Assembly (NCBI GenBank): GCA_903789535.1
Contig: CAIFES010000003.1
Coordinates: forward strand, 1-64,000
Direction: 5' to 3'
Length of the DNA stretch: 64,000 bases
Source of the DNA: an uncultured Aeriscardovia sp.
GTDB taxonomy: Bacteria > Actinomycetota > Actinomycetes > Actinomycetales > Bifidobacteriaceae
In this document: positions 1-64,000 of the stretch, in pieces
Layout of the letters: each line of letters starts with the position of its first letter
How positions within the stretch are numbered: position 1 is the stretch's first letter
Translations under genes and position numbers: made by a program
Notes under the pieces: generated by a model
Told to the model about the DNA's origin: nothing
The model's input: only the letters and a program-made list of their open reading frames with translations
Databases searched by the model: none

Positions 1-78
1 GGCTGCCGTGACCCCGGCCACGGGTTATAAACACCACGAAATGTCCTATAACCCCTGTTTGTCTGTCTGTCCGTCTGT

Positions 79-285
79 TCATCCGACAGTCCCGTATCCA
101 TTAACTGTTAATCGCATCAGTTTGATCAGCGCATCCGGGTTATAGGTATCTGTTTGCTTTATGCCTTCGGTTTGGAGAATGAGGGCGTAAATATATGGCG
201 GAATGGTGAAGGCTAAAAATGATGACATTTCTACGAGTGCCGGGTCGGCAGGTTCGGGCGTGGTTGGGATGCCCTTGATTTCCAT
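79..285 (-). CDS. possible small hypothetical protein
   Basis: An open frame of 68 codons from an ATG at 285 to a TGA at 79-81. The peptide has a hydrophobic middle (FLAFTIPPYIYALIL), so it could be membrane-associated, but I do not recognise a family. No clear ribosome binding site precedes the ATG. It runs away from CRISPR array 1, and its start lies about 60 bp from the first repeat, inside the likely leader. It could be chance or the remnant of an older gene. Confidence 0.25.
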   Translation of the reverse strand: MEIKGIPTTPEPADPALVEMSSFLAFTIPPYIYALILQTEGIKQTDTYNPDALIKLMRLTVNGYGTVG

Positions 286-342
286 GTGTTGTCTGAAGGC
301 GGCATGATTGTGTGGAGAGAATAGCGCGTTTATAAACTAAGT
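286..342 (+). promoter_or_regulatory. leader end of CRISPR array 1
   Basis: The last bases before the first repeat end in ACTAAGT. The bases before array 2 (16037-16043) also end in ACTAAGT, and both are preceded by a GCGC followed by an AT-rich stretch. The repeats on this side are identical to each other while those at the far end decay, so this is the leader-proximal end, where new spacers enter and transcription begins. The exact promoter was not resolved. Confidence 0.6.
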
Positions 343-2930
343 GTGTTCCCCGCGCAAGCGGGGATGATCCTACTGCGGAAATGGTTGCGACACGCCAGTA
401 TCAGTGTTCCCCGCGCAAGCGGGGATGATCCGGAGCCTGTTCAAACATGTGTGTCAGTCGAACAGTGTTCCCCGCGCAAGCGGGGATGATCCCGTGCACG
501 CCGGTGAGATCGTCCCGGAGGGCTAGTGTTCCCCGCGCAAGCGGGGATGATCCGTGGGTGGAGCACACCGTGCAATTTAGCGTGGTGTGTTCCCCGCGCA
601 AGCGGGGATGATCCGTGCCGAGCTGCGCCTGTCCGGCGCGGGTCACGGTGTTCCCCGCGCAAGCGGGGATGATCCTACCGACGCGGTATCGTTGCAGCGC
701 TGAACGGGGTGTTCCCCGCGCAAGCGGGGATGATCCCATTCCCGACAGCGTGCCGCCCTTGGGGACAATGTGTTCCCCGCGCAAGCGGGGATGATCCGGC
801 AAGCGGCATATCTGACTCGGGCGTGTGTCGGTGTTCCCCGCGCAAGCGGGGATGATCCCGCCTTGCCAACGGTCTGCCCGATCGTATTGAGGTGTTCCCC
901 GCGCAAGCGGGGATGATCCCCCGGCTCGGACAACCAACAACCCAACAAACCGGTGTTCCCCGCGCAAGCGGGGATGATCCCAACAATGACCGACAAAACC
1001 ACCGACACTTACCGTGTTCCCCGCGCAAGCGGGGATGATCCCTCGGCGAAAGCATCATCCTGCGGGCGGTCAAAGTGTTCCCCGCGCAAGCGGGGATGAT
1101 CCTCCATTAACCTCGGCTTCCAATGGACAGTGTTCGTGTTCCCCGCGCAAGCGGGGATGATCCCCAGACACAGATCGTCGTCGAACTCATAGCAGTGTGT
1201 TCCCCGCATGCGCGGAGATGATCCGCCTGGTGGAACTCCTTGTGAGCCTCCTCTGACGTGTTCCCTGCGTCTGTGGGGATGATCCTCCTTGAGCGTGTCG
1301 AACGCGTTCTTGAAAAAGGTGTTCTCCGCACATGCGGGGATGATCCGCCGGAGATCGCCGTGCAGTCGTGGACGGTGATGTGTTCCCCGTACATGCGCGG
1401 ATGATCCGAGGCCATAATGGGCGGTCATGTCGTCAGAAGAGTGTTCTCCGCACATGCGGGGATGATCCGAAGCGCCGCAATACCTTCTGGAAATGGTTCA
1501 TGTGTTCCCCGCACATGCGGGGATGATCCCGAGACTTCGCATCCGGGGACAAGGCGGGCAAAGTGTTCCCCGCACATGCGGGGATGATCCGATCACGCCG
1601 AAGGAAACGGCCTTGTTGTAGGCGTGTTCCCTGCACATGCGGGGATGATCCCCGTGGACATGGCTGGACGCATGGGCACCTTGCGTGTTCCCCGCACTTG
1701 CGGGGATGATCCCAGCAGGATGATGGACAGGGGCAGGATGAAAACGTGTTCCCCGCGTATGCGGGGATGATCCCCAGTATTCGATCCACGAGCCAGAGGA
1801 GATCGGGTGTTCCCCGCGTAAGCGGGGATGATCCGATCGCTGCCGGCTCCGGCACGGTTGACACGGTGTGTTCCCCGCACATGCGGGGATGATCCCACCC
1901 TCACCCACGCCCAAGCGACAGGCGACAAGTGTTCCCCGCACATGCGGGGATGATCCTCCCGCCTACATCGCACAGGCACAGGCGACCGTGTGTTCCCCGC
2001 ATTAGCGGGGATGATCCGCTGATCGACGCACTTGTGGTGATCGGCGTGTCGTGTTCTCCGCGCAAGCGGGGATGATCCACCGTCGAGGACGACGAGCTCG
2101 GCGAGCGTGTCGTGATCTCCGCGCATTCGGGGATAATCCGTAGATGCCGTACTTGTTGTGCTTGACCTTGCCGTGTTCCCGGCGCATGCGAGGGATGATC
2201 CCGCGCTGACGATCGCATTCCCCACGCCTTTGAGATATTCTCCGCGTATGCGGGGATGATCCGGTCAACGGCCGCCTGTGGGGCTTCTACCACAAGTGTT
2301 CCCCGCGTATGCGGGGATGATCTGCTCTCCGACGACACGAAGAAGAAGCTCTAAGAGTGTTTCCCCGCGTATGCGGGGATGATCCCCCGTCGCCCCAGTA
2401 GGATTCGTATTGTAGGCTGTGTTCCCCGCGCTAGCGGGGATAATCCCGGCGTCGGCACCTCGATGTGGCGCGACATCATGTGTTCCCAGCGTATGCGGGG
2501 ATGATCCCGGTTTCTGCGCGAACGTCATCAGCTGGATCGGGTGTTCCCCGCGCAAGCGGGGATGATCCCCACATGATCGGCATGGGACAGGGCGACCTGC
2601 GGTGTTCCCTGCACATGCGGGGATGATCCGCCCCGTCAGGTCACGCTCCTCGTGCCCGGCCAGTGTTCCCCACGTTTGCGGGGATGATCCCGTGGTGTAG
2701 GCGTTGCGACGGTCGTTGCAGAAGTGTTCCCCGCGCGAGCGGGGATGATCCATACGGTGACGCGGCGAAGATCCGGATGATGATGTGTTCCCTGTGTATG
2801 CGGGGATGAGCCGGTGCGCATAGCCACCGAGCCGCAGGACAGTGGTGTTCCCTGCGTATGTGGGGATGATCCTGGCAGCGTGGGCGAGCTGACCCCGACA
2901 ATATCGTCCCTGCGTTAGTGGGGGATAATT
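343..2930 (+). CRISPR. type I-E CRISPR array 1, about 43 repeats
   Basis: Repeats of 28 nt alternate with spacers of 33 nt, a 61-bp period. The repeat starts GTGTT, forms the hairpin CCCCGC-GCAA-GCGGGG and ends ATGATCC, which would be the 5' handle of the crRNA. The first 14 repeats (343 to about 1163) are identical. From about 1197 onward nearly every repeat carries substitutions, mostly in the loop and stem, and the final unit near 2906-2930 is badly eroded. That gradient sets the leader at the left and transcription on the + strand. The first base of the spacers varies, which fits a two-base PAM read outside the 33-nt spacer, as in other 28-nt-repeat I-E systems. Confidence 0.97.
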
Positions 2931-3274
2931 TATTTTGTTTCGTCAAGAAATGAGCTCGACGTTATAAGAAACCAGCCCTCTGAACGCTGCCGGTAAAAAC
3001 TGCCAGCGTCACGAAAAGTGTGATGATCAGGGTATCGGTAAAATGATGAAGCACGGGTGATGGTGGAACCCGGACGGTGTGATTTCTGCAAAATCTGTCT
3101 CGGTCGGCCTGGCGGTCTGATGCAAGTCGGTCTGGCAGGCTGAAGAAAGTCAGTCTGTGATGCGAGCCGTTTGGCGAAAGGCAGTCTGACGGGGGAGCCA
3201 TCCATCCTGATGGGGGATCTTTTAATCGTCTGGCGGTTGATCCAGTAAAGAGACCGGCGGGGAAGGGTAGAGAC
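2931..3274. other. intergenic region between array 1 and nhaA
   Basis: No convincing gene is seen. Short reverse-strand open frames here look like chance. The stretch holds several copies of a GTCTG-type word, for example AGTCGGTCTG and AGTCAGTCTG about 20 bp apart near 3124-3155, and presumably contains the nhaA promoter. No riboswitch or terminator could be assigned. Confidence 0.5.
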
Positions 3275-4771
3275 GTGGCTAGCACGCAGAACAAGACGAC
3301 ACAAAAGCCTGGTTTTGCCGACCAGAGACCCGGTTCCGTCCGTCAGAGGCACGATTCCGGCCATCAGAATCGGCCATCGCGCTCGCGTGCCGCGCGGCTA
3401 CGCTCTCGGCTGCTCGCCGTCGCCTTCTCAGACCGCTGGTCGGGCGTCGTCATGCTCGTCTTCGCCCTCCTCGGTCTGGTGATCGCCAATCTGCCCATTG
3501 TGGGGCAGGGGTTCCTCCGTCTTGCCGAATTCCACATCCCAATCCCGCTCACCGATATCAATCTGTCCGTCTCCGACTGGATGCAGGACGGTCTGCTCAC
3601 CCTGTTCTTCCTCGTCGTCGGCCTCGATCTCAAACGTGAGCTGACGACCGGCTCGCTGTCAAACCCAAAGCGCGCTGCCGTGCCGATGATCGCCGCCGTG
3701 GGCGGGATGCTTATGCCGATGGCCGTCTACCTCGGCGTGGTCGAGCTGCTCAAGGAAGGCGGCGACCCCGCCGTGACCGCGCAGGTGATGGGTGGATGGG
3801 CCGTCCCCACCGCCACCGACATCGCCTTCTCCCTGGCCGTTCTCGCGATCTTCTCAAAAGGTCTGCCGACTGAGATCCACTCGTTTCTGCTCACCCTCGC
3901 CACGGTGGACGATCTGCTCGGCATTCTGCTTATCGCATTCGTTTTCACCTCCGTCAACGAGTGGTACTGGTTTGTGTTCATGGTGATGCTCCTGCTCGTG
4001 TGGGCGTGGCTGTGCCGGCTCAAAAAGGTGCCGTGGGTGGTCGTGGCCGTGCTCGCGGTGCTCATGTGGGCGATGACGTATGAGGCAGGCATCCATCCCA
4101 CGCTCGCCGGTGTGATGTTCGGGCTGATGGTGCCGGCAAAAAGGATGCATGGGGAGCGACAGTCACGCGCGAGGCGCTGGTCGGACAGGCTGCAACCGTA
4201 TTCGGCACTCATCGCCCTGCCACTGTTCGCGCTGTTTGCCACGGCGATCCCGCTGGGCGGTTTCGGCTGGTCGGTGTTCACCCAGCCGGTGATGCTCGGC
4301 ATCCTCGCCGCGCTCGTCATCGGCAAGCCTCTGGGGGTGATGGCTGCCTCGTGGATCTGCGTGCACGTGTTCCACCTGGAACTCGCCGGGGGCCTCAAGA
4401 TCCGTGACCTGATCGGCATGGCGTGCGCGTGCGGCATCGGTTTCACCGTTTCGTTCCTGATCGCTTCGCTCGCCTTCCGCGGGGGCATGTTCATCGAGGA
4501 GGCGCGGCTGGCCGTGCTGGTGGGCTCGTTCCTCTCGATGATCGTGGCGGCGATCGTCTTGCGCATCCAGTCCGCGCACCCACGCAAGCGCTGGCAGACC
4601 GCTGCCGAGTGGCGCGAGGCGAAGAAAGTCGCCGGGGCGATGGCGGCCAAAGAGGATCCGAGTGGCAAAGCCAGCATCCCGGCAAGGATGGGCAGGAAGG
4701 CTGGAGCTGTGCCCCATGTCGCAGCGAAAGAACCTGCATCGCGGCGGGAGAATGAGTCTTCTCGGATATGA
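3275..4771 (+). CDS. nhaA: Na+/H+ antiporter NhaA
   Basis: A 498-residue inner-membrane antiporter that exchanges internal Na+ for external H+ and supports pH and salt homeostasis. The protein has about a dozen hydrophobic segments between residues 57 and 430. The family hallmarks are present: GWAVPTATDIAFSLAVLAI (around residues 175-193) and ATVDDLLGI (around 210), the latter carrying the paired aspartates of the ion-binding site. A basic, low-complexity N-terminal tail of about 45 residues and a charged C-terminal tail of about 60 residues extend it beyond the usual length of about 390. The start is the GTG at 3275, preceded by GGGGAAGGG. It sits between CRISPR array 1 and cas3 on the same strand, which is unusual company; no functional link to immunity is suggested. 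Confidence 0.93.
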   Translation: MASTQNKTTQKPGFADQRPGSVRQRHDSGHQNRPSRSRAARLRSRLLAVAFSDRWSGVVMLVFALLGLVIANLPIVGQGFLRLAEFHIPIPLTDINLSVSDWMQDGLLTLFFLVVGLDLKRELTTGSLSNPKRAAVPMIAAVGGMLMPMAVYLGVVELLKEGGDPAVTAQVMGGWAVPTATDIAFSLAVLAIFSKGLPTEIHSFLLTLATVDDLLGILLIAFVFTSVNEWYWFVFMVMLLLVWAWLCRLKKVPWVVVAVLAVLMWAMTYEAGIHPTLAGVMFGLMVPAKRMHGERQSRARRWSDRLQPYSALIALPLFALFATAIPLGGFGWSVFTQPVMLGILAALVIGKPLGVMAASWICVHVFHLELAGGLKIRDLIGMACACGIGFTVSFLIASLAFRGGMFIEEARLAVLVGSFLSMIVAAIVLRIQSAHPRKRWQTAAEWREAKKVAGAMAAKEDPSGKASIPARMGRKAGAVPHVAAKEPASRRENESSRI

Positions 4772-4895
4772 AAGGTTAGGGTCGACAATATGCCTCCGGC
4801 GGCCATAACGGGCGGACTTCTGCCACCCGCGTGATCGGCAATCGGGCAATCCCCATCGCCGTCTTTCCTGTGTCGGCGTGTTCTACGCTGGGCGT

Positions 4896-7800
4896 ATGGG
4901 ATCTGTCGCGTTGAGTGGGCCGGCACGCCGCTTGTGGGGAAAATCAGACAGGGCGGAGAACGCATACTGGCTGCCGCTGTATGTCCACCTTTCCGATGCA
5001 GGACATGTGGCCGGCTACTTGTGGGATCAGTGGGTCCCGGAGGGCACGCGATCTGTCATCGCCAAAGAATTTGGTGATCCGGACGGTGAGCAGGCGCAGA
5101 AACGTGCCCGGCAGTTGCTCGTCTTTTTGGCATCGGTCCACGATATCGGCAAGGCGACGCCGGTCTTTCAGTCCCAGCCCACGACGCATGTGGGCGAGCA
5201 TCGGGATGAGTCGTTGTCGGACGATGCTTATTTGCGTCTGTTCCGTCCCGAGTCAGAGGGTGGTGCGGGTTTTCTCTGCTCGCAGGGTCTGCAACCCAAT
5301 CATCCGCCGCATGCCGTTGCCGGGCAGATTCTGCTGGAAAAGTATCTGGAACAGGCTGGTTTTCCTGCAGGTGATGAGATTTCTGGGCGGCAGGCACGTG
5401 GCAATAAGGCGTTGAGGAGACAGATCCGAGAGTCTCTCGTCTGCATCGTGGGCGGGCATCATGGCTGTGAGCCGCTATGGAAGAATGTCAACGCCGTGAA
5501 AACGGATCCCTATACGCTTGATGCCATTGCCGAGACTCGATCAGAGCAGCAGGACAGTCGTACAATGACGCTGCGCGATAGGCGTGACATTGATGCGTCC
5601 ATTGATGCGCCTGACTACTGCGCACCGTGGCGGCAGGCGCGTCAAGAGCTGATCGGATGGGCGATGGAGACGTCCGGTTTTGACTTCTCACGGCCATGGT
5701 CGTATCCGCTGAGTGTCCAGTCGCAGATCCTGCTGACGGGACTCGTCATCATGGCTGATTGGATCGCCTCCGACCAGGATATTTTCCCTCTTGTCCCGCT
5801 TGAGAAGAGCGGCACCGCCGTCCGACAACAAGCGGGTCTATTGCCAGACAACCGAGGCTTAGGTTCTGTGGATGGGCGCGGCACGGGCTGCCCGAATTCT
5901 GTGCAGGAACTGGATGTGCTCGATCTGACGACCGACGAGGGGCTGAAAAGACGTGCCGAATGCGCATGGAAAGCGCTAGGCTTCGAATCCCCGTGGAAGG
6001 ATCCCGAGCAACACCAGACGGCCGAAGAGCTGTTCGGCAAACGGTTCGATCTTCCCGAGGGCGCACATCTGCGTCCGGTCCAAAAGGCGGCTGTGGAGGC
6101 GGTGTTGCAGGCGAAGGACCCGCGTCTGCTCGTGATCGAGGCGCCGATGGGCGAGGGCAAGACGGAGGCGGCGCTCGCCGCCGCCGAGGTGCTCGCGCGC
6201 CGCGCCGGCAGGGGAGGCGTGTGCGTCGCCCTGCCGACGAGGGCGACGACCGACGCGATGTTCTCCCGCGTCGTCTCCTGGCTGCATCATCTGCCGGCGG
6301 TCGAAGATCAGGACGGAAACCTGAGCAAGACCGTCTATCTGGCCCATCAGAACGCCTCCCTCAACCAGCAGTTCGCGCGTATTGCCGGCTTCTCTCACAG
6401 GATTCATGAGCAGATCCGGGAAAATCCTGAGATTTCTTCCATTGCAGAGGATGAGGAGAACGAACGCCGGGCAAATGGGCAGGGAGCCGCCCATCGATGG
6501 GGAGGGCAGTCCAGGAAGAACCTCTCCCAGCAGGTCGTCGCCTCCGATTGGATGTGGGGACGCAAGAAAGGTGTGCTGTCGAATTTTGTCGTCTGCACTG
6601 TTGATCAGGTACTGATGGCGTCGCTGCAGATGAAGCATTCCGTGCTGCGTGACCTCGCGCTCGCCAACAAGGTGGTCGTCATCGACGAATGCCATGCCTG
6701 TGACTCGTATATGCGCTGCTATCTCGGGCGTGCGCTCGAATGGCTCGGCAGCTGCGGCGCGCCGGTCGTGCTGCTGTCCGCCACGCTGCCGGCAGGGATG
6801 CGGGACGCGTACATCTGTGCGTATCGCACAGGCTATTGCGCCTATCAGGCGATCGGACTGACGCAGGGGCAGGCGCGGTCCGTCTATCAGCCGAAAGACT
6901 ATGAGATACCCGATGAGCCGACAGCCCGTGACGGCTATCCTCTGATCACGCTTCTTGATGGGGATACTGTTCGTTATCGGGCGACTCAGCCTGCGGGCTC
7001 GCGCACGGTACGCGTGCGGGCAAGCCTGATGGGCGACAGCCAGCAGGAGCTGCTTGCGCAGGTTTCCTCGCTCGTCGGCAATGGGGGATGCTTGGGAGTC
7101 ATCTGTGACACGGTCCGTCGTGCGCAGGAGGCCTATGACACGCTGAAGAACAGCGGCCGCTTTGCTGCCGATGAGATCCGTCTGGTGCATGCGCGCTTCA
7201 TCAATGTGGATCGTATGCAGAAAGGAAACGAGCTCAGAGTGCTGCTCGGACCGGACGCGGCCGTCGTCGGCACACACGGGAGAAAACCGATCCGGCCGAA
7301 ACGGCTCATCGTGGTCGGCACACAGGTACTCGAGCAATCGCTGGACATCGACTTTGACGCCCTCATCACCGATATCGCACCGGTCGATCTCCTCTTCCAG
7401 CGGCTCGGGCGCGTCCATCGTCATCATCGGGGCGAGGGCGAAAGCGAGCGGCCGGAAAATCTGCGTGTGCCGATCTGCAAAATCCGCGGTATCGGGGATT
7501 GGGACGATGGCCTGCCGTTGTTCGAGCCGCCGAAAGCAGGAAGAGATGCCGCCCGTCACCAGTTCGCCTTCTCCGGCATCGCGTGGGACACGAAAGAGGC
7601 CAAAGGCGTTTATCCGAGCGCGTCGCTGTATGAGGCGCTCGCCGTTGTTGGGCTCACCGTGCCGGACGCGGTGGTCGAGCTTCATCTTCCAACAGATATC
7701 GCTCCTGATGTGCGCTGCGCGTATAGCCAGAAACATAAAGAGGCGATCATCCCGCAACGATGGCAAGGTGATTATGAGCTTGCCGCCCAGGCACGAAAGG

Positions 7801-8420
7801 ACCATGACGCACAGGAAGAGCGGAAGGCACAGGGATTCCTCGCCGCCAGTTACGCGGATCTGTCTCGGCGGTTGCAGACGGTGATGAAGGGCAACAGGCG
7901 CGATGTGAATACGACGGACGAGGATGAGATGATCCGTGCCGTGCGTGACACCCCCGAGCAGCTGACGGTGCTGGTGCTCCGGGCCGGAATAGAAGACGGT
8001 GAGAAAGTCATCCGTCTCCTGCCGTGGCTCGGCGGCGGCCATGATGGTCTGCCGGGGGTGCGGGGCGGTGAGGACGGCATGCACGTTCCCACGGGTCCTG
8101 CCGTCGAAGGCGGGGAGGATCTGCCTGACGATCTGGCACAGCTCGTGGTGCAGTGCGCGGTCACCCTGCCGCGAAACTGGAGGGTCCCCGTCGCTGACCT
8201 GACGGCGGCGTTCGAACGGGCTGACGGCCAGATCATCTTCGGATGGCAGCAGAACCGATTCCTTGCCGGACAACTGCCGCTGTTCGTCAATGCCGATGGT
8301 CGCGGGTCCCTGCGGGTCGAGAGACAAGACGGAAAGTCAGTCGATCTGGAGTTCTCCTATACGCGTGAGCGCGGGCTGGAGATGACCACCGTCGGCACCG
8401 AAACGCCGGTGATGGGATAG
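4896..8420 (+). CDS. cas3: CRISPR-associated helicase/nuclease Cas3 (type I-E)
   Basis: Cas3 is recruited by target-bound Cascade, and nicks and degrades the displaced strand. This protein of about 1174 residues has an N-terminal HD nuclease domain (HDIGKATP near residue 85; HHGCEP near residue 190) and a superfamily 2 helicase core with Walker A (EAPMGEGKT, near 415), a DECH box (VVIDECHA, near 595), the SATLP motif and a QRLGRVHRH arginine-finger motif. The ATG at 4896 was chosen; a GTG 18 bp upstream is also in frame, and neither has a strong ribosome binding site. The gene ends at 8420, directly before a crRNA-like element. The remaining cas genes start 230 bp further on, so cas3 is probably transcribed apart from the Cascade operon. 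Confidence 0.96.
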   Translation: MGSVALSGPARRLWGKSDRAENAYWLPLYVHLSDAGHVAGYLWDQWVPEGTRSVIAKEFGDPDGEQAQKRARQLLVFLASVHDIGKATPVFQSQPTTHVGEHRDESLSDDAYLRLFRPESEGGAGFLCSQGLQPNHPPHAVAGQILLEKYLEQAGFPAGDEISGRQARGNKALRRQIRESLVCIVGGHHGCEPLWKNVNAVKTDPYTLDAIAETRSEQQDSRTMTLRDRRDIDASIDAPDYCAPWRQARQELIGWAMETSGFDFSRPWSYPLSVQSQILLTGLVIMADWIASDQDIFPLVPLEKSGTAVRQQAGLLPDNRGLGSVDGRGTGCPNSVQELDVLDLTTDEGLKRRAECAWKALGFESPWKDPEQHQTAEELFGKRFDLPEGAHLRPVQKAAVEAVLQAKDPRLLVIEAPMGEGKTEAALAAAEVLARRAGRGGVCVALPTRATTDAMFSRVVSWLHHLPAVEDQDGNLSKTVYLAHQNASLNQQFARIAGFSHRIHEQIRENPEISSIAEDEENERRANGQGAAHRWGGQSRKNLSQQVVASDWMWGRKKGVLSNFVVCTVDQVLMASLQMKHSVLRDLALANKVVVIDECHACDSYMRCYLGRALEWLGSCGAPVVLLSATLPAGMRDAYICAYRTGYCAYQAIGLTQGQARSVYQPKDYEIPDEPTARDGYPLITLLDGDTVRYRATQPAGSRTVRVRASLMGDSQQELLAQVSSLVGNGGCLGVICDTVRRAQEAYDTLKNSGRFAADEIRLVHARFINVDRMQKGNELRVLLGPDAAVVGTHGRKPIRPKRLIVVGTQVLEQSLDIDFDALITDIAPVDLLFQRLGRVHRHHRGEGESERPENLRVPICKIRGIGDWDDGLPLFEPPKAGRDAARHQFAFSGIAWDTKEAKGVYPSASLYEALAVVGLTVPDAVVELHLPTDIAPDVRCAYSQKHKEAIIPQRWQGDYELAAQARKDHDAQEERKAQGFLAASYADLSRRLQTVMKGNRRDVNTTDEDEMIRAVRDTPEQLTVLVLRAGIEDGEKVIRLLPWLGGGHDGLPGVRGGEDGMHVPTGPAVEGGEDLPDDLAQLVVQCAVTLPRNWRVPVADLTAAFERADGQIIFGWQQNRFLAGQLPLFVNADGRGSLRVERQDGKSVDLEFSYTRERGLEMTTVGTETPVMG

Positions 8421-8421
8421 T
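8413..8421 (+). promoter_or_regulatory. putative extended -10 of the crRNA-like gene creR1
   Basis: The bases TGGGATAGT overlap the cas3 stop codon and fit an extended -10 (TG, one base, GATAGT). The second crRNA-like unit has TGCGATAAT in the corresponding place (21178-21186). The distance from hexamer start to the degenerate first repeat is 37 bp here and 34 bp there. The parallel placement is the main support; no convincing -35 was found. Confidence 0.45.
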
Positions 8422-8427
8422 GTTGGA

Positions 8428-8534
8428 GTGTCGGCATCGTCCGCAGTGCCGTCAAATCCCTGAAATAGCAGGGATGATCCAGGGCGCAGTCTTATGGCGG
8501 AGTGCTCCTCGCATATCGCATATTAGCGAGGATG
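8428..8534 (+). ncRNA. crRNA-like regulatory RNA upstream of cas8e (CreR-like)
   Basis: A two-repeat mini-array outside the CRISPRs. The first pseudo-repeat (8453-8480) is 28 nt long like the true repeats. It keeps the handle ATGATCC exactly and replaces the hairpin with ATCCCTG-AAATAG-CAGGGAT, a perfect 7-bp stem. The spacer (8481-8501) is 21 nt, exactly 12 nt shorter than the 33-nt array spacers. The second pseudo-repeat begins at 8502 (GTGCTCCTCGC), pairs CCTCGC with GCGAGG at 8526-8531 across a longer loop, and has lost its handle. That is what a mature I-E crRNA needs: a 5' handle from repeat 1 and a 3' hairpin from repeat 2. The spacer matches the site at 8536-8549 next to an AA PAM. 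The likely role is Cascade-guided repression of the cas8e operon. Transcript ends are estimates. Confidence 0.8.
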
Positions 8535-8551
8535 TAGACTACGCCCCTTGG
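8532..8551 (-). promoter_or_regulatory. operator targeted by creR1, over the cas8e promoter
   Basis: On the reverse strand this site reads CCAA, one base, GGGCG, T, AGTCT. With AA (8549-8548) as PAM, the creR1 spacer matches at positions 2-6 (GGGCG) and 8-12 (AGTCT). It mismatches at position 1 and at position 7; position 7 is the sixth base after the first and is flipped out in I-E R-loops. Matching stops after position 12. The + strand reads ATGTAGACTACGCCCCTTGG; the site before the 37-aa peptide gene has the same ATGTAGACT-N7-TTGG frame. It lies about 11-30 bp upstream of the putative -10 at 8562-8567, so a bound complex would cover the -35 region. Confidence 0.75.
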
Positions 8552-8558
8552 AAATTCG

Positions 8559-8567
8559 TGCTAAGGT
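8559..8567 (+). promoter_or_regulatory. putative extended -10 promoter of the cas8e operon
   Basis: TGCTAAGGT matches an extended -10 of the TGn-TAnnnT type common in actinobacteria. Transcription would begin near 8574, giving a leader of about 75 nt before the cas8e ATG. The -35 region falls within the creR1 target site. An alternative hexamer (TATATA at 8576-8581) exists, so the exact start is uncertain. Confidence 0.45.
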
Positions 8568-8581
8568 TATCCATGTATATA

Positions 8582-8633
8582 GAAATCCCCGAATAGGATT
8601 TCCTCACCTCCCACATCCGGCATCGACGCCGGA
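8582..8633 (+). promoter_or_regulatory. two hairpins in the cas8e 5' leader
   Basis: GAAATCC pairs with GGATTTC (8582-8588 with 8596-8602, 7-nt loop), and TCCGGC pairs with GCCGGA (8616-8621 with 8628-8633, 6-nt loop). Both stems are perfect and lie between the presumed transcription start and the ATG at 8651. No T-run follows, so they are not simple terminators. They may affect stability or translation of the Cascade mRNA. Confidence 0.5.
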
Positions 8634-8650
8634 GAAAGTGTGATACGCAC

Positions 8651-10495
8651 ATGGAGGATTCACTCAACAACAAGCATGGCCTGGGCGGAGCGCCTCCGTC
8701 GTTCAGTGCTGTCGATGGTCCGTGGATATCGGTGCTCATGATGGACGGCAGCCATCAGACGCTCTCTATCCGTGGGGTGTTTCATCATGCGTCGGAGATC
8801 CGTTCCATTTCCACGGAATTCTCGCAGGAACAGCTTCCGATACTCCGTATCCTGCTTGCCGTTTTGTACCGGGCTTTTGCGCATACCGATCAGAACGGGG
8901 AGCACGTCGACGAATGGGGCAGTGACCCGTTCGACGATCATCCGGTCATCGATTTGTGGTCCACCATTTACCGCAGCCATCATTTTCCCCTCGAGGTGAT
9001 CGACGCCTATCTCGACTCGATTCCCGGAGGCGCGGATCTTTTTGACCCGCACCGGCCGTTCTTCCAGACGCCGGGACTGCAGTATGCCAATGCTGACAAG
9101 CAGTCGCCGATCTCGCAGCACATTCCTGATGTGCCGGACAAGGAGGGCAAATTCCTCTTCTCCACACGGTCGAAGAACTCCCTCGGCCCCGCCGGCCTCG
9201 CTGAGGCCACGCGTATCCTCGTGTTTCAGCAAGCGTATGACGTCTCCGGCATCCACAGTGCCGTCAAAGGCAGCAAGACGGCCAAGCATGGCAAAGAATA
9301 CGCGCCCAAGGGGCTGATCGGCACGGGGTATCTCGGGGCGATCGGCGGCGTGTTCAACCAGGGCAACAATCTCTTCGAGACGCTCATGCTCAACTGGGTC
9401 CTCATCGGGCCGGACGAATCCGGTCAGGACCGGTGCCTTCTTGGCGTCGAGGGGGATCTCGCGCCGTGGGATGATGGCTATGACGTGTCCGACACGCAGA
9501 TGGTCACCGATCACATATGCACCGGGCCGGTGGACGCGCTCACATGGCAGACGCGTCGTCTGCGGCTTGTGCCATCCAAGGACGGCGAACATGTGGACGG
9601 TCTCATCATCACTTACGGCAATGTGGCGCAGGTGCTCAACGCCGACACCACCGAGATGATGACCGCCTGGCGCGAGAGCAAACAGCAGCTCAAACGCCAT
9701 CCCGAGCTTCCCTATGCGCTCATGCCAGTCTGGCATGATCCCGACAAGTATCTGTGGCAGGGCCTGCCAAACCTCCTCGGAAAGGTCGAGCAGTCTGACA
9801 GCAGCGGCAACAGTCTCGCACCGGGCGTGGTCCAATGGATCGACCGTCTGCAGGACGAGCTGGATGACTCTCCAGTGCCTGATGTCGTCACGCTGCACGC
9901 CCAGGGGATCGTCTACGGTGCCCAGAGCGCCGTCATCGAGACCGGCGTGGATGACAGCATCCAGCTGGACAGGCGCATCCTCGATCTTGGGTCCGATACC
10001 ACCAACGCGGTCGTCCAGATCGTCGGGAAGGCCCAAGAGTGCATCCAGTCGTACAAAATTTTCCTGCAGGATCTTGCCATCGCCCGTGGGGATGACCCAA
10101 AGGACGTGGACCAACACATCGGCATCTCGCTTCAGCCTGTCTATGTGGCGCTCGACAAGGTGTTCCGCGACCATCTGAGGGTCATCGATCCGAAGGAATC
10201 GTTGTCGAGTATCAAACAGGCGTGGTGCGAGGACATCCATCGGACGCTGCTCAATGCGGCGCGCGATGAATTGCACACGGCACCGGCGCCGGCCTTCGGC
10301 GAGCATACGTTCGCACAGGGCAAGCTCAAGGGGCAGGTCGCCACGTCCGCCCGTGCCTGGAGCGTGCTCTCAACGCTGCTCTGGAGGACTCTCGGGCCGT
10401 TGCCGCACTCTGATGAGGATATGGCCGGATACGTCGTTCCACAGCAGATGAACGACAAGAATAAGAAGGAGGCCATCGATGGCGATGACGAATGA
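8651..10495 (+). CDS. cas8e: Cascade large subunit Cas8e (Cse1/CasA)
   Basis: The 614-residue large subunit of Cascade, which reads the PAM and helps recruit Cas3. The N-terminal region (residues about 15-60) and the segment NQGNNLFETLMLN (near residue 237) resemble the Cse1 family, as does its position as the first gene of the Cascade operon. The length is somewhat above the E. coli protein (about 500). The ATG at 8651 follows a 5' leader with two hairpins; the nearest purine-rich stretch (CGGAGAAAG) is rather distant, so translation initiation may be weak or controlled. It overlaps cse2 by 17 bp, which indicates coupled translation. The operon promoter lies beside a crRNA-like gene whose target overlaps it. 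Confidence 0.93.
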   Translation: MEDSLNNKHGLGGAPPSFSAVDGPWISVLMMDGSHQTLSIRGVFHHASEIRSISTEFSQEQLPILRILLAVLYRAFAHTDQNGEHVDEWGSDPFDDHPVIDLWSTIYRSHHFPLEVIDAYLDSIPGGADLFDPHRPFFQTPGLQYANADKQSPISQHIPDVPDKEGKFLFSTRSKNSLGPAGLAEATRILVFQQAYDVSGIHSAVKGSKTAKHGKEYAPKGLIGTGYLGAIGGVFNQGNNLFETLMLNWVLIGPDESGQDRCLLGVEGDLAPWDDGYDVSDTQMVTDHICTGPVDALTWQTRRLRLVPSKDGEHVDGLIITYGNVAQVLNADTTEMMTAWRESKQQLKRHPELPYALMPVWHDPDKYLWQGLPNLLGKVEQSDSSGNSLAPGVVQWIDRLQDELDDSPVPDVVTLHAQGIVYGAQSAVIETGVDDSIQLDRRILDLGSDTTNAVVQIVGKAQECIQSYKIFLQDLAIARGDDPKDVDQHIGISLQPVYVALDKVFRDHLRVIDPKESLSSIKQAWCEDIHRTLLNAARDELHTAPAPAFGEHTFAQGKLKGQVATSARAWSVLSTLLWRTLGPLPHSDEDMAGYVVPQQMNDKNKKEAIDGDDE

Positions 10496-11240
10496 TGTCC
10501 CCGCCGGCTCGTCAAAGCCGGCGCATGTGTCAATCGACCAGAAGCTCAGGGAGCTGTCTCATTTCGTGACGGCCAAAGTTGCGGGGCTTGACAAGGGTCT
10601 CGAGAAGGGAGACACCCAGACCCGTGCGCGGCTTGCCCGTCTGCGCCGCAGCGGTGCGGGGGATGATCGTTCATGGATGCTCGTCGGCGATGACCTCTTC
10701 GACAGCAGTCTCGGGGGAGTCGCCTGGAATGTCGACGTTCTCGGCAAGCCCGAACGATATCCCGAACGGCCTAACCCCTATTTCAACGCAGCGCTCGTGG
10801 CCCTGCAGTTTTATGCCCTGCACCGGCAGTCCCATTCATCGGATGTGAATACGACAGACACGCATGCGAGCTTCGGCTGGGCGTGCAGCTGGATCGGCAA
10901 ACCTTCGATGCATCATTCTGGTGTCGGCAAAAAGGATATCGATGAGCAGCAGCAGGAGCAGCAGACGGGTGACGCCGGGCCGCAGGCCGGCGTGCGGCGA
11001 CGTCTGTATGCCATGGAGCGCGCTGTCGATTTTCCGTCATTGCTGGTCTATATGCGTGGTCTCGTCAGCATGCTCGAGACAAAAGACGGTCATCCGATTC
11101 CCCTCAACTACAGCGTTTTGGTGAAGGATCTCTATCGTCTTCAGTCCCCTGATTGGCGTGAGGGCGTGTTCAGGCGGTGGTCACAGGACTTTTATTCGCC
11201 GCACAAGTCAGGCGATCAGAAGGAGGATACGGATCAGTGA
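10479..11240 (+). CDS. cse2: Cascade small subunit Cse2 (CasB, Cas11)
   Basis: A 253-residue small subunit of Cascade, present as a dimer along the belly of the complex where it stabilises the R-loop. The call rests on position between cas8e and cas7e, a charged mostly helical composition, and family-like stretches such as RARLARLRRSGAG (residues about 42-54). It is longer than E. coli Cse2 (about 160 residues), with an insertion near residue 155 that includes a glutamine-rich run (DEQQQEQQ). The ATG at 10479 overlaps the end of cas8e and has AAGGAGG upstream. A gap of about 150 bp separates it from cas7e. Confidence 0.9.
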   Translation: MAMTNDVPAGSSKPAHVSIDQKLRELSHFVTAKVAGLDKGLEKGDTQTRARLARLRRSGAGDDRSWMLVGDDLFDSSLGGVAWNVDVLGKPERYPERPNPYFNAALVALQFYALHRQSHSSDVNTTDTHASFGWACSWIGKPSMHHSGVGKKDIDEQQQEQQTGDAGPQAGVRRRLYAMERAVDFPSLLVYMRGLVSMLETKDGHPIPLNYSVLVKDLYRLQSPDWREGVFRRWSQDFYSPHKSGDQKEDTDQ

Positions 11241-11393
11241 TCTTCGCATTCACATCGAGGATCGTATTTTCTCTTTGATATTTCTTCCGAGGAACGTGAC
11301 GCCCCTCGTCGCCGGGTATCGCTGTTGTATCACGCCACAAGGCGACCGCAATCAAAAAATTACCGACCAAATCATTGTCACAAGGAGATCATG

Positions 11394-12545
11394 ATGTCGA
11401 TCTATTTCAACTTTTATGCCTTGCAGAACATGCCACCGAACAACGTCAACCGTGACGACACCGGTAGCCCGAAGATGGCCCCCTACGGGGGTGTGATGCG
11501 CTCGCGGGTCTCAAGTCAGGCGCAGAAGCATGCCATGCGGCTGTATTTCAAAGACCATTTCAAGGGTGACAACCTCGGCGTTCGGACCAAGAAGGCCGTC
11601 TCGCTGATCGCAGATCGCATCTCGGCTAAAAGGCCTGATCTGGCAGACAAAGCTGAGCACTATGCCCAGATGGCCCTCGAGGCGACTGACATCAAGACGG
11701 GCAAATCGACCCGCAAGGGCGTTGATGAAGGTTCGATCGTCACCTCCTACCTGGTATTCATCGCCAATTCAGAGCTCGACGGTCTCGCAGATCTGGCGAT
11801 CAGCTGGGCGGATGCAGGCGCCGACAAGGCTGATGCGGCGATGAAGAAGGAAGCCAAAAAGGTCTTCCATGGCACACAGGCCATCGATATCGCGCTTTTC
11901 GGTCGTATGCTCGCCGATGCTGCGGAACTGAACACGGATGCCTCCGCACAAGTGGCGCATGCGATCTCGGTGGACGCGGTCTCGCAGGAGTTCGATTACT
12001 TCACCGCCGTGGACGATGAGGCGCCGAAGGACAATGCCGGTGCGGGCATGATCGGGACGGTCCCGTTCACCTCCTCCACGCTGTATCGATATGCGGATGT
12101 GAATGCCACTGCCCTTGTAGGCCAGCTCGGCAGTGTGGACGCGGCTGCCCGCGCTATCTCCGGATTTGCCGACGCCTTCTTCAAGTCGATGCCGACCGGC
12201 AAGCAGACCACTTTCGCCAACCGCACGCTTCCTGAAGTCTGCTTTGTGACAATTCGCGAGGATCAGCCGGTCAATCTTGCGGACGCCTACGAGAAACCGG
12301 TCCGCGCGACGAAGGAGAATTCGGTGACCGAAAACGCTGCGCGGCGTCTCGGCAAAAGGGAGAAGGAGCTGGATGAGGCTTATGATGTCAAGCCTGTTGC
12401 CGCCTTCAACGTTACGGTAGGCGATCCGGTCGCCGAGCTTGACGCGGTCAGCGAGCATGTCACTTTCTCCTCGCTGAGCAAGAACCTTGCCAGCACGGCC
12501 TTGCAGCTACTGGGCCAGCACAACGTCAGCGGGGCGGAGGACTGA
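11394..12545 (+). CDS. cas7e: Cascade backbone subunit Cas7e (Cse4/CasC)
   Basis: A 383-residue RNA-binding backbone protein, normally six copies per Cascade, each covering a 6-nt segment of the crRNA spacer. Seen directly: the N-terminal strand IYFNFYALQNMPPNNVNRDD and the motif RSRVSSQAQKHAMR near residue 45, both typical of Cas7e. AAGGAG at 11382-11387 serves two adjacent ATGs at 11391 and 11394; the second has the better spacing. The 6-nt footprint matters here, because the two crRNA-like spacers in this window are shorter than array spacers by exactly two such segments. The gene is followed at once by cas5e. Confidence 0.95.
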   Translation: MSIYFNFYALQNMPPNNVNRDDTGSPKMAPYGGVMRSRVSSQAQKHAMRLYFKDHFKGDNLGVRTKKAVSLIADRISAKRPDLADKAEHYAQMALEATDIKTGKSTRKGVDEGSIVTSYLVFIANSELDGLADLAISWADAGADKADAAMKKEAKKVFHGTQAIDIALFGRMLADAAELNTDASAQVAHAISVDAVSQEFDYFTAVDDEAPKDNAGAGMIGTVPFTSSTLYRYADVNATALVGQLGSVDAAARAISGFADAFFKSMPTGKQTTFANRTLPEVCFVTIREDQPVNLADAYEKPVRATKENSVTENAARRLGKREKELDEAYDVKPVAAFNVTVGDPVAELDAVSEHVTFSSLSKNLASTALQLLGQHNVSGAED

Positions 12546-12546
12546 G

Positions 12547-13371
12547 ATGGCGGTGCTGTTGCTCTCTCTGAGAGGGCCATACCAGTCTTGGGGGCTCGCC
12601 TCCAGGTTCTCGCGCAGGGACACCAACCGTATGCCTACGAAGAGCGCCGTGCTGGGACTTCTGGCAAGTGCACAGGGACGTACCCGTGAGGATCCCATCG
12701 AGGATTTCGCCGGGCTGCGTTTTGCCGTCCGTGCAGACCAGCCAGGCGTTCTCGTCCGGGATTTCCAGACGGAGCGACCGCTCGACTGGCAGACCAATGC
12801 GAAAAGCATCGAGATGCCGATCACCCAGCGGTTCTACCTCTGTGACGCAGCTTTCCTTGTGGCGCTCTCGGCGCAAGGGAAGGAAGGCCTGGCGCTGCTC
12901 AAAGGCTTGCGTCATGCAGTAAGCAAGCCTGTGTGGCCTCTCTATCTCGGGCGCCGATCCTGCCCGCCGTCGCCTCCTGTGAAGACACGGTTGTTGGAGA
13001 ATGTCTCCGACCCGGTGGAGGTCCTCCGGCACGAGCCATGGATCGCCTCAGATACTTATCGCCATCGGCATCAGCATGATATCGAGAGCGGTCGGATTCG
13101 TTTCCTTGACATCAGTGCAGATGCTGATCTGCAGACTAGCACTGATGACCCGAACCAGATCCTCGATTCCGTTGACCCCGACCAGCCGCTGAGCTTCTCG
13201 GTACGGCATCGGCGATACGCGGCGCGTCGTGTGATCCACACATCTGTCGCGCTCGAGGATCTCGACGATGCCCCGCAGGCTGTCGGCGGCCAGGATTCGA
13301 ACCGGTCTGGCCATTCATCGGATGGGGCGTCACCGGCATTCACTGATGACGACGATCCGATGGGATTCTGA
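12547..13371 (+). CDS. cas5e: Cascade subunit Cas5e (CasD)
   Basis: A 274-residue RAMP protein that caps the 5' handle of the crRNA in Cascade. The N-terminus MAVLLLSLRGPYQSWGLASR and the following RRDTNRMPTKSAVLGLLASAQGR are characteristic of Cas5e. The ATG at 12547 follows GGAGGACTGAG and lies 1 bp after the cas7e stop. The C-terminal 45 residues (ending near SPAFTDDDDPMGF) are acidic, low in complexity and probably disordered. Nine bases separate it from cas6e, so the two are co-transcribed. Confidence 0.94.
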   Translation: MAVLLLSLRGPYQSWGLASRFSRRDTNRMPTKSAVLGLLASAQGRTREDPIEDFAGLRFAVRADQPGVLVRDFQTERPLDWQTNAKSIEMPITQRFYLCDAAFLVALSAQGKEGLALLKGLRHAVSKPVWPLYLGRRSCPPSPPVKTRLLENVSDPVEVLRHEPWIASDTYRHRHQHDIESGRIRFLDISADADLQTSTDDPNQILDSVDPDQPLSFSVRHRRYAARRVIHTSVALEDLDDAPQAVGGQDSNRSGHSSDGASPAFTDDDDPMGF

Positions 13372-13380
13372 GGAGGCGAT

Positions 13381-14109
13381 ATGTATATCTCACGTATCCC
13401 GCTCAACACCGCGCGGTATGAAGGGCGACGGCTTGTGGCCTCCCCGTATCGTCTTCACGGTGCCGTGGAGAAGTCGTTCGCCCCGGGGGTGCCGCGCTCG
13501 GATGAGTCAGGCAGGATCCTCTGGCGTCTCGATACCGCCAATGACGGCAAGGAACTGTGGCTGTATGTGGTCAGTCCCGTGCAGCCCGATTTCTCGCACA
13601 TCATCGAACAGGCTGGCTGGGCAAACGGGGGAGAACAGCAAACGAAGGATTATGAACGTCTGCTCTCCCGTATAGCGCTGGGACAGCACTGGCGGTTCAG
13701 ACTGAGGGCAAACACCGTCAGGGCAGCACTGACAGATCGGTTCAAATACGAGATCCATCAGGATCCCGCGATCGCAGCCGCCCGTGAAAAGGGCGGACGC
13801 GGGCACCTGAAGGGGGATGCGACCGCCGGGTACCAGCTCAAATGGCTCAAGAAGCGCAGTGCGACGAACGGTTTCGCCCTCCTGCCTTCCCCTGATGTTC
13901 CTTCTGAGCCCGCCTGCCTCGTCAGCCAGCGACGGACGGAGCGATTCCGCAAATACGGCGATCCCCATCCCGTGACACTGACCACCTGCCAGTTCGATGG
14001 CATGCTCGAAGTGACGGATGTTGATTTGTTCGAGCACGTTCTGCGCTTTGGCATCGGCCGTGGCCGCGGCTTCGGCTGTGGTCTGATGACTATCGCGCCT
14101 ATCCGATAA
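13381..14109 (+). CDS. cas6e: crRNA-processing endonuclease Cas6e (Cse3/CasE)
   Basis: A 242-residue endoribonuclease that cuts pre-crRNA at the base of the repeat hairpin and stays bound to the 3' hairpin. The start MYISRIPLNTARYEGRRLVASPYRLHGAVE matches the family, including a histidine near residue 26 in the usual catalytic position, and the protein ends with the glycine-rich loop FGIGRGRGFGCGLM. It should also process the two crRNA-like RNAs outside the arrays, whose hairpins keep 5-7 bp stems. GGAGGCG precedes the ATG. The gene is followed by a strong hairpin that probably ends the Cascade operon. Confidence 0.94.
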   Translation: MYISRIPLNTARYEGRRLVASPYRLHGAVEKSFAPGVPRSDESGRILWRLDTANDGKELWLYVVSPVQPDFSHIIEQAGWANGGEQQTKDYERLLSRIALGQHWRFRLRANTVRAALTDRFKYEIHQDPAIAAAREKGGRGHLKGDATAGYQLKWLKKRSATNGFALLPSPDVPSEPACLVSQRRTERFRKYGDPHPVTLTTCQFDGMLEVTDVDLFEHVLRFGIGRGRGFGCGLMTIAPIR

Positions 14110-14116
14110 GGCGGAA

Positions 14117-14146
14117 GGCGGTCTGGCCTAGATTGGTCAGGCCGCC
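14117..14146 (+). terminator. hairpin ending the Cascade operon
   Basis: GGCGGTCTGGCC (14117-14128) pairs with GGTCAGGCCGCC (14135-14146) over 12 bp with two G-U pairs and a 6-nt loop. Only a modest T-rich stretch follows (TCATTTGTCC), so termination may be incomplete. It separates the Cascade genes from cas1e-cas2e. Confidence 0.6.
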
Positions 14147-14285
14147 TCATTTGTCCCATCGTGTTTGTCTTATTCTGTCGCATTTCGGGGTGGTCTATCC
14201 GCGATGGTCTGAGAGTCCCGTGATTGGGACCGGCATGGTGACAGCCACAGATCGTGATTGTGACTAGTTGGATGGGAGGTTCTCA

Positions 14286-15359
14286 ATGGTGAGGACGATG
14301 CCTGACTCGGCGATCAAAGGGCCGGGCCGCGGATTTGAGAAGAACGCCGGTGCCGCCCCGCCCGATGTCTGGGAGCTGCCGCGCGCCGAGGACCGGCTGT
14401 CTTTCGTCTATTTCGAGCATGCCAGGATCGACCGCGAGGACAACGCGATCACCGCCGTCAGCCAGCAGGGGACGATCGCGGTTCCTGCCGCGCAGCTGGG
14501 CGTGCTGCTGCTCGGTCCGGGAACGACGCTCACCCAGGCGGCGATGCGTGTCATCGGTGACAATGGTGCCACGGTCGTCTGGGTCGGGGAGCACGGTGTC
14601 CGCTTCTATGCCTCAGGCAGTCCTCTCACGCATTCCTCGGCGCTGCTGCAGCGGCAGGCGTACCTGGTCAGCAGGCGTAAGACCAGGCTTGCCGTGGCCA
14701 GACGCATGTATGAGATGCGTTTTCCCGGCGAGAATTTCGCCCATAAGACCCTCCGCCAGCTACGCGGTATGGAAGGCGCCCGAGTACGGGGTATCTATCG
14801 TCAGATGTCCCAGAAGACCGGCGTCATCTGGGATCGCAGAGACTATAACCCGCTCGATTTTGATGATTCGGATGACATCAACAAGGCGCTTTCAGCTGCC
14901 AACACCTGTCTATATGGCGTCTGTCATGCCGTCATCGTCGCCCTGGGATGCTCGCCCGGCCTCGGATTCATCCATGTGGGCCACGAGCGCTCTTTCGTGT
15001 ACGACATCGCGGATCTGTATAAAGCGCAGACGACGATACCGGTCGCCTTCGAGATCACGGCCCAGCATCCGGATAACCTTGAGTCCGCTGTCCGCACAGC
15101 CATGAGGGATCGATTTTATGATCTGACGCTGTTGCAGAAAATTGTCTCAGACATCCATGCGCTGCTGTCAAAGCCTGTGAGTGGGCAGTCGAGTGACGAA
15201 CAGTCAACGGATCCGGGTTCGGTCATATCGCCAGAGGCCGCCGATGACGGCTCGGTGATACCGGATGGGGATTTCTATGACGGCGATGATCTTCGTCTCT
15301 GGGATCCTGATGGTGACGTGGCGGCAGGAAAGTCGTACAGGGAAGAGGAGAAGCAATGA
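14286..15359 (+). CDS. cas1e: CRISPR adaptation integrase Cas1e
   Basis: A 357-residue spacer-integration nuclease that acts with Cas2e. The metal-binding residues of the family can be placed: glutamate in RGMEGARVRG (near residue 163), histidine in GFIHVGHERSFVYDIADLYK (near 236) and aspartate in the same stretch. The ATG at 14286 follows GGGAGG. The last 60 residues are an acidic extension not needed in E. coli Cas1. It overlaps cas2e by 4 bp. A 176-bp gap with a terminator-like hairpin separates it from cas6e, so adaptation genes probably have their own promoter and may escape the creR1 switch. Confidence 0.95.
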   Translation: MVRTMPDSAIKGPGRGFEKNAGAAPPDVWELPRAEDRLSFVYFEHARIDREDNAITAVSQQGTIAVPAAQLGVLLLGPGTTLTQAAMRVIGDNGATVVWVGEHGVRFYASGSPLTHSSALLQRQAYLVSRRKTRLAVARRMYEMRFPGENFAHKTLRQLRGMEGARVRGIYRQMSQKTGVIWDRRDYNPLDFDDSDDINKALSAANTCLYGVCHAVIVALGCSPGLGFIHVGHERSFVYDIADLYKAQTTIPVAFEITAQHPDNLESAVRTAMRDRFYDLTLLQKIVSDIHALLSKPVSGQSSDEQSTDPGSVISPEAADDGSVIPDGDFYDGDDLRLWDPDGDVAAGKSYREEEKQ

Positions 15360-15742
15360 TGATGGTCCTCTCGCTGACCGCATGCCCGATCGGTCTGCGC
15401 GGCGATCTGTCGCGCTGGCTCTTCGAAATCTCGCCGGGCGTGTTTGTAGGAAACGTCACGGCGCGCGTCCGTGAGGCGTTGTGGCAGCGTGTTCTCGGGG
15501 AAGCGAAGAGCGGCCGGGCGGTGATGGTGTATTCCATGCGCAATGAACAGCATCTGGCATTCAGAACGTTCCGCTCAGATTGGCAGACGGTTGATTGTGA
15601 TGGACTCGAACTTGTCCGCAAACCGAATGATGAGGATACCAATCCGTTGCGCGGATGGCATTCCGGTGCGCTGCGACCAGGCTGGTCCAATGCGAGCAGA
15701 TGGCACAAAGCGCGGTATTACGACGCGAAAAGAAAGAGATAA
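15356..15742 (+). CDS. cas2e: CRISPR adaptation protein Cas2e
   Basis: A 128-residue partner of Cas1e; the Cas1-Cas2 complex sets spacer length and docks at the leader. The sequence MMMVLSLTACPIGLRGDLSRW and the later GVFVGNVTARVREALWQRV are typical of the I-E (CasB-like) Cas2 subgroup. Three in-frame ATGs occur at 15356, 15359 and 15362, served by GAAGAGGAGAAG; the first overlaps the cas1e stop. A basic tail (RYYDAKRKR) follows a region beyond the usual core of about 95 residues. Array 2 begins 300 bp downstream on the same strand. Confidence 0.95.
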   Translation: MMMVLSLTACPIGLRGDLSRWLFEISPGVFVGNVTARVREALWQRVLGEAKSGRAVMVYSMRNEQHLAFRTFRSDWQTVDCDGLELVRKPNDEDTNPLRGWHSGALRPGWSNASRWHKARYYDAKRKR

Positions 15743-16043
15743 TCCAGAAATGTGAATAGTAATCCAGGTGGATCGAAAGATTGCCGGACGATTTGTTGTG
15801 CGACTCGGCGGCATAAGGTTGATCAGCTTGATTTGGACCTCACTGATTCACACGAACCGCTCATAGTCATGACCCGGACGGAATCTTCTCCACTGTGTGG
15901 ATGAAGTGTGATGATGCTGAAGCAGGCAATTCTCATCCATCCAATACGTCGATGAGCTGGTCGCTGTTCAGGCGGTGCAATATCAGGCGTCGATGGGATG
16001 AGTGATATCTCATTACTGTGGATTCGCGCTTAATACACTAAGT
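15743..16043 (+). promoter_or_regulatory. leader of CRISPR array 2
   Basis: A 300-bp gene-free stretch between cas2e and the first repeat of array 2. It ends in CTTAATACACTAAGT, sharing ACTAAGT and a nearby GCGC with the end of the array 1 leader. It should hold the array promoter and the Cas1-Cas2 docking site; no individual elements beyond the shared end could be assigned. Confidence 0.6.
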
Positions 16044-19000
16044 GTGTTCCCCGCGCATGCGGGGATGATCCTAAGGAGGATTCACATGGCTATTACAAGT
16101 GGCTGTGTTCCCCGCGCATGCGGGGATGATCCCACGATGTTGAGGAGCGCTTGAGCTGTTTTAAAGTGTTCCCCGCGCATGCGGGGATGATCCGGCGGAA
16201 AGTTCGCGTCCGGCGCAGGAAAAGAGGTGTTCCCCGCGCATGCGGGGATGATCCTGCTACGACAACTTCCATGACGCAACCGACATCGTGTTCCCCGCGC
16301 ATGCGGGGATGATCCGCATCACAAAGCGTCATCCGCGGATACTACGCGGTGTTCCCCGCGCATGCGGGGATGATCCCTTGAGCGCATACCGGTCGAAGTA
16401 GGTCATCTGGTGTTCCCCGCGCATGCGGGGATGATCCCACCAAAACCAACGCCACGACCAGCACGTTCACGTGTTCCCCGCGCATGCGGGGATGATCCTG
16501 ACAACGACGTGTACACCGTTCTCCACTGGGGGTGTTCCCCGCGCATGCGGGGATGATCCCTCGTCGAGATTGTTGGTGGTGGTGTTGTTTTTGTGTTCCC
16601 CGCGCATGCGGGGATGATCCCATCACCACGATCATGGATAACGGCAGCAAGACGTGTTCCCCGCGCATGCGGGGATGATCCTGTACAAGCTCAACACCAA
16701 GCCAAACAGGTACGGTGTTCCCCGCGCATGCGGGGATGATCCCAACAAAGGAGCAGATACTATGGCCACAAAACAGTGTTCCCCGCGCATGCGGGGATGA
16801 TCCCAACAAACAAGGAGCAGACATGGCAACAAAACAGTGTTCCCCGCGCATGCGGGGATGATCCCCAGACAGCAGTCGACCACTACACCGAATGGGAGTG
16901 TTCCCCGCGCATGCGGGGATGATCCCTGTACTGCCATGCGGCAGCGAAAGCCCACGGAGTGTTCCCCGCGCATGCGGGGATGATCCTACTGACCCCTCAG
17001 CCCTACTGCCGCAAGGATAGTGTTCCCCGCGCATGCGGGGATGATCCGTCATCTACTTCCTCACGGGCGTGATGATAGAGGTGTTCCCCGCGCATGCGGG
17101 GATGATCCGCGAAGGAGCTGATGAAATGACCTCACGCAAAAGTGTTCCCCGCGCATGCGGGGATGATCCGTTTTCCGGCGTGTCGTGATAACGGTTCTCA
17201 TTGTGTTCCCCGCGCATGCGGGGATGATCCGCGACGCCATGCAAGCAAGCTATAGAAGAGCAGGTGTTCCCCGCGCATGCGGGGATGATCCTTATGAGAC
17301 GGTTTTAAGCAACAGGGACTGAGAGTGTTCCCCGCGCATGCGGGGATGATCCTTGGGTAGCCGAAAACTACCACAGAGACGGGAAGTGTTCCCCGCGCAT
17401 GCGGGGATGATCCGACGGCCTGCGCCGCGCCGGAGACCGCGCCGAAGTGTTCCCCGCGCATGCGGGGATGATCCCTTCAATGTGTTGGCGAACTGTTGGG
17501 CCGAGTCGTGTTCCCCGCGCATGCGGGGATGATCCTAGCCGCCGGTCGAATCTTGACCGCGTGTGATGGTGTTCCCCGCGCATGCGGGGATGATCCCGCT
17601 ATCCATTCGTCGGCGATGCGCGGGTGATGGTGTTCCCCGCGCATGCGGGGATGATCCCTTCGAGGTGCCATTGACCACCATCGGCGGAACGTGTTCCCCG
17701 CGCATGCGGGGATGATCCCGAGCGGCCGCCTATTCCGGGGATCCAGTCAGGGTGTTCCCCGCGCATGCGGGGATGATCCCCCTTCCGCATGGACAACCAC
17801 ACGCCTATACGGGTGTTCCCCGCGCATGCGGGGATGATCCCGGATCGATCTCGCTGCACGCGATAGCCTTGAAGTGTTCCCCGCGCATGCGGGGATGATC
17901 CGTCGTCGACATTGTTCTGCATCTGCTTGATACGGTGTTCCCCGCGCATGCGGGGATGATCCTCTCGCGCCCGTTCTTCACGCGGCGTGACGGCAGTGTT
18001 CCCCGCGCATGCGGGGATGATCCGAATCCTTTGATTTTCCCTGGCATGTCGACGAAGTGTTCCCCGCGCATGCGGGGATGATCCCTCCCGGCCAGACCAC
18101 GCGACGGTAGCATACCCGTGTTCTCCGCGCATGCGGGGATGATCCCAACGCTGACACGGGCGAGGATCAGGTGTTCTGGTGTTCCCCGCGCATGCGGGGA
18201 TGATCCCCGTGTCGGCATTCCAGTGGGTGGTCGCCTCTGGTGTTCCCCGCGCATGCGGGGATGATGCCGTACCGGCGTGCCGACCGTGATCCCGTCGACC
18301 GTGTTCCCCGCGCATGCGGGGATGATCCCCGTTCGTGACCGGATCCAAATCCGGTTTCAATGTGTTCCCCGCGTATGCGGGGATGATCCCAGACCAACCG
18401 ACAGAAGGAAAGACCATGACCAGTGTTCCCCGCGTATGCGGGGATGATCCGCCGGTCATGACCGGGAAGACGCTTACCTTGAGGTGTTCCTCGCATTAGC
18501 GGGGATGATCCCAAGGACCCGAATAACCCGGACGGCCCGGGCTCGTGTTCCCCGCGTATGCGGGGATGATCCCCCGTGGGGCAACGAGCCGCAGAGGAGC
18601 GCCCGGTGTTCCCCGCGCATGTGGGGATGATCCGGCGCTCAAGGATACGCCCGTGTTCTCGATGCGGTGTTCCCCGCGTATGCGGGGATGATCCCAGGGC
18701 GATACCCCGCTTGTAAGGGGCAAGAGCGTGTTCCCCGCGCATGCGGGGATGATCCCGCCGCGAACAACCCGCTCATCATCTTCATGGGGTGTTCCCCGCG
18801 CATGCGGGGATGATCCGGTCGTTTTCGCCGGGCGTGAGATCGCCTGGCGGTGTTCCCCGCGCATGCGGGGATGATCCGTCCCGACGCCATCGCCTTCAAA
18901 GGCATGTCCAGTGTTTTTTCCCCCCCGCATGCGGGGATGATCCCGGGGTCACCGTCAATCTCACGCACCAATGTCAGTGTTCCCCGCGTATGCGGGGATG

Positions 19001-19127
19001 ATCCGGTCGTACAGCAGATGCTCGGCTACATCTCGGCGTGTTCTCTGCATATGTGGGGATGATCCCGCCCTCGCACGTCAGCCCGACAGCCTCGTCCTGT
19101 GTTCTCCGCATTAGCGGGGATGATCCC

Positions 19128-19229
19128 GTGAATCCGACAGATTGGATTCAGACGGCCTGTGCCGTCGCGGTAGCCATCATTACAGTCCTTGACTACCTCG
19201 ACAGGCACAAGCCAAAACACCGGAAGTAA
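19128..19229 (+). CDS. possible small membrane peptide in the array insertion
   Basis: Starting at GTG 19128, immediately after the repeat, the frame encodes 33 residues: NPTDWIQTACAVAVAIITVL, then a basic tail (RHKPKHRK). It looks like a single-pass membrane peptide or a holin-like fragment. The true start may have lain upstream in the source genome and been replaced by the repeat. Expression would need transcription through the array. Confidence 0.35.
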   Translation: MNPTDWIQTACAVAVAIITVLDYLDRHKPKHRK

Positions 19230-19247
19230 GTGATTAATTAATCAACC

Positions 19248-19273
19248 GGGGCGAGGCCGCAAGGCCCCGCCCC
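19248..19273 (+). terminator. GNRA-capped hairpin between the two insertion ORFs
   Basis: GGGGCG and GGCC pair with GGCC and CGCCCC around a GCAA tetraloop, with one A/C mismatch in the stem. The T-run after it is weak (TCTATCCTAT). It could be a phage terminator or a processing structure; if active it would also stop crRNA transcription before the last two repeats. Confidence 0.45.
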
Positions 19274-19300
19274 TCTATCCTATCCGAAAGAAGGGCGACT

Positions 19301-19456
19301 ATGAAGCACACGACATGCATGGCGCTCGCAGGTTTCTGCACGATCATGGCAGGACTGGGCGCAGGACGCGGCAATGCCGTCCTCGCCATCATATGGATGG
19401 CGGCGGCGGGCTGCTGCCTTCTCGACGCGTTCGGCGCTCGCAAGGAGCGTCAGTGA
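19301..19456 (+). CDS. small membrane protein in the array insertion
   Basis: A 51-residue ORF with ATG at 19301 and a plausible ribosome binding site (GAAAGAAGGGCG). It has two short hydrophobic stretches, roughly residues 7-20 and 25-42 (AVLAIIWMAAAGCCLL), and a charged C-terminus. No family is recognised. The proper start signals and size suggest an intact tiny gene, most likely of phage or plasmid origin. Confidence 0.45.
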   Translation: MKHTTCMALAGFCTIMAGLGAGRGNAVLAIIWMAAAGCCLLDAFGARKERQ

Positions 19457-19712
19457 TAGCGCGACGGTATCGTGTTCCCCGTGCATGCGGGGATGATCTG
19501 ATGCCGGGGACGTTCTCGAGCAGGAAGAAGCAGTGTTCCCCGCGTAAGCGGAGATGATCCCAGACAGTACTTCGGAATACGGTTCCACCACATCTGGTCT
19601 TCGTACAGGGGTGTGATTTCCCATGATCTGCGACCGCTGGTGTCTTCTTTGTCTGGCGCCTGATTCCCGTTATTCGCTCTCGATAACCCGTTGCTTGCCC
19701 GTATTTAACGTG

Positions 19713-20312
19713 TCATGCGTTGTTTTCCTTGGCGTACAGCCGCCGCAGTGCGCGTCGCAGCAAGACTTCCTCTGCCGAATCCGAGATTTTCAGAAGTGTC
19801 GCCAGCGCTTCGATATTGCCGGCGGCCTCTGTGGCGATCAGCGTCCGATCGTGACGCGGGTAATCGAGGTATTGGCGATGCTGGGCAGCGAGCAACTGGA
19901 GAAAGAGACGGGTGGATCGTCCGTTGCCCTCGCGGAAGGGGTGGAGATAATTCAGCGCATCCAGCAGCCGTGCGTAGTCCAGAGCGGTCAGTTTCTCTTT
20001 TGGCAGTTTGCTGATCAGCGTGTCGCAATAGTGCCGTCCGTCGTCGATCTTTTCAGACAGCATGAATTGCGTGTCGCCTTTTGCCAGTTCGTAGTCCCTG
20101 ATTGTTCCTGCCCAATCGTAAAGGGAGCCGAAAAGAAATAGATGGATCTGCACCAACTGCTTGGTCGAATTAATGCGGACGGGATGTTCAAGCAGATAGA
20201 TCGAGCGACGGGCGGTGAGCAGATGCTCGTATCGGGCGAGCTGCGCCGCGTCGGTGATGCCGAGCCTGTTGCGCAAAGTGCCGTTGGGATAGGTGTCGTC
20301 GCTGTTGTTCAT
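19713..20312 (-). CDS. Fic-domain protein, probable toxin of a TA pair
   Basis: A 199-residue Fic protein; the family transfers AMP or related groups from nucleotides onto target hydroxyls. The core motif HPFREGNGRSTR (residues about 123-134) holds the catalytic histidine and the GNGR nucleotide loop. No inhibitory helix with the S/T-x-x-x-E-G/N motif is evident in the protein itself, so control in trans is likely. Upstream on the same strand lies an HTH protein whose C-terminus resembles a Fic antitoxin, separated by 135 bp. The pair follows the old end of CRISPR array 2. The ATG at 20312 was chosen as the first in frame. Confidence 0.85.
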   Translation of the reverse strand: MNNSDDTYPNGTLRNRLGITDAAQLARYEHLLTARRSIYLLEHPVRINSTKQLVQIHLFLFGSLYDWAGTIRDYELAKGDTQFMLSEKIDDGRHYCDTLISKLPKEKLTALDYARLLDALNYLHPFREGNGRSTRLFLQLLAAQHRQYLDYPRHDRTLIATEAAGNIEALATLLKISDSAEEVLLRRALRRLYAKENNA

Positions 20313-20447
20313 GTCAGTTTTCGCTATATAGCCGAAAGTTTCGTTGGGAAGGGCTTTTTAATCACATCTGCTTGAAGATGGGGTGTCACGCGTGCATCAA
20401 GATGATGCAGAGAGAGGGGAGCCGGATGGTTGAAAACGTTCGGCAGA

Positions 20448-20897
20448 TCAGCGATCTGTCGGCTTGCTTTTGACAGTATTGTTTTGCGTGGTGAAAATAC
20501 GACGATAATCGGCAGCGATCTCCGGATCTGGGTTACGGGCGGCGTCAACGAGGCGGAGGATGTCCTCGCGCGAAGGCTGCCATCCTTCCAGCTCTTCATT
20601 GATGACCGCGAATTTGACCGTGCGATACTCGGCCATATCGGTAATATGGACACCTTGGATGGTCTGGGTCCCGTCGTCGATGTCGAGTTTGTAGCTGTCG
20701 TGCTGCAGCAGGATCAGCAGATCCGAGGGGCGCATATGAAGCCCCTTCGCGGCACCATTGAGAATCTTTATGCTCCACGATTGGACGGGACGGTCGAACG
20801 CGGAGGAGAGGGTGCTTGTCGTGATGCCGCTCGCATCGCTTATCTGGGAGAGGGTCAGATGGTTGCGCTCAAGAATGGATTTGATCGGTTCTTGCAT
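20448..20897 (-). CDS. HTH regulator with Fic-antitoxin-like C-terminus
   Basis: A 149-residue protein with an N-terminal helix-turn-helix (ILERNHLTLSQISDASGITTSTLSSAF, residues about 8-34). Its C-terminal stretch FAVINEELEGWQPSREDILRLV resembles the inhibitory helix of Fic antitoxins, with LEG followed by a second helix. The usual serine or threonine four residues before the glutamate is an asparagine here, so inhibition by this helix is inferred only. GGATGG precedes the ATG at 20897. A perfect 10-bp inverted repeat sits 22 bp upstream and is a good autoregulatory operator. It is the first gene of an operon with the Fic gene. Confidence 0.75.
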   Translation of the reverse strand: MQEPIKSILERNHLTLSQISDASGITTSTLSSAFDRPVQSWSIKILNGAAKGLHMRPSDLLILLQHDSYKLDIDDGTQTIQGVHITDMAEYRTVKFAVINEELEGWQPSREDILRLVDAARNPDPEIAADYRRIFTTQNNTVKSKPTDR

Positions 20898-20918
20898 GTC
20901 GCCATCCTTTCTGCGTTG

Positions 20919-20950
20919 ATGGATATACGAAATAACGAATGTATATCCAT
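20919..20950. promoter_or_regulatory. inverted-repeat operator of the HTH-Fic operon
   Basis: ATGGATATAC (20919-20928) and GTATATCCAT (20941-20950) form a perfect 10-bp inverted repeat around a 12-bp centre. It lies 22-53 bp upstream of the HTH start codon, where a promoter is expected. A further half-site, ATGGATATACGAA, occurs at 21103-21115. Confidence 0.7.
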
Positions 20951-21102
20951 TATATCGGATTACGGCGCAATCGACGACTGCCGTGATCGAACGTGCTGTT
21001 GCGATAGAGGGACTCTGTATCTGTCCGCTCTAGATTGATCCGATTTCGTGCAGAGTGAGCGGGATGGTTGGGTGCAGTTTTGTGTATTGGTGTGCGATGT
21101 TC

Positions 21103-21112
21103 ATGGATATAC
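21103..21112. promoter_or_regulatory. extra half-site of the HTH operator
   Basis: ATGGATATAC followed by GAA repeats the left arm and part of the centre of the operator at 20919-20950. It lies about 75 bp before the putative promoter of the second crRNA-like gene, so the HTH protein might influence both. Confidence 0.4.
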
Positions 21113-21177
21113 GAATTGTTATTGCTGTTCCGGTTTTTTCAGTGCAATTCGTGTGCGCTCGGCAATGCGTTTGAGTG

Positions 21178-21186
21178 TGCGATAAT
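21178..21186 (+). promoter_or_regulatory. extended -10 promoter of the crRNA-like antitoxin gene
   Basis: TGCGATAAT is a strong extended -10 (TG, one base, GATAAT). Transcription would begin near 21193, about 22 nt before the first pseudo-repeat. It parallels TGGGATAGT upstream of creR1. Confidence 0.55.
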
Positions 21187-21192
21187 AAATAA

Positions 21193-21290
21193 GACGGTAT
21201 CTTCCGCTGTACTGTCAGTTCCCTGAAATTTAGGGATGATCCGATGGAAAGTCTGAGGGCGGATTGATCCCCGCGATTTAGCGGGGTTGC
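21193..21290 (+). ncRNA. crRNA-like antitoxin RNA (CreA-like)
   Basis: The second mini-array outside the CRISPRs. The first pseudo-repeat (21215-21242) keeps the ATGATCC handle and a TCCCT/AGGGA stem, and shares GTCA-N2-TCCCTGAAAT with creR1. The spacer (21243-21263) is 21 nt, exactly as in creR1, and shares the internal AGTCT and the terminal GGCGGA with it; the first seven bases differ. The second pseudo-repeat keeps a perfect CCCCGC-GATTTA-GCGGGG hairpin but not the handle. The spacer matches the reverse strand at 21398-21408 beside an AA PAM, over the putative promoter of a 37-aa peptide gene. I infer a Cascade-dependent repressor RNA. Transcript ends are estimates. Confidence 0.8.
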
Positions 21291-21301
21291 GGACTTCCAT
21301 T

Positions 21302-21336
21302 ATTTTCCAAATTTTATTGATTTTCCAATTTTATTG
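21302..21336. repeat. AT-rich direct repeat upstream of the peptide promoter
   Basis: ATTTTCCAAATTTTATTG (21302-21319) is followed at once by ATTTTCCAATTTTATTG (21320-21336), one A shorter. The surrounding 60 bp are far richer in A and T than the rest of the window. It may act as an UP-like element or a protein site for the downstream promoter. Confidence 0.6.
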
Positions 21337-21393
21337 TCTTTTTGTTGGCGACGGCGTAGATGAATAATTTCATGTCTTGTATGAATTGCCTTC

Positions 21394-21413
21394 ATGTAGA
21401 CTGTCCATGTTGG
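21394..21413 (-). promoter_or_regulatory. operator targeted by the CreA-like RNA
   Basis: On the reverse strand the site reads CCAA, C, ATGGA, C, AGTCT. With AA (21411-21410) as PAM, the spacer matches positions 2-6 (ATGGA) and 8-12 (AGTCT), mismatches at positions 1 and 7, and diverges from 13 on. This is the same pattern as creR1 and its target. The + strand, ATGTAGACTGTCCATGTTGG, shares ATGTAGACT-N7-TTGG with the cas8e operator. The -35 region of the promoter whose -10 lies at 21421-21426 falls inside it. Confidence 0.75.
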
Positions 21414-21420
21414 CTGGATG

Positions 21421-21426
21421 TATATT
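21421..21426 (+). promoter_or_regulatory. putative -10 of the 37-aa peptide gene
   Basis: TATATT differs from TATAAT at one base. A start near 21433 would leave a short leader with GGAGG at 21441-21445 before the ATG at 21451. The -35 region falls inside the operator. Confidence 0.5.
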
Positions 21427-21450
21427 TGAGTCAGGATACAGGAGGCATAC

Positions 21451-21564
21451 ATGATTCATCTTACTGAACTGGTGAAGGCTTTTGGGCAATTAGGAGTGGA
21501 TTGGGGTCTCTTTCTTCTCTGCCTAATTGTCTTGGTGAGCAAGCTGAGAAAGCCCAAAAACTGA
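21451..21564 (+). CDS. 37-aa membrane peptide, putative Cascade-repressed toxin (CreT-like)
   Basis: A 37-residue ORF with a strong ribosome binding site (GGAGG, 5 bases before the ATG). Residues about 17-32 (DWGLFLLCLIVLVSKL) form one hydrophobic segment and the C-terminus is basic (KLRKPKN), the build of small membrane-active toxins such as those of type I TA systems. No sequence family is recognised. Its putative promoter overlaps a site matched by the adjacent crRNA-like RNA, in the same way that creR1 matches the cas8e promoter. By analogy with CreTA modules, I infer that Cascade plus the RNA keeps the gene silent and that loss of Cascade derepresses it. Toxicity is not shown by the sequence. 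Confidence 0.65.
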   Translation: MIHLTELVKAFGQLGVDWGLFLLCLIVLVSKLRKPKN

Positions 21565-21868
21565 CGCATGACGGGGATACCTTGGGGAACTACCTGGAAC
21601 AACAGGACGGAATCTGGACATGCTATTCGCGTTTCGTATTTCTAAGCATGCGGTACTTACGGATGAGGCGCGGATCATCCGTATGGGTGATGTGCGGCAA
21701 CGGTGCTGCGCGTTAGTGTCTTTTGTGACAGATCCCCACAGTGGCCGCACCGGACAGATACGTAACAGATACAACGGATGCACCAACAGATGCATCGGGC
21801 CGATGGGCGCCGCAGGGAACAGAAACCGGAAAAACAACGAATCGGAAAACGGAGAAAAGGAGACCATT
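21565..21868. other. intergenic region after the 37-aa peptide gene
   Basis: No convincing gene or terminator is seen. A 25-codon frame starting at 21568 lacks support. The stretch may carry the 3' end of the peptide transcript and the promoter for the small ORF at 21869. Confidence 0.4.
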
Positions 21869-22018
21869 ATGAGCAAGAAAGCAACGGTGTGGATCGCGAT
21901 CGGCACGTTCCTCCTCGGCATCGCCTGCGGTGTGACGCCGATGGCAGCGCAGTATCACAAGCTCGACCAGAACTTTGTCACGATGTCCCGCACATGCAAC
22001 GCCAAGAACAACGACTGA
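21869..22018 (+). CDS. small single-pass membrane protein
   Basis: A 49-residue ORF with ATG at 21869 and a good ribosome binding site (GGAGAAAAGGAG). One hydrophobic segment (VWIAIGTFLLGIACGVTPMA, residues 7-26) is followed by a polar tail. No family is recognised. It lies 300 bp after the putative toxin and 110 bp before a strong terminator, so it may end the same unit or be an independent small gene. Confidence 0.5.
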   Translation: MSKKATVWIAIGTFLLGIACGVTPMAAQYHKLDQNFVTMSRTCNAKNND

Positions 22019-22126
22019 GCTGACGGGCTAGACGCGACAGACGAGAAACGCCTCTCCTCCAACGCTTCATCATCAACGAGGGGCATCCCAGTCTCACGTT
22101 TCAGTATCATTCATCATCAACGGGAA

Positions 22127-22157
22127 AGCCGGTTGGGAAATACCCCAGCCGGTTTTT
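22127..22157 (+). terminator. intrinsic terminator after the small ORFs
   Basis: AGCCGGTTGGG (from 22127) pairs with CCCAGCCGGTT including two G-U pairs, with a 6-nt loop, and is followed by a run of T (22153-22157). It reads on the + strand and would end the transcript of the 49-aa gene. Confidence 0.8.
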
Positions 22158-22616
22158 CTGTGTTGTGGCGGTGCGGCGGGATGTGGCGGCGTCGTGGCGA
22201 TGTGACGGGATTGCTGTTGTGGGTCGATAATGGCGTGTTCTGGGCGTTTTCTTCGAATTTTCCGGGCGATATGGTTTTCCCAAACACTTCTTTCGTCAAT
22301 TTTTCAGTGGTTTTCTCTTCGTTTTTGATGCCGATCGTCTCATCGTTTTTCGATTTATTGCTGGATTGATGAGCGATTTTCGGATCGGCGTGAGGCTGAT
22401 CCGGGGTATGACTGAGGCCAATCGAAGCGGATGATCCGACCAAGAGGGCTGCTTGATGCGCCTGTGCCGGATACGCCTCGTCCTCAGCACGATGACGGGT
22501 AGAGTGCAAAGAGGAACTGTGACAGTCGGCACTGACTGGACGGGTGTGCCGTGCAGGCCGACGGTGACCAGACGGGACGACTCGATCGAACGCCGGCTTG
22601 GCGGAAAGGCGGGGCC
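22158..22616. other. gene-free stretch before the LOG-family gene
   Basis: About 460 bp without a supported gene. A reverse-strand frame of 130 codons (22117-22509) has composition unlike a real protein and runs into the terminator. The promoter of the LOG-family gene is presumably near its right end. Confidence 0.45.
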
Positions 22617-23585
22617 ATGACGCAGGAGAACAGCATCAACGGCATCAGCACTGATGATATGACGAACAACGCTGGGAAAGCAGGAGACACTTTCAACCGT
22701 GGTAACCCCGAAGGTGCTGCCGATGCTCGCAACGCTGCAAACGCCGCTGACACAGGGAATGGGGATGCCGGCAAGGACTCCTCCTCAGCGCCGGCCAGGC
22801 GCACGAATCTGCATTCCTCCACGAAGAGCCGCACGTATTTCGCCGGCCCCGTCACTATGCGCGGGTCGATGATCCCCGGCCAGCCCACCTCCCAGTGGCT
22901 CACCGAGCAGCCCGCCGGACGCGGCAACGTCTCATGGCTGCATGAGGATCCGTGGCGTGTGATGCGCATGCAGGCGGAGTTCGTCGACGGCTTCTCCGCG
23001 CTCGCCGAGCTCGGGCCGGCCGTGTGCGTGTTCGGCTCCGCCCGCGTTAAACCGGACGACCCGTTCTACACGACCGCCAACCGCATCGGCACCCTGCTCG
23101 CCCAGCATCATGTGGCCGTCATCACCGGCGGCGGACCGGGCATCATGGAGGCCGCCAACAAAGGCGCGGCGCAGGCTGGCGGCATCTCCGTGGGTCTGGG
23201 CATCGAGCTGCCGCATGAGAAGGGCCTCAACGACTACGTCAACCTCGGCATGAACTTCCGCTACTTCTTCGTGCGCAAGACCATGTTCGAGAAATACTCG
23301 CAGGGCATCATCGTCTGCCCGGGCGGTTTCGGCACGCTCGACGAGCTGTTCGAGGTGCTCACGCTCGTCCAGACGCACAAGGTGCGCCGCGAGCCGATCG
23401 TGCTGATCGGCAAGGACTATTGGGACGGTCTGTTCGACTGGATCGAGACCACGCTCGTCGACCATCAGATGGTCAGCCCGCTAGACCGCTCGCTCATGCT
23501 TGTCACCGACGACCCGATTGACGCGGTCCGCCAGGCGACGGAGATCATCGACGAGGAGCGGGGCGGCTACGAGCCGTATCTGTGA
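22617..23585 (+). CDS. LOG-family (TIGR00730) Rossmann-fold protein
   Basis: A 322-residue protein of the LOG/lysine-decarboxylase-like family; characterised members are cytokinin-type nucleoside monophosphate phosphoribohydrolases. The signature is present: CVFGSARVKPDD (near residue 138), TGGGPGIMEAANKGA (near 172) and CPGGFGTLDELFEVLTL (near 235), which contains the conserved PGGxGTxxE. The first 80 residues are polar, low in complexity and probably disordered. The ATG at 22617 follows AAAGGCGGGG; an ATG at 22551 is also in frame but has no good ribosome binding site. Its 3' end overlaps the convergent DUF1461 gene by 41 bp. The cellular substrate in actinobacteria is uncertain. Confidence 0.88.
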   Translation: MTQENSINGISTDDMTNNAGKAGDTFNRGNPEGAADARNAANAADTGNGDAGKDSSSAPARRTNLHSSTKSRTYFAGPVTMRGSMIPGQPTSQWLTEQPAGRGNVSWLHEDPWRVMRMQAEFVDGFSALAELGPAVCVFGSARVKPDDPFYTTANRIGTLLAQHHVAVITGGGPGIMEAANKGAAQAGGISVGLGIELPHEKGLNDYVNLGMNFRYFFVRKTMFEKYSQGIIVCPGGFGTLDELFEVLTLVQTHKVRREPIVLIGKDYWDGLFDWIETTLVDHQMVSPLDRSLMLVTDDPIDAVRQATEIIDEERGGYEPYL

Positions 23586-24246
23586 GCAGCGGCACGAGCG
23601 AGAGCTCGTAGAGCAGTGCGACGACGGCCGCGCAGGCGGCGAAGAACTGTTCGGTGAGCACATTGATGACCGGGTCGGTCGCCGGATCGAACAGCCAGTA
23701 GTTGTTGTGAAAGAACAGGTGATGGAAGCCGACGAACAGCGCGTCGAAGTTCGCCACACCGATCACCGCCAGCACCACGAACAGGATCATGAGCGCGACC
23801 GTCTCGCCGCGTGAGGGCCGCAGAGCCTGTGAATGGTGTGTCGCGGCGGCGGCCAGCCGGATCGCCAGGCAGACGAGGAACACGCCAATCGCCGTCCAGA
23901 AAAGCGGGCGGCACTGGGCGAAGTGGATGGCCGCATGCGGCGAGGTGGGAAAATCGTCCATTTTCAGGTGAGCGATCCATGGCAGGAACAGATACGCCAT
24001 CAGCTGGTTGTAATTGTGCATGATGACGTCGGGGGAGAGGCCGACGAGCCGGTCTGTGTGCTGCAGGGCGATGCTCGCGCGCAGCAGCGGCCAGGAGAAG
24101 GGGATCATCACCGTGATCGCGGCCGAAAGCGAGAACAAGAACCTGTAGAGGAAGATGAGCACGTGTTGCCATATTGTGCGCGGCGATGCGTCATTCTTGG
24201 CGGTGTCTGATTGGATATCTGATTCTTCTTGTGATCGCCTGGCCAT
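23545..24246 (-). CDS. DUF1461 (TIGR01906) integral membrane protein
   Basis: A 233-residue membrane protein with four or five hydrophobic segments. Family-like features are NYNQLMAYLFLP after the first segment, HFAQCRPLF (the usual HF-x-D/K motif region), and FHHLFFHNNYWLFDPATDPVINVL near residue 170. The function of the family is unknown. It lies 14 bp after a methyltransferase-like gene on the same strand, so the two are co-transcribed. Its last 41 bp overlap the end of the LOG-family gene on the other strand, giving complementary mRNA ends. Confidence 0.85.
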   Translation of the reverse strand: MARRSQEESDIQSDTAKNDASPRTIWQHVLIFLYRFLFSLSAAITVMIPFSWPLLRASIALQHTDRLVGLSPDVIMHNYNQLMAYLFLPWIAHLKMDDFPTSPHAAIHFAQCRPLFWTAIGVFLVCLAIRLAAAATHHSQALRPSRGETVALMILFVVLAVIGVANFDALFVGFHHLFFHNNYWLFDPATDPVINVLTEQFFAACAAVVALLYELSLVPLLTDTARSRPAPRR

Positions 24247-24260
24247 GGTCGCATCCCTGT

Positions 24261-24983
24261 TCAGCGACGCAGACCGAGAAGAAGACCGGTTCCGATCGGC
24301 AGAAGAACGCTGTCGAACGTCTCATCCTCCTGCAGATCGGCGAGCAGGGCACGCATGGCGACGGTCTTCGTGCCGCGGTCGACCTTGATCGCCACGCCGC
24401 CGGCGGGGTTGTCCGCGCTTGCGAGCATATCGGTGAGCAGCAGCAGGCCGTCCTGGTGCAGCAGCGTCGCCGCGGCGGCCATGGTGGCCGTGTAGTTGTC
24501 AGACCGGCCGGAGACGACGATCGCATCATAACTGTCGGGCGTCAGACGGGTGAGATAGTCGGACGGGGACGCCTCGACCACGCGAAGCCGCGCGAGAGTC
24601 TGTGGGGACTGGGTGAGCGGCAGGAGAAGTTTTTTGAGTCCCGAGGCCGATCCTTCGCGGCACACCACGGTGAGCACCGCCGACGGGGTGGCGGCAAGCG
24701 TGGCATACAGTGCCGCAGCCGTGTCCGGATTGTCATCGCAGACGAGGATCACGCTGCGTGCCTTTGCCGCCCGCAGCTGCAGGCGCAGGAATAGTGTCTG
24801 GCTGACAGGATGGGCGAGCTCGTCGCCGGCCTCATGCCGCAGTTGCCGGGCCATCCGGGTGGGCAGACCCGTCTGTGCGAGTCTGTTCTGGCGGGCGGCC
24901 GTCTCTGCATATTCCCAGTTGCGGGCGAGGATGTCATACTCGTTCTGTCTCACATTCTTACTGTACCTGCGCCGTGTGCGCAC
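24261..24983 (-). CDS. O-methyltransferase-like protein
   Basis: A 240-residue protein resembling the SAM-dependent O-methyltransferase family (COG4122 type). It has an N-terminal helical part, then SVILVCDDNPDTAAALYATL and LTVVCREGSASGLKKLLL in the place of the nucleotide-binding strands, and YDAIVVSGRSDNYTATMAAA in the place of the usual FDxxFxD strand. The canonical glycine-rich GTGxG loop is not obvious, so catalytic competence is uncertain. The GTG at 24983 is chosen because GGAGGT precedes it by 6 bases. It heads an operon with the DUF1461 gene. Confidence 0.6.
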   Translation of the reverse strand: MRTRRRYSKNVRQNEYDILARNWEYAETAARQNRLAQTGLPTRMARQLRHEAGDELAHPVSQTLFLRLQLRAAKARSVILVCDDNPDTAAALYATLAATPSAVLTVVCREGSASGLKKLLLPLTQSPQTLARLRVVEASPSDYLTRLTPDSYDAIVVSGRSDNYTATMAAAATLLHQDGLLLLTDMLASADNPAGGVAIKVDRGTKTVAMRALLADLQEDETFDSVLLPIGTGLLLGLRR

Positions 24984-25296
24984 AGATGACCTCCAGAAAT
25001 GCCAGGCAAGAATGGGCGGGTGCCTGCGCCAGGCATAGGCACATGGGCGCGTGCTCTACAGATGCTTGTTGTTCAAAGTGTTTGTCGTGCAGGTGGGCGT
25101 CGTGGCACCGCTGCGTGCGGGGCACACGTGTGTCATGGCAGGTGCGCGTCCGCCTACCATGTCTCATAGTCGTGTCGTGCATCGGCGTTGTAGAGGACGA
25201 TGTGATGTTGTACGGGACGACGTCGTCTTGTAGAGGGATGCCGTATTCCACGGCTGCATCATCTTTCCGGCTACCGGCTGATGCAAGGAGGAACGA
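24984..25296. other. divergent intergenic region
   Basis: This 313-bp stretch separates two divergent genes and should hold both promoters. GGAGGT for the reverse gene lies at its left edge and AAGGAGG for the forward gene at its right edge. No other feature is seen. Confidence 0.5.
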
Positions 25297-25647
25297 ATGG
25301 TGGACAGCAGCGATACGCAGCGTGATCCGAACTCCTTCGACGAGCGTGTATATGCGGTCGTCCGGCAGATCCCGCGTGGGAAAGTCGCCAGCTACGGCCA
25401 GATCGCACGGCTGATCGGTGCGCCGAATATGGCCCGTTTCGTCGGGTTCGCCCTGCACCGCAACCCGTATGAGGGAGTCGTGCCCTGCCATCGCGTCGTC
25501 TTCGCCGACGGGAGTCTCGCACCGGGGTTCGCTTTCGGCGGTCCGGGCGAGCAGCGCAGGCGACTGGAGGGCGAAGGCGTCACCTTCCTGCCGGGAAAGG
25601 GTTCACGCGGCACAGATCGCGTGGATATGAAGGCCTGCGATTGGTGA
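25297..25647 (+). CDS. MGMT-domain (O6-alkylguanine transferase-like) protein
   Basis: A 116-residue protein made only of the DNA-binding and active-site domain of methylated-DNA-protein cysteine methyltransferase. It has the helix-turn-helix region GKVASYGQIARLIGAPNMARFVGFAL and the motif VVPCHRVV. The acceptor cysteine is kept, unlike alkyltransferase-like (ATL) proteins, which have tryptophan there, but the N-terminal domain of full-length Ogt/MGMT is missing. It may repair alkylated guanine or flag it for excision repair. AAGGAGG precedes the ATG. The gene is convergent with dprA across a 17-bp tandem repeat. Confidence 0.85.
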   Translation: MVDSSDTQRDPNSFDERVYAVVRQIPRGKVASYGQIARLIGAPNMARFVGFALHRNPYEGVVPCHRVVFADGSLAPGFAFGGPGEQRRRLEGEGVTFLPGKGSRGTDRVDMKACDW

Positions 25648-25669
25648 GATGGTGAGGCTCAGACGCGCT

Positions 25670-25751
25670 GGCGGTTGAGACATGCGGGCGGTTGAGACGC
25701 GCGGGCGGCTGAGGCGTGTCGTTGGTTGATACTTGCCGGCGGTTGACAGCG
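25670..25751. repeat. 17-bp imperfect tandem repeat
   Basis: Five units with a period of 17 bp start at 25670, 25687, 25704, 25721 and 25738. The first two are GGCGGTTGAGACATGCG and GGCGGTTGAGACGCGCG; later ones drift. It lies between the convergent MGMT-domain and dprA genes and does not code. It could vary in copy number among strains. Confidence 0.75.
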
Positions 25752-25801
25752 ATCCCCTGATGGGAAGGGCCGCGCGACCGTCGGAGGGTTTCGGGCATGG
25801 C

Positions 25802-27637
25802 TCATCGTTCGAGAAGACTGGCCCGCCCCGCCTCATCCACGCTTACGCGACCATCCGCCTCCAACCGGGCCAGGGCGGCGAGAACCTGGCTGATCGATAC
25901 GCCGGGATGGCGTGCAAGCAGATCGGCGTACAATTGCGAGGCATCCTGTCGCCGGGATCTGAGTCGGTCGATGATCTGCGCCGTGAGGAGGTCTTCGGCG
26001 GGTATCGTCTCACTGTGCCTGCGTCTGCAGGAATCATCGGCGTATTTCGTTGGATGGGGTTTGTCCTGCGCATGGCCGGCAGGAGTGCCGTGTGTGTCCG
26101 GCTGACGGCGGCCGAAAGTCCGGGCGTCCACGGCGGCCTGCCGCAGTCGGATCTGCTCGAGCTGGTTGGCGGTCAGGCCTTCCTCGACGAGCCGGGGAAG
26201 CTCCTGCGCACGCGTGAGCACCTGTGGGCGGATCTCCGGTGCGGCACGCAGCTGCGCGTTGCACCCTCCGCTCGCCGGATCGGTGATCGGGCCGGGGACG
26301 ACGATGACGGGACGGCCGATCCTGCGCGCCCAGCCGGCGGTGTTCAACGCGCCCGAGCGGTACCGCGCCTGGGTGACGAGGACACCGTCGGAGAGCGCGG
26401 CGATGAGCCGGTTGCGTTCGAGGAACCTGTAAGAGCGCGGCACTACCCACGGTGGCACTTCGCTCACCAATGCCCCGCCTCCACGTACGATCTGTTCGAA
26501 CAACGGCAGGTTGCGTGCCGGACCGGTCGTGTCGAGACCGCCTGCGAACACCGCCACAGAAGGATAACCAAGGTCACAGGCGGCACGGTTCGCGCAGCCG
26601 TCCACCCCCATCGCCCCTCCTGTGATGACCGTGTAGCCCGAACCCGAGGCGACACGCGCGCATTCCGCCGTCACATCCAGCCCGTACCGGCTTGCCAGAC
26701 GCGAACCGACGATGGCGATGGCATCATTGCCGAGCAGCGCAGGGTCGCCTTCCACCCACAGACACAGGGGAGGCGCGCACTCGGTGGCAGTCGCCTCATC
26801 AGTCAGCACAGGCTGCTGGAGATCACCGAACCGGCCGGCTGGCCAGAACCTGTCGCCGGGGTGGCAGAGATGATACCGGCCGTGCCCCGTGTAGATATCC
26901 CAGAGCCTGAGCTCGTCCGGGACTGTCGTCACCGGGCGATCGGCGGCAGTTCCTGCGAGACCCGGTGCGCAGGATGCGCCGTCTTGCCGGTTTGCTGCTG
27001 ATCGCAGTCTGCCGGCAATGGCGTCCGCCGGGCTGGGTGTACTCGGTGCGCCTGTGCCTGGTCCTGCCGCTTGCCTGAGATCGGGTGCCATATCTCGTCT
27101 CGCGAGGGCGAGGATTTTTTCCATCTGTCTCGTCCAGGCAAGCACTCGGGCGCACACCGTGTGCAGTGCCGTGCCGGTGCGCAACAGCCCGTCCGGCACA
27201 GAATCTGCCGGAGTACCGATATCCAGTCGGGGCTGGGCGTCATGGCCGTCCGTATCGGCAGGGCAGCCGATGCGGCGCAGGACGAGCGCGGGCAGACCGG
27301 AACGGAAGACGGCCATCAGCCGCTTGCGACGTTCCGTGATCGTCCGAAGCGCGAGGCTCAGATGTGCCAGCCGATCCAGCAGCTCGTGAGGTGTGAGCGG
27401 CAAATCAGGTCGGGCTCGTGCGCTGTCATCCTGATCACCGTCCTGGTCACGGTCTTGTCCGTCGTCGTTGTCCTGATTGTTGTCCTGATCGGCGGTTGCG
27501 ACCGGCAGCACGAGCGCGGCGAGAAACATGTCCGGCCCGTCCGCGATCTGTGCCAGCTGCGCCCAGCGGGCCTGTTCGACACGCTCGTCATCATCAGTGG
27601 ATGACCTGTCGCCGTCGGGCAATGAAGGAGATGTCAT
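25802..27637 (-). CDS. dprA: DNA-processing protein DprA
   Basis: DprA protects incoming single-stranded DNA and loads RecA during natural transformation. The 611-residue protein has the family Rossmann core in its middle: AIVGSRLASRYG, TGGAMGVDGCANRAA, FAGGLDTTGPARNL, FLERNRLIAALSDGVLV and SGALNTAGWARRIGRPVIVVPGPI (residues about 310-475). A winged-helix-like C-terminus follows (VSISQVLAALARLEADGRVSVD). The N-terminal 300 residues are unusual, including a run rich in D, Q and N (residues about 50-72). AGGAGG precedes the ATG. It lies 135 bp after comM in a yraN-comM-dprA cluster, the common actinobacterial order. Confidence 0.93.
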   Translation of the reverse strand: MTSPSLPDGDRSSTDDDERVEQARWAQLAQIADGPDMFLAALVLPVATADQDNNQDNDDGQDRDQDGDQDDSARARPDLPLTPHELLDRLAHLSLALRTITERRKRLMAVFRSGLPALVLRRIGCPADTDGHDAQPRLDIGTPADSVPDGLLRTGTALHTVCARVLAWTRQMEKILALARRDMAPDLRQAAGPGTGAPSTPSPADAIAGRLRSAANRQDGASCAPGLAGTAADRPVTTVPDELRLWDIYTGHGRYHLCHPGDRFWPAGRFGDLQQPVLTDEATATECAPPLCLWVEGDPALLGNDAIAIVGSRLASRYGLDVTAECARVASGSGYTVITGGAMGVDGCANRAACDLGYPSVAVFAGGLDTTGPARNLPLFEQIVRGGGALVSEVPPWVVPRSYRFLERNRLIAALSDGVLVTQARYRSGALNTAGWARRIGRPVIVVPGPITDPASGGCNAQLRAAPEIRPQVLTRAQELPRLVEEGLTANQLEQIRLRQAAVDARTFGRRQPDTHGTPAGHAQDKPHPTKYADDSCRRRHSETIPAEDLLTAQIIDRLRSRRQDASQLYADLLARHPGVSISQVLAALARLEADGRVSVDEAGRASLLER

Positions 27638-27772
27638 AGGGCCTCCTGTTTTCGTGTGATGGTTGTTCTTTCGTGTTGTCCGCAGCCGATATGTGTTCGT
27701 GGGACCAGCGGTGGATGCAGGCGTCGTGCTGATACTCAGCCGGTCTTGGCCGGTATACGCGGCCGGCAGGCG

Positions 27773-29374
27773 TCAGACGTGCCGGGCGCGGAGCATGAGC
27801 GCCTCCGCCATCTGGTCTGTATCAGGGCTCGTGCTGCCGGCAAGGTCGGCGATCGTCCAGGCAAGGCGCAGCGTCCTGTCCGCCCCGCGCATGCTCAGCG
27901 CATGGCTGGCCACGCCACGCTGCAACGGTCGCAACGCGGAGCGGCTCGTCTTGTCTCGCAGCCATGAGCCGGATGCCTGCGCGTTGGTCGACCAGCCCTG
28001 GCGTCGATAGCGTTCGGCGGCCGTCTGGCGTGCCTGCCGCACACGTGCGCGCACGCTGCTGCTCGATTCCGCGCCGCTGTCTGCCCTTGCGGGAAGGGCG
28101 GAAAGGGGTGGGATCTCGATCTGGATATCGATGCGGTCGAGAAGCGGGCCGGAAAGCCGCGACCAGTACCGCCGTTTCTGCTGGACCGTGCAGACGCAGC
28201 CGTTCCCGTCGCCCCAATCATTGCCGCACGGGCAGGGATTGGCCGCCATCACCAGCAGGAACCGCGCCGGGTAGACTGTCACCGCCTTCGACCGTGCGAG
28301 TGTGACCGTGTCCGTCTCCAGCGGCTCGCGCAGCGCCTGGAGCGCAGACGAGGAGAATTCGGGTGCCTCGTCGAGGAACAGCACGCCGCGGTGGGCACGG
28401 GTGATCGCCCCCGGGACGGCCATGCCGACCCCGCCGCCCACAATGGCGCTGGCGGAGGCCGTGTGATGTGGTGCCTCGAACGGCGGAACGCGGCTCAGCC
28501 CATAGCGCGGCAGCGTACCGCAGACGGAGCGGATCGAGGCGACCTCCAGGCGGCCCGCATCGTCCAGCGGCGGCAGCAGCCCCGGCAGGGCCCGGGCGAG
28601 CAGGGATTTTCCGGCACCCGGAGGACCGGTCATCAGCAGATGATGCCCGCCGGCCGCGGCGATCTCCAAAGACCGTTTGGCTGCTTCCTGACCGATGATG
28701 TTCGCCAGATCGGTCGTGCCGGTCTCCGTCTCGTCGACGGGCGCGCGGGAACGTGCGTCGGGGCGGATCGGCATGGCCGTCTGCTCGGCCGGGGTGGCAG
28801 AGGTCTGTTCCCGCCCATCGCCCGTCTGCCGTGCGGTGGTCTGGACAGGGCGATGCCTGCCGGGTCTTCCGCCAAGCCGTGCCACCGCCTGGGCAAGATG
28901 CGAGACGGGCAGACAGTCGATGCCGGGCACCATGCGCGCCTCGTCGCGGTTGCCGGCGGGGATTACCGCCGACGTGACGCCGGCGCGTCGTGCCTCGAGC
29001 AGGATGGGCAGCAGGCCGGTGACGGGAAGGACAGATCCGTCGAGGTTGAGCTCTCCCAGGATCAGTGTGTGTGAGAGATCCTGTTGCAGCCAGCGTCCGG
29101 CGGAGAGCACGGCGAGGGCGATGGCCAGGTCGTACGAGGTGCCGTGCTTGGGCATGGCGGCGGGGGCGAGATTGACGGTCACACGTGTCTGCGGCCATGG
29201 GTAGCCGGCGGCGGTGACGGCGGATCGCACGCGCTCGCGCGCCTCGCCGAGCGAGGTGTCGGGCAGTCCGATCAGCGTGAATGCGGGCAGACCCTGTGAG
29301 ACGAACGCCTCGATCTCCACCAGACCGGCCCGCAGCCCGATGAGCCCGGCGCACAGTGTGGAACCGACACGCAT
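27773..29374 (-). CDS. comM: ComM/YifB-family AAA+ ATPase
   Basis: A 533-residue Mg-chelatase-like AAA+ protein; ComM in transforming bacteria is a helicase that promotes branch migration of donor DNA. The N-terminal Lon-protease-like domain starts MRVGSTLCAGLIGLRAGLVE. The AAA+ core has Walker A GPPGAGKSLLARALPGLLPP (near residue 255) and Walker B GVLFLDEAPEF (near 330), and a cysteine-rich stretch NPCPCGNDWGDGNGCVC (near 383) follows, as in the family. The start ATG overlaps the yraN stop, and GGAGGGGG precedes it. Confidence 0.94.
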   Translation of the reverse strand: MRVGSTLCAGLIGLRAGLVEIEAFVSQGLPAFTLIGLPDTSLGEARERVRSAVTAAGYPWPQTRVTVNLAPAAMPKHGTSYDLAIALAVLSAGRWLQQDLSHTLILGELNLDGSVLPVTGLLPILLEARRAGVTSAVIPAGNRDEARMVPGIDCLPVSHLAQAVARLGGRPGRHRPVQTTARQTGDGREQTSATPAEQTAMPIRPDARSRAPVDETETGTTDLANIIGQEAAKRSLEIAAAGGHHLLMTGPPGAGKSLLARALPGLLPPLDDAGRLEVASIRSVCGTLPRYGLSRVPPFEAPHHTASASAIVGGGVGMAVPGAITRAHRGVLFLDEAPEFSSSALQALREPLETDTVTLARSKAVTVYPARFLLVMAANPCPCGNDWGDGNGCVCTVQQKRRYWSRLSGPLLDRIDIQIEIPPLSALPARADSGAESSSSVRARVRQARQTAAERYRRQGWSTNAQASGSWLRDKTSRSALRPLQRGVASHALSMRGADRTLRLAWTIADLAGSTSPDTDQMAEALMLRARHV

Positions 29375-30108
29375 CAGAAAGCCCCCTCCCGGTAGTCGAG
29401 CAGCACGCGACCCGCCCGCACGATGATCGAGGCGACATCAAAACGCATCGGCCGTCCGCCGGCGGGATGCTCAAGAAGCCACTGACGTGCCGCGAGTCGC
29501 AGCCGGTGCTGTTTGGCCGGCGTCACCGCCTGCACAGGCAGACCGGTCACAAGGCTCGAACGGGTCTTGACCTCCACGACGGCGAGCAGACCCGCCGGTG
29601 TGAGGGCGAGCAGGTCAATCTCGCCGTAGCGTGTGCGGTAGTTGTGCTCGATGATCCTCCATCCGTGCCGTACGAGGATCGCGGCGGTGTATTCCTCGCC
29701 GAGCCGGCCGAGACGTGCGGGGCAGCGGCAGGCGCGGACCATCTGCGTGGCAATGTGCCGTGTATCCGCCGCGGTCACAGAATCTTCAGTGATGGGGCGG
29801 TCGTCGCAGGGGCCGTCATCATGGCCGCCGGCATCGGCATGATCGGTGCCGGATCCATGTGAACGAGGTCTGCTGGCGGTCTTTTCGTCCGCCTGCCGAA
29901 GAGAGCCGCCGCCGGGGGCAAGGCTGCCGGTGCCTGTGCCTTCACCGGTGCCCGTGCTCTCACGTGTCCTGTCGTTTTCGCCTGCACAAACCGTCGCGCC
30001 GGACGGTGCCGTCCGTTTCGATGGGATCGTCGGCTGTGGCCTGTCTGTCGTGGGCGCATCCACTGTGGATATATCTGTCGTGGGCGCGCTGAGTGTCGCT
30101 GTCGTCAT
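29374..30108 (-). CDS. yraN: YraN-family (UPF0102) nuclease-like protein
   Basis: A UPF0102 protein with the restriction-endonuclease-like fold. The family part is the last 120 residues: LGRLGEEYTAAILVRHGWRIIEHNYRTRYGEIDLLA and LLAVVEVKTRSS, with the E/D and VEVK residues of the fold. The start at 30108 is supported by AGGAGACAGG; an upstream in-frame ATG at 30285 would add 59 residues without signal. Even so, the first 120 residues are a low-complexity, Thr/Gly/Asp-rich extension not usual in the family. It overlaps comM by 1-4 bp and heads the comM-dprA cluster. Confidence 0.88.
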   Translation of the reverse strand: MTTATLSAPTTDISTVDAPTTDRPQPTIPSKRTAPSGATVCAGENDRTRESTGTGEGTGTGSLAPGGGSLRQADEKTASRPRSHGSGTDHADAGGHDDGPCDDRPITEDSVTAADTRHIATQMVRACRCPARLGRLGEEYTAAILVRHGWRIIEHNYRTRYGEIDLLALTPAGLLAVVEVKTRSSLVTGLPVQAVTPAKQHRLRLAARQWLLEHPAGGRPMRFDVASIIVRAGRVLLDYREGAF

Positions 30109-30423
30109 CCTGTCTCCTGTCAGTCGCCGAAATAGCCGGAATAGTCGTCGGGTGCACGAGGCCATGCATCCGTGGGCGGATCGGTGACTGGTATCCCCAC
30201 GCCTGGTATCCCCAAGCACGCGGTTCGTGCCGATGTCGCGATCGGGACCGGTCGTCGTACATCCGCCCATGCCTCCAGCCAACACCGCCGGTCAGGGAAG
30301 AAACAGGGCGGGAGAGAAATGTGGAAAACTGGCGAAGCCCGTTTTCATGCGGTTTTCCTGCGATGTTCATGCCCGGCTGAACAGGGATGCCGACAGGCGC
30401 CATGGTGGGGTAAACAAGGACGT

Positions 30424-31188
30424 ATGACAGACACAGGCAGCATGGCACCCCGAATCTCATCGCACCCGGCATCGACCGTTTCCGGCTCACAGGCTCCGGG
30501 CGGCCTCGCCGCGGCATTCGCCGGTGTGGACCAGCGCGGGCAGTTCATACCGGTCGACGAGAATTGGCGGCAGGAACGGGCGAAGTGGAACCATGACATC
30601 CAGTCCGGCAAACTTCCTGCTCAGGATCCCGAGGATCTGGTCGTCTCGCACTACTTCGTGCTGCAGGAGCAGGCTTTCGCGCTCGTTAAAGGCGAAGGCG
30701 ACTGGGTCGCCAACGCCGCCAACCTTGCCAGCCTGCTGTTCAACAATCTCGACGACGTCAACTATGTCGGCTTCTACAGGCTTGAGAACGCGTCTGCACG
30801 GGCATGGCGCACAGATACGGATGGCACGGCCGGAACAGTCCGTGCCGGTGTCCATGACGACATCGCCGGCAAAGGCGAGGAAAGGGGAGAGCTCGTGCTC
30901 GGCCCGTTCATGGGAAAGCCTGCCTGTGTGCGGATCCCCGTGGGAACCGGTGTGTGCGGTGTGACGGCGGCGAAAGGATCGGCCACGCTCGTGCCGGACG
31001 TGCACGCGTTCGCCGGCCATATCGCCTGTGATTCCGCCTCCCGCAGCGAGGTGGTCGTGCCGGTCTTCGACAAAAACGCGCGGCTGTGGGGTGTGCTCGA
31101 CTGCGATTCGCCCACACGTGCGCGCTTCACACAGAGCGATGTCACCTGGCTCTCACGACTGGCGGACGTGCTCTTCCACCACGAATAA
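30424..31188 (+). CDS. msrC: free methionine-(R)-sulfoxide reductase, GAF-domain
   Basis: A 254-residue protein whose last 160 residues form a GAF domain of the fRMsr type, which reduces free methionine-R-sulfoxide. The cysteines of the family are present: IPVGTGVCGVTAAKG, GHIACDSASRSEVVVPVF, and the C-terminal GVLDCDSPTRARF. The region NLASLLFNNLDDVNYVGFYRL is also typical. The N-terminal 85 residues are an extension; an insertion rich in G and T (residues about 125-150) interrupts the domain. The ATG at 30424 follows AAGGACGT. It stands alone between divergent and convergent neighbours. Confidence 0.9.
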   Translation: MTDTGSMAPRISSHPASTVSGSQAPGGLAAAFAGVDQRGQFIPVDENWRQERAKWNHDIQSGKLPAQDPEDLVVSHYFVLQEQAFALVKGEGDWVANAANLASLLFNNLDDVNYVGFYRLENASARAWRTDTDGTAGTVRAGVHDDIAGKGEERGELVLGPFMGKPACVRIPVGTGVCGVTAAKGSATLVPDVHAFAGHIACDSASRSEVVVPVFDKNARLWGVLDCDSPTRARFTQSDVTWLSRLADVLFHHE

Positions 31189-31260
31189 GCACGAATAGGG
31201 GTGCGTATTCCCTGTTCTTCCGCGACGTCTGAGCAATTCTCGGCAGACAGTGAGGTGTCC

Positions 31261-32169
31261 TCAGCCGAGCAGCGCCGTCATACGGCCCAGTTCCAGCTCG
31301 ATGGAGACGCCACGGCGCTGGTAATCGGGCTGGGCCGGGGTATCGGCCATGCAGGCGCGCACGAACTCGCCGGCGATATCGGCCGATTCGGCCACGCTCC
31401 GGCCGGTCAGCAGCGCCGCCGAGAGTGCCGAGGCGAACGCATCGCCCGTGCCATGGAGCATGAACGGCAGCTTTGTGTGCGCCTGCTCCGCCACATGCGT
31501 CGAACCATCTGCCAAACGCGAGGCGACAATGTTGCGCAGCGTGCCGTCACCGCGGTCGATGCCCTTGAGCACGACGTTTTTCGCCCCCATTTCCAGAAGG
31601 CCGTCGATCAGCCCGTGAATCTGCCCCTCATCCGGATCAGCGCCGGTATAAGGCAGACCGGTGAGCAACGATGCCTCGGTCAGGTTGGGCATGAGCACAT
31701 CGGCACCCGGCACAAGACGTTTCACCGCCTCGCACATCTCCTTCGTATAAGTGGGATACATGGAGCCGTTGTCACCCATCACGGGGTCGACGAGGCGCAG
31801 CGCCGAAGGGTAGTCGCGGTACAGCCGCTCGATGATCCCCACCTGCTCGGCCGAACCCAAAAACCCGGAGTAGACGGCGTCGACGGAGTTGCCGATCTGC
31901 TTCCACGCATCCAGATAAGGGGTGAGGAAGGCGGTGGTGTCCTGACTGACGAACTGCGGGAAAAGCGTATGCGAGCTGAACAGCGCGGTAGGAACGGGCT
32001 CCACGTCGCAGCCGGCGGCCGAGAGGATCGGCAGAGCGCAGGTCAGCGAGCAGTCGCCGATGCCGCACATGTCATGCACCGCCGCCACGCGCGGGATGAC
32101 ACCCTTCTCACGATGGAAGAGGACAGGGGAGTCCGATCGGGTCGTGGACCGTTCGCTGTTTTCCATCAT
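31261..32169 (-). CDS. pdxY: pyridoxamine/pyridoxal kinase PdxY-like
   Basis: A 302-residue ribokinase-fold enzyme that phosphorylates B6 vitamers for PLP salvage. Features: VAAVHDMCGIGDCSLTCALPILSAAGC at the start of the fold (family GxGxCS), LVDPVMGDNGSMYPTYT, VLMPNLTEASLLTG, and the C-terminal LPFMLHGTGDAFASALSAALL with the anion-hole GTGD and catalytic aspartate. The ATG at 32169 follows CAGGGGG; 32214 is an earlier in-frame ATG. Bifidobacteria commonly carry this salvage gene. It is transcribed alone. Confidence 0.9.
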   Translation of the reverse strand: MMENSERSTTRSDSPVLFHREKGVIPRVAAVHDMCGIGDCSLTCALPILSAAGCDVEPVPTALFSSHTLFPQFVSQDTTAFLTPYLDAWKQIGNSVDAVYSGFLGSAEQVGIIERLYRDYPSALRLVDPVMGDNGSMYPTYTKEMCEAVKRLVPGADVLMPNLTEASLLTGLPYTGADPDEGQIHGLIDGLLEMGAKNVVLKGIDRGDGTLRNIVASRLADGSTHVAEQAHTKLPFMLHGTGDAFASALSAALLTGRSVAESADIAGEFVRACMADTPAQPDYQRRGVSIELELGRMTALLG

Positions 32170-32356
32170 GGTAGAACCCCCTGGCATGCCGCCGATTTTG
32201 TTGTGGATGACCACCCCCCACTGTACGTGTCGGCGCGGTCCGGGCAGGTTGATCGCCCGTGTGTCCCATCGCGCGCCAGTCTCACCGTCCGTCGGTTAAG
32301 CTTGTGGACGGAGGCCGTGGGCGGATCTGCCCGCGTCCCGTCGTGGGGAGGATTTC

Positions 32357-33082
32357 ATGGGTAATCAGGCACAATCGGCACAGCCGGCGCTCGCGCAGGC
32401 GGTCAAGATCGGCATCATCGGGGCGACCGGCATGGCGGGCAGCGCCATCTACCACGCGGCGAAGGCCGCGGGGATGCAGGTCACCGCCATCGTGCGCGAC
32501 GAGGGCAAGGCACGTGACATGCTCGGCGCGGACGCCGACGTGCTCGTGCGTGACTCCTTCGCCCTGCACGTGGGCGATATCGTGCGCTTCGACGTGCTCG
32601 TCAACGCCATCAACTTCCCCAACAAATACGGCTACCGGCATGAGACGTTCACCCGCCATCTGGTGACGCAGGTGGAGCAGGAGCCGCTCACACGCGTGCC
32701 GCGCGATCTGAAGACGAGCCCGCGTCTGTTCTTCATCCTCGGTGCCGGCTCGCTGCTGACCGGTCAGGGCGACGACCGCCATCTCGTGGTCGAGGATCTT
32801 GCCACACTGCCCGATGCCGACCAGTTCCTCAACACCGCGCGCCACCAGCTCGCCGAGCTCGAGTATCTGCGCACCGTGCGCGACGTGAGCTGGGTGGGCG
32901 TCTCACCGTCTCTTGACTTCCACGCCGGCCCGGCCACCGAGCGTATCGAGGGCGATGACACGCTCCTGTATGGCAGCGACGGCACGTCGCAGGTCACCTC
33001 CGGCACGCTCGCCCAGGCGGTGGTCGACGAGATCCTTACCCCGCGTCGGCACAATCAGCGTTTCACCGTCTGCGACAAGTGA
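32357..33082 (+). CDS. NAD(P)-binding Rossmann-fold protein
   Basis: A 241-residue protein of the atypical short-chain dehydrogenase/NAD(P)H-binding type. The dinucleotide loop VKIGIIGATGMAGSAIYHAAK is near the start and fits GxxGxxG. The rest (VTAIVRDEGKARDML, FDVLVNAINFP, FILGAGSLL, WVGVSPSLDF) matches the YwnB/BVR-B-like group. Its substrate is unknown. GGGGAGGATTTC precedes the ATG. The next gene starts 9 bp later, so the two form an operon. Confidence 0.85.
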   Translation: MGNQAQSAQPALAQAVKIGIIGATGMAGSAIYHAAKAAGMQVTAIVRDEGKARDMLGADADVLVRDSFALHVGDIVRFDVLVNAINFPNKYGYRHETFTRHLVTQVEQEPLTRVPRDLKTSPRLFFILGAGSLLTGQGDDRHLVVEDLATLPDADQFLNTARHQLAELEYLRTVRDVSWVGVSPSLDFHAGPATERIEGDDTLLYGSDGTSQVTSGTLAQAVVDEILTPRRHNQRFTVCDK

Positions 33083-33091
33083 GGGCACACC

Positions 33092-34474
33092 ATGACGTTC
33101 CTGCTCAGCTCCCATGTCCCCGGCCTGTATGTGGAGGATCATGCCCTGCCCGTTCCGATCGACTGGCGCGGCGTGGATCCCCACGACCAGAAAGCGGTCG
33201 ATGCGGCGATCGACAAAGGCTCCCTCACCTTTTTCTATCGCGTGGTGACCTCCCCGGCCAACAAAAACCGTGACGATCTGCCCCTGCTCGTCTTCTTCCA
33301 GGGCGGCCCGGGCGGGCAGTCACCGCGCCCGCTCAACCCCGGCTCGGATGGGTGGATCGGCGAGGCGATCAAGCATTTCCGCGTCATCCTGCCCGACCAG
33401 CGCGGCACCGGGCGCTCCTCCGCCGTCTCCTCGAAGGTGATTGAGCGTATCGGCCATGACGGTTTCGAGGGGGTGTCCGGCGCGCGCGGCCAGGCCGACT
33501 ATCTGCACCGCTTCTTCGCCGACTCGATCGTGCGCGACATGGAATATATGCGCGTTCATGAGTTCGGCGGCAGGCGCTGGGTGAGCGAGGGCCAGTCGTA
33601 TGGCGGCTTCATCATCCTGAGCTACCTGTCCACGTTCCCCGAGGCGTTCATCGCCTGCTTCACCACCGGCGGCATCGCTTCCCTGCCCGCCGACGCGGAC
33701 ACGCTCTACGCCCATACCTTCGACAAGCTCATGATGAAGATGCGGATCTTCTACGACCGCTATCCGCAGGACGAGAAGATTCTCGCCGACATCGCCGACC
33801 GCCTCTCGGACGGCGACGTGCGACTGCCCAACGGCGACCCGGCCACAGTCGAGCGTCTGCAGAACCTCGGCTCAGGATTCGGCATGAAACCGGGCTTCGA
33901 GCGCGTTCACTGGCTGCTTGACACCGCTTTCGACGGCGACGGCAACCTCTCGCCGGGCTTCCTGCAGAACCTGCAGACGATGACCGGCTCGGCCGGCAGC
34001 GAGCTGTACTGGACGCTGCAGGAGGGCATCTATCAGGATGGAGGCGAGACCGGTACCACCACGCCCACCAACTGGGCCGCGCAGCGCGAGTGCCGACGCC
34101 ACCCGCAGATGTCCGTCGAGGCGCGCCCGCTCATGCTCACCGGCGAGATGGCCTTCCCGTGGATGTTCGAGCAGGACAGCTCGCTCGCCGCTTTCCGAGG
34201 CGCCGAGGAGCTGCTGCAGGAGGACTCGCACTGGGGCAAGGTCTACGACCTCGATCGGCTCAAGGCCAACACTGTGCCGGTGCAGGCGGCGGTCTACCAG
34301 GAGGACATGTACGTGCCCAGCGAGCTGAGCCTGAAGACCCTCGAGGGTCTGGGAGGCTCGCACGCCTGGGTGACCAACGAGTTCCAGCATGACGGCGTGC
34401 ACGGCGACGTGGTGTTCCGCCACCTGTTGCGCGAGGCGTCTGACCGGGGGGATCTGGCCGAGATCGGGCTGTGA
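33092..34474 (+). CDS. S33-family alpha/beta hydrolase (prolyl aminopeptidase-like)
   Basis: A 460-residue enzyme similar to prolyl iminopeptidases, which release N-terminal proline. Seen: the oxyanion motif FFQGGPGGQSPRP (near residue 70), DQRGTGRS (near 105), nucleophile loop EGQSYGGF (near 166) with the catalytic serine, and a C-terminal EDMYVPSELS and EFQHDGVHGD region likely to supply the aspartate and histidine. The length fits the larger actinobacterial subgroup. It follows the Rossmann-fold gene by 9 bp; no biochemical link between them is evident. Confidence 0.88.
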   Translation: MTFLLSSHVPGLYVEDHALPVPIDWRGVDPHDQKAVDAAIDKGSLTFFYRVVTSPANKNRDDLPLLVFFQGGPGGQSPRPLNPGSDGWIGEAIKHFRVILPDQRGTGRSSAVSSKVIERIGHDGFEGVSGARGQADYLHRFFADSIVRDMEYMRVHEFGGRRWVSEGQSYGGFIILSYLSTFPEAFIACFTTGGIASLPADADTLYAHTFDKLMMKMRIFYDRYPQDEKILADIADRLSDGDVRLPNGDPATVERLQNLGSGFGMKPGFERVHWLLDTAFDGDGNLSPGFLQNLQTMTGSAGSELYWTLQEGIYQDGGETGTTTPTNWAAQRECRRHPQMSVEARPLMLTGEMAFPWMFEQDSSLAAFRGAEELLQEDSHWGKVYDLDRLKANTVPVQAAVYQEDMYVPSELSLKTLEGLGGSHAWVTNEFQHDGVHGDVVFRHLLREASDRGDLAEIGL

Positions 34475-34612
34475 GGTTTCCCGTTTGCCCGGTCGGGTGA
34501 TGGTTGACAGCGACATCACCGACCGGGACGGGGCGTACTGTCCACATTTGCCGATTCCTATGTCGCAGCGCGGCAGGCCATGAGGTTTCCCGCCCAAACT
34601 AGGGTGGGGCGT

Positions 34613-35737
34613 ATGGCTTTGACTATCGGAATCGTCGGACTGCCGAACGTAGGCAAGTCCACCCTCTTCAATGCGCTGACGAAGAACAACGCGCTCGCGG
34701 CGAATTATCCCTTCGCCACGATCGACCCCAACACCGGCGTGGTGAATCTGCCGGACGAGCGGCTCGACAAGCTCGCCCCGATCGTCAAGACGGACAAGAT
34801 CGTGCATGCCACGGTCTCGTTCGTCGACATCGCCGGCATCGTCAAGGGCGCCTCGAAGGGTGAGGGCCTGGGCAACCAGTTCCTCGCCAACATCCGCGAG
34901 GCGAACGCGATCTGCGAGGTCACCCGCGTCTTCAAGAACCCGGATATCGTCCGTGATGACCAGACGATGGCGGCCGGCGGCAAGCTCGTCGACCCGGCCA
35001 GCGACATCGACACGATCAACACCGAGCTGATGCTCGCCGACCTGCAGACCATCGACAAGGCCCTGCCGCGTCTGGCAAAGGACCTGCGCGGCGGCAAGAT
35101 CAAGCAGGCTTACTACGACACGGTCATGCAGGCAAAGAGCCTGCTCGAGGCGGGGGAGACCATCTTCCACGCCGATGCCGCCGGAAAGATCGACAAGAAC
35201 GACCTGTACGATCTGCATCTGCTTTCCGCCAAGCCGTTCATCTACGTGTTCAACGTGGACGACGACCAGCTGCATGACGAGGACCTGCACCAGCAGATGC
35301 GTGATCTCGTGGCCCCGGCGCCGGCGCTGTTCATCAACGCCGATTTCGAGGCACAGCTCAACGATCCGGGCCTGTCCGCCCAGGACGTCAAGGACATGCT
35401 CGACGCCGACGGGCTGACCGAGTCCGGCCTTGACCAGCTGGCGCGCGTCGGTTTCGACACGCTCGGTCTGCAGACGTTCCTGACCGCCGGTCCCAAGGAG
35501 GTCCATGCCTGGACGATCCACAAAGGCTGGACCGCACCCCAGGCCGCCGGCGTCATCCATACGGACTTCGAGAAGGGCTTCATCAAGGCCGAGATCGTCA
35601 AATACGACGACCTCATCGACCTTGGTTCCTATGAGGCCGTCAAGGAGGCCGGCAAGGTCCACCTCGAGGGCAAGGACTACGTGATGCAGGACGGCGACAT
35701 CGCCGAGTTCAAGTTCAACGTCAGCAAGGGCAAGTGA
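34613..35737 (+). CDS. ychF: ribosome-associated ATPase YchF (OLA1 family)
   Basis: A 374-residue P-loop ATPase of the Obg superfamily with ribosome-associated roles. G1 motif GLPNVGKSTLFNALT is at residues about 7-21, followed by the family stretch NYPFATIDPNTGVVNLPDERLDKLAP, FVDIAGIVKGASKGEGLGNQFL (G3 region), and NVDDD in place of the classical NKxD, the change that gives ATP preference. The C-terminal TGS-like domain ends DYVMQDGDIAEFKFNV. The ATG at 34613 follows AGGGTGGGG. It is a single-gene unit. Confidence 0.96.
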   Translation: MALTIGIVGLPNVGKSTLFNALTKNNALAANYPFATIDPNTGVVNLPDERLDKLAPIVKTDKIVHATVSFVDIAGIVKGASKGEGLGNQFLANIREANAICEVTRVFKNPDIVRDDQTMAAGGKLVDPASDIDTINTELMLADLQTIDKALPRLAKDLRGGKIKQAYYDTVMQAKSLLEAGETIFHADAAGKIDKNDLYDLHLLSAKPFIYVFNVDDDQLHDEDLHQQMRDLVAPAPALFINADFEAQLNDPGLSAQDVKDMLDADGLTESGLDQLARVGFDTLGLQTFLTAGPKEVHAWTIHKGWTAPQAAGVIHTDFEKGFIKAEIVKYDDLIDLGSYEAVKEAGKVHLEGKDYVMQDGDIAEFKFNVSKGK

Positions 35738-35941
35738 GACCTGCCGAGAAACCGGTTCACACCCCGGCTCCTGGAAGCGTCGCCGTCGCTGATCGCTGCA
35801 CATCCTCAAACCGCGGCGACTGATGTGCGACTGTTGTCTGCAGGGCAGAACGGGCTATCGGTCAAGGGCAGGTATCTGAACGCGCCGCACCGGCATGGCA
35901 TTTGGTCGTGTCGGTGAGGCGCATTTTTTAGTTGCCAAACA

Positions 35942-35956
35942 TATCGAAAAACGATA
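35942..35956. promoter_or_regulatory. inverted repeat before the DUF2975 gene
   Basis: TATCG-AAAAA-CGATA is a perfect 5-bp inverted repeat in an AT-rich stretch that also contains TATACCGATATA. It lies about 50 bp before the DUF2975 start and is a candidate site for the HTH protein encoded second in that operon. Confidence 0.45.
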
Positions 35957-36005
35957 GATTTATACCGATATACAATATATGAGATCGAGGTCAAGGAGAG
36001 CCGTC

Positions 36006-36542
36006 ATGAACAACACGAAGAATCGTGCGTATCAGGGTGCGGCGATTATCGTGCTCAAAGTACTGATTGTGATCGGGGAGATACTATGTCTGCTCGGCCA
36101 GTGGCTTGTCGTCAAGGTTTCCGGACAGATCGTCGGACAGATCCCCGAGACGACGCCGGCTCTGTGGCCGTATCGTATCGCCGGAATCCTCGGCATCGTC
36201 TGCGTCGAGGTGGCGTTGTTGGCGGTGTGGCCGCTGCTGACACTGACGGCTCAAGGTGATGTGTTCTCCGGCAAGGCGTTGCGCTGGATCAACCTCATTA
36301 TCGCCAGTGCATGCGTCGAGACGGTGCTCATGCTGGCGGTGCTGGTCTTCTCCAATCTCAATCTGACATATACGCGGCCGGACGGCAGAACAATTCCTGC
36401 CGCTGTCGGCGCCCCGATGGTCGAGCTGTTTCTTGGTGGAGCGCTGCTCCTGTGCATCGCCTTCATTCTGCTGATGTTTGTCATGCGTTCGCTGCTGGGG
36501 CAGGCTATCGACCAGCGCCGTGAGCTTGAGGCGGTGATCTGA
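36006..36542 (+). CDS. DUF2975 membrane protein
   Basis: A 178-residue integral membrane protein with four hydrophobic segments (about residues 12-35, 60-85, 105-130 and 145-168), the pattern of DUF2975. The family has no established biochemical role but is regularly paired with a small YozG-like HTH protein, as here. CAAGGAGAG precedes the ATG. Its stop codon overlaps the start of the HTH gene (TGATG), so translation is coupled. Confidence 0.82.
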   Translation: MNNTKNRAYQGAAIIVLKVLIVIGEILCLLGQWLVVKVSGQIVGQIPETTPALWPYRIAGILGIVCVEVALLAVWPLLTLTAQGDVFSGKALRWINLIIASACVETVLMLAVLVFSNLNLTYTRPDGRTIPAAVGAPMVELFLGGALLLCIAFILLMFVMRSLLGQAIDQRRELEAVI

Positions 36543-36760
36543 TGACAATCAGGGTCAATCTTGATGTGATGCTGGCGAAGAGAAAGATGAGTGTGGGGGA
36601 TTTTGCCCAGGCCATCGGTATTACCCCGGCAAATGTGTCAGTGCTGAAAAATGGCCGGGCGAAGGCGATCCGCTTCACTACGCTCGATGCGATCTGCCGG
36701 GTGCTGAAGTGCCAGCCCGGAGACGTGCTGGAGTTCGAACCTGACGCGGGTGGATGCTGA
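36542..36760 (+). CDS. YozG-like HTH transcriptional regulator
   Basis: A 72-residue Cro/C1-type regulator consisting of little more than the DNA-binding domain: MLAKRKMSVGDFAQAIGITPANVSVLKNGRAKAIRFTTLDAICRVLKCQPGDVLEF. This is the YozG/YdaS-like small repressor family that accompanies DUF2975 proteins. It overlaps the preceding gene by one base and probably regulates its own operon through the AT-rich inverted repeat at 35942-35956. Confidence 0.88.
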   Translation: MTIRVNLDVMLAKRKMSVGDFAQAIGITPANVSVLKNGRAKAIRFTTLDAICRVLKCQPGDVLEFEPDAGGC

Positions 36761-36941
36761 TGTGCATGCGTTGTCCGCCGTCTGCTGTGTGGCCCGGTCT
36801 ACCTGTTCTGCAAGGCTTGGAGACGCTTTGGCCGTCTGATGGGTCGGTGGTAACGCGAAATCTCATGGCAGGTGGCAAAGCCGGTTCTCATATGGGCCGG
36901 TCAGTGATCAGGCGCAGATTGAGCCGAAACAGGAGGACGCG

Positions 36942-37631
36942 ATGGCAGACATGCATTCTGAGGAGAACACCGGCTACTCCGAGGAGCCGGTGGGTCACCC
37001 GGCGATGCTGACAGGCCTGACCATGCCGCATGCCTACCTCATCCACGGCACGTCCACGAAGGACGACGACTGGTTCCCGTGGCTCGAGCAGGCGGCGGGG
37101 CAGGGCGAGCCGCCGATCGAGCTCACCCGCCTGGGGCTGCCCAGCCCGTTCAGCCCGGACCCGCAGCAGTGGGCCCAGGCCATCGACCGGCAGATCCCGA
37201 CCGACCACGACATCGTGCTCGTGGCGCATTCTCTTGGCTGCATCGCCGCCATCCGCTGGGTGGAGCGGCACAAGGACGCGCACAACATCGGCCTCGTGCT
37301 GGTGGGCGCGTTCGATCAGCCGCTTGCCGCCTATCCGATGCTCGACCGCTTCGTCGAACCGGCCGTGGACTACGGCAAGGTGCGCGACAAGCTGACCGAT
37401 CCGGTCGTCATCACCTCCAAGGACGACCCGATCGCCCCGATGCGCGGCGCGCTGGGCGTGGCCGATCGTCTCGGCGCGCATGCCGTGCTGCACGCCACAG
37501 GCGGGCATTTCCTCGCCTCGGACGGGTTCACGAGCTTCCCGACCGCGCTCGAGGAGCTGCAGGCATGCGCCACGGCCGTCGCCCGCGTGGCGGCAGGTCT
37601 GCTGTCCCAGAGGCAAACAAATGACGCCTGA
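36942..37631 (+). CDS. RBBP9/YdeN-type serine hydrolase
   Basis: A 229-residue alpha/beta hydrolase. Seen: PHAYLIHGTSTKDDDWFPWL (strand 1 and the oxyanion HG), nucleophile loop LVAHSLGCIAAIRW with serine near residue 96, VVITSKDDPIAPM with the acid residue, and ATGGHFLASDGF with the catalytic histidine. This arrangement is that of the RBBP9/YdeN family of small serine hydrolases; the natural substrate is unknown. The ATG at 36942 is used; the first 24 residues are acidic and may be disordered. Its end overlaps the next ORF by 11 bp. Confidence 0.87.
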   Translation: MADMHSEENTGYSEEPVGHPAMLTGLTMPHAYLIHGTSTKDDDWFPWLEQAAGQGEPPIELTRLGLPSPFSPDPQQWAQAIDRQIPTDHDIVLVAHSLGCIAAIRWVERHKDAHNIGLVLVGAFDQPLAAYPMLDRFVEPAVDYGKVRDKLTDPVVITSKDDPIAPMRGALGVADRLGAHAVLHATGGHFLASDGFTSFPTALEELQACATAVARVAAGLLSQRQTNDA

Positions 37632-37944
37632 AGAACAGCTTGAGCTGCACACTACCTATCTCGATATGGTCAGGCGTCTGAAACCCTACTCCTGGCCGTA
37701 TCTCAGCGATGAATGGCGGGAGATAGAACAAAGCGCGGTCGATGCCGGTGAGCCATATGAGACAATGCGCGATCTGGTCATTACAGCCGCACTACACGGC
37801 GCTGACAGAAAACTGATCGCACAGGTCTACGGACTTCTCGAGGGTGAGGATCAGTATGACCTCAAACAGTTTTTGAAAAAGCGCAACTTGAAAAAACTGA
37901 TACCGCGGCGTGTCAGACATGGTGTAACAATCTCATATGAATGA
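37621..37944 (+). CDS. small hypothetical protein, helical
   Basis: A 107-residue ORF overlapping the hydrolase gene by 11 bp. It is rich in charged residues with an amphipathic pattern (EEQLELHTTYLDMVRRLKPY; ADRKLIAQVYGLLEGEDQYD) and ends in a basic stretch (KKRNLKKLIPRRVRHG). No family is recognised. The overlap suggests translational coupling. Base composition after 37700 is lower in GC than the neighbours, hinting at a different origin. Confidence 0.6.
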   Translation: MTPEEQLELHTTYLDMVRRLKPYSWPYLSDEWREIEQSAVDAGEPYETMRDLVITAALHGADRKLIAQVYGLLEGEDQYDLKQFLKKRNLKKLIPRRVRHGVTISYE

Positions 37945-38010
37945 GCAGACTGCGTTCATTTATTTTTCAGAGAAAACTGATAGGAACCACGTCCCGGTAA
38001 AGTCGGGGGC

Positions 38011-41000
38011 ATGGCGAATTCCGGCTCTGATTTCTTCGGCGACTTCCTCCACCAGATCGAGGACCAGCTCGGCGACACCGCGCGCTCGGTCAGCGACTTC
38101 TTCGATGACGACGGCACCGACGGCACCGACGACGGCACGTACCGCAAAGGCTCGTCGCACGGCACTCGCAACGGCTCGCGCGGCGGCAGCACCCGGTGGA
38201 AATGGAACCACGTCTCGGCCGATGGCCGGACCATCGACCGCGGCAGTGCGAGCGTCAAAATCCGCTGGGGGCACGGCTTCCTCGGCAAATGGCTGTGGAT
38301 CCTGCTTGCCATCCTTATCGCGCTCGTCGCCCTCGTGGTGGGCGGGGCGAACTTCCTCACCGACGTGCTGTGGTACTCGCAGCTCGGCTACGGCTCGGTC
38401 ATCTGGACGACCGTGGCGATGAAGGCCGGTCTGTGGATCGTCTTCGCCCTGCTCGTGGGCCTTGTCGGCTTCCTCTCGGCGCATCTGGCGATCCGCTCGC
38501 GTCCCGCCGACGCGCAGGGCCGTTCCTATATCACCGAGAACGGCGTCATCACCGAGAAAAAGAGCTTCACCTCCCGCACCGCGCGCCGCGTGGCGTTCTG
38601 GGGCTCGCTCATCGTCGGCGCCTTGCTGGGCGGCTCGCTGCTGAGCGACTGGAACCAGCTGCTCATCGCCTTCCACGCCCAGGGCTTCGGCGTCACAGAC
38701 CCGCAGTTCGGTCTGGATGCCGGCTTCTACGTGTTCGTGCTGCCGGCGCTGCATGCCATCATCGCCGGTCTCATCATCCTCGCCGGCGTGGGGCTCGTGG
38801 TCGACCTCGTCGCCCAGTTCGCCCTCTCGGGCATCCGTGTGCGTCTGCCGCAGGGCGGGCGCGGCCTCTTCTCGCTCACCCGTCGCGCCGCGCGCCAGAC
38901 AGGCGTGTGGATCCTGCTGCTCTTCCTCGCCCTCGCCGCTCAGACCGCGCTCGGCGCGTTCGACTCGCTCTCGGCCTCCTCGGGCCGGATCACCGGCGCC
39001 GCCTACACGCAGGTGCACGCCTCCATCCCCGCCTGCTTCATCATGGCGGCGGCCCTCGCCGCGACGGGCATCGCCATCGGCGTGTGGCTGATGACCTCCC
39101 GTCGCTTCACCGTGCAGGGCGACGTGCGCGCCGTGGGCTGGAAGCAGGCGTTCAAGGCGTGGCGTGTGCCCACGATCGCCGTCGCCGTTCTGGCCGTCCT
39201 CGCCCTCATCCTCGGCACCATCTGGCCCGCCCTGCTGCAGCAGTTCGTCGTCAACCCCAACCAGCAGGAGCTCGAGTCCACCTACATCTCGCGCAACATC
39301 GCCGCCACGCGCCGCGCGTTCGGTCTGGACAGGCTCACCGCCCGCACGTACAAGGCTTCCACCAACGGCAAGGCCGGCGCCCTCGCCTCCGACGCCGAGA
39401 CGACCGCGCAGATCCGTCTGCTCGACCCGCAGGTGGTGGCCCCCACGTTCCGCCAGCTGCAGCAGTCGAAGCAGTACTACTCCTTCGAGGACACGCTCGC
39501 CGTCGACAAATATGAGATCGACGGCAAAAGCTACGACACGCTCATCGGCGCCCGTGAGCTCGACCTCGACGGCAACGACCAGCGCAACTGGGTCAACGAC
39601 CATACCGTCTACACGCACGGCTACGGCGTGGTGGCCGCCTACGGCAACAAGGTGAGCGCCGACGGCCAGCCGCTCTTCTTCGAGTACGGCATCCCCACGC
39701 AGGGCGCCCTGACGCGCAGCCAGCACTATGAGCCGCGCATCTACTTCTCGCCCAACGCGCCGGAATACTCCATCGTCGGCCATCCCAAGACGCAGAAAAA
39801 CTGGGAGTTCGACTATCCCACCGGATCGACGGGCGCGACGACGATGTTCACCGGCGACGCCGGCCCGTCCGTGGGCAGCCTGTGGAGGAAGATCCTCTAC
39901 TCGCTGCGCTTCAACACCACCCAGATCCTCTTCTCCTCGCGTGTGACCCCCGACTCGCAGATTCTCTACAACCGTTCGCCGCTTGACCGCGTGCGCGCCG
40001 TCGCCCCGTATCTCGAGTTCGATTCGCGCGTCTACCCGGCTGTTGTCGACGGGCGTGTCAAATGGATCATCGACGGCTATACCGTCAGCGACAACTACCC
40101 TTACTCCCAGCGCGTGGATCTGCATACCTCCACACAGGATGCGATCACCGAGAGCTCCCAGTCGATGCGCACGGTGACGAGCGGCCAGGCGAACTATATG
40201 CGAAACTCTGTCAAGGCCACCGTCGACGCCTATGACGGCCATGTGGATCTGTACGCATGGGACGCCTCCGACCCGGTGCTCAAGGCGTGGAGGAGCGTGT
40301 TCCCCGGCCAGTACAAGCCCGTCTCGTCCATCTCGGCCGATCTGATGAGCCATCTGCGCTACCCGGAGTCTCTGTTCAAGGTGCAGCGCGGCCTGCTCGC
40401 CAAATATCATGTGACCGACGCCGCGCAGTTCTTCAGCGCCGAGGACTTCTGGCAGACGCCCGTCGACCCGACGATCCGCGCCAACGAGTCGGGCAAGTCA
40501 GGCTCCGCCTCCGATGACGCGCTCCAGCCGCCGTACTATCTGACGATGCAGATGCCCGGGCGCACGAGCCCCACGTTCTCCCTGTCCACCTCGTACATCC
40601 CGGCCGGCGCCTCCACTCGCGAGATCCTGACGGGCTTCCTCGCAGTCGACTCGGACGCGGGGCACAAGAAGGGTGTGATCGGGCCGAACTACGGCACGCT
40701 GAGGCTGCTCGAGCTGCCCAAGGACACGAACGTGCCCGGCCCGGGACAGGCGCAGAACAACTTCAACGCCAATGCGACCGTCTCCCAGGAGCTCAACCTG
40801 CTCGAATCCGGCTCGACGGACGTGGTGCGCGGCAACCTGCTCACCCTGCCGATCGGCGGGGGACTGGTGTACGTGCAGCCCGTCTACGTGCAGTCGAACG
40901 GCTCGACGTCCTACCCGCTGCTCAAGAAGGTGCTCGTCGCCTTCGGCGAGCACATCGGTTTCGCCGACACGCTCGATGAGGCACTCGACCAGGTGTTCGG

Positions 41001-41361
41001 CGGCGATTCGGGCGCCTCCGCCGGCGACGCGGACAACGTGGGCGGCGGCTCGGCACAGAAGAAGTCGTCGGATGCGGCAGCGGATGGCTCGTCCGGCTCG
41101 AACGGCTCGTCCGGCTCGGACAGCACGGACGCCGACGGTTCCGGCACGGGTGGTTCCGGCACGTCCGGCAACGGCTCTGCGGCAACATCCGTCCCGAAGG
41201 CGCTCTCCGAGGCGCTGGCCGAGGCCGATCAGGCGTACAAGGACGGCCAGGACGCGCTCAAGAAGGGCGATTTCTCCGCCTACGGCAAGGCACAGGACCG
41301 TCTCAAGGACGCACTTTCGCGGGCAGTGGAGCAGTCTGGCCAGGCCGGGTCGTCGAAGTAG
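38011..41361 (+). CDS. UPF0182 (COG1615) large membrane protein
   Basis: An 1116-residue protein of the UPF0182 family, common in actinobacteria and of unknown function. After about 90 polar residues come roughly seven membrane segments between residues 90 and 415, each with family-like text ([19 protein letters not shown]). A large extracytoplasmic domain follows ([48 protein letters not shown]). Near residues 1005-1060 lies a Ser/Gly/Asp linker, then a helical charged C-terminus ([20 protein letters not shown]). The ATG at 38011 was taken as start. An intrinsic terminator follows at 41393. Confidence 0.92.
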   Translation: [1116 protein letters not shown]

Positions 41362-41392
41362 ACTGTCAACGGTTGAAAAGAAATGACGAAGG

Positions 41393-41418
41393 GCGCGGGG
41401 TTCTAGCTCCGCGCTTTT
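41393..41418 (+). terminator. intrinsic terminator after the UPF0182 gene
   Basis: GCGCGG (41393-41398) pairs with CCGCGC (41409-41414) and is followed by TTTT. It reads on the + strand and separates the UPF0182 gene from pth. Confidence 0.8.
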
Positions 41419-41555
41419 CGTGCGTCGGCAGTAAGCGATTCGTGCGGCGGAAGTCGTGCGGGACGGCACGGACCCTGCACGGGCGAGACCGTCGTGAGGG
41501 TCATCCGTTGTGATCGTCACGCCGCAGCAGGGCAGAAGAGGACAGGACGAAAGAT

Positions 41556-42155
41556 ATGGCATCGGATTTCTGGCTCATCGCCGGTCTGGGCAACCCGGGC
41601 AAGAAGTATGAGGGCACCCGCCACAACATGGGCTTCATGGTCCTCGACCAGCTGTGCGAGCGCTGGAACGTGGGACTGCACGACCACAAGGGCCTTGCCC
41701 TGGCGGGCCGGGGCATGATGAGCCTCGACGGGGGTACCGCCAAGATATTCCTCGCAAAACCGCTCACGTACATGAATGATTCGGGCGACGCCGTCAGCTC
41801 GCTCGCCGCGTACTACAACATCGGCACCGACCACATCATCGTCATCCACGACGATATGGATCTCGATTTCGGCCGCATCAAGGTGAAGAACGGCGGTTCC
41901 GCGGGCGGGCACAACGGCATCCGCTCCATCGACCGCTCGCTGGGGACGAACGCTTACTCGCGTGTGCGTATGGGTACCGGCCACCCGCAGCGCGGCAAGG
42001 ACGCGCATGAGAAGACGATCGGCTGGGTGCTCGGCTCGCTGCCGCCCGCGCAGAGAAAACAGCTGCCCGACTTTCTGTCCGACGGTGCCGACGCGGTGGA
42101 GACCATCATCTTCCATGGCCTTGCCGCGGCGCAGGAGCACTACAACGCGCGGTGA
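41556..42155 (+). CDS. pth: peptidyl-tRNA hydrolase
   Basis: A 199-residue enzyme that releases peptides from peptidyl-tRNA to recycle tRNA. Conserved elements: LIAGLGNPGKKYEGTRHNMGF (catalytic histidine near residue 24), KPLTYMNDSG, VIHDDMDLDFGRIKVKNGGSAGGHNGIRSI (catalytic aspartate near 95), and RVRMGTGHP. The length is standard. The ATG at 41556 follows AGGACGAAAG. It precedes mfd by 134 bp, a pairing frequent in actinobacteria. Confidence 0.96.
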   Translation: MASDFWLIAGLGNPGKKYEGTRHNMGFMVLDQLCERWNVGLHDHKGLALAGRGMMSLDGGTAKIFLAKPLTYMNDSGDAVSSLAAYYNIGTDHIIVIHDDMDLDFGRIKVKNGGSAGGHNGIRSIDRSLGTNAYSRVRMGTGHPQRGKDAHEKTIGWVLGSLPPAQRKQLPDFLSDGADAVETIIFHGLAAAQEHYNAR

Positions 42156-42289
42156 TCCGCGCACACCGGCCCCTGAGGCGACGACCGCACAACCGGCGAC
42201 CCGGTGCGCGCCTGGAGGAGATCGGCAGAGCACCGCCTTGATCGGACACGGCGGAAAAGGAAAAGACGACGGACACGACAGACAACGGC

Positions 42290-45200
42290 ATGGCGGATAC
42301 AGGCACGACACAGACGCAGAAGATGAGCGAACAGCACACACCGACCACACACACTGATGACTCGACCGCCTGGATCGGGGCGCTCGCACCGTATCTCGAC
42401 GCGGTCAGCACGGATCCGGGCGTGCGCGCGCTGCTCGGCTCGCTCGACGAGCCGACCGCGCTCGATACCGCCGCCATCGAGGCGGCAGAGGACGGGACGG
42501 ACGACGCGGACGGCGCCGGTGACGCCCCCGCCGCGGGGCAGCTCGACCTGCACCGGCGCACCATCGCCGCCGCCGAGGGCATCCGCCCGCCGCTGGCCGC
42601 CGCGCTCGCACGTCACCGCCATGTGGTGCTCGTCGTGCCCAGTCAGCGCGACGGCGAGGAGATCGTCGACGACATCCGCTCCTGGTGGCCCGACGACCCG
42701 GGCCAGATCGCCCTCATGCCCAGCTGGGAGACACTGCCGCACGAGCGCCTCTCCCCGCGGGCCGACACTGTGGCCCAGCGCATGGCCATTTTCCGCCGTC
42801 TCGCGCATCCGCAGGGCGATTCCGGCCAGTTCGGGCCGATCCGCGTGCTCGTGCTGCCGGTGCGCTCGCTCCTCCAGCCGGTCAGCCACGGTCTGGGCGA
42901 GATCGAGCCGCTCGTGCTGCGTCAGGGCGACGAGACAAGCATGGACGAGGTGCAGCGCCGCCTGCTCGTCAACTCGTACCAAAAGGTCGATCTGGTGATG
43001 GACCGCGGCCAGTTCGCCGTGCGCGGCGGCCTGCTTGACGTGTTCCCTCCCACCGCGCCGCACCCTGTGCGCGTGGAGTTCTTCGGCGACGAGATCGACA
43101 CGATCCGCGCCTTCCATGCCGCCGACCAGCGCACGTTCGGCGACGACATCGACCAGATCTGGGCCACGCCGTGCCGGGAGATCCTGCTTACCCAGGCGGT
43201 CAAAGACAAGGCAAAGAGCCTGATCGGCCGCATCGAGAATGCCGATGAGATGCTCACCCAGATCAGCCAGGGCATCCCGGTGGAGGGCATGGAGTCGCTG
43301 CTGCCCGTGCTTGTCGATCAGCTCGACCAGCCCGCCGACCTGTTCGACACAGACAGCCTCGTGCTGCTGTGGGACGCCGACCGGCTTTCCCGTGCGGCCG
43401 CCGATCTGACAAAGACCGCCCAGGAGTTCCTCGCGGCGAGCTGGCATGTGGCTGCCGACGCCGCCGGCTCGGATGTGCCGCTCGACTTTGGAAAATCCAG
43501 TTTCCTCGAGCTTGATGACGTCCTGACCCACCTGACTGATACGGGTCACCAGGTGTGGTCGCTCACCTCCTTCTCCGTGAGCGGGGCCAACGGGCGCGAC
43601 CTGCGCCTCGATGCCGCGGCGATCCCCGATATGCGCGGCCAGGAGAAGCGTGCCGTGAGCGAGGTGCGCGACCTGCTGCACCGGCATATGCGGGTGATCG
43701 TCACCGCCGCGGGCAGGGGCGCGCTCGCCCGACTGCGCCGGGCGATGAATGAGGCCGGCGTCACGGGCCTCGACTGGGTGCGCTCCAAGGCCGTCCACGG
43801 TTTCAGTGACCCTGCCGCCGGACTCGCGCTCATTACTGAGTCCGACGTGATCGGCCACGCCTCCGCCACCGGCATCGGCCATCACGCCGCGCACCGGCAC
43901 CGTCACGCCATCGATCTGCTCGACCTCAAGCCCGGCGACTATATCGTTCACGAGCAGCACGGCATCGGCCGGTTCGTCAGGCTCGAGCAGCGCCAGGTGG
44001 GCTCGGGCGCCCGGCGGGCGACGAAGGAATACCTCGTCCTCGAATACGCCCCCAGCCATCGCGGCGCCCCGGCCGATCATCTGTTCGTCCCCACCGACCA
44101 GATGGACCAGGTCAGCAAATACATCGGCTCCGATGAGCCGAAGCTCAACAAGCTCGGCGGCTCCGACTGGGCGGCCACCAAGAGCAAGGCGAAGAAGCAC
44201 GTCAAGGAGATCGCCACCGACCTCGTGCGTCTCTACTCGGCGCGCAGCCGCGCCAAAGGCTTCGCCTTCAGCCCCGACACGCCCTGGCAGCGGGAGATGG
44301 AGGACAACTTCCCCTATCAGGAGACGCCCGACCAGCTGCGCGCCATCGACGACGTGAAGGCCGATATGGAAAAGCCGGTGCCGATGGACCGGCTCATCTC
44401 CGGCGACGTGGGCTTCGGCAAGACGGAGATCGCCGTGCGCGCCGCGTTCAAGGCGGTCCAGGACGGCAAGCAGGTGGCCGTGCTCGCGCCGACCACCCTG
44501 CTCGTGCAGCAGCATGAGGAGACGTTCAACGAACGGTACGAGGGCTTCCCGGTCACCGTGCGGGCTCTGTCGCGCTTCCAGAGCAAGAAGGAGGTGGCCG
44601 ACACCCTCAAAGGCCTGGAGGACGGCACTGTCGACGTGGTGATCGGCACCCACATGCTGCTCAACCCCAAGATCAAGTTCCATGACCTGGGCTTGGTCAT
44701 CATCGACGAGGAGCAGCGTTTCGGCGTGGAGCACAAGGAGACGCTCAAGGCGCTGCGCAACAGCGTGGATGTGCTCTCGATGTCCGCCACGCCGATCCCC
44801 AGGACCCTCGAGATGGCGGTGACCGGCATCCGCCAGATGTCGCAGCTGACCACGCCGCCGGAGGACCGTCTGCCGATCCTGACCTATGTGGGCGCCTACG
44901 AGGACGCGCAGGTGACCGCCGCCATCCGCCGTGAGCTGCTGCGCGGAGGCCAGGTGTTCTACGTGCACAACCGCGTCAACGACATCTCCAAGGTGGTCGA
45001 CCATCTCCACGAGCTCGTGCCCGAGGCGCGGCTTGCCGTGGGCCACGGCAAGATGAGCGAGAAACAGCTCGACACCGTCATCCGTGATTTCTGGAGCCGC
45101 AAGGTCGATGTGCTCGTGTGCACCACGATCATCGAGACGGGCCTGGATATCTCCAACGCCAACACACTCATCGTGGACAACGCCGACAAGTACGGCCTCG

Positions 45201-46030
45201 CCCAGCTGCACCAGCTGCGCGGGCGGGTGGGGCGCTCGCGCGAGCGCGCCTATGCCTACTTCCTCTATGACCCCTCCCGCACGATGACCGAGGACGCGCA
45301 CAAGAGGCTCGCCACCATCGCGCAGAACACGGCGCTCGGCTCGGGCACGGACGTGGCCATGAAGGACCTCGAGCTGCGCGGCACCGGCAACCTGCTCGGC
45401 TCGGAGCAGTCAGGCCATATCGAGGGTGTGGGCTTCGACCTGTATGTGCGCATGGTCTCCCAGGCGGTGGAGGACTACAAGAACCCTGATCGGAAAGAGG
45501 AGGAGCCGGTCAGCATCGACCTGCCCATCCAGGCATCGATCCCCGTCGAGTACATCAGCTCCGACAAGCTGCGGCTTGAGGCGTACCGCAAGATCTCCGC
45601 CGCGGCGGACAAACAGGAGCGCCAGGAGGTGCGCGAGGAGCTTGAGGATCGCTATGGCAAGCTGCCGCGCGAGGTCGAGAACCTGTTCCTGCTCGCCCGT
45701 CTGCGCGAGCACGCGCGCAAAGCCGGCATCAGCGAGATCTCCGCCCTGGGCACCCGTCTGCGTTTTGCGAAGATCGACCCGCCCGAGTCGGTGCGTATGC
45801 GCATGTCGCGCGTCTACCATGGCTTCGTCTACCGACCGGTCACGCACCTGGTGCTGCTTGCCGCGCCGTTCCAGGACAAGGAGTACGCGGAGGACTTCTC
45901 GGCCCAGGACATCGTGGACTGGGTGTGGAAGGTGATCGACGACCTGAACTGGAAGGCCGTGCCGCCCTCTCAGCGTTCCCGTGGCCCGCAAACCCAGTCC
46001 CGTCCGGCACGGACAGGCAGGACGTACTGA
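42290..46030 (+). CDS. mfd: transcription-repair coupling factor Mfd
   Basis: A 1246-residue translocase that removes stalled RNA polymerase and recruits UvrA. The N-terminal UvrB-like module is followed by the RNA-polymerase-interacting domain (LKPGDYIVHEQHGIGRFVRLEQRQVG, near residue 545) and the RecG-like translocase with Walker A SGDVGFGKTEIAVRAAFKAV (near 705), DEEQRFG (near 805), and QLRGRVGRSRERAYAYF (near 980). The C-terminal TRCF domain is present. The ATG at 42290 is used; 42323 (preceded by GCAGAAG) is an alternative start. Residues 65-85 form an acidic insertion. Confidence 0.96.
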   Translation: MADTGTTQTQKMSEQHTPTTHTDDSTAWIGALAPYLDAVSTDPGVRALLGSLDEPTALDTAAIEAAEDGTDDADGAGDAPAAGQLDLHRRTIAAAEGIRPPLAAALARHRHVVLVVPSQRDGEEIVDDIRSWWPDDPGQIALMPSWETLPHERLSPRADTVAQRMAIFRRLAHPQGDSGQFGPIRVLVLPVRSLLQPVSHGLGEIEPLVLRQGDETSMDEVQRRLLVNSYQKVDLVMDRGQFAVRGGLLDVFPPTAPHPVRVEFFGDEIDTIRAFHAADQRTFGDDIDQIWATPCREILLTQAVKDKAKSLIGRIENADEMLTQISQGIPVEGMESLLPVLVDQLDQPADLFDTDSLVLLWDADRLSRAAADLTKTAQEFLAASWHVAADAAGSDVPLDFGKSSFLELDDVLTHLTDTGHQVWSLTSFSVSGANGRDLRLDAAAIPDMRGQEKRAVSEVRDLLHRHMRVIVTAAGRGALARLRRAMNEAGVTGLDWVRSKAVHGFSDPAAGLALITESDVIGHASATGIGHHAAHRHRHAIDLLDLKPGDYIVHEQHGIGRFVRLEQRQVGSGARRATKEYLVLEYAPSHRGAPADHLFVPTDQMDQVSKYIGSDEPKLNKLGGSDWAATKSKAKKHVKEIATDLVRLYSARSRAKGFAFSPDTPWQREMEDNFPYQETPDQLRAIDDVKADMEKPVPMDRLISGDVGFGKTEIAVRAAFKAVQDGKQVAVLAPTTLLVQQHEETFNERYEGFPVTVRALSRFQSKKEVADTLKGLEDGTVDVVIGTHMLLNPKIKFHDLGLVIIDEEQRFGVEHKETLKALRNSVDVLSMSATPIPRTLEMAVTGIRQMSQLTTPPEDRLPILTYVGAYEDAQVTAAIRRELLRGGQVFYVHNRVNDISKVVDHLHELVPEARLAVGHGKMSEKQLDTVIRDFWSRKVDVLVCTTIIETGLDISNANTLIVDNADKYGLAQLHQLRGRVGRSRERAYAYFLYDPSRTMTEDAHKRLATIAQNTALGSGTDVAMKDLELRGTGNLLGSEQSGHIEGVGFDLYVRMVSQAVEDYKNPDRKEEEPVSIDLPIQASIPVEYISSDKLRLEAYRKISAAADKQERQEVREELEDRYGKLPREVENLFLLARLREHARKAGISEISALGTRLRFAKIDPPESVRMRMSRVYHGFVYRPVTHLVLLAAPFQDKEYAEDFSAQDIVDWVWKVIDDLNWKAVPPSQRSRGPQTQSRPARTGRTY

Positions 46031-46048
46031 GCGGCTAGGCTGGCGGGT

Positions 46049-46960
46049 ATGGCAACAAACCGCTCACCGCGTCAGACGTCCTCCCGCACGCCCGACGCCA
46101 CGTCCCCGCTGCGGGCGCGCCCGTCCCGACGGGACACGCCGCTGCGCCCAGCATCGCAGGAACGCGGCGCCTACGTGCGCACGCGCAACGCCGAGCAGTT
46201 CCGTGCACTGGAGGGCCGTTCCGTGCGCCGGCGCGATGAGCGCCGCCGTCGCCGTGAGGAGCAGCGCCAGCAGGCGCGGCAGGGCAGGGAGCGGTTCCTG
46301 CTGACAGCCGTGTTCGCCGTGCTCATCTTCTTCGTCGGTCTGCTGCCGCTTCTGACCACCTTCCGCCAATATGTCGCCTCCCAGTCGCAGGTGGCCGACC
46401 TGCAGGCACAGGAGCAGAGCCTCAAGCGTGAGAAATCGAATCTCGATGAGCAGATCAATCGCTGGAATGACAACGCTTATGTGATCGCCCAGGCGCGCAC
46501 GCGGCTGGGGTTCGTCTATCCGGGCGAGACGAGCGTGCGTGTGATCGGCGCGGAGAAATACGCCGATCAGCAGGGCTCGAAGCAGACCGGCTCGTCCGCC
46601 GACTCGGTGGAGCAGAAGAGCCTGCCGTGGAACGAGATGCTGCGCCGCTCGCTGCTGCAGGCCGATGCCGGTGCATCGCAGACGCATCGTTCCGGCCGTA
46701 CGGGCGGCTCGGACGGTTCCTCGTCATCCTCGTCCTCTTCCTCGTCATCCTCGTCCTCTTCCTCGTCGAAGACGGGATCATCGTCAGGATCCTCGACGAA
46801 ACAAGACCCGTCGCAGACCTACACGCCGGCCAACGGCACGCAGAAGAACCCCTACTCGCTCACCGAGCAGGAGCGGCAGGACGCACAGAAGAAACAGAAG
46901 GAGCAGGCCGGCTCCGCCGGCACGGGCACCTCCTCGCAGGATCTGGGCGGTCTGCTCTGA
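46049..46960 (+). CDS. septum formation initiator (FtsB/DivIC family)
   Basis: A 303-residue division protein. After a basic N-terminus (about 80 residues) comes one membrane segment (FLLTAVFAVLIFFVGLLPLL) and a coiled coil (ADLQAQEQSLKREKSNLDEQINRW), then DNAYVIAQARTRLGFVYPGE, the hallmark of FtsB/DivIC. The C-terminal half is an extension with an uninterrupted run of 18 serines (about residues 222-239) encoded by imperfect TCC/TCG/TCA/TCT triplets, followed by a Gln/Lys-rich tail. It starts 18 bp after mfd. In related genomes this gene sits in the same chain with DUF501 and ppx. Confidence 0.9.
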   Translation: MATNRSPRQTSSRTPDATSPLRARPSRRDTPLRPASQERGAYVRTRNAEQFRALEGRSVRRRDERRRRREEQRQQARQGRERFLLTAVFAVLIFFVGLLPLLTTFRQYVASQSQVADLQAQEQSLKREKSNLDEQINRWNDNAYVIAQARTRLGFVYPGETSVRVIGAEKYADQQGSKQTGSSADSVEQKSLPWNEMLRRSLLQADAGASQTHRSGRTGGSDGSSSSSSSSSSSSSSSSSKTGSSSGSSTKQDPSQTYTPANGTQKNPYSLTEQERQDAQKKQKEQAGSAGTGTSSQDLGGLL

Positions 46961-47034
46961 TACGACGGTTCCGGCCCGCAACACCGGTGCCGCCGCGCAG
47001 CACAACGATTTGGGTCCGAGGAAAGGACACGGTC

Positions 47035-47772
47035 ATGCCGATCGCACACGGCACGCCGCTCGAGCGGCGCAAAAACGAGAAAGAGATCACACTGCCCGAC
47101 GTCACGCTCTCGACAGATGACGGCCGTCGCTGCGCCGATCTCATCGCCGGCTACATGGCACATCGTGCCAGCCGCGCCGACATCGAGGTGGTCACACGCC
47201 AGCTGGGGCGCTATCCGCGTGGTATCGTCTCGGTCGCCTCGCGCTGCCGGGTATGCGGCACACCGCTCGTGGTGGTCACCCGCCCGTTGCTGCGCGAGGG
47301 AGTGCGCCGGCCCACCCCGTTTCCGACCACGTTCTATCTGACCAGCCCTGAAGCCGTCAAAGCCGTCTCCCGGCTCGAGGCGACCGGTGTGATGGCCGAG
47401 CTGACGGCCCGGCTCGAGAAGGCGGCGACCGCGCCGGACACGGTGGATCCGGCCGATGCGGGGCTGCTGCGTTCTATGACACGCGCGCATCTGCTGTATT
47501 GCCGTGTGCGTGCCGATCTCGCCGATGCGCTGGGTGACGATATCACCCATATCCGCTCCGTGGGGGTGGGGGGTATGCCCACGCGCGTTAAGTGCCTGCA
47601 TTCCATGGTCGGCCAGAGCCTGGCCATGGGGCCGGGTGCCAACCCGATCGGCGAGCTCGCGCTCGAACGGATACATGAGGCGTTCAGCCCGGATGTCTGC
47701 CGTTGCGTGCTGCGGGTGGGCGATGGGCAGGCGCCGGGCCGGGCCGTGGAGACAGACGGATCACAGGACTGA
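47035..47772 (+). CDS. DUF501 protein
   Basis: A 245-residue member of DUF501, an actinobacterial family of unknown function located between divIC and ppx. The conserved part covers SRADIEVVTRQLGRYPRGIVSVASRCRVCGTPLVVVTRP with a CxxC pair, then TTFYLTSPEAVKAVSRLEATGVM and the C-terminal GGMPTRVKCLHSMVGQSLAMGPGANPIGELAL, which is highly characteristic. The ATG at 47035 follows GAGGAAAGGAC. It probably belongs to the same transcript as divIC and ppx. Confidence 0.92.
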   Translation: MPIAHGTPLERRKNEKEITLPDVTLSTDDGRRCADLIAGYMAHRASRADIEVVTRQLGRYPRGIVSVASRCRVCGTPLVVVTRPLLREGVRRPTPFPTTFYLTSPEAVKAVSRLEATGVMAELTARLEKAATAPDTVDPADAGLLRSMTRAHLLYCRVRADLADALGDDITHIRSVGVGGMPTRVKCLHSMVGQSLAMGPGANPIGELALERIHEAFSPDVCRCVLRVGDGQAPGRAVETDGSQD

Positions 47773-47867
47773 TCACAGGACGGACTGATGACAGAACAGA
47801 CTGATCACACGGTCACAGGACTGGTCACAGGACAAACTGGCCATCAACACAAGGGAGGTCGATCGGC

Positions 47868-48938
47868 ATGAGTGCGATGACGGGATCACCGACCGGCACG
47901 CGGTCACAGACTGCGGGCACATCGGAGCGGACAGACGGCAGGAGTGTGCGTGTGGCGGGCATCGACTGCGGCACCAACTCCATCCGGCTGATGATCGCCG
48001 ACGTGCGTGCCGACGGTCTGCATGTGGTCGTCCCGCGTATCATGCGCGTCGTGCGTCTGGGCCAGGGCGTCGACAAGAACCATCGCTTCGCCCCCGAGGC
48101 GCTGGAGCGCACCTATGCCGCCGTGCGTGAGTTCGCCGACGTGATCGCCCGCACCGGCGGTGTGGATCTCATCCGGTTCGTGGCCACCTCCGCCACGCGC
48201 GACGCCGACAACCGACAGGAATTTTCAGACACGATCAACGCGATCCTCGGCGTGCGCCCCGAGGTGGTCCCAGGCACCACCGAGGCGCGGCTGAGCTATC
48301 TGGGGGCGACGAGCAGTCTGACCACCGCCCAGCGCCGCCAGGAGGCCCCGGTGCTCGTCGTCGATCTCGGGGGTGGTTCCACCGAGCTTGTCATCGGGGG
48401 CACGGGCGATGATTTCCTCACCACACGCGGGGTGAGCCTGCAGATCGGCTCGGTGCGCGTCTCGGAGCGCTGGCTGCATCACAGCCCGGCGACGCCGGGG
48501 GAGAGGGCCGTCGCGCAGGAGGGCATCGATGCCCTCCTCGAACAGGCATTCTCGGCCCTGCCGCTGGAAAAGACGGGCACGCTCATCGGCGTGTCCGGCA
48601 CGGTGACCACGCTCTCGCTCATTGCCGCGGGGCAGCGGCGCTACTCGCGCGAGAAAGTCGATGGTGCCCGTGTCGGTTTCGCCGCCGCGCAGCACGCCTG
48701 CGACATCGTCGGCTCCTTGTCGACGGCGCAGATGGCCGACTGGCCCGTCATCCATCCCGGCAGGCGCGATGTGATCGCCGGAGGCGCGCTCGTCTGGTCG
48801 CGTCTGCTCAGTCTGCTTTCCGAGCGGACCGCCGGGGCGCAAAACAGGCCGCTGGATATCTACACGGCCAGCGAGCGGGGTCTGCTCGACGGGCTGACGC
48901 TGGACGCGGGCCGCAGGATGCTGGGCCTGTCGGCATGA
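47868..48938 (+). CDS. Ppx/GppA-family phosphatase
   Basis: A 356-residue exopolyphosphatase/pppGpp phosphatase-like protein of the actin-ASKHA fold. The two phosphate loops are clear: VAGIDCGTNSIRLMIADV (near residue 30) and VLVVDLGGGSTELVIGGTG (near 162). Also present are RFVATSATRDADN and VSGTVTTLSLI. It is the short, single-domain form usual in actinobacteria; Ppx1 and Ppx2 types cannot be told apart here. AAGGGAGG precedes the ATG. A long hairpin and then tRNA-Leu follow. Confidence 0.93.
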   Translation: MSAMTGSPTGTRSQTAGTSERTDGRSVRVAGIDCGTNSIRLMIADVRADGLHVVVPRIMRVVRLGQGVDKNHRFAPEALERTYAAVREFADVIARTGGVDLIRFVATSATRDADNRQEFSDTINAILGVRPEVVPGTTEARLSYLGATSSLTTAQRRQEAPVLVVDLGGGSTELVIGGTGDDFLTTRGVSLQIGSVRVSERWLHHSPATPGERAVAQEGIDALLEQAFSALPLEKTGTLIGVSGTVTTLSLIAAGQRRYSREKVDGARVGFAAAQHACDIVGSLSTAQMADWPVIHPGRRDVIAGGALVWSRLLSLLSERTAGAQNRPLDIYTASERGLLDGLTLDAGRRMLGLSA

Positions 48939-48960
48939 TGCCGGCATAATAGAAAAAGAT

Positions 48961-48992
48961 GCCCCGCTATTCATCCGTGGATGAGGCGGGGC
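48961..48992. terminator. hairpin between ppx and tRNA-Leu
   Basis: GCCCCGC (48961-48967) pairs with GCGGGGC (48986-48992), and an inner TCATCC pairs with GGATGA around GT. The T-rich run lies on the reverse-strand side (TCTTTTTCTATT), so as an intrinsic terminator it fits the minus direction better. On the + strand it may still protect or process the ppx mRNA end. Confidence 0.6.
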
Positions 48993-48994
48993 CT

Positions 48995-49075
48995 GCCCTG
49001 GTGGTGGAATGGTAGACACAGCGGACTTAAAATCCGCCGCCGCGAGGCGTGAGGGTTCGAGCCCCTCCCGGGGCA
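48995..49075 (+). tRNA. tRNA-Leu (anticodon UAA)
   Basis: The acceptor arms GCCCTGG and CCGGGGC pair with one G-U. The anticodon stem GCGGA/TCCGC carries the loop CTTAAAA, giving anticodon TAA. A long variable arm (CCGCGAGGCG region) marks a class II tRNA, and the T arm contains GGTTCGAGCCC. The CCA end is not encoded (ACCG follows). Positions 48995-49075 include the discriminator base. Confidence 0.96.
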
Positions 49076-49079
49076 CCGA

Positions 49080-49131
49080 TTATCTCCGGTGGCGTTATCT
49101 CCGGTGGCGTTATCTCCGGTGGCGCCACCGG
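49080..49131. repeat. three 15-bp tandem repeats beside tRNA-Leu
   Basis: TTATCTCCGGTGGCG occurs three times without gap (49080-49094, 49095-49109, 49110-49124). The last copy runs into CCACCGG, completing a perfect 16-bp palindrome CCGGTGGCGCCACCGG (49116-49131). The array starts five bases after the tRNA end and is non-coding. Confidence 0.8.
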
Positions 49132-49182
49132 AAATCGGGCGTCACGTTGTCGGGCGCCCGGCCGGTCCGCCAGATGATGACG

Positions 49183-49908
49183 TCACTGGAAGAAGGCGTA
49201 CAGGAAGACCATCACCACCAGCAGGACGCACAGGATGATGATGACGGCCATTGAGGAGCCGGCCTTCTTGCGACCGCGATTGTCATACTTCTTGAGCACG
49301 TCCGGGTTGATGTGCGAGCGCACCTCGCTCACGTTGAGGCTCGCCGCCTGGATCGGCCCCTGCTGGGCGGTGGCATAGTCGAGGTCCTTCTGCGCCTGGT
49401 CGACCTGCGTCGTGTCGGCGCGTGTCTGCTCGAGGTTGGCGGTGAGCACCGACACGTTCTTGTCGTGGGCGGCCGTGTTCGCCGCGGCCTCGGAGCCGAC
49501 CTGGCGGATCTGGTCGGCGAAGTCGCGCGCCTTTTTCAGATCCTTCTCCCCGCAGTGCAGCTTGAGGCTCTGGCCGGCGTACTGCACACGCAGGGTGACG
49601 TCGCTCTGCTCGGTGGTGACGGTGGTGGAGACGCCCTCGCCGATCGGCATGCTCTGGGAGCCCAGGTCCAGATGCGCGTAATAGAGTTTTGCCTCGGCGA
49701 ACGAGCCGATGGGGCTGTTCCAGCGCTTGTTCTCGGCGTCCAGCTTGTCCTGTGCCACGCCGACGAACCCGTCGTGCGCCTTCTGTGCCTGGCGCAGGGA
49801 GGCCTTCGCCTGCGAGACCTTCTCGTCATAGGTCTTTCGTGCCGCGTCGAGCTGTGCCTGGGCGCGGATGAGCGGGGCGAGCTGCGGGTCGTTGTCTGCC
49901 TTGGCCAT
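49183..49908 (-). CDS. coiled-coil protein with C-terminal membrane anchor
   Basis: A 241-residue protein with a helical, coiled-coil-like N-terminal half (LIRAQAQLDAARKTYDEKVSQAKASLRQAQKAHDGF), a middle beta-like part (STTVTTEQSDVTLRVQYAGQSLKLHCG), a second coiled coil, and a C-terminal membrane segment (SSMAVIIILCVLLVVMVFLYAFF). This would be a tail-anchored protein with most of its mass in the cytoplasm. No named family is recognised. GGAGGATCC precedes the ATG at 49908. It is divergent from the FKBP gene. Confidence 0.75.
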   Translation of the reverse strand: MAKADNDPQLAPLIRAQAQLDAARKTYDEKVSQAKASLRQAQKAHDGFVGVAQDKLDAENKRWNSPIGSFAEAKLYYAHLDLGSQSMPIGEGVSTTVTTEQSDVTLRVQYAGQSLKLHCGEKDLKKARDFADQIRQVGSEAAANTAAHDKNVSVLTANLEQTRADTTQVDQAQKDLDYATAQQGPIQAASLNVSEVRSHINPDVLKKYDNRGRKKAGSSMAVIIILCVLLVVMVFLYAFFQ

Positions 49909-50037
49909 GGATCCTCCGGTCTGTCGTATCCTCCTGCCGCCTTTGCTGTACATGACGGAGGCGGGGATATGCCTGTGATCAACTGCTTTCCAGTCTACGC
50001 ACGGCTGGTTCCCGGCTTCCTCATGCCGTGGGTCGGG

Positions 50038-50043
50038 TATCAT
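50038..50043 (+). promoter_or_regulatory. putative -10 of the FKBP gene
   Basis: TATCAT lies about 85 bp before the FKBP start codon. Transcription would start near 50050, just before the terminator-like hairpin at 50056. No clear -35 is seen. Confidence 0.35.
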
Positions 50044-50055
50044 ATGGAGCGTCGT

Positions 50056-50076
50056 CCGGCCGAAAGGCCGGTTTTT
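50056..50076 (+). terminator. terminator-like hairpin in the FKBP 5' region
   Basis: CCGGCC-GAAA-GGCCGG followed by TTTTT is a textbook intrinsic terminator with a GNRA loop. It lies 47 bp before the FKBP start codon, and no gene upstream reads toward it. It may act as an attenuator or end a very short RNA. Confidence 0.75.
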
Positions 50077-50122
50077 CGTAAGAGAAGGGCGGTGATCCGC
50101 CCGTCCGAGATTGGAGATCGAC

Positions 50123-50533
50123 ATGACTGATGCGCAGATGCCGAAGGTGAACGCGCAGTTCGGCGCCGCCCCGACCATCGAGTTCCCGCAGGAGCAGGCC
50201 CCGGAAGGTCTGCGCTGCGTCGAGCTGGTCAGCGGTGACGGCCCGCTCGTGCGTGCCGGCGACACGGTCACCGTCAACTACCACGGTGTGGTGTGGGGCA
50301 AGGACACCCCGTTCGATTCCAGCTTCGACCGCCACCAGCCGGCCTCGTTCGGCATCGGCGTGGGCCAGGTCATCCAGGGCTGGGACCGCACGGTGGTCGG
50401 CCACAATGTCGGCTCGCGTCTTGTCGTCTCCATCCCGCCGGAGTACGGCTACGGTTCCCGCGGGATCCCGCAGGCCGGCATCGGCGGCGGTGACACGCTC
50501 GTGTTCGTGATCGATATCATCTCCACGCGCTGA
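50123..50533 (+). CDS. FKBP-type peptidyl-prolyl isomerase
   Basis: A 136-residue cytoplasmic FKBP. The domain covers almost the whole protein: GDTVTVNYHGVVWGKDTPFDSSFDRHQPASFGIGVGQVIQGWDRTVVGHNVGSRLVVSIPPEYGYGSRG, with the ligand-pocket residues Y, F, D, V-I-x-G-W and Y in family positions. No signal peptide is seen. The ATG at 50123 follows TTGGAGATCG. greA follows after 74 bp, the usual bifidobacterial order. An intrinsic-terminator-like hairpin precedes the gene. Confidence 0.94.
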   Translation: MTDAQMPKVNAQFGAAPTIEFPQEQAPEGLRCVELVSGDGPLVRAGDTVTVNYHGVVWGKDTPFDSSFDRHQPASFGIGVGQVIQGWDRTVVGHNVGSRLVVSIPPEYGYGSRGIPQAGIGGGDTLVFVIDIISTR

Positions 50534-50607
50534 GCCATTTCGCTGTCTGCCATCATCAGGCATTGCCAGGCTGAACTGTCTGCCATTTTTACGATGTGAG
50601 GAAGATT

Positions 50608-51099
50608 ATGGCTGAAGACAAGATTTACCTGCTCACGCAGGAGGCATACGACAAGATGCGCGCCGAGCTCACCCGTCGTGAGCAGGAGCTGCGCCCGGAG
50701 ATCGTCAAGAAGATCGCCGTCGCCCGTGCCGAGGGCGATCTGTCGGAGAACGGCGGCTATCAGGCGGCGCGTGAGGCGCAGTCCAAGAACGAGGGCCGTA
50801 TCAATGAGCTGACCGTCAAACTACGTGACTCCAAGATCATCACCCCGCCGCCGGCCGGCACCGTCGGCAACGGCACGCTCGTCGATCTGGACATCTCGGG
50901 CATGAAGGGCACGTATCTGGTCGGCTCTCACGACCTGTCCATCGCCACGGATGAGACGATCATCAGCCCGCAGTCGCCGATCGGCGCGGCCATCATGGGC
51001 CACAAGCAGGGCGAGAAGGTCAGCTACGCGGCGCCCAACGGCAAGGATATCGACGTCACCATCGTCAAGGCCGAGCCGTATTCGCCTACCAGCGAGTAA
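50608..51099 (+). CDS. greA: transcription elongation factor GreA
   Basis: A 163-residue factor that stimulates RNA cleavage by backtracked RNA polymerase. The N-terminal coiled coil carries the tip motif ARAEGDLSENGGYQAAREAQ, with the D and E residues needed for cleavage, and the C-terminal domain shows SPIGAAIMGHKQGEKVSYAAPNG. The length is standard. GAGGAAGATT precedes the ATG at 50608. A strong terminator follows at 51225-51260. Confidence 0.96.
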   Translation: MAEDKIYLLTQEAYDKMRAELTRREQELRPEIVKKIAVARAEGDLSENGGYQAAREAQSKNEGRINELTVKLRDSKIITPPPAGTVGNGTLVDLDISGMKGTYLVGSHDLSIATDETIISPQSPIGAAIMGHKQGEKVSYAAPNGKDIDVTIVKAEPYSPTSE

Positions 51100-51224
51100 G
51101 ACGCGATAAAAACAGGCGGGTCACTCCCTGCGATGCCGAGCAGGCATCAGCGCGTGCCGCGTGTTTGCAGGGTGCGTGATTCGCCGTCCAGAGTCCGCGG
51201 GTGGATCATCCGCGCAAGACAGAC

Positions 51225-51260
51225 GGGATGCCAGCCAGAGCGGCGGCATCCCGTTTTTTT
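51225..51260 (+). terminator. intrinsic terminator downstream of greA
   Basis: GGGATGCC (51225-51232) pairs with GGCATCCC (51245-51252), followed by G and seven T. It reads on the + strand and ends the FKBP-greA region. Confidence 0.85.
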
Positions 51261-51352
51261 ATCAGCCGGAGTTTTTGCTATTCCACTTTTGTCCGTCCGA
51301 CGCGGGAGCACGGCTTGAGCCGCCCCGGCGCAGACGGTCTGGCCGTGTCGTC

Positions 51353-52474
51353 TCAGCGCAGGCGGCAGACGACGAGGAAGATCGCCACCATATGGCACGC
51401 ATAGGCGGCGATGGTCAGCGTGTGGAAGATCTCGTGGAAACCGTAGACGCGCGGCCACGGATCGGGCCGGCGCAGCGCATAGATGACCGCGCCGATGATG
51501 TAGCAGATACCGCCGGCCGCGATGAGCCAGACCACCGACGGGCCTGCCACGGCAGAGCGCCAGAACAGGGGGAAGGCGACGACGCCGGAGACGCCGAAGA
51601 GCACGTAGACGAGGGTGGAGAGCCAGCGCGGCGCCCGGATCCAGAAAGTGATGATGAGCACGGAGAGCAGGGCAAACGTCCAGACGGCGGCGAGCAGCAG
51701 CGTGCGTGCCCGCGGCTGCAGGGCGAAGGCGACGGGCGTATAAGTGCCGGCCACGAGCAGGAAGATGTTGGCATGGTCGAAGCGGCGCAGCAGCGCTGTC
51801 ACCTGTGGGTCCCAGTCGCCGATGTGGTAGACCGCCGAGTTGGCGAAGAGGATGAGCGAGCAGGCCATGTAGACGGCGCACGCCCATTTGAGACCGGTCG
51901 TGGGTGCCAGACAGATGAGCACGATGCCGCCGGCGAGCGCCAGCGGCGCGGCACCGGCGTGGAGCCAGCCGCGCAGGGCGGGTTTGGGCCGGCCGTGCAC
52001 GTCCAGCCGCACACGGGGGGTGAACCGGTGGAGCCGCTCCTTGGCGAGGGCGAGGTCTTTCTTCAGCGCGCGCAGCTGTGTGCGCTTCTCGGTCTTTGCG
52101 GCACGCAGCCGGTCCTTCTTCTCCCGTTTGGCGGCTTTGTAGGCGCTGCGACGCTCGTGCTTTGTGCGGCGGATCTCTGATTTCTTGAGCCTTTTGGCGG
52201 CCTTGAGACGGTCCTTCTCCTCCCGTCGGCGCATACGGTAGCCGTCGCGCACCCATGTTTCCTGGCTTTTGATGCGGCTTGGCTCGTCGACGGCCAGCTC
52301 GGTGCCTGGCCGTGTGTCAGGGGAGGACGTGGAATCAGGATCGGTCTGTTTGGTCTGTGCCGTCGGCGTGGCTGCAGATGCGTGGGGCGCCTGGGCAGGT
52401 GTGCCGGGATCATCGGTCACGGTCGTACGGGTATCGGCGCGTGTGCCGTCTGTGTGCTGCTCTTTCACCGTCAT
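51353..52474 (-). CDS. hemolysin III (YqfA/PAQR-like) membrane protein
   Basis: A 373-residue protein whose last 220 residues form the seven-segment hemolysin III/PAQR fold. Family residues are visible: LILFANSAVYHIGDWD (S-x-x-x-H), LLRRFDHANIFLLVAGTYTPV (DHxxI...GTYTP) and VYGFHEIFHTLTIAAYACH (H-x-x-x-H). These form the metal site of the superfamily. The N-terminal 150 residues are an unusual charged extension with Lys/Arg/Glu-rich repeats. The ATG at 52474 is preceded by AGGAGGCAG, better than the upstream ATG at 52498. Confidence 0.9.
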   Translation of the reverse strand: MTVKEQHTDGTRADTRTTVTDDPGTPAQAPHASAATPTAQTKQTDPDSTSSPDTRPGTELAVDEPSRIKSQETWVRDGYRMRRREEKDRLKAAKRLKKSEIRRTKHERRSAYKAAKREKKDRLRAAKTEKRTQLRALKKDLALAKERLHRFTPRVRLDVHGRPKPALRGWLHAGAAPLALAGGIVLICLAPTTGLKWACAVYMACSLILFANSAVYHIGDWDPQVTALLRRFDHANIFLLVAGTYTPVAFALQPRARTLLLAAVWTFALLSVLIITFWIRAPRWLSTLVYVLFGVSGVVAFPLFWRSAVAGPSVVWLIAAGGICYIIGAVIYALRRPDPWPRVYGFHEIFHTLTIAAYACHMVAIFLVVCRLR

Positions 52475-52713
52475 CTGCCTCCTGGGACGGGCCATCATGT
52501 CCCCGACCGTCCGTCATCGCCGTCTTGTCAGGTTCTGGCGGTGGCGTATCTGGGCCCATCCTATAACTTACGGTGGCGTAACTTATGGAGACTGTTGACT
52601 CGCGCCGCATGGTCGAGCCTTATCCGGCGGATAAGTGTCCGGCGGATAGGTGCGTGTGGCCTCGGGCATAAGCACGGCGGAGCAGAGCGCGGCCTGGCGG
52701 TAGCATGGCGGGT

Positions 52714-54237
52714 ATGACAGATTCCGCCTCGATCATCGCCACCGCTCCCAATCTCACCGATTCCGACCGTGAGTGGCTGCACAACCTCATCGTCGACTGG
52801 GGGGTCATCTCCGATCTGGGCTACACGGATCTGTTCCTGCTGCTGCCCGTCTCCGACGGCCACTTCATTTATGCTGCCCAGCGCCGGCCCTCCACCCGCA
52901 TCTCCAACCGTCCGGACGACTATGTGGGCCGTCTCGCACCCGATGAGGTCCGTCCGGTTCTCATGGGCGTGATGGGCCAGAGCCGGACCGTGCGCCAGAC
53001 ATACGACAAGTCGGATTCCGATGACGGCTACTGCGATGTGTTCGCCCCGGTCGTGCACAACGGCAGGGCCATCGCCGTCGTCATCCGCGAGACGAACCTC
53101 GATGACCGCCAGCGCCTCGGACCGGTCGAGAAGGACAACATCTCCTGCGCCAAGGTGATGTTCAGCATGATCAGCCGCGGCCAGTACCCGTATGACGCCC
53201 CTGTGCACACCATGCGCCACAACCCGCACGTGGTCAGCGGCACGCTCACCCTCAACAGCCAGGGCGTGGTGCGCACCGCCTCGCCCAACGCCATCAGCTG
53301 CCTGAAACGCTTGGGCTATGTGCATGACATCACCTCGCGCAGCTTCGCCGACGTGCTCGACGAGCTCGTGCCCCGCGATGAGAACCGTCCTGACAATTTC
53401 GCCGACATCGTCTCGGGAGGCAAACCCGCTGAGGGCACGCTGCTGGGCAATGGCGCCGCCATCGCCGTGCGGGATATGCCGCTCACAGGCGAGGACGGCA
53501 AGCTGGTGGGTGCCGTCATCCTCTGCCGTGACATCACCGAGCTGCGCCGTTCGGACCAGGAGCTGAAGACGAAGGATGCCACCATTTCCGAGATCCACCA
53601 TCGCGTCAAGAACAATCTGCAGTCGGTCTCCTCGCTGCTGCATCTGCAGGCCGCGCGCTCGTCCAACCCGGAGGTGAAGGCGGCGCTGCAGCAGGCCCAG
53701 CGGCGCGTTCAGACGATCGCCGCCGTGCATGACGGTCTTTCCCAGTCCGCCGACGAGATGGTGGATGTCGACGCGCTGCTGCCCAAGCTGCTGCGCATGA
53801 GCGTGGATGTGGAGAAACGCGCTGACCAGGACATCAGCCTCACCTTCCACGGCAAGTTCGGCCGCATGCCCTCGCAGGATGCCACGCCGCTCTCGCTCAT
53901 CCTCTCCGAGCTCGTCACCAACGCCGTCGAGCATGGTTTCGAGGACCGCAAGACGGGGCATATCTCCGTCTCCGCCGCCCGATGGGGCAACACCATCAAT
54001 ATCTTCGTCGAGGATGACGGCAAAGGAATCCGTCCGGCCGATACGGATGGTGACGGCACGGCCGGGGCGACGGATGAGGGCGCCGCGCCGAGCGGTCTGG
54101 GCACCCAGCTCATCACCACGTTCGTCCGCTCCGATTTCGGCGGGCACGTCTCGTGGAAGCCGGGCGAGAACGGTGGCACCCGCGTGGAGATCTCCATCAC
54201 CCTGCGTGCGGCGAACAACGCGGCCGGCGTGCACTGA
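52714..54237 (+). CDS. sensor histidine kinase, PdtaS-like (HisKA_2)
   Basis: A 507-residue soluble kinase. The N-terminal GAF-like domain (residues about 10-150) resembles that of mycobacterial PdtaS; a PAS-like domain follows (VVSGTLTLNSQGVVRTASPNAISCLKRLG). The phosphoacceptor region is EIHHRVKNNLQSVSSLLHLQ near residue 293, the HisKA_2 form, and the ATPase part shows LSLILSELVTNAVEHGF, INIFVEDDGKGI and GLGTQLITTFV. No membrane segment is seen. The PdtaR-type antiterminator partner is not encoded nearby. The start ATG at 52714 lacks a strong ribosome binding site. Confidence 0.92.
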   Translation: MTDSASIIATAPNLTDSDREWLHNLIVDWGVISDLGYTDLFLLLPVSDGHFIYAAQRRPSTRISNRPDDYVGRLAPDEVRPVLMGVMGQSRTVRQTYDKSDSDDGYCDVFAPVVHNGRAIAVVIRETNLDDRQRLGPVEKDNISCAKVMFSMISRGQYPYDAPVHTMRHNPHVVSGTLTLNSQGVVRTASPNAISCLKRLGYVHDITSRSFADVLDELVPRDENRPDNFADIVSGGKPAEGTLLGNGAAIAVRDMPLTGEDGKLVGAVILCRDITELRRSDQELKTKDATISEIHHRVKNNLQSVSSLLHLQAARSSNPEVKAALQQAQRRVQTIAAVHDGLSQSADEMVDVDALLPKLLRMSVDVEKRADQDISLTFHGKFGRMPSQDATPLSLILSELVTNAVEHGFEDRKTGHISVSAARWGNTINIFVEDDGKGIRPADTDGDGTAGATDEGAAPSGLGTQLITTFVRSDFGGHVSWKPGENGGTRVEISITLRAANNAAGVH

Positions 54238-54349
54238 GACTGTTCGGCAGCCGGGATGACCGGGCCGGACGCCTAGGAGCCGGCCGGGACGGTCTGCCTG
54301 ATGGTCGCCAGATAGTCGTCTGGTGGCCGCATGACGGACGGTAAAGCTG

Positions 54350-56305
54350 TCAGCCATCGGCGATCTGGATGGTCGTCCAGCCCGTGTCATCGGCCAGCAG
54401 CGCCCGGCCCGGGCAGGACAGATCTTCCTGCTCCCAATCGGCCATCGCCGTGGCCGGGATACCCGCGAGCATGTCCGCCGACCGGTCGCCGGTCGGGAAG
54501 AACACGCGTGTGGCGCACTGGGCGGGGAAGCGTACGAGCCGCGGGTCGCGCACCGCATAGACCGTGCGGGTGCGGCTGTCCTGCAGACGCCGGCGCAGGC
54601 GCGTCGCATCGGCGTCGTCGCACAACGGGTCAAGAAACGTATCGACGTCATCGGCCATCTCCAGATCGGGCAGCAGCCGGCACAGCAGGGCGCACAGATG
54701 CGTCTTGCCGCGCCCGGCCGGCCCGCACACGGCGATATTGCCGCGCGACGGGTCGAGCACGGCCGGATGGGTGCGCACCCCGTCGTCGGCAAGACCGATC
54801 ACGACCGGCCGCAGGCCCTCCGGCCTGCGCGATGAGGATTCGTCGGGACCGGTGCCGGCATTGCCCTGCGCGGTGTCCATGCCTCTGATGCGCTCGAGCG
54901 TGTACCGCCGGGGCAGTGGCGGGGTGAACAGGCTGCGCGCGGGTGTGGGATTCTGCCTGCAGCAGGTGGTGAGGAACATCCGCGCCAGGGCGCATGTCTG
55001 TGCTGTCCTGTCCGTCGGAAGCGGGGCGCGCACCAGGAGCGTGCTCCCTCCGCCGGCGCAGATGGCCGTCCCGGGACGGTCGGCCGGAAGGGCCGCCGCC
55101 GCCCGCGTGCCCACCAGCTCGGAGGACTGCAGAGGATCGCGCACACGCAGGCAGATACTCGTGCCGATATTGGCCTGCATCGTGCGCGGTACCTCGGCTG
55201 ACGGGCTCTGGGTGGACAGGATCAGGTGCATGCCGAGCGAGCGCCCCTGGCTCGCCAGACGTGACAGCCGCGGCAGATAGTCGGGCAGCATGGTGCGCAG
55301 CGCGTTGAACTCATCGACCACCACCAGCAGCCGCGGGGGAGGGGCGGCCAGCTGCTCGATCCGTGCGGCGTGATGCCGTCCGAGCAACCGCTCGCGCCGA
55401 CGCAGTTCCTGTTCCAGCCCTGCGAGCGCACGTTTTGCCATTGCCAATGACAAGTCGGAGACGGATCCCGCCGTGTGGGGCAGATGGCGCAGATGGCGGA
55501 AGGTGGCCCCGCCTTTGAAATCGAGAAAGACAAAATTGAGCCGTGAGGGCGGGTAGGTCAGCGCCAGGGCCGCGCACCAGTCCTCAAGCAGCACGGATTT
55601 GCCCGAACCGGTCATACCGGCCACGAGCGCATGGGGACCGTCCTGCACGAGATCAAGGACGACCGCGTTTCCGCGGCCGTCCCTGCCGATCGGCGCCGCC
55701 AGATGCGCGCTCTCGTGGCGGTGCGCGTACCAGTGGCGCACGCACAGACGCCACAGCGCGATTCCGCCTGCCGTCGTCTGGGCGTGCGCGGCCCTGTCGT
55801 CGCATCGGGCATCCGCTGTGCGGCCGGAGGCACCGCTGCCACGGATGCCTGTCGGCATTCCGGCTGTCTCAGGCAGGCCGAGCAGCCGGGCGAGCGGCTC
55901 GGCATCAATGGCACTGCGCGCCGCCTCCTCCACGCTGACCGTCTGTCCCGGCTGCCGTGTGCCGGTCGTGATGCCGTCAGAAGAATCCGCGTCTTCGGCC
56001 ACCGGGGAGTGATCCTGGGATCCTTGCTGCCACAACGAGGAGGAGTGCAGGCCGGCGAACGATTCGATGGTCGTCGCCACACTCATCGCCAGACTCGTGG
56101 CGGACATCATGACGAGCATCCACGAACGGGAGATCACGGCGGTGATGACGAGCGCGGCCTGCAGCACGACCGGCAGGAGCCTCGAGACGCACAGCAGCAC
56201 AAGGCGAAGCCGTGGCATCCGCGCCGGTCGTGCCGCGTGCGGCGGAGGTGAGGACCGACGGCGGAACCGAGGGGAGTGGGAAATGATCGTCATGGTGCCG
56301 ATCAT
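54350..56305 (-). CDS. orphan FtsK/SpoIIIE-domain ATPase
   Basis: A 651-residue protein with two N-terminal membrane segments (about residues 33-75) and one full FtsK/SpoIIIE ATPase: HALVAGMTGSGKSVLLEDW (Walker A, near residue 235), FVFLDFKGGATFRHL, and LLVVVDEFNALRTM (Walker B, near 325). A second, degraded nucleotide site follows (VCGPAGRGKTHLCALLCRLL, near 545). The arrangement recalls EccC/EssC motors of type VII secretion more than chromosome-segregating FtsK, since no gamma domain is seen. No WXG100 or other type VII genes lie in the window. The N-terminal 250 residues are otherwise low in complexity. Confidence 0.8.
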   Translation of the reverse strand: MIGTMTIISHSPRFRRRSSPPPHAARPARMPRLRLVLLCVSRLLPVVLQAALVITAVISRSWMLVMMSATSLAMSVATTIESFAGLHSSSLWQQGSQDHSPVAEDADSSDGITTGTRQPGQTVSVEEAARSAIDAEPLARLLGLPETAGMPTGIRGSGASGRTADARCDDRAAHAQTTAGGIALWRLCVRHWYAHRHESAHLAAPIGRDGRGNAVVLDLVQDGPHALVAGMTGSGKSVLLEDWCAALALTYPPSRLNFVFLDFKGGATFRHLRHLPHTAGSVSDLSLAMAKRALAGLEQELRRRERLLGRHHAARIEQLAAPPPRLLVVVDEFNALRTMLPDYLPRLSRLASQGRSLGMHLILSTQSPSAEVPRTMQANIGTSICLRVRDPLQSSELVGTRAAAALPADRPGTAICAGGGSTLLVRAPLPTDRTAQTCALARMFLTTCCRQNPTPARSLFTPPLPRRYTLERIRGMDTAQGNAGTGPDESSSRRPEGLRPVVIGLADDGVRTHPAVLDPSRGNIAVCGPAGRGKTHLCALLCRLLPDLEMADDVDTFLDPLCDDADATRLRRRLQDSRTRTVYAVRDPRLVRFPAQCATRVFFPTGDRSADMLAGIPATAMADWEQEDLSCPGRALLADDTGWTTIQIADG

Positions 56306-56467
56306 GCCCTGTCCGCAGCAGAGACGATATCGGGGGCGGTAATTGTGGAAAACTGGCGTGCGGAGAAAAATGAAGAACAGGGAGTCGAGTCGGGCACGGT
56401 CGGCGATGCAGGAAAGATGCCTGGGCAGGTTGCCGGTCGTGGCCTGTATTCGCTCCGCTCGTCCTGT

Positions 56468-57877
56468 TTACTGCTGCGGCAGCCCTCCCACGACACCGGC
56501 GGCATGCGTGCCGTTCTTGATCTGCTCGAACAGATCAAGCGTCTGCGTGCGGTCAACCGTCACACAGGAGCCGAGCGGATAAATATACGTGCCCATGCTC
56601 GTCAGGACCGGCATGCCGGTGATCCCGCCCGAACCAGTGGCAGAGCGGAAGGTGACCGCCATCTGCGCCAGCGTCAGCGGGGAGGAATGCTCGTCCACGG
56701 TCACGGCCTTGAGCCCCGCCTTGATGGTCGCGGGCATTTTGCCGCTGGCGACGAACGAGGGGGACATCACCTTTTTCGCCACCGCCTGGATGACGAGCCG
56801 CTGTCGTGCCGCGCGCCCGAGGTCGCCCATCGGATCGCCGTGACGCATGCGCGAGAAGGCCAGCGCGGTCGTGCCGTCGGCCATATGGCAGCCGGCCTTC
56901 CAGTCGAGCCCGGAGAACGGGTCGGAGACGGTGCGGTTGTAACACAGCTCCACACCGCCCATCGCGTCGACCACATCCTTGACGCCGGCAAAACCGACTT
57001 TGACGACGTGATCGACCTTGAGCCTGGTCATCTCCTCCACAACGGAGGTGAGTGCCGGCCAGCCGTTCTGCTCGGCCACAGAGTTGATCTTCTCACCGGT
57101 GCCCTTGTATTCGACATAGCTGTCGCGGGGGATGGAGATGAGCGCGGCAGGCCCGGACTGTGGTCGAACGAGCAGCATGATCGAGTCCGTGCGCTCGCCC
57201 GGCACATCCTTCGTGCTCTGGTCGAGCGTTCCATCCGCGCGTGAGTCAGAGCCGAGGATGAGCCATGTCCGGGCGGAATCGTCGGTGGCGGTGCTCAGCG
57301 CATTCATATGCGTGAGCTGGCCGTTCGTCCAGATATAGAACCAGGCGACGAGCACGAGCAGCACGACGAGCAGGGCGACAAGGATCCGGGCGATGATTCG
57401 GCCTGGGTGATGCCGATGCCTGGCGACGACAGGTGCAGGCGAGCCCGACGGCGCGCCCCAGGAGCCGGAAGGCTGCCTGCCAGACTGATACGACGGATAT
57501 TGAGGGGCGGAAGCATACCCATATCCGGTCTGCGAAGAGCGCCGCGGGGGATACTGCGCGGCGGACTGGTATCCGGCGTTTTGCTGATAATGCCCGGAGC
57601 TGCGGGAGGAACCTGCCAGCCGCTGCTGGTCGGGATGCACCGCCGAGCGTGTGCTGCCGCCCGCACGGCGGGGCTGACGGCGGACCGGCTGCGCCGGCGA
57701 GCCGTTCACACGCACGCGGCCGGACTGAGTCGATGCCGCGCTCTGGTGCGGTTTGCGGCCGCTCCGACCTGTCGAGGGGGTGAAGCTGGGCGGCACATCG
57801 GTACGTCCCCGGTTCTGGCTTTTGCGTCCCTCGGGAAGGAAGCTGGGCGGGACGTCGCGCCCGTTCTCGCCGCTCAT
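56468..57877 (-). CDS. LCP-family (LytR-CpsA-Psr) protein 1
   Basis: A 469-residue cell-wall glycopolymer ligase. After a 150-residue Ser/Gln/Pro/Arg-rich cytoplasmic tail comes one membrane segment (IIARILVALLVVLLVLVAWFYIW), then the LCP domain: TWLILGSDSRADG, GERTDSIMLLVRP, ALISIPRDSYVEYKG, KINSVAEQNG, GFAGVKDVVDAMGGVELC and LAFSRMRHGDPMGDLGRAARQ. The arginines and aspartates that bind the lipid pyrophosphate are present. LCP enzymes move glycopolymers from lipid carriers to peptidoglycan. Its start overlaps the stop of LCP protein 2 (ATGA), so they form an operon. Confidence 0.93.
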   Translation of the reverse strand: MSGENGRDVPPSFLPEGRKSQNRGRTDVPPSFTPSTGRSGRKPHQSAASTQSGRVRVNGSPAQPVRRQPRRAGGSTRSAVHPDQQRLAGSSRSSGHYQQNAGYQSAAQYPPRRSSQTGYGYASAPQYPSYQSGRQPSGSWGAPSGSPAPVVARHRHHPGRIIARILVALLVVLLVLVAWFYIWTNGQLTHMNALSTATDDSARTWLILGSDSRADGTLDQSTKDVPGERTDSIMLLVRPQSGPAALISIPRDSYVEYKGTGEKINSVAEQNGWPALTSVVEEMTRLKVDHVVKVGFAGVKDVVDAMGGVELCYNRTVSDPFSGLDWKAGCHMADGTTALAFSRMRHGDPMGDLGRAARQRLVIQAVAKKVMSPSFVASGKMPATIKAGLKAVTVDEHSSPLTLAQMAVTFRSATGSGGITGMPVLTSMGTYIYPLGSCVTVDRTQTLDLFEQIKNGTHAAGVVGGLPQQ

Positions 57878-59331
57878 TTGCCCGTGCCCGTCGTCACGCC
57901 GCAGACGACCTGATTGAGATAGGTGTCGGCGATGCCGATGTACTGGCCGGTGTTCGCATCACGGATGAAGCCCGTGTCCGGATCGACGATGCCGTTCGTC
58001 TTCGGATCGACGAGCGTGCCGTCGTCCTGGACGATCAGCCCGGCTTTCGTCTTCGTCTTTTTCTGCGCGGAGGAATCCGACGAGGAACCGTCGGAGGAGG
58101 AGTCGGACGACTGGGCGTCCGAATTGTCCGAATCGGTCGAGGCATCACCGCCTGTGGCGGTGGAGTCCGAACTGTCGGAATCGGTCGAGGAACTGTCGAG
58201 CGAGACGTTGATCGCCGTGCCCTTGCGCATGAGCTTCCACAGCTGCTCGGCCTGGTCGCTGAAGATGACGCGGTTCGGATCGGCCGGATAGGCGGTGATG
58301 GGGGCCGTACGCGAGTAGATGTTGCTGACCGAGAAGTGACTCAGCGAGCCGGCCAGTCCCATAAGCGTGCTGATGTCGGCCAGGTTCTCGCTCAGCTGCA
58401 CGGAGTTGATCGCCGCCTTGGCGAACTGATAGAGCTGGGCCGAGTTGGTCAGGATGTTCTTCGACAGCGCCTGCCGGGCGAGCTGCTTGATGAGATACTG
58501 CTGACGGGCGGTGCGCATGATGTCGGACCCGTCGCCCACGCCCTCGCCGTGGCGCACGCGGGCGAACTGCGTGCCGGTGGTGCCGTCCAGATGCTGCCAG
58601 CCCTTGGAAAGGCGCAGATTCGTATAGCTGTCGCTGAGATTGAGGGGGATGCACACATCCACACCGCCCAGCGCGTCGATCATCGAGCGCATGCCGGAGA
58701 AGTCGACGACCGCGAAAGCGTTGAGCTCGACGCCGGTCAGATGCCTGACGGCCTGCATCGTGCAGCCGGCCGCGCCGGAGATTCCGTCCGACTGGTAGCC
58801 GTAGGCGAAGATCGAGTTGAACATCACGTTGGTGCGCGCCGGGATCGTGCCCTTGCCGGTGGTGCAGGCCGGGACCGAGACGATGGTGTCGCGGGGGATG
58901 GAGACGAGGTTCATGTAGTCGCGCTTGGCGCTGATCTGCAGGATCATCGTCGTGTCCGCATTGTGCTCGCCTTCGTCGGCGGTGCCGCCCATCTGCTGGT
59001 TGGTCGAGCCCGAGCGCGTATCCTGCCCGAGCAGCAGGATGTTGATCGGCTTGTTCTTGAAGCGGTCGAGGGGCAGCATCTCCTTCTTGCCGGTGGCGGT
59101 GGTCACCACCTGCACGGCGCGCGAGCCGGTGGTGTGCGCGAGATCGACATAGACCGCCGCGGCAATGGTGGCCACGAAGGCGAGGATCGCGATGAGCGTC
59201 ATGCTGATGCCGCGTGCCACAGGATGGCCCGTGCGGAAGGCGAACGAGTGCAGCGGCTGCGGGTTCCCGCTGTGCGAGAGGTTGGGAATCCTCCCCATGC
59301 GGTGTGATGAGCCGGAATCAGCAGTGCCCAT
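57874..59331 (-). CDS. LCP-family (LytR-CpsA-Psr) protein 2
   Basis: A 485-residue LCP ligase, first gene of the two-gene LCP operon. One membrane segment (ISMTLIAILAFVATIAAAVYV) precedes the LCP domain: INILLLGQDTRSGSTNQ, NADTTMILQISAKRDYMNLVSIPRDTIV, GCTMQAVRHLTGVELNAFAVVDFSGMRSMIDALGGVDVCIP and FARVRHGEGVGDGSDIMRTARQQ. The C-terminus carries a long Ser/Asp linker (residues about 380-430) ending in a 50-residue segment (DPKTNGIVDPDTGFIRDANTGQYIG). It is divergent from the large glycosyltransferase gene, 240 bp away. Confidence 0.93.
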   Translation of the reverse strand: MGTADSGSSHRMGRIPNLSHSGNPQPLHSFAFRTGHPVARGISMTLIAILAFVATIAAAVYVDLAHTTGSRAVQVVTTATGKKEMLPLDRFKNKPINILLLGQDTRSGSTNQQMGGTADEGEHNADTTMILQISAKRDYMNLVSIPRDTIVSVPACTTGKGTIPARTNVMFNSIFAYGYQSDGISGAAGCTMQAVRHLTGVELNAFAVVDFSGMRSMIDALGGVDVCIPLNLSDSYTNLRLSKGWQHLDGTTGTQFARVRHGEGVGDGSDIMRTARQQYLIKQLARQALSKNILTNSAQLYQFAKAAINSVQLSENLADISTLMGLAGSLSHFSVSNIYSRTAPITAYPADPNRVIFSDQAEQLWKLMRKGTAINVSLDSSSTDSDSSDSTATGGDASTDSDNSDAQSSDSSSDGSSSDSSAQKKTKTKAGLIVQDDGTLVDPKTNGIVDPDTGFIRDANTGQYIGIADTYLNQVVCGVTTGTGK

Positions 59332-59572
59332 AAATCCTCATTCTGATCGACTGACGTCTGACGGCGGGCCGTCTTTTCCTCCCCAAGCTTAGGACGGGGG
59401 CGGTCTCCACGGCCCCGCAGCCGGGACGGCCACCCTATTTATTCTCATCCTCATCACTTTCTCATCACTTTTGTGGATCACTCTGAGGGATTTCTTGTGC
59501 TTGTGTGTCGGAAAAGAAGCGGACATCGTTCTCATCCCAGGCTCTGTGCGAGCTTGCGGCTAGTCTGGACGG

Positions 59573-62500
59573 GTGAGCACGACTGAAGAGAACACCGTTG
59601 TCCGGATCGCCCGACGGGCGATCGCGCAGGAGGGCCGACGGCGCCAGGGGCAGCAGGACGCCGTCCCGCGTGTGGAGGCATCGGTCATCGCCGTCATCAC
59701 GGTGGAGAACGATATGACCTATTTGCCGCGCACCCTGGCCTGCGTGCTCGGTCAGGACGTGCTGCCGGCCACCATCCTCGTGCTTCATGCCGATGCGCGC
59801 TTCGATGGCTCGCGCGGCTGGGTCATCCCTTTCACCTTTGGTGGTGGCCAGGTGAGCGTGGACGTACGCGAGGAGCCGCGCTGTACGAGTTTCGGCACAC
59901 AGGTCTCTTATGCCCTCGGGCACGGCAGGATCCCTGCAGGCTGCTCGCTGCTGTGGCTGCTCCATGATGACAGTCGGCCGGCCGGCCCCCGCGTGCTCGG
60001 CAGGCTGCTCGAGGCTTATCGCAAGGCCCCCAAGGCCAGCATCGTCGGCACGAAACAGCTCGACTGGCAGGGCGACGGGCTCCAGGACGTGGGCTGGCTG
60101 CTCGACCGGCACGGCCGGCGCGCCTCGCTCGTGCTCGATGGTGAGCAGGACCAGAGTCAGTACGACAACCGTCAGGACATGCTCGCCGTCAGCCTTGCCG
60201 GCGCACTCGTGTCCAAGGAGGCGTGGCGTCAGGCCGGAGGGGTCGATCCATGGATGGGCACCTTCGGCGAGTCGACGGATCTGTGCCGGCGCGTGTGGAG
60301 GCTCGGCAGACGCGTCATCGTGCTGCCGCAGGCGGCGACCCGTCATGTGCGCGCCCGCTATGCGGGGCTGCGCTCTGCCGACGGCTCGCACAGACGTGGC
60401 CAGCCTCGATCGACGACGATGGCCCGCCTGCGCGCGCAGGAGAAGATCGCGCTGACCAACACGCATGCGCTCATGCTCCTGCCGGCATGGCTGTGGTCCG
60501 TCGTGCGCGCGCTCGTGCTCTTTGTCGTCGAGTTGTTCCGCAAGCGTCCGGCGCTCGCCTTCGACATGCTCGCCCTGCCATGGCTGAGACTGGCCTATCT
60601 GCCGCGCCGGCTTTCCCCCTCCCGCTTCTATTCGCGCACGGGCATTGATACCCGTCACTATCCCACGCTCGTGGCCACTTCCGCGCAAATGCGTGATTGG
60701 CGTGTGCGCAGACGCGCCTTTGCCGCCCAGGACGGCGGTGAGCCGCTCAACCCGCTCGCGCGGGCGCACCTGCGTCACCTCGCCCATGGGCGCGTCTTCG
60801 ACTGCGTCGTGCTGGCCCTCCTCGGGCTGGCGGCGATGATCGCGGTGAGCTGGCCGTTCCTGTCCGTGCTTTTCGGCGGTGGCTCGCTCGTCTCCTCCAG
60901 GCTCGCCCCCACCGCCGCGACCGCCGCGCAGACGTTCGAGGCGGGAACGCTCATGTGGACGCGCGCCCTCGGTATCGGCGCCGTCGGCGCACCGTTGCCG
61001 TTCGACCTGTTCCTCGGTCTGCTCGCGCTGGTCGGCGGCGGGCGTCTGAGCGTGGGGATCACGATCTTCTGGCTGCTTGCCCTGCCGTGCGCCATGCTGT
61101 CCATGTACGCCGTAGCCGGCGCGGTCACGCGCTCGCGGCCGCTGCGGATGGTCGCCTCCCTTGCGTGGGGGGCCGCCGCATTCCTGTTCGGGGTGGTGCA
61201 GACCGCCGGCCTGCCGCTGCTTGTGGTGGCCGTGTTCCTGCCGCTGTCCTTCTATTTCGTCTTCCGCGCGGTGGGCTGGTATGCCGTCGACGAACCGCAC
61301 TCGCCGCATCCGTCCGTCCAGGCGGCGGCTGTGGCCGGCCTGCTGCTCGCCCTGGTCGTGCTCGCCGAGCCGCAGCTCATCCTCCCGCTCGTGCTGGCGT
61401 TCCTGCTCTACCTGCTGGTCGTCAAAGAGCATAAGGCCATGCTCCTGCTCATGCCGGTGCCCGCGATCGTCGCCCTCGCCCCCACTTTCTACTACGTGCT
61501 GTTCCGCGCCCGCGAGGGTGCCTGGCGGCAGTTGTTCGCCGATGCGCTCGTGCCGGATCGTGCCGTCTCGGACATGTCCGTGCTCGTCCGGCGTTATCTG
61601 GGTGCGGGCAGTCTGCCGCAGGCAGCGGGCCGGATCGGCCTCATCAGTCTTGCTGTGGTCGGTGTCGTGCTCGTCCTTGCCGCCGTGTTCTCGCTCTTCG
61701 TCCGTTCGGCGCGGCGCATGAGCCGCATGGCCTGGACGCTCGTCTTCTCCGGCGCGCTGCTGCTTGTCCTCGCCCCGCGCGTGGGTATCAGCCCGTCGAC
61801 GACGGCGGGGCAGGGGCCGGTGACGGGCTCCTGTGTGCCGGCGCTCATGGTCGTGCTGTTCGGACTGCTGCTGGCTGCCAGCGCGCTGACAGGCATGAAT
61901 GACTCGCTCTTCCGCATGGTCGTCTTCGGCGACGGCGCCGGCACCGCTGCGCAAGACGCGGCCGTCGCCGCGAATACCGCCGCCGCACCCGCGGATACGG
62001 TGACCGGCGTGCGCTCCGAGCCTGTGGCGGTCGGCCCGGACGGGCAGGTCCGGCTTCATACCCTCGCCTCCCGCCGCACTCCGCTCGCCGGTCTGCGCGC
62101 GCTGCTGTGTGTGGTCCTCACCTGTGGTGTGGTGCTCGTGGGCGTCCTGTCCGGTCTGGCGTGGAAGGGGACCTCCACCGTCGGCGCCTCCCGTCAGGCG
62201 CTGCCGATCGTGGCCGTCAATGATCTTCATTCCGGCAAGTCGCGCATCCTCGCCGTGCGCGCCGATGGTCGTGACTCGCTGCGCTACTGGGTGATGGGCA
62301 CCGGCTCGGGTGACCTCATCGATGTCAGCCCGATGGCCTCTGCATGGTCGCTCACGCATACCGATCCGTCGGAGGAGGCCGTCTCACAGGCCGCGGCGGG
62401 CCTGCTCGCCGGCAGCGGCCAGGTCGCCTCGCAGCTTGCGGCCCTCGGTTTCATCGGTATCTACGTCCCGCCGGCCACCGTCTCTTCCGACACCACCGTA

Positions 62501-62923
62501 CGTCAGGCGCGCACGTCGCTCATCTCGCACATCCTTTCTGCCGACGGCACGGTACAGGTGACGAACACGGCCGAGGACGGCCTGTACGTGCGTCTACAGG
62601 AGGCCGGGGGTATCTGCCGCACTGGCTCGACAGGCTCGTCTGCCGGTGCCTCGTCCGCTTCTGGCTCCTCCGCGTCGGTGGTGGAGGACCAGACTGGTGC
62701 GGAAAGCGTCGGCGACGATGACGGCACCGATGTCTCTGCCTCCTCTACGCAGACGCAGTCCGGTTCATGCGCCGTCCAGAAGAGGACGGATAGCGCCTAT
62801 TCCGCCGCGCAGACCGATCCGCAGCGCCTCATCTGGCTTGTGCTGCTCTGCCTCGTCCTGCTGATCTATCTCATCGTGGCCATCCCGCGCTCACGCCACC
62901 TGTCCACGGAAGGGGGCCGCTGA
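59573..62923 (+). CDS. large membrane glycosyltransferase (GT2-type)
   Basis: An 1116-residue protein with an N-terminal GT-A domain (SVIAVITVENDMTYLPRTLACVLGQD, LWLLHDDSRPAGPRVLGRLLEAY with the DDS metal-binding motif, FGESTDLCRRVWRLG) and a C-terminal membrane part of about a dozen segments from residue 285 on, plus an extracytoplasmic domain (residues about 870-1060) before the last segment. This is the layout of actinobacterial cell-wall glycan glycosyltransferases found beside LCP genes and DUF5719. The start codon is the GTG at 59573. Its stop overlaps the next ATG by one base. The polymer it extends is unknown. Confidence 0.9.
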   Translation: MSTTEENTVVRIARRAIAQEGRRRQGQQDAVPRVEASVIAVITVENDMTYLPRTLACVLGQDVLPATILVLHADARFDGSRGWVIPFTFGGGQVSVDVREEPRCTSFGTQVSYALGHGRIPAGCSLLWLLHDDSRPAGPRVLGRLLEAYRKAPKASIVGTKQLDWQGDGLQDVGWLLDRHGRRASLVLDGEQDQSQYDNRQDMLAVSLAGALVSKEAWRQAGGVDPWMGTFGESTDLCRRVWRLGRRVIVLPQAATRHVRARYAGLRSADGSHRRGQPRSTTMARLRAQEKIALTNTHALMLLPAWLWSVVRALVLFVVELFRKRPALAFDMLALPWLRLAYLPRRLSPSRFYSRTGIDTRHYPTLVATSAQMRDWRVRRRAFAAQDGGEPLNPLARAHLRHLAHGRVFDCVVLALLGLAAMIAVSWPFLSVLFGGGSLVSSRLAPTAATAAQTFEAGTLMWTRALGIGAVGAPLPFDLFLGLLALVGGGRLSVGITIFWLLALPCAMLSMYAVAGAVTRSRPLRMVASLAWGAAAFLFGVVQTAGLPLLVVAVFLPLSFYFVFRAVGWYAVDEPHSPHPSVQAAAVAGLLLALVVLAEPQLILPLVLAFLLYLLVVKEHKAMLLLMPVPAIVALAPTFYYVLFRAREGAWRQLFADALVPDRAVSDMSVLVRRYLGAGSLPQAAGRIGLISLAVVGVVLVLAAVFSLFVRSARRMSRMAWTLVFSGALLLVLAPRVGISPSTTAGQGPVTGSCVPALMVVLFGLLLAASALTGMNDSLFRMVVFGDGAGTAAQDAAVAANTAAAPADTVTGVRSEPVAVGPDGQVRLHTLASRRTPLAGLRALLCVVLTCGVVLVGVLSGLAWKGTSTVGASRQALPIVAVNDLHSGKSRILAVRADGRDSLRYWVMGTGSGDLIDVSPMASAWSLTHTDPSEEAVSQAAAGLLAGSGQVASQLAALGFIGIYVPPATVSSDTTVRQARTSLISHILSADGTVQVTNTAEDGLYVRLQEAGGICRTGSTGSSAGASSASGSSASVVEDQTGAESVGDDDGTDVSASSTQTQSGSCAVQKRTDSAYSAAQTDPQRLIWLVLLCLVLLIYLIVAIPRSRHLSTEGGR

Positions 62924-64000
62924 TGGCACGTCCATCCTCCTCGCCGGTCGTCAACACGGGCCGGCGCCACGCGCTCACGCTCCTGTCAGGCCTGCTGCTC
63001 GTGCTGGCGGCGGCCATACTCGTCGTCGTTGCCTGCCTGCCCGCCTCTGGTCCGATCAGTCGGGCGCTTGCCGGCTCTTCGGCTGCCTCACCTGTGCGTG
63101 CCGTGGCCTCGACGAGCCGCCAGCTGTACTGCCCGCCCGCCATCGGCCTGTCCGATTCGGGCAGCTACGGCGATTCTTCCTTTGCCGCCAGCGCGGGTGA
63201 TCTCGCCTCGGCCCGCACGCTGCTCACATTCGGCTCGGTCTACGACGGCCAGGTTGCCGGGCTGTCCGCCTCGGCAGCCGCGGACACGCTCTCCCTGCCA
63301 TCGGGCAAAAAAGCCGGTGTGACGCGTTCGCAGGCCTCATCCTCCATCGTCTCCACCCAGCAGCTGTCGGCATCCGCCGGTGACGGCCTTGCCGGAGTGT
63401 CCGCCTCGTGGGCCAGCACCGGTGATGTCCAGGGGATCGCCGCGACCTCCTGTGCGGCCTCTGTCTCACGCGCGGGTTTCCTGCTGCCGAGCACCCAGGT
63501 GGGGCGTTCGGCGCGGCTGCTCGTCGCCAACGACTCGGATAAATCGACCGTCATCGCCCTGCGCTTGTGGGGCGCCTCCTCGGCGGGACAGATCCATCCC
63601 GCCGCCAATTCGCAAATCTCCGTCGCCGCCCATTCCTCGCAGACGATTAATCTCAGCGCGTTGACCGGCCATCAGAATGCCGCGTTCGTCGAGGCGCGCA
63701 GCACCGCCGTCGCCGTGCACATGCTTGTGGAGACGACAGCCGCCTCTGGGCTCACTTCCAAGGGTGTGGATTTCGCGCCCACGATCACGGCCGTGCGCTC
63801 CGGTACGCTCACCGGCCTGTCCAAGGGCAGTTCCGCACGTCTGCTGCTCTTCTCCTCTTCCGATGCGCGCGTGGAAGGGCACTGGCTCAGCTCCGACGGA
63901 CAGGAAGATGCGGAGCATCTCGCCAGTGGTGTACGTGTGAATGCCGGCCGTGTGACGAGCGTCGATCTTGGTTCCGTGCCCGAGTCGGTCGGGGCGTTGC
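62923..64000 (+). CDS. DUF5719-family secreted/membrane protein (partial)
   Basis: The gene starts at ATG 62923, overlapping the glycosyltransferase stop, and runs off the window after 359 codons. The N-terminus has one membrane segment (ALTLLSGLLLVLAAAILVVVACL, residues about 16-38) and the rest is a Ser/Ala/Thr-rich extracytoplasmic part with beta-sandwich-like repeats (RSARLLVANDSDKSTVIALRLWG; AAFVEARSTAVAVHMLVETT). This matches DUF5719 proteins encoded next to the glycosyltransferase in actinobacteria. Function is unknown; a role in cell-envelope glycan assembly is inferred from the neighbourhood. Confidence 0.8.
   Translation, partial: MARPSSSPVVNTGRRHALTLLSGLLLVLAAAILVVVACLPASGPISRALAGSSAASPVRAVASTSRQLYCPPAIGLSDSGSYGDSSFAASAGDLASARTLLTFGSVYDGQVAGLSASAAADTLSLPSGKKAGVTRSQASSSIVSTQQLSASAGDGLAGVSASWASTGDVQGIAATSCAASVSRAGFLLPSTQVGRSARLLVANDSDKSTVIALRLWGASSAGQIHPAANSQISVAAHSSQTINLSALTGHQNAAFVEARSTAVAVHMLVETTAASGLTSKGVDFAPTITAVRSGTLTGLSKGSSARLLLFSSSDARVEGHWLSSDGQEDAEHLASGVRVNAGRVTSVDLGSVPESVGAL

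What the first reader, a model, noticed from the sequence alone, without database searches (positions are those of the whole stretch)
8413..8567. A crRNA-like gene between cas3 and cas8e that targets the cas8e operon promoter
Seen: a degenerate two-repeat unit with conserved handle, 21-nt spacer and a target 35 bp after the spacer end. The target has an AA PAM and matches at spacer positions 2-6 (GGGCG) and 8-12 (AGTCT); the mismatch at position 7 is at the base that I-E crRNAs flip out. The site overlaps the -35 region of an extended -10 (TGCTAAGGT). Known: CreR RNAs use partial matches to let Cascade repress cas genes without cleavage. Inferred: negative feedback on Cascade supply that also senses crRNA load and anti-CRISPRs.
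Basis: partly seen in the sequence, partly recalled or inferred. Interest (0 to 1): 0.94.

Follow-up and report, generated by a model that had tools for sequence, protein, structure and literature searches.

The report
crRNA-like brake on the cas8e promoter
Between two CRISPR genes this bacterium carries a tiny imitation CRISPR unit whose RNA very probably guides the Cascade complex back to its own promoter to limit its supply; this kind of feedback is already known, but here it is conserved and constantly re-evolving across a whole bacterial family and has a second copy aimed at a toxin-like gene.

Summary
At 8457-8534 lies a two-repeat mini-CRISPR with the array handle (ATGATCC) and a 21-nt spacer. 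Its seed (positions 1-5 and 7-11, mismatch at 6) has one AA-PAM match in the 1.6-Mb genome: 8536-8549 (-), in the cas8e promoter region. Eighteen Bifidobacteriaceae genomes carry the unit; with two extra units that makes 20, with 17 different seeds. In 19 of 20 the target has an AA PAM, and seed and target change together. Mismatches concentrate at positions 6, 12 and 18 and matching stops at 20: the Cascade footprint. In ten relatives the PAM's AA is the TT of the -35 box. Three related genomes have the target in direct orientation, so an RNA hairpin is not the cause. Best explanation: CreR, a crRNA-like RNA guiding Cascade to repress the cas8e operon without cleavage. CreR is already reported for type I-E, so this is a new member of a known kind. 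Also found: a paralogous unit at 21220-21287 aimed at the promoter of a 37-aa hydrophobic, toxin-like ORF, resembling CreTA. Repression, RNA processing and sensing were not tested.

The parts
4878..8420 (+). cas3, upstream neighbour; its stop codon overlaps the inferred creR promoter
   Evidence: Pfam Cas3_HD, Cas3-like_C_2, Cas3_C
8392..8421 (+). inferred creR promoter: TCGGCA, 18 nt, extended -10 TGGGATAGT; the second unit has the same TCGGCA and a TGCGATAAT
   Evidence: read from sequence by comparison with the promoter-like hit TCGGCA-16-GATAAT at 21159-21186; inference
8457..8480 (+). first degenerate repeat: stem TCCCTG/CAGGGA and handle ATGATCC (8474-8480)
   Evidence: repeat family D3; handle identical to array handles
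8481..8501 (+). 21-nt spacer; position 0 = 8481, seed positions 1-5 = 8482-8486, position 6 = 8487, positions 7-11 = 8488-8492
8502..8534 (+). second degenerate repeat: GTGCTCC plus hairpin TCCTCGC/GCGAGGA (3' handle)
   Evidence: a GTGYTCC-like start lies 21-23 nt after the handle in the relatives
8536..8549 (-). Cascade target: PAM AAG (8547-8549) and seed protospacer GGGCGTAGTCT (8536-8546); a 20-nt protospacer would reach 8527
   Evidence: unique in the genome; chance tests
8548..8567 (+). cas8e promoter region: TTGGAA at the place of the relatives' -35 box, and extended -10 TGCTAAGGT (8559-8567)
   Evidence: relatives have TTGACA-like, 17 bp, TATnnT at this place; no consensus hit in the window itself
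8651..10495 (+). cas8e (cse1), first gene of the regulated operon cas8e-cse2-cas7-cas5-cas6e-cas1-cas2
   Evidence: TIGR02547 and the other type I-E subunits
21220..21287 (+). second, paralogous crRNA-like unit: TCCCTGAAATTTAGGGATGATCC, 21-nt spacer 21243-21263, second repeat with CCCCGC/GCGGGG hairpin
   Evidence: alignment score to creR 88 against a shuffle maximum of 42
21398..21411 (-). target of the second unit, AAC-ATGGA-c-AGTCT, overlapping the -35 TAGACT of a promoter-like site at 21397-21426
21451..21564 (+). 37-aa ORF with AGGAGG ribosome site and one hydrophobic stretch; candidate Cascade-repressed toxin
   Evidence: no Pfam match

Best explanation
The unit is a creR gene. Its transcript is cut by Cas6e at the two degenerate repeats and loaded into the type I-E Cascade as a short-guide crRNA (shown: repeats, handle, 21-nt spacer; inferred: processing and loading). 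The complex recognises the AA PAM and pairs through positions 1-5 and 7-11 with the promoter of cas8e (shown: unique match, conservation, covariation). It blocks RNA polymerase there and represses the Cascade operon; because the R-loop is short, Cas3 does not destroy the chromosome (both inferred from published CreA and CreR work). Repression falls when Cascade is scarce, drawn off by the roughly 90 array crRNAs, or disabled by an anti-CRISPR, so Cascade supply rises again (inferred).
For: A complete type I-E operon sits next to it. The handle equals the array handle and the target is unique in the genome. 18 genomes carry the unit; 20 units in all have 17 distinct seeds, and 19 have an AA PAM. 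A scan of 0.7 Mb of cas neighbourhoods found 17 units against 0.25 expected by control. With one position left out when choosing the site, positions 1-5 and 7-11 still match in 80-100% of units, but position 6 in only 42%. Positions 12 and 18 also dip (18 of 40 against 96 of 140, p = 0.009), and matching falls to background after position 20, the spacer end. The array PAM agrees: spacer 18756-18788 matches a phage contig next to AA. The unit lies by the operon promoter wherever that is: before cas8e in most genomes, upstream of cas3 in three and probably a fourth. The same 1-5/7-11 seed is required experimentally for CreA (PMC8501985).
Against: No expression, RNA or binding data. The window's own promoter is not a consensus sigma-70 promoter. 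Thirteen of 20 units match their target at 15 or more of the 17 pairing positions of the short spacer; in other I-E systems truncated guides may still allow slow cleavage (PMC7296934), so limited complementarity alone does not explain protection from self-cleavage in those genomes. Several relatives lack a detectable unit (G067 and others), so it is not essential.
Confidence: 0.88

Rival explanations
1. The spacer and target pair as RNA: the intergenic transcript folds into a long hairpin that acts as an attenuator or structured leader, and the crRNA look is incidental.
For: In the window and most relatives the target is inverted relative to the spacer, so the same bases can pair in RNA, and several sequences fold that way.
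Against: Three related genomes (G180, G189, G177) have the target in direct orientation, where no hairpin can form. The AA PAM, the 6-nt mismatch period, the stop at position 20 and the array-like handle are not expected of a hairpin. In most relatives the target lies at or upstream of the -35 box, so it is outside the cas8e transcript made from that promoter.
Confidence: 0.05
2. CreTA rather than CreR: the targeted promoter drives a hidden small toxin between 8570 and 8650, as in Citrobacter rodentium where the cas3-casA gap holds creTA.
For: Known type I-E precedent at the same place (PMC12055562). A 7-codon frame ATG TAT ATA GAA ATC CCC GAA TAG starts at 8573.
Against: By inspection no such frame is shared: the relatives' promoters run straight into a short leader and the cas8e start. 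The frame has no ribosome site.
Confidence: 0.05
3. Remnant of a decaying CRISPR array with a chance match to the nearby promoter.
For: Repeats are degenerate, and full arrays flank the operon.
Against: Seed and target co-vary over 17 seeds; the spacer is 21-23 nt in every unit against 33 in the arrays; chance of the match is small.
Confidence: 0.01

Closest known systems
CreR, cas-regulating RNAs (Liu et al. 2023, Cell Host Microbe, doi 10.1016/j.chom.2023.08.005; paper itself not held, read through PMC13131331 and PMC12737573)
   Same: crRNA-like RNA from a mini-CRISPR with partial complementarity to the cas promoter; reported for types I-B, I-E and V-A
   Different: Found here in Bifidobacteriaceae; in most members the PAM's AA is the TT of the -35 box; the spacer is shorter than array spacers by about two 6-nt steps; most members have near-complete complementarity over the short spacer. 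Whether Liu et al. listed this family could not be checked.
CreTA (Cascade-repressed toxin with CreA guide), types I-B and I-E (PMC8501985, PMC9458426, PMC12055562)
   Same: Two degenerate repeats, conserved 5' handle, seed 1-5 and 7-11, target at the promoter with a PAM next to it
   Different: The 8.4-kb unit targets cas8e, not a toxin. The 21.2-kb paralogue does target a small ORF and fits CreTA, but toxicity is untested.
scaRNA of Francisella (Cas9-guided repression)
   Same: Degenerate-repeat RNA redirecting a CRISPR effector to repress host transcription (as described in PMC9458426)
   Different: Type II, different target and guide architecture

Membership tests
CreR | Ectopic unit of two degenerate repeats around a spacer, outside arrays | tested here: met
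CreR | 5' handle of the co-occurring CRISPR preserved | tested here: met
   ATGATCC in the unit and in 69 of 70 array repeats checked
CreR | Partial, PAM-adjacent seed complementarity to a cas promoter | tested here: met
   the window's own promoter boxes are inferred
CreR | Linked type I-B, I-E or V-A effector genes | tested here: met
   complete type I-E set
CreR | Cascade-dependent repression of cas expression, relieved by crRNA load or anti-CRISPR | not testable with these tools
   needs expression data
CreTA (for the 8.4-kb unit) | Targeted promoter drives a toxin | tested here: not met
   promoter lies before cas8e in the window and most relatives; no shared small ORF seen by inspection
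CreTA (for the 21.2-kb unit) | crRNA-like guide with seed match to the promoter of a small toxin | tested here: inconclusive
   guide and unique target met; 37-aa hydrophobic ORF; toxicity untested
RNA hairpin leader | Spacer and target inverted in all members | tested here: not met
   direct orientation in G180, G189, G177

The most novel reading that the evidence does not exclude
In this family guide truncation (21-23 nt instead of 33, about two Cas7 steps fewer), rather than limited complementarity, is what keeps Cascade from calling Cas3, since 13 of 20 units match their target at 15 or more of the 17 pairing positions. The same unit has also been duplicated in this genome and retargeted to a toxin-like gene, showing the birth of a CreTA from a CreR (or the reverse) within one locus.
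Probability: 0.35. Interest if true: 0.68.

Novelty: new member of a known kind. Interest (0 to 1): 0.57.

Why it matters
It adds a family-wide case of Cascade regulating its own supply, with many independent seed-operator pairs that act as natural compensatory mutants. The paralogue beside it makes the evolutionary step between cas autoregulation and a CRISPR addiction module directly testable, and the near-complete short guides ask how type I-E separates repression from cleavage.

Tried and rejected
Rfam search gave nothing. The protein scan of genome contigs found only one distant cas8e. Spacer searches in viral contigs gave no usable PAM: one 20-mer hit two contigs, but neither matched the spacer over 33 nt within 7 mismatches, and two other patterns had no hit. 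The Gordonia phage hit is not a convincing protospacer. Nine other isolated GGGATGATCC sites in the genome, read by eye, showed no mini-CRISPR structure. Considered and rejected: RNA hairpin, decayed array, hidden toxin before cas8e. Ascertainment bias at position 6 was checked by the leave-one-out test. Twenty further regions in front of mostly more distant cas8e genes gave only two more units.

Full report
What is there. The window holds a complete type I-E system: cas3 (4878-8420), then cas8e, cse2, cas7, cas5, cas6e, cas1 and cas2 (8651-15742), with arrays on both sides. In the 230-bp gap between cas3 and cas8e lies a two-repeat unit: stem TCCCTG/CAGGGA and handle ATGATCC (8457-8480), a 21-nt spacer (8481-8501) and a second repeat-like hairpin (8502-8534). 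Positions 1-5 and 7-11 of the spacer match the minus strand at 8536-8546, next to PAM AAG, with a mismatch at position 6. The pattern occurs once in 1.6 Mb.

Conservation. cas8e was sought in 189 genomes of the family, and the regions in front of it, then larger cas neighbourhoods, were read in the right orientation. Eighteen genomes, this one included, carry the unit. Its seed differs from genome to genome (17 distinct seeds in 20 units, counting two extra units) and the target differs with it. Scanning 0.7 Mb for an isolated handle plus an AA-PAM seed match within 350 bp gave 17 units; shuffled spacers gave 0.25. Each of the first 13 units taken alone has a simulated chance of 0.8% or less.

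Geometry. Counting matches over 20 units at positions 1 to 20 gives 20, 19, 20, 20, 19, 8, 20, 20, 16, 19, 19, 8, 18, 14, 10, 12, 12, 10, 15, 15, then 3, 4, 6. The site was first chosen without position 6, so the test was repeated leaving out each position in turn: 93-100% at 1-5, 42% at 6, 80-100% at 7-11. Positions 12 and 18, not used in choosing, are also low. Every sixth base is unpaired in Cascade, and positions 6 and 12 were shown to be free in CreA, whose repression needs exactly 1-5 and 7-11 (PMC8501985). Matching ends where the short spacer ends. The PAM is AA in 19 of 20 (AGC in G017), and the single clear phage protospacer of the arrays also follows AA. Not all 20 units are independent: G070 and G103 share a spacer, and G180, G189 and G177 share a seed.

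Promoter logic. In ten relatives whose target lies downstream of the unit and in front of cas8e (G002, G113, G132, G133, G119, G070, G080, G103, G066, and G024 with two small ORFs before cas8e), the PAM's AA is read from the TT of a -35 box such as TTGACA, with a -10 box about 17 bp on. In G130 the box begins a few bases beyond the PAM. In G017 and G191 the target lies just behind the -10 of a promoter in front of the unit. In G180, G189 and G177 the unit sits upstream of cas3 and the target is in direct orientation; G099 probably has a divergent version of this. So the unit sits where the operon promoter is. In the window the promoter is less canonical: extended -10 TGCTAAGGT with the target over its -35 region, no consensus hit. 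These box readings are by inspection; no start site was mapped.

How it works. The best reading is CreR: Cas6e processing, Cascade loading, PAM and seed recognition at the promoter, and repression without Cas3 cleavage. Presence, conservation and geometry are shown. Processing, repression and sensing are inferred from published work (PMC13131331, PMC12737573; the primary paper, Liu et al. 2023, is not held). Guides of 21-24 nt repress without cleavage in a type I-B system (PMC10989794). In type I-E, spacers 6 or 12 nt shorter still permit slow cleavage (PMC7296934), so the 13 units with 15 or more of 17 pairs pose an open question; the window's own unit stops at position 11 and does not.

A second unit. 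At 21220-21287 there is a paralogue of the first (alignment score 88, shuffle maximum 42). Its seed ATGGA-AGTCT has one exact AA-PAM match in the genome, at 21398-21411, over the -35 of a promoter-like site in front of a 37-aa ORF with a ribosome site and a hydrophobic stretch. No convincing relative of the ORF was found in the family. This resembles CreTA; type I-E CreTA with a small translated toxin is known in Citrobacter (PMC12055562). In G133 a further unit faces a promoter before two ORFs that look HicB-like by eye; that was not tested with a profile search.

Novelty. CreR of type I-E is reported, so this is a new member of a known kind. No paper in the held library mentions CreR together with Bifidobacterium, but most subscription papers are not held, so priority could not be established.

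Noticed in passing
window 21220-21287, target 21398-21411 (-), ORF 21451-21564: Second crRNA-like unit, paralogous to the first, with a unique exact seed target at the promoter of a 37-aa hydrophobic ORF; looks like a CreTA addiction module.
   Followed up: partly
window 21291-21302: Directly behind the second unit lies a near-copy of its target (GGACTTCCAT) lacking one base, perhaps a vestige of the original operator.
   Followed up: no
L081, handle at 5581: G133 has an extra unit, about 17.6 kb from cas8e, with a full seed match at a promoter in front of two ORFs that look HicB-like by eye; a possible Cascade-controlled toxin-antitoxin operon.
   Followed up: partly
L095, handle at 7524 (minus strand): In G024 two small ORFs (one DUF2442-like by eye) sit between the targeted promoter and cas8e.
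   Followed up: no
L015 against L014: G067 appears to have lost the unit together with the -35 region present in its close relative G130: a natural deletion.
   Followed up: no
window 8618-8640 and relatives: The cas8e leader has a small hairpin (CCGGC/GCCGG) just before the ribosome site; similar hairpins recur at this place in several relatives.
   Followed up: partly
window 19713-20312 (-): Fic/DOC family protein close to the second unit, with an HTH-like protein at 20448-20897 (-).
   Followed up: partly
window 3275-4771: A Na+/H+ antiporter gene sits between the first array and cas3.
   Followed up: no
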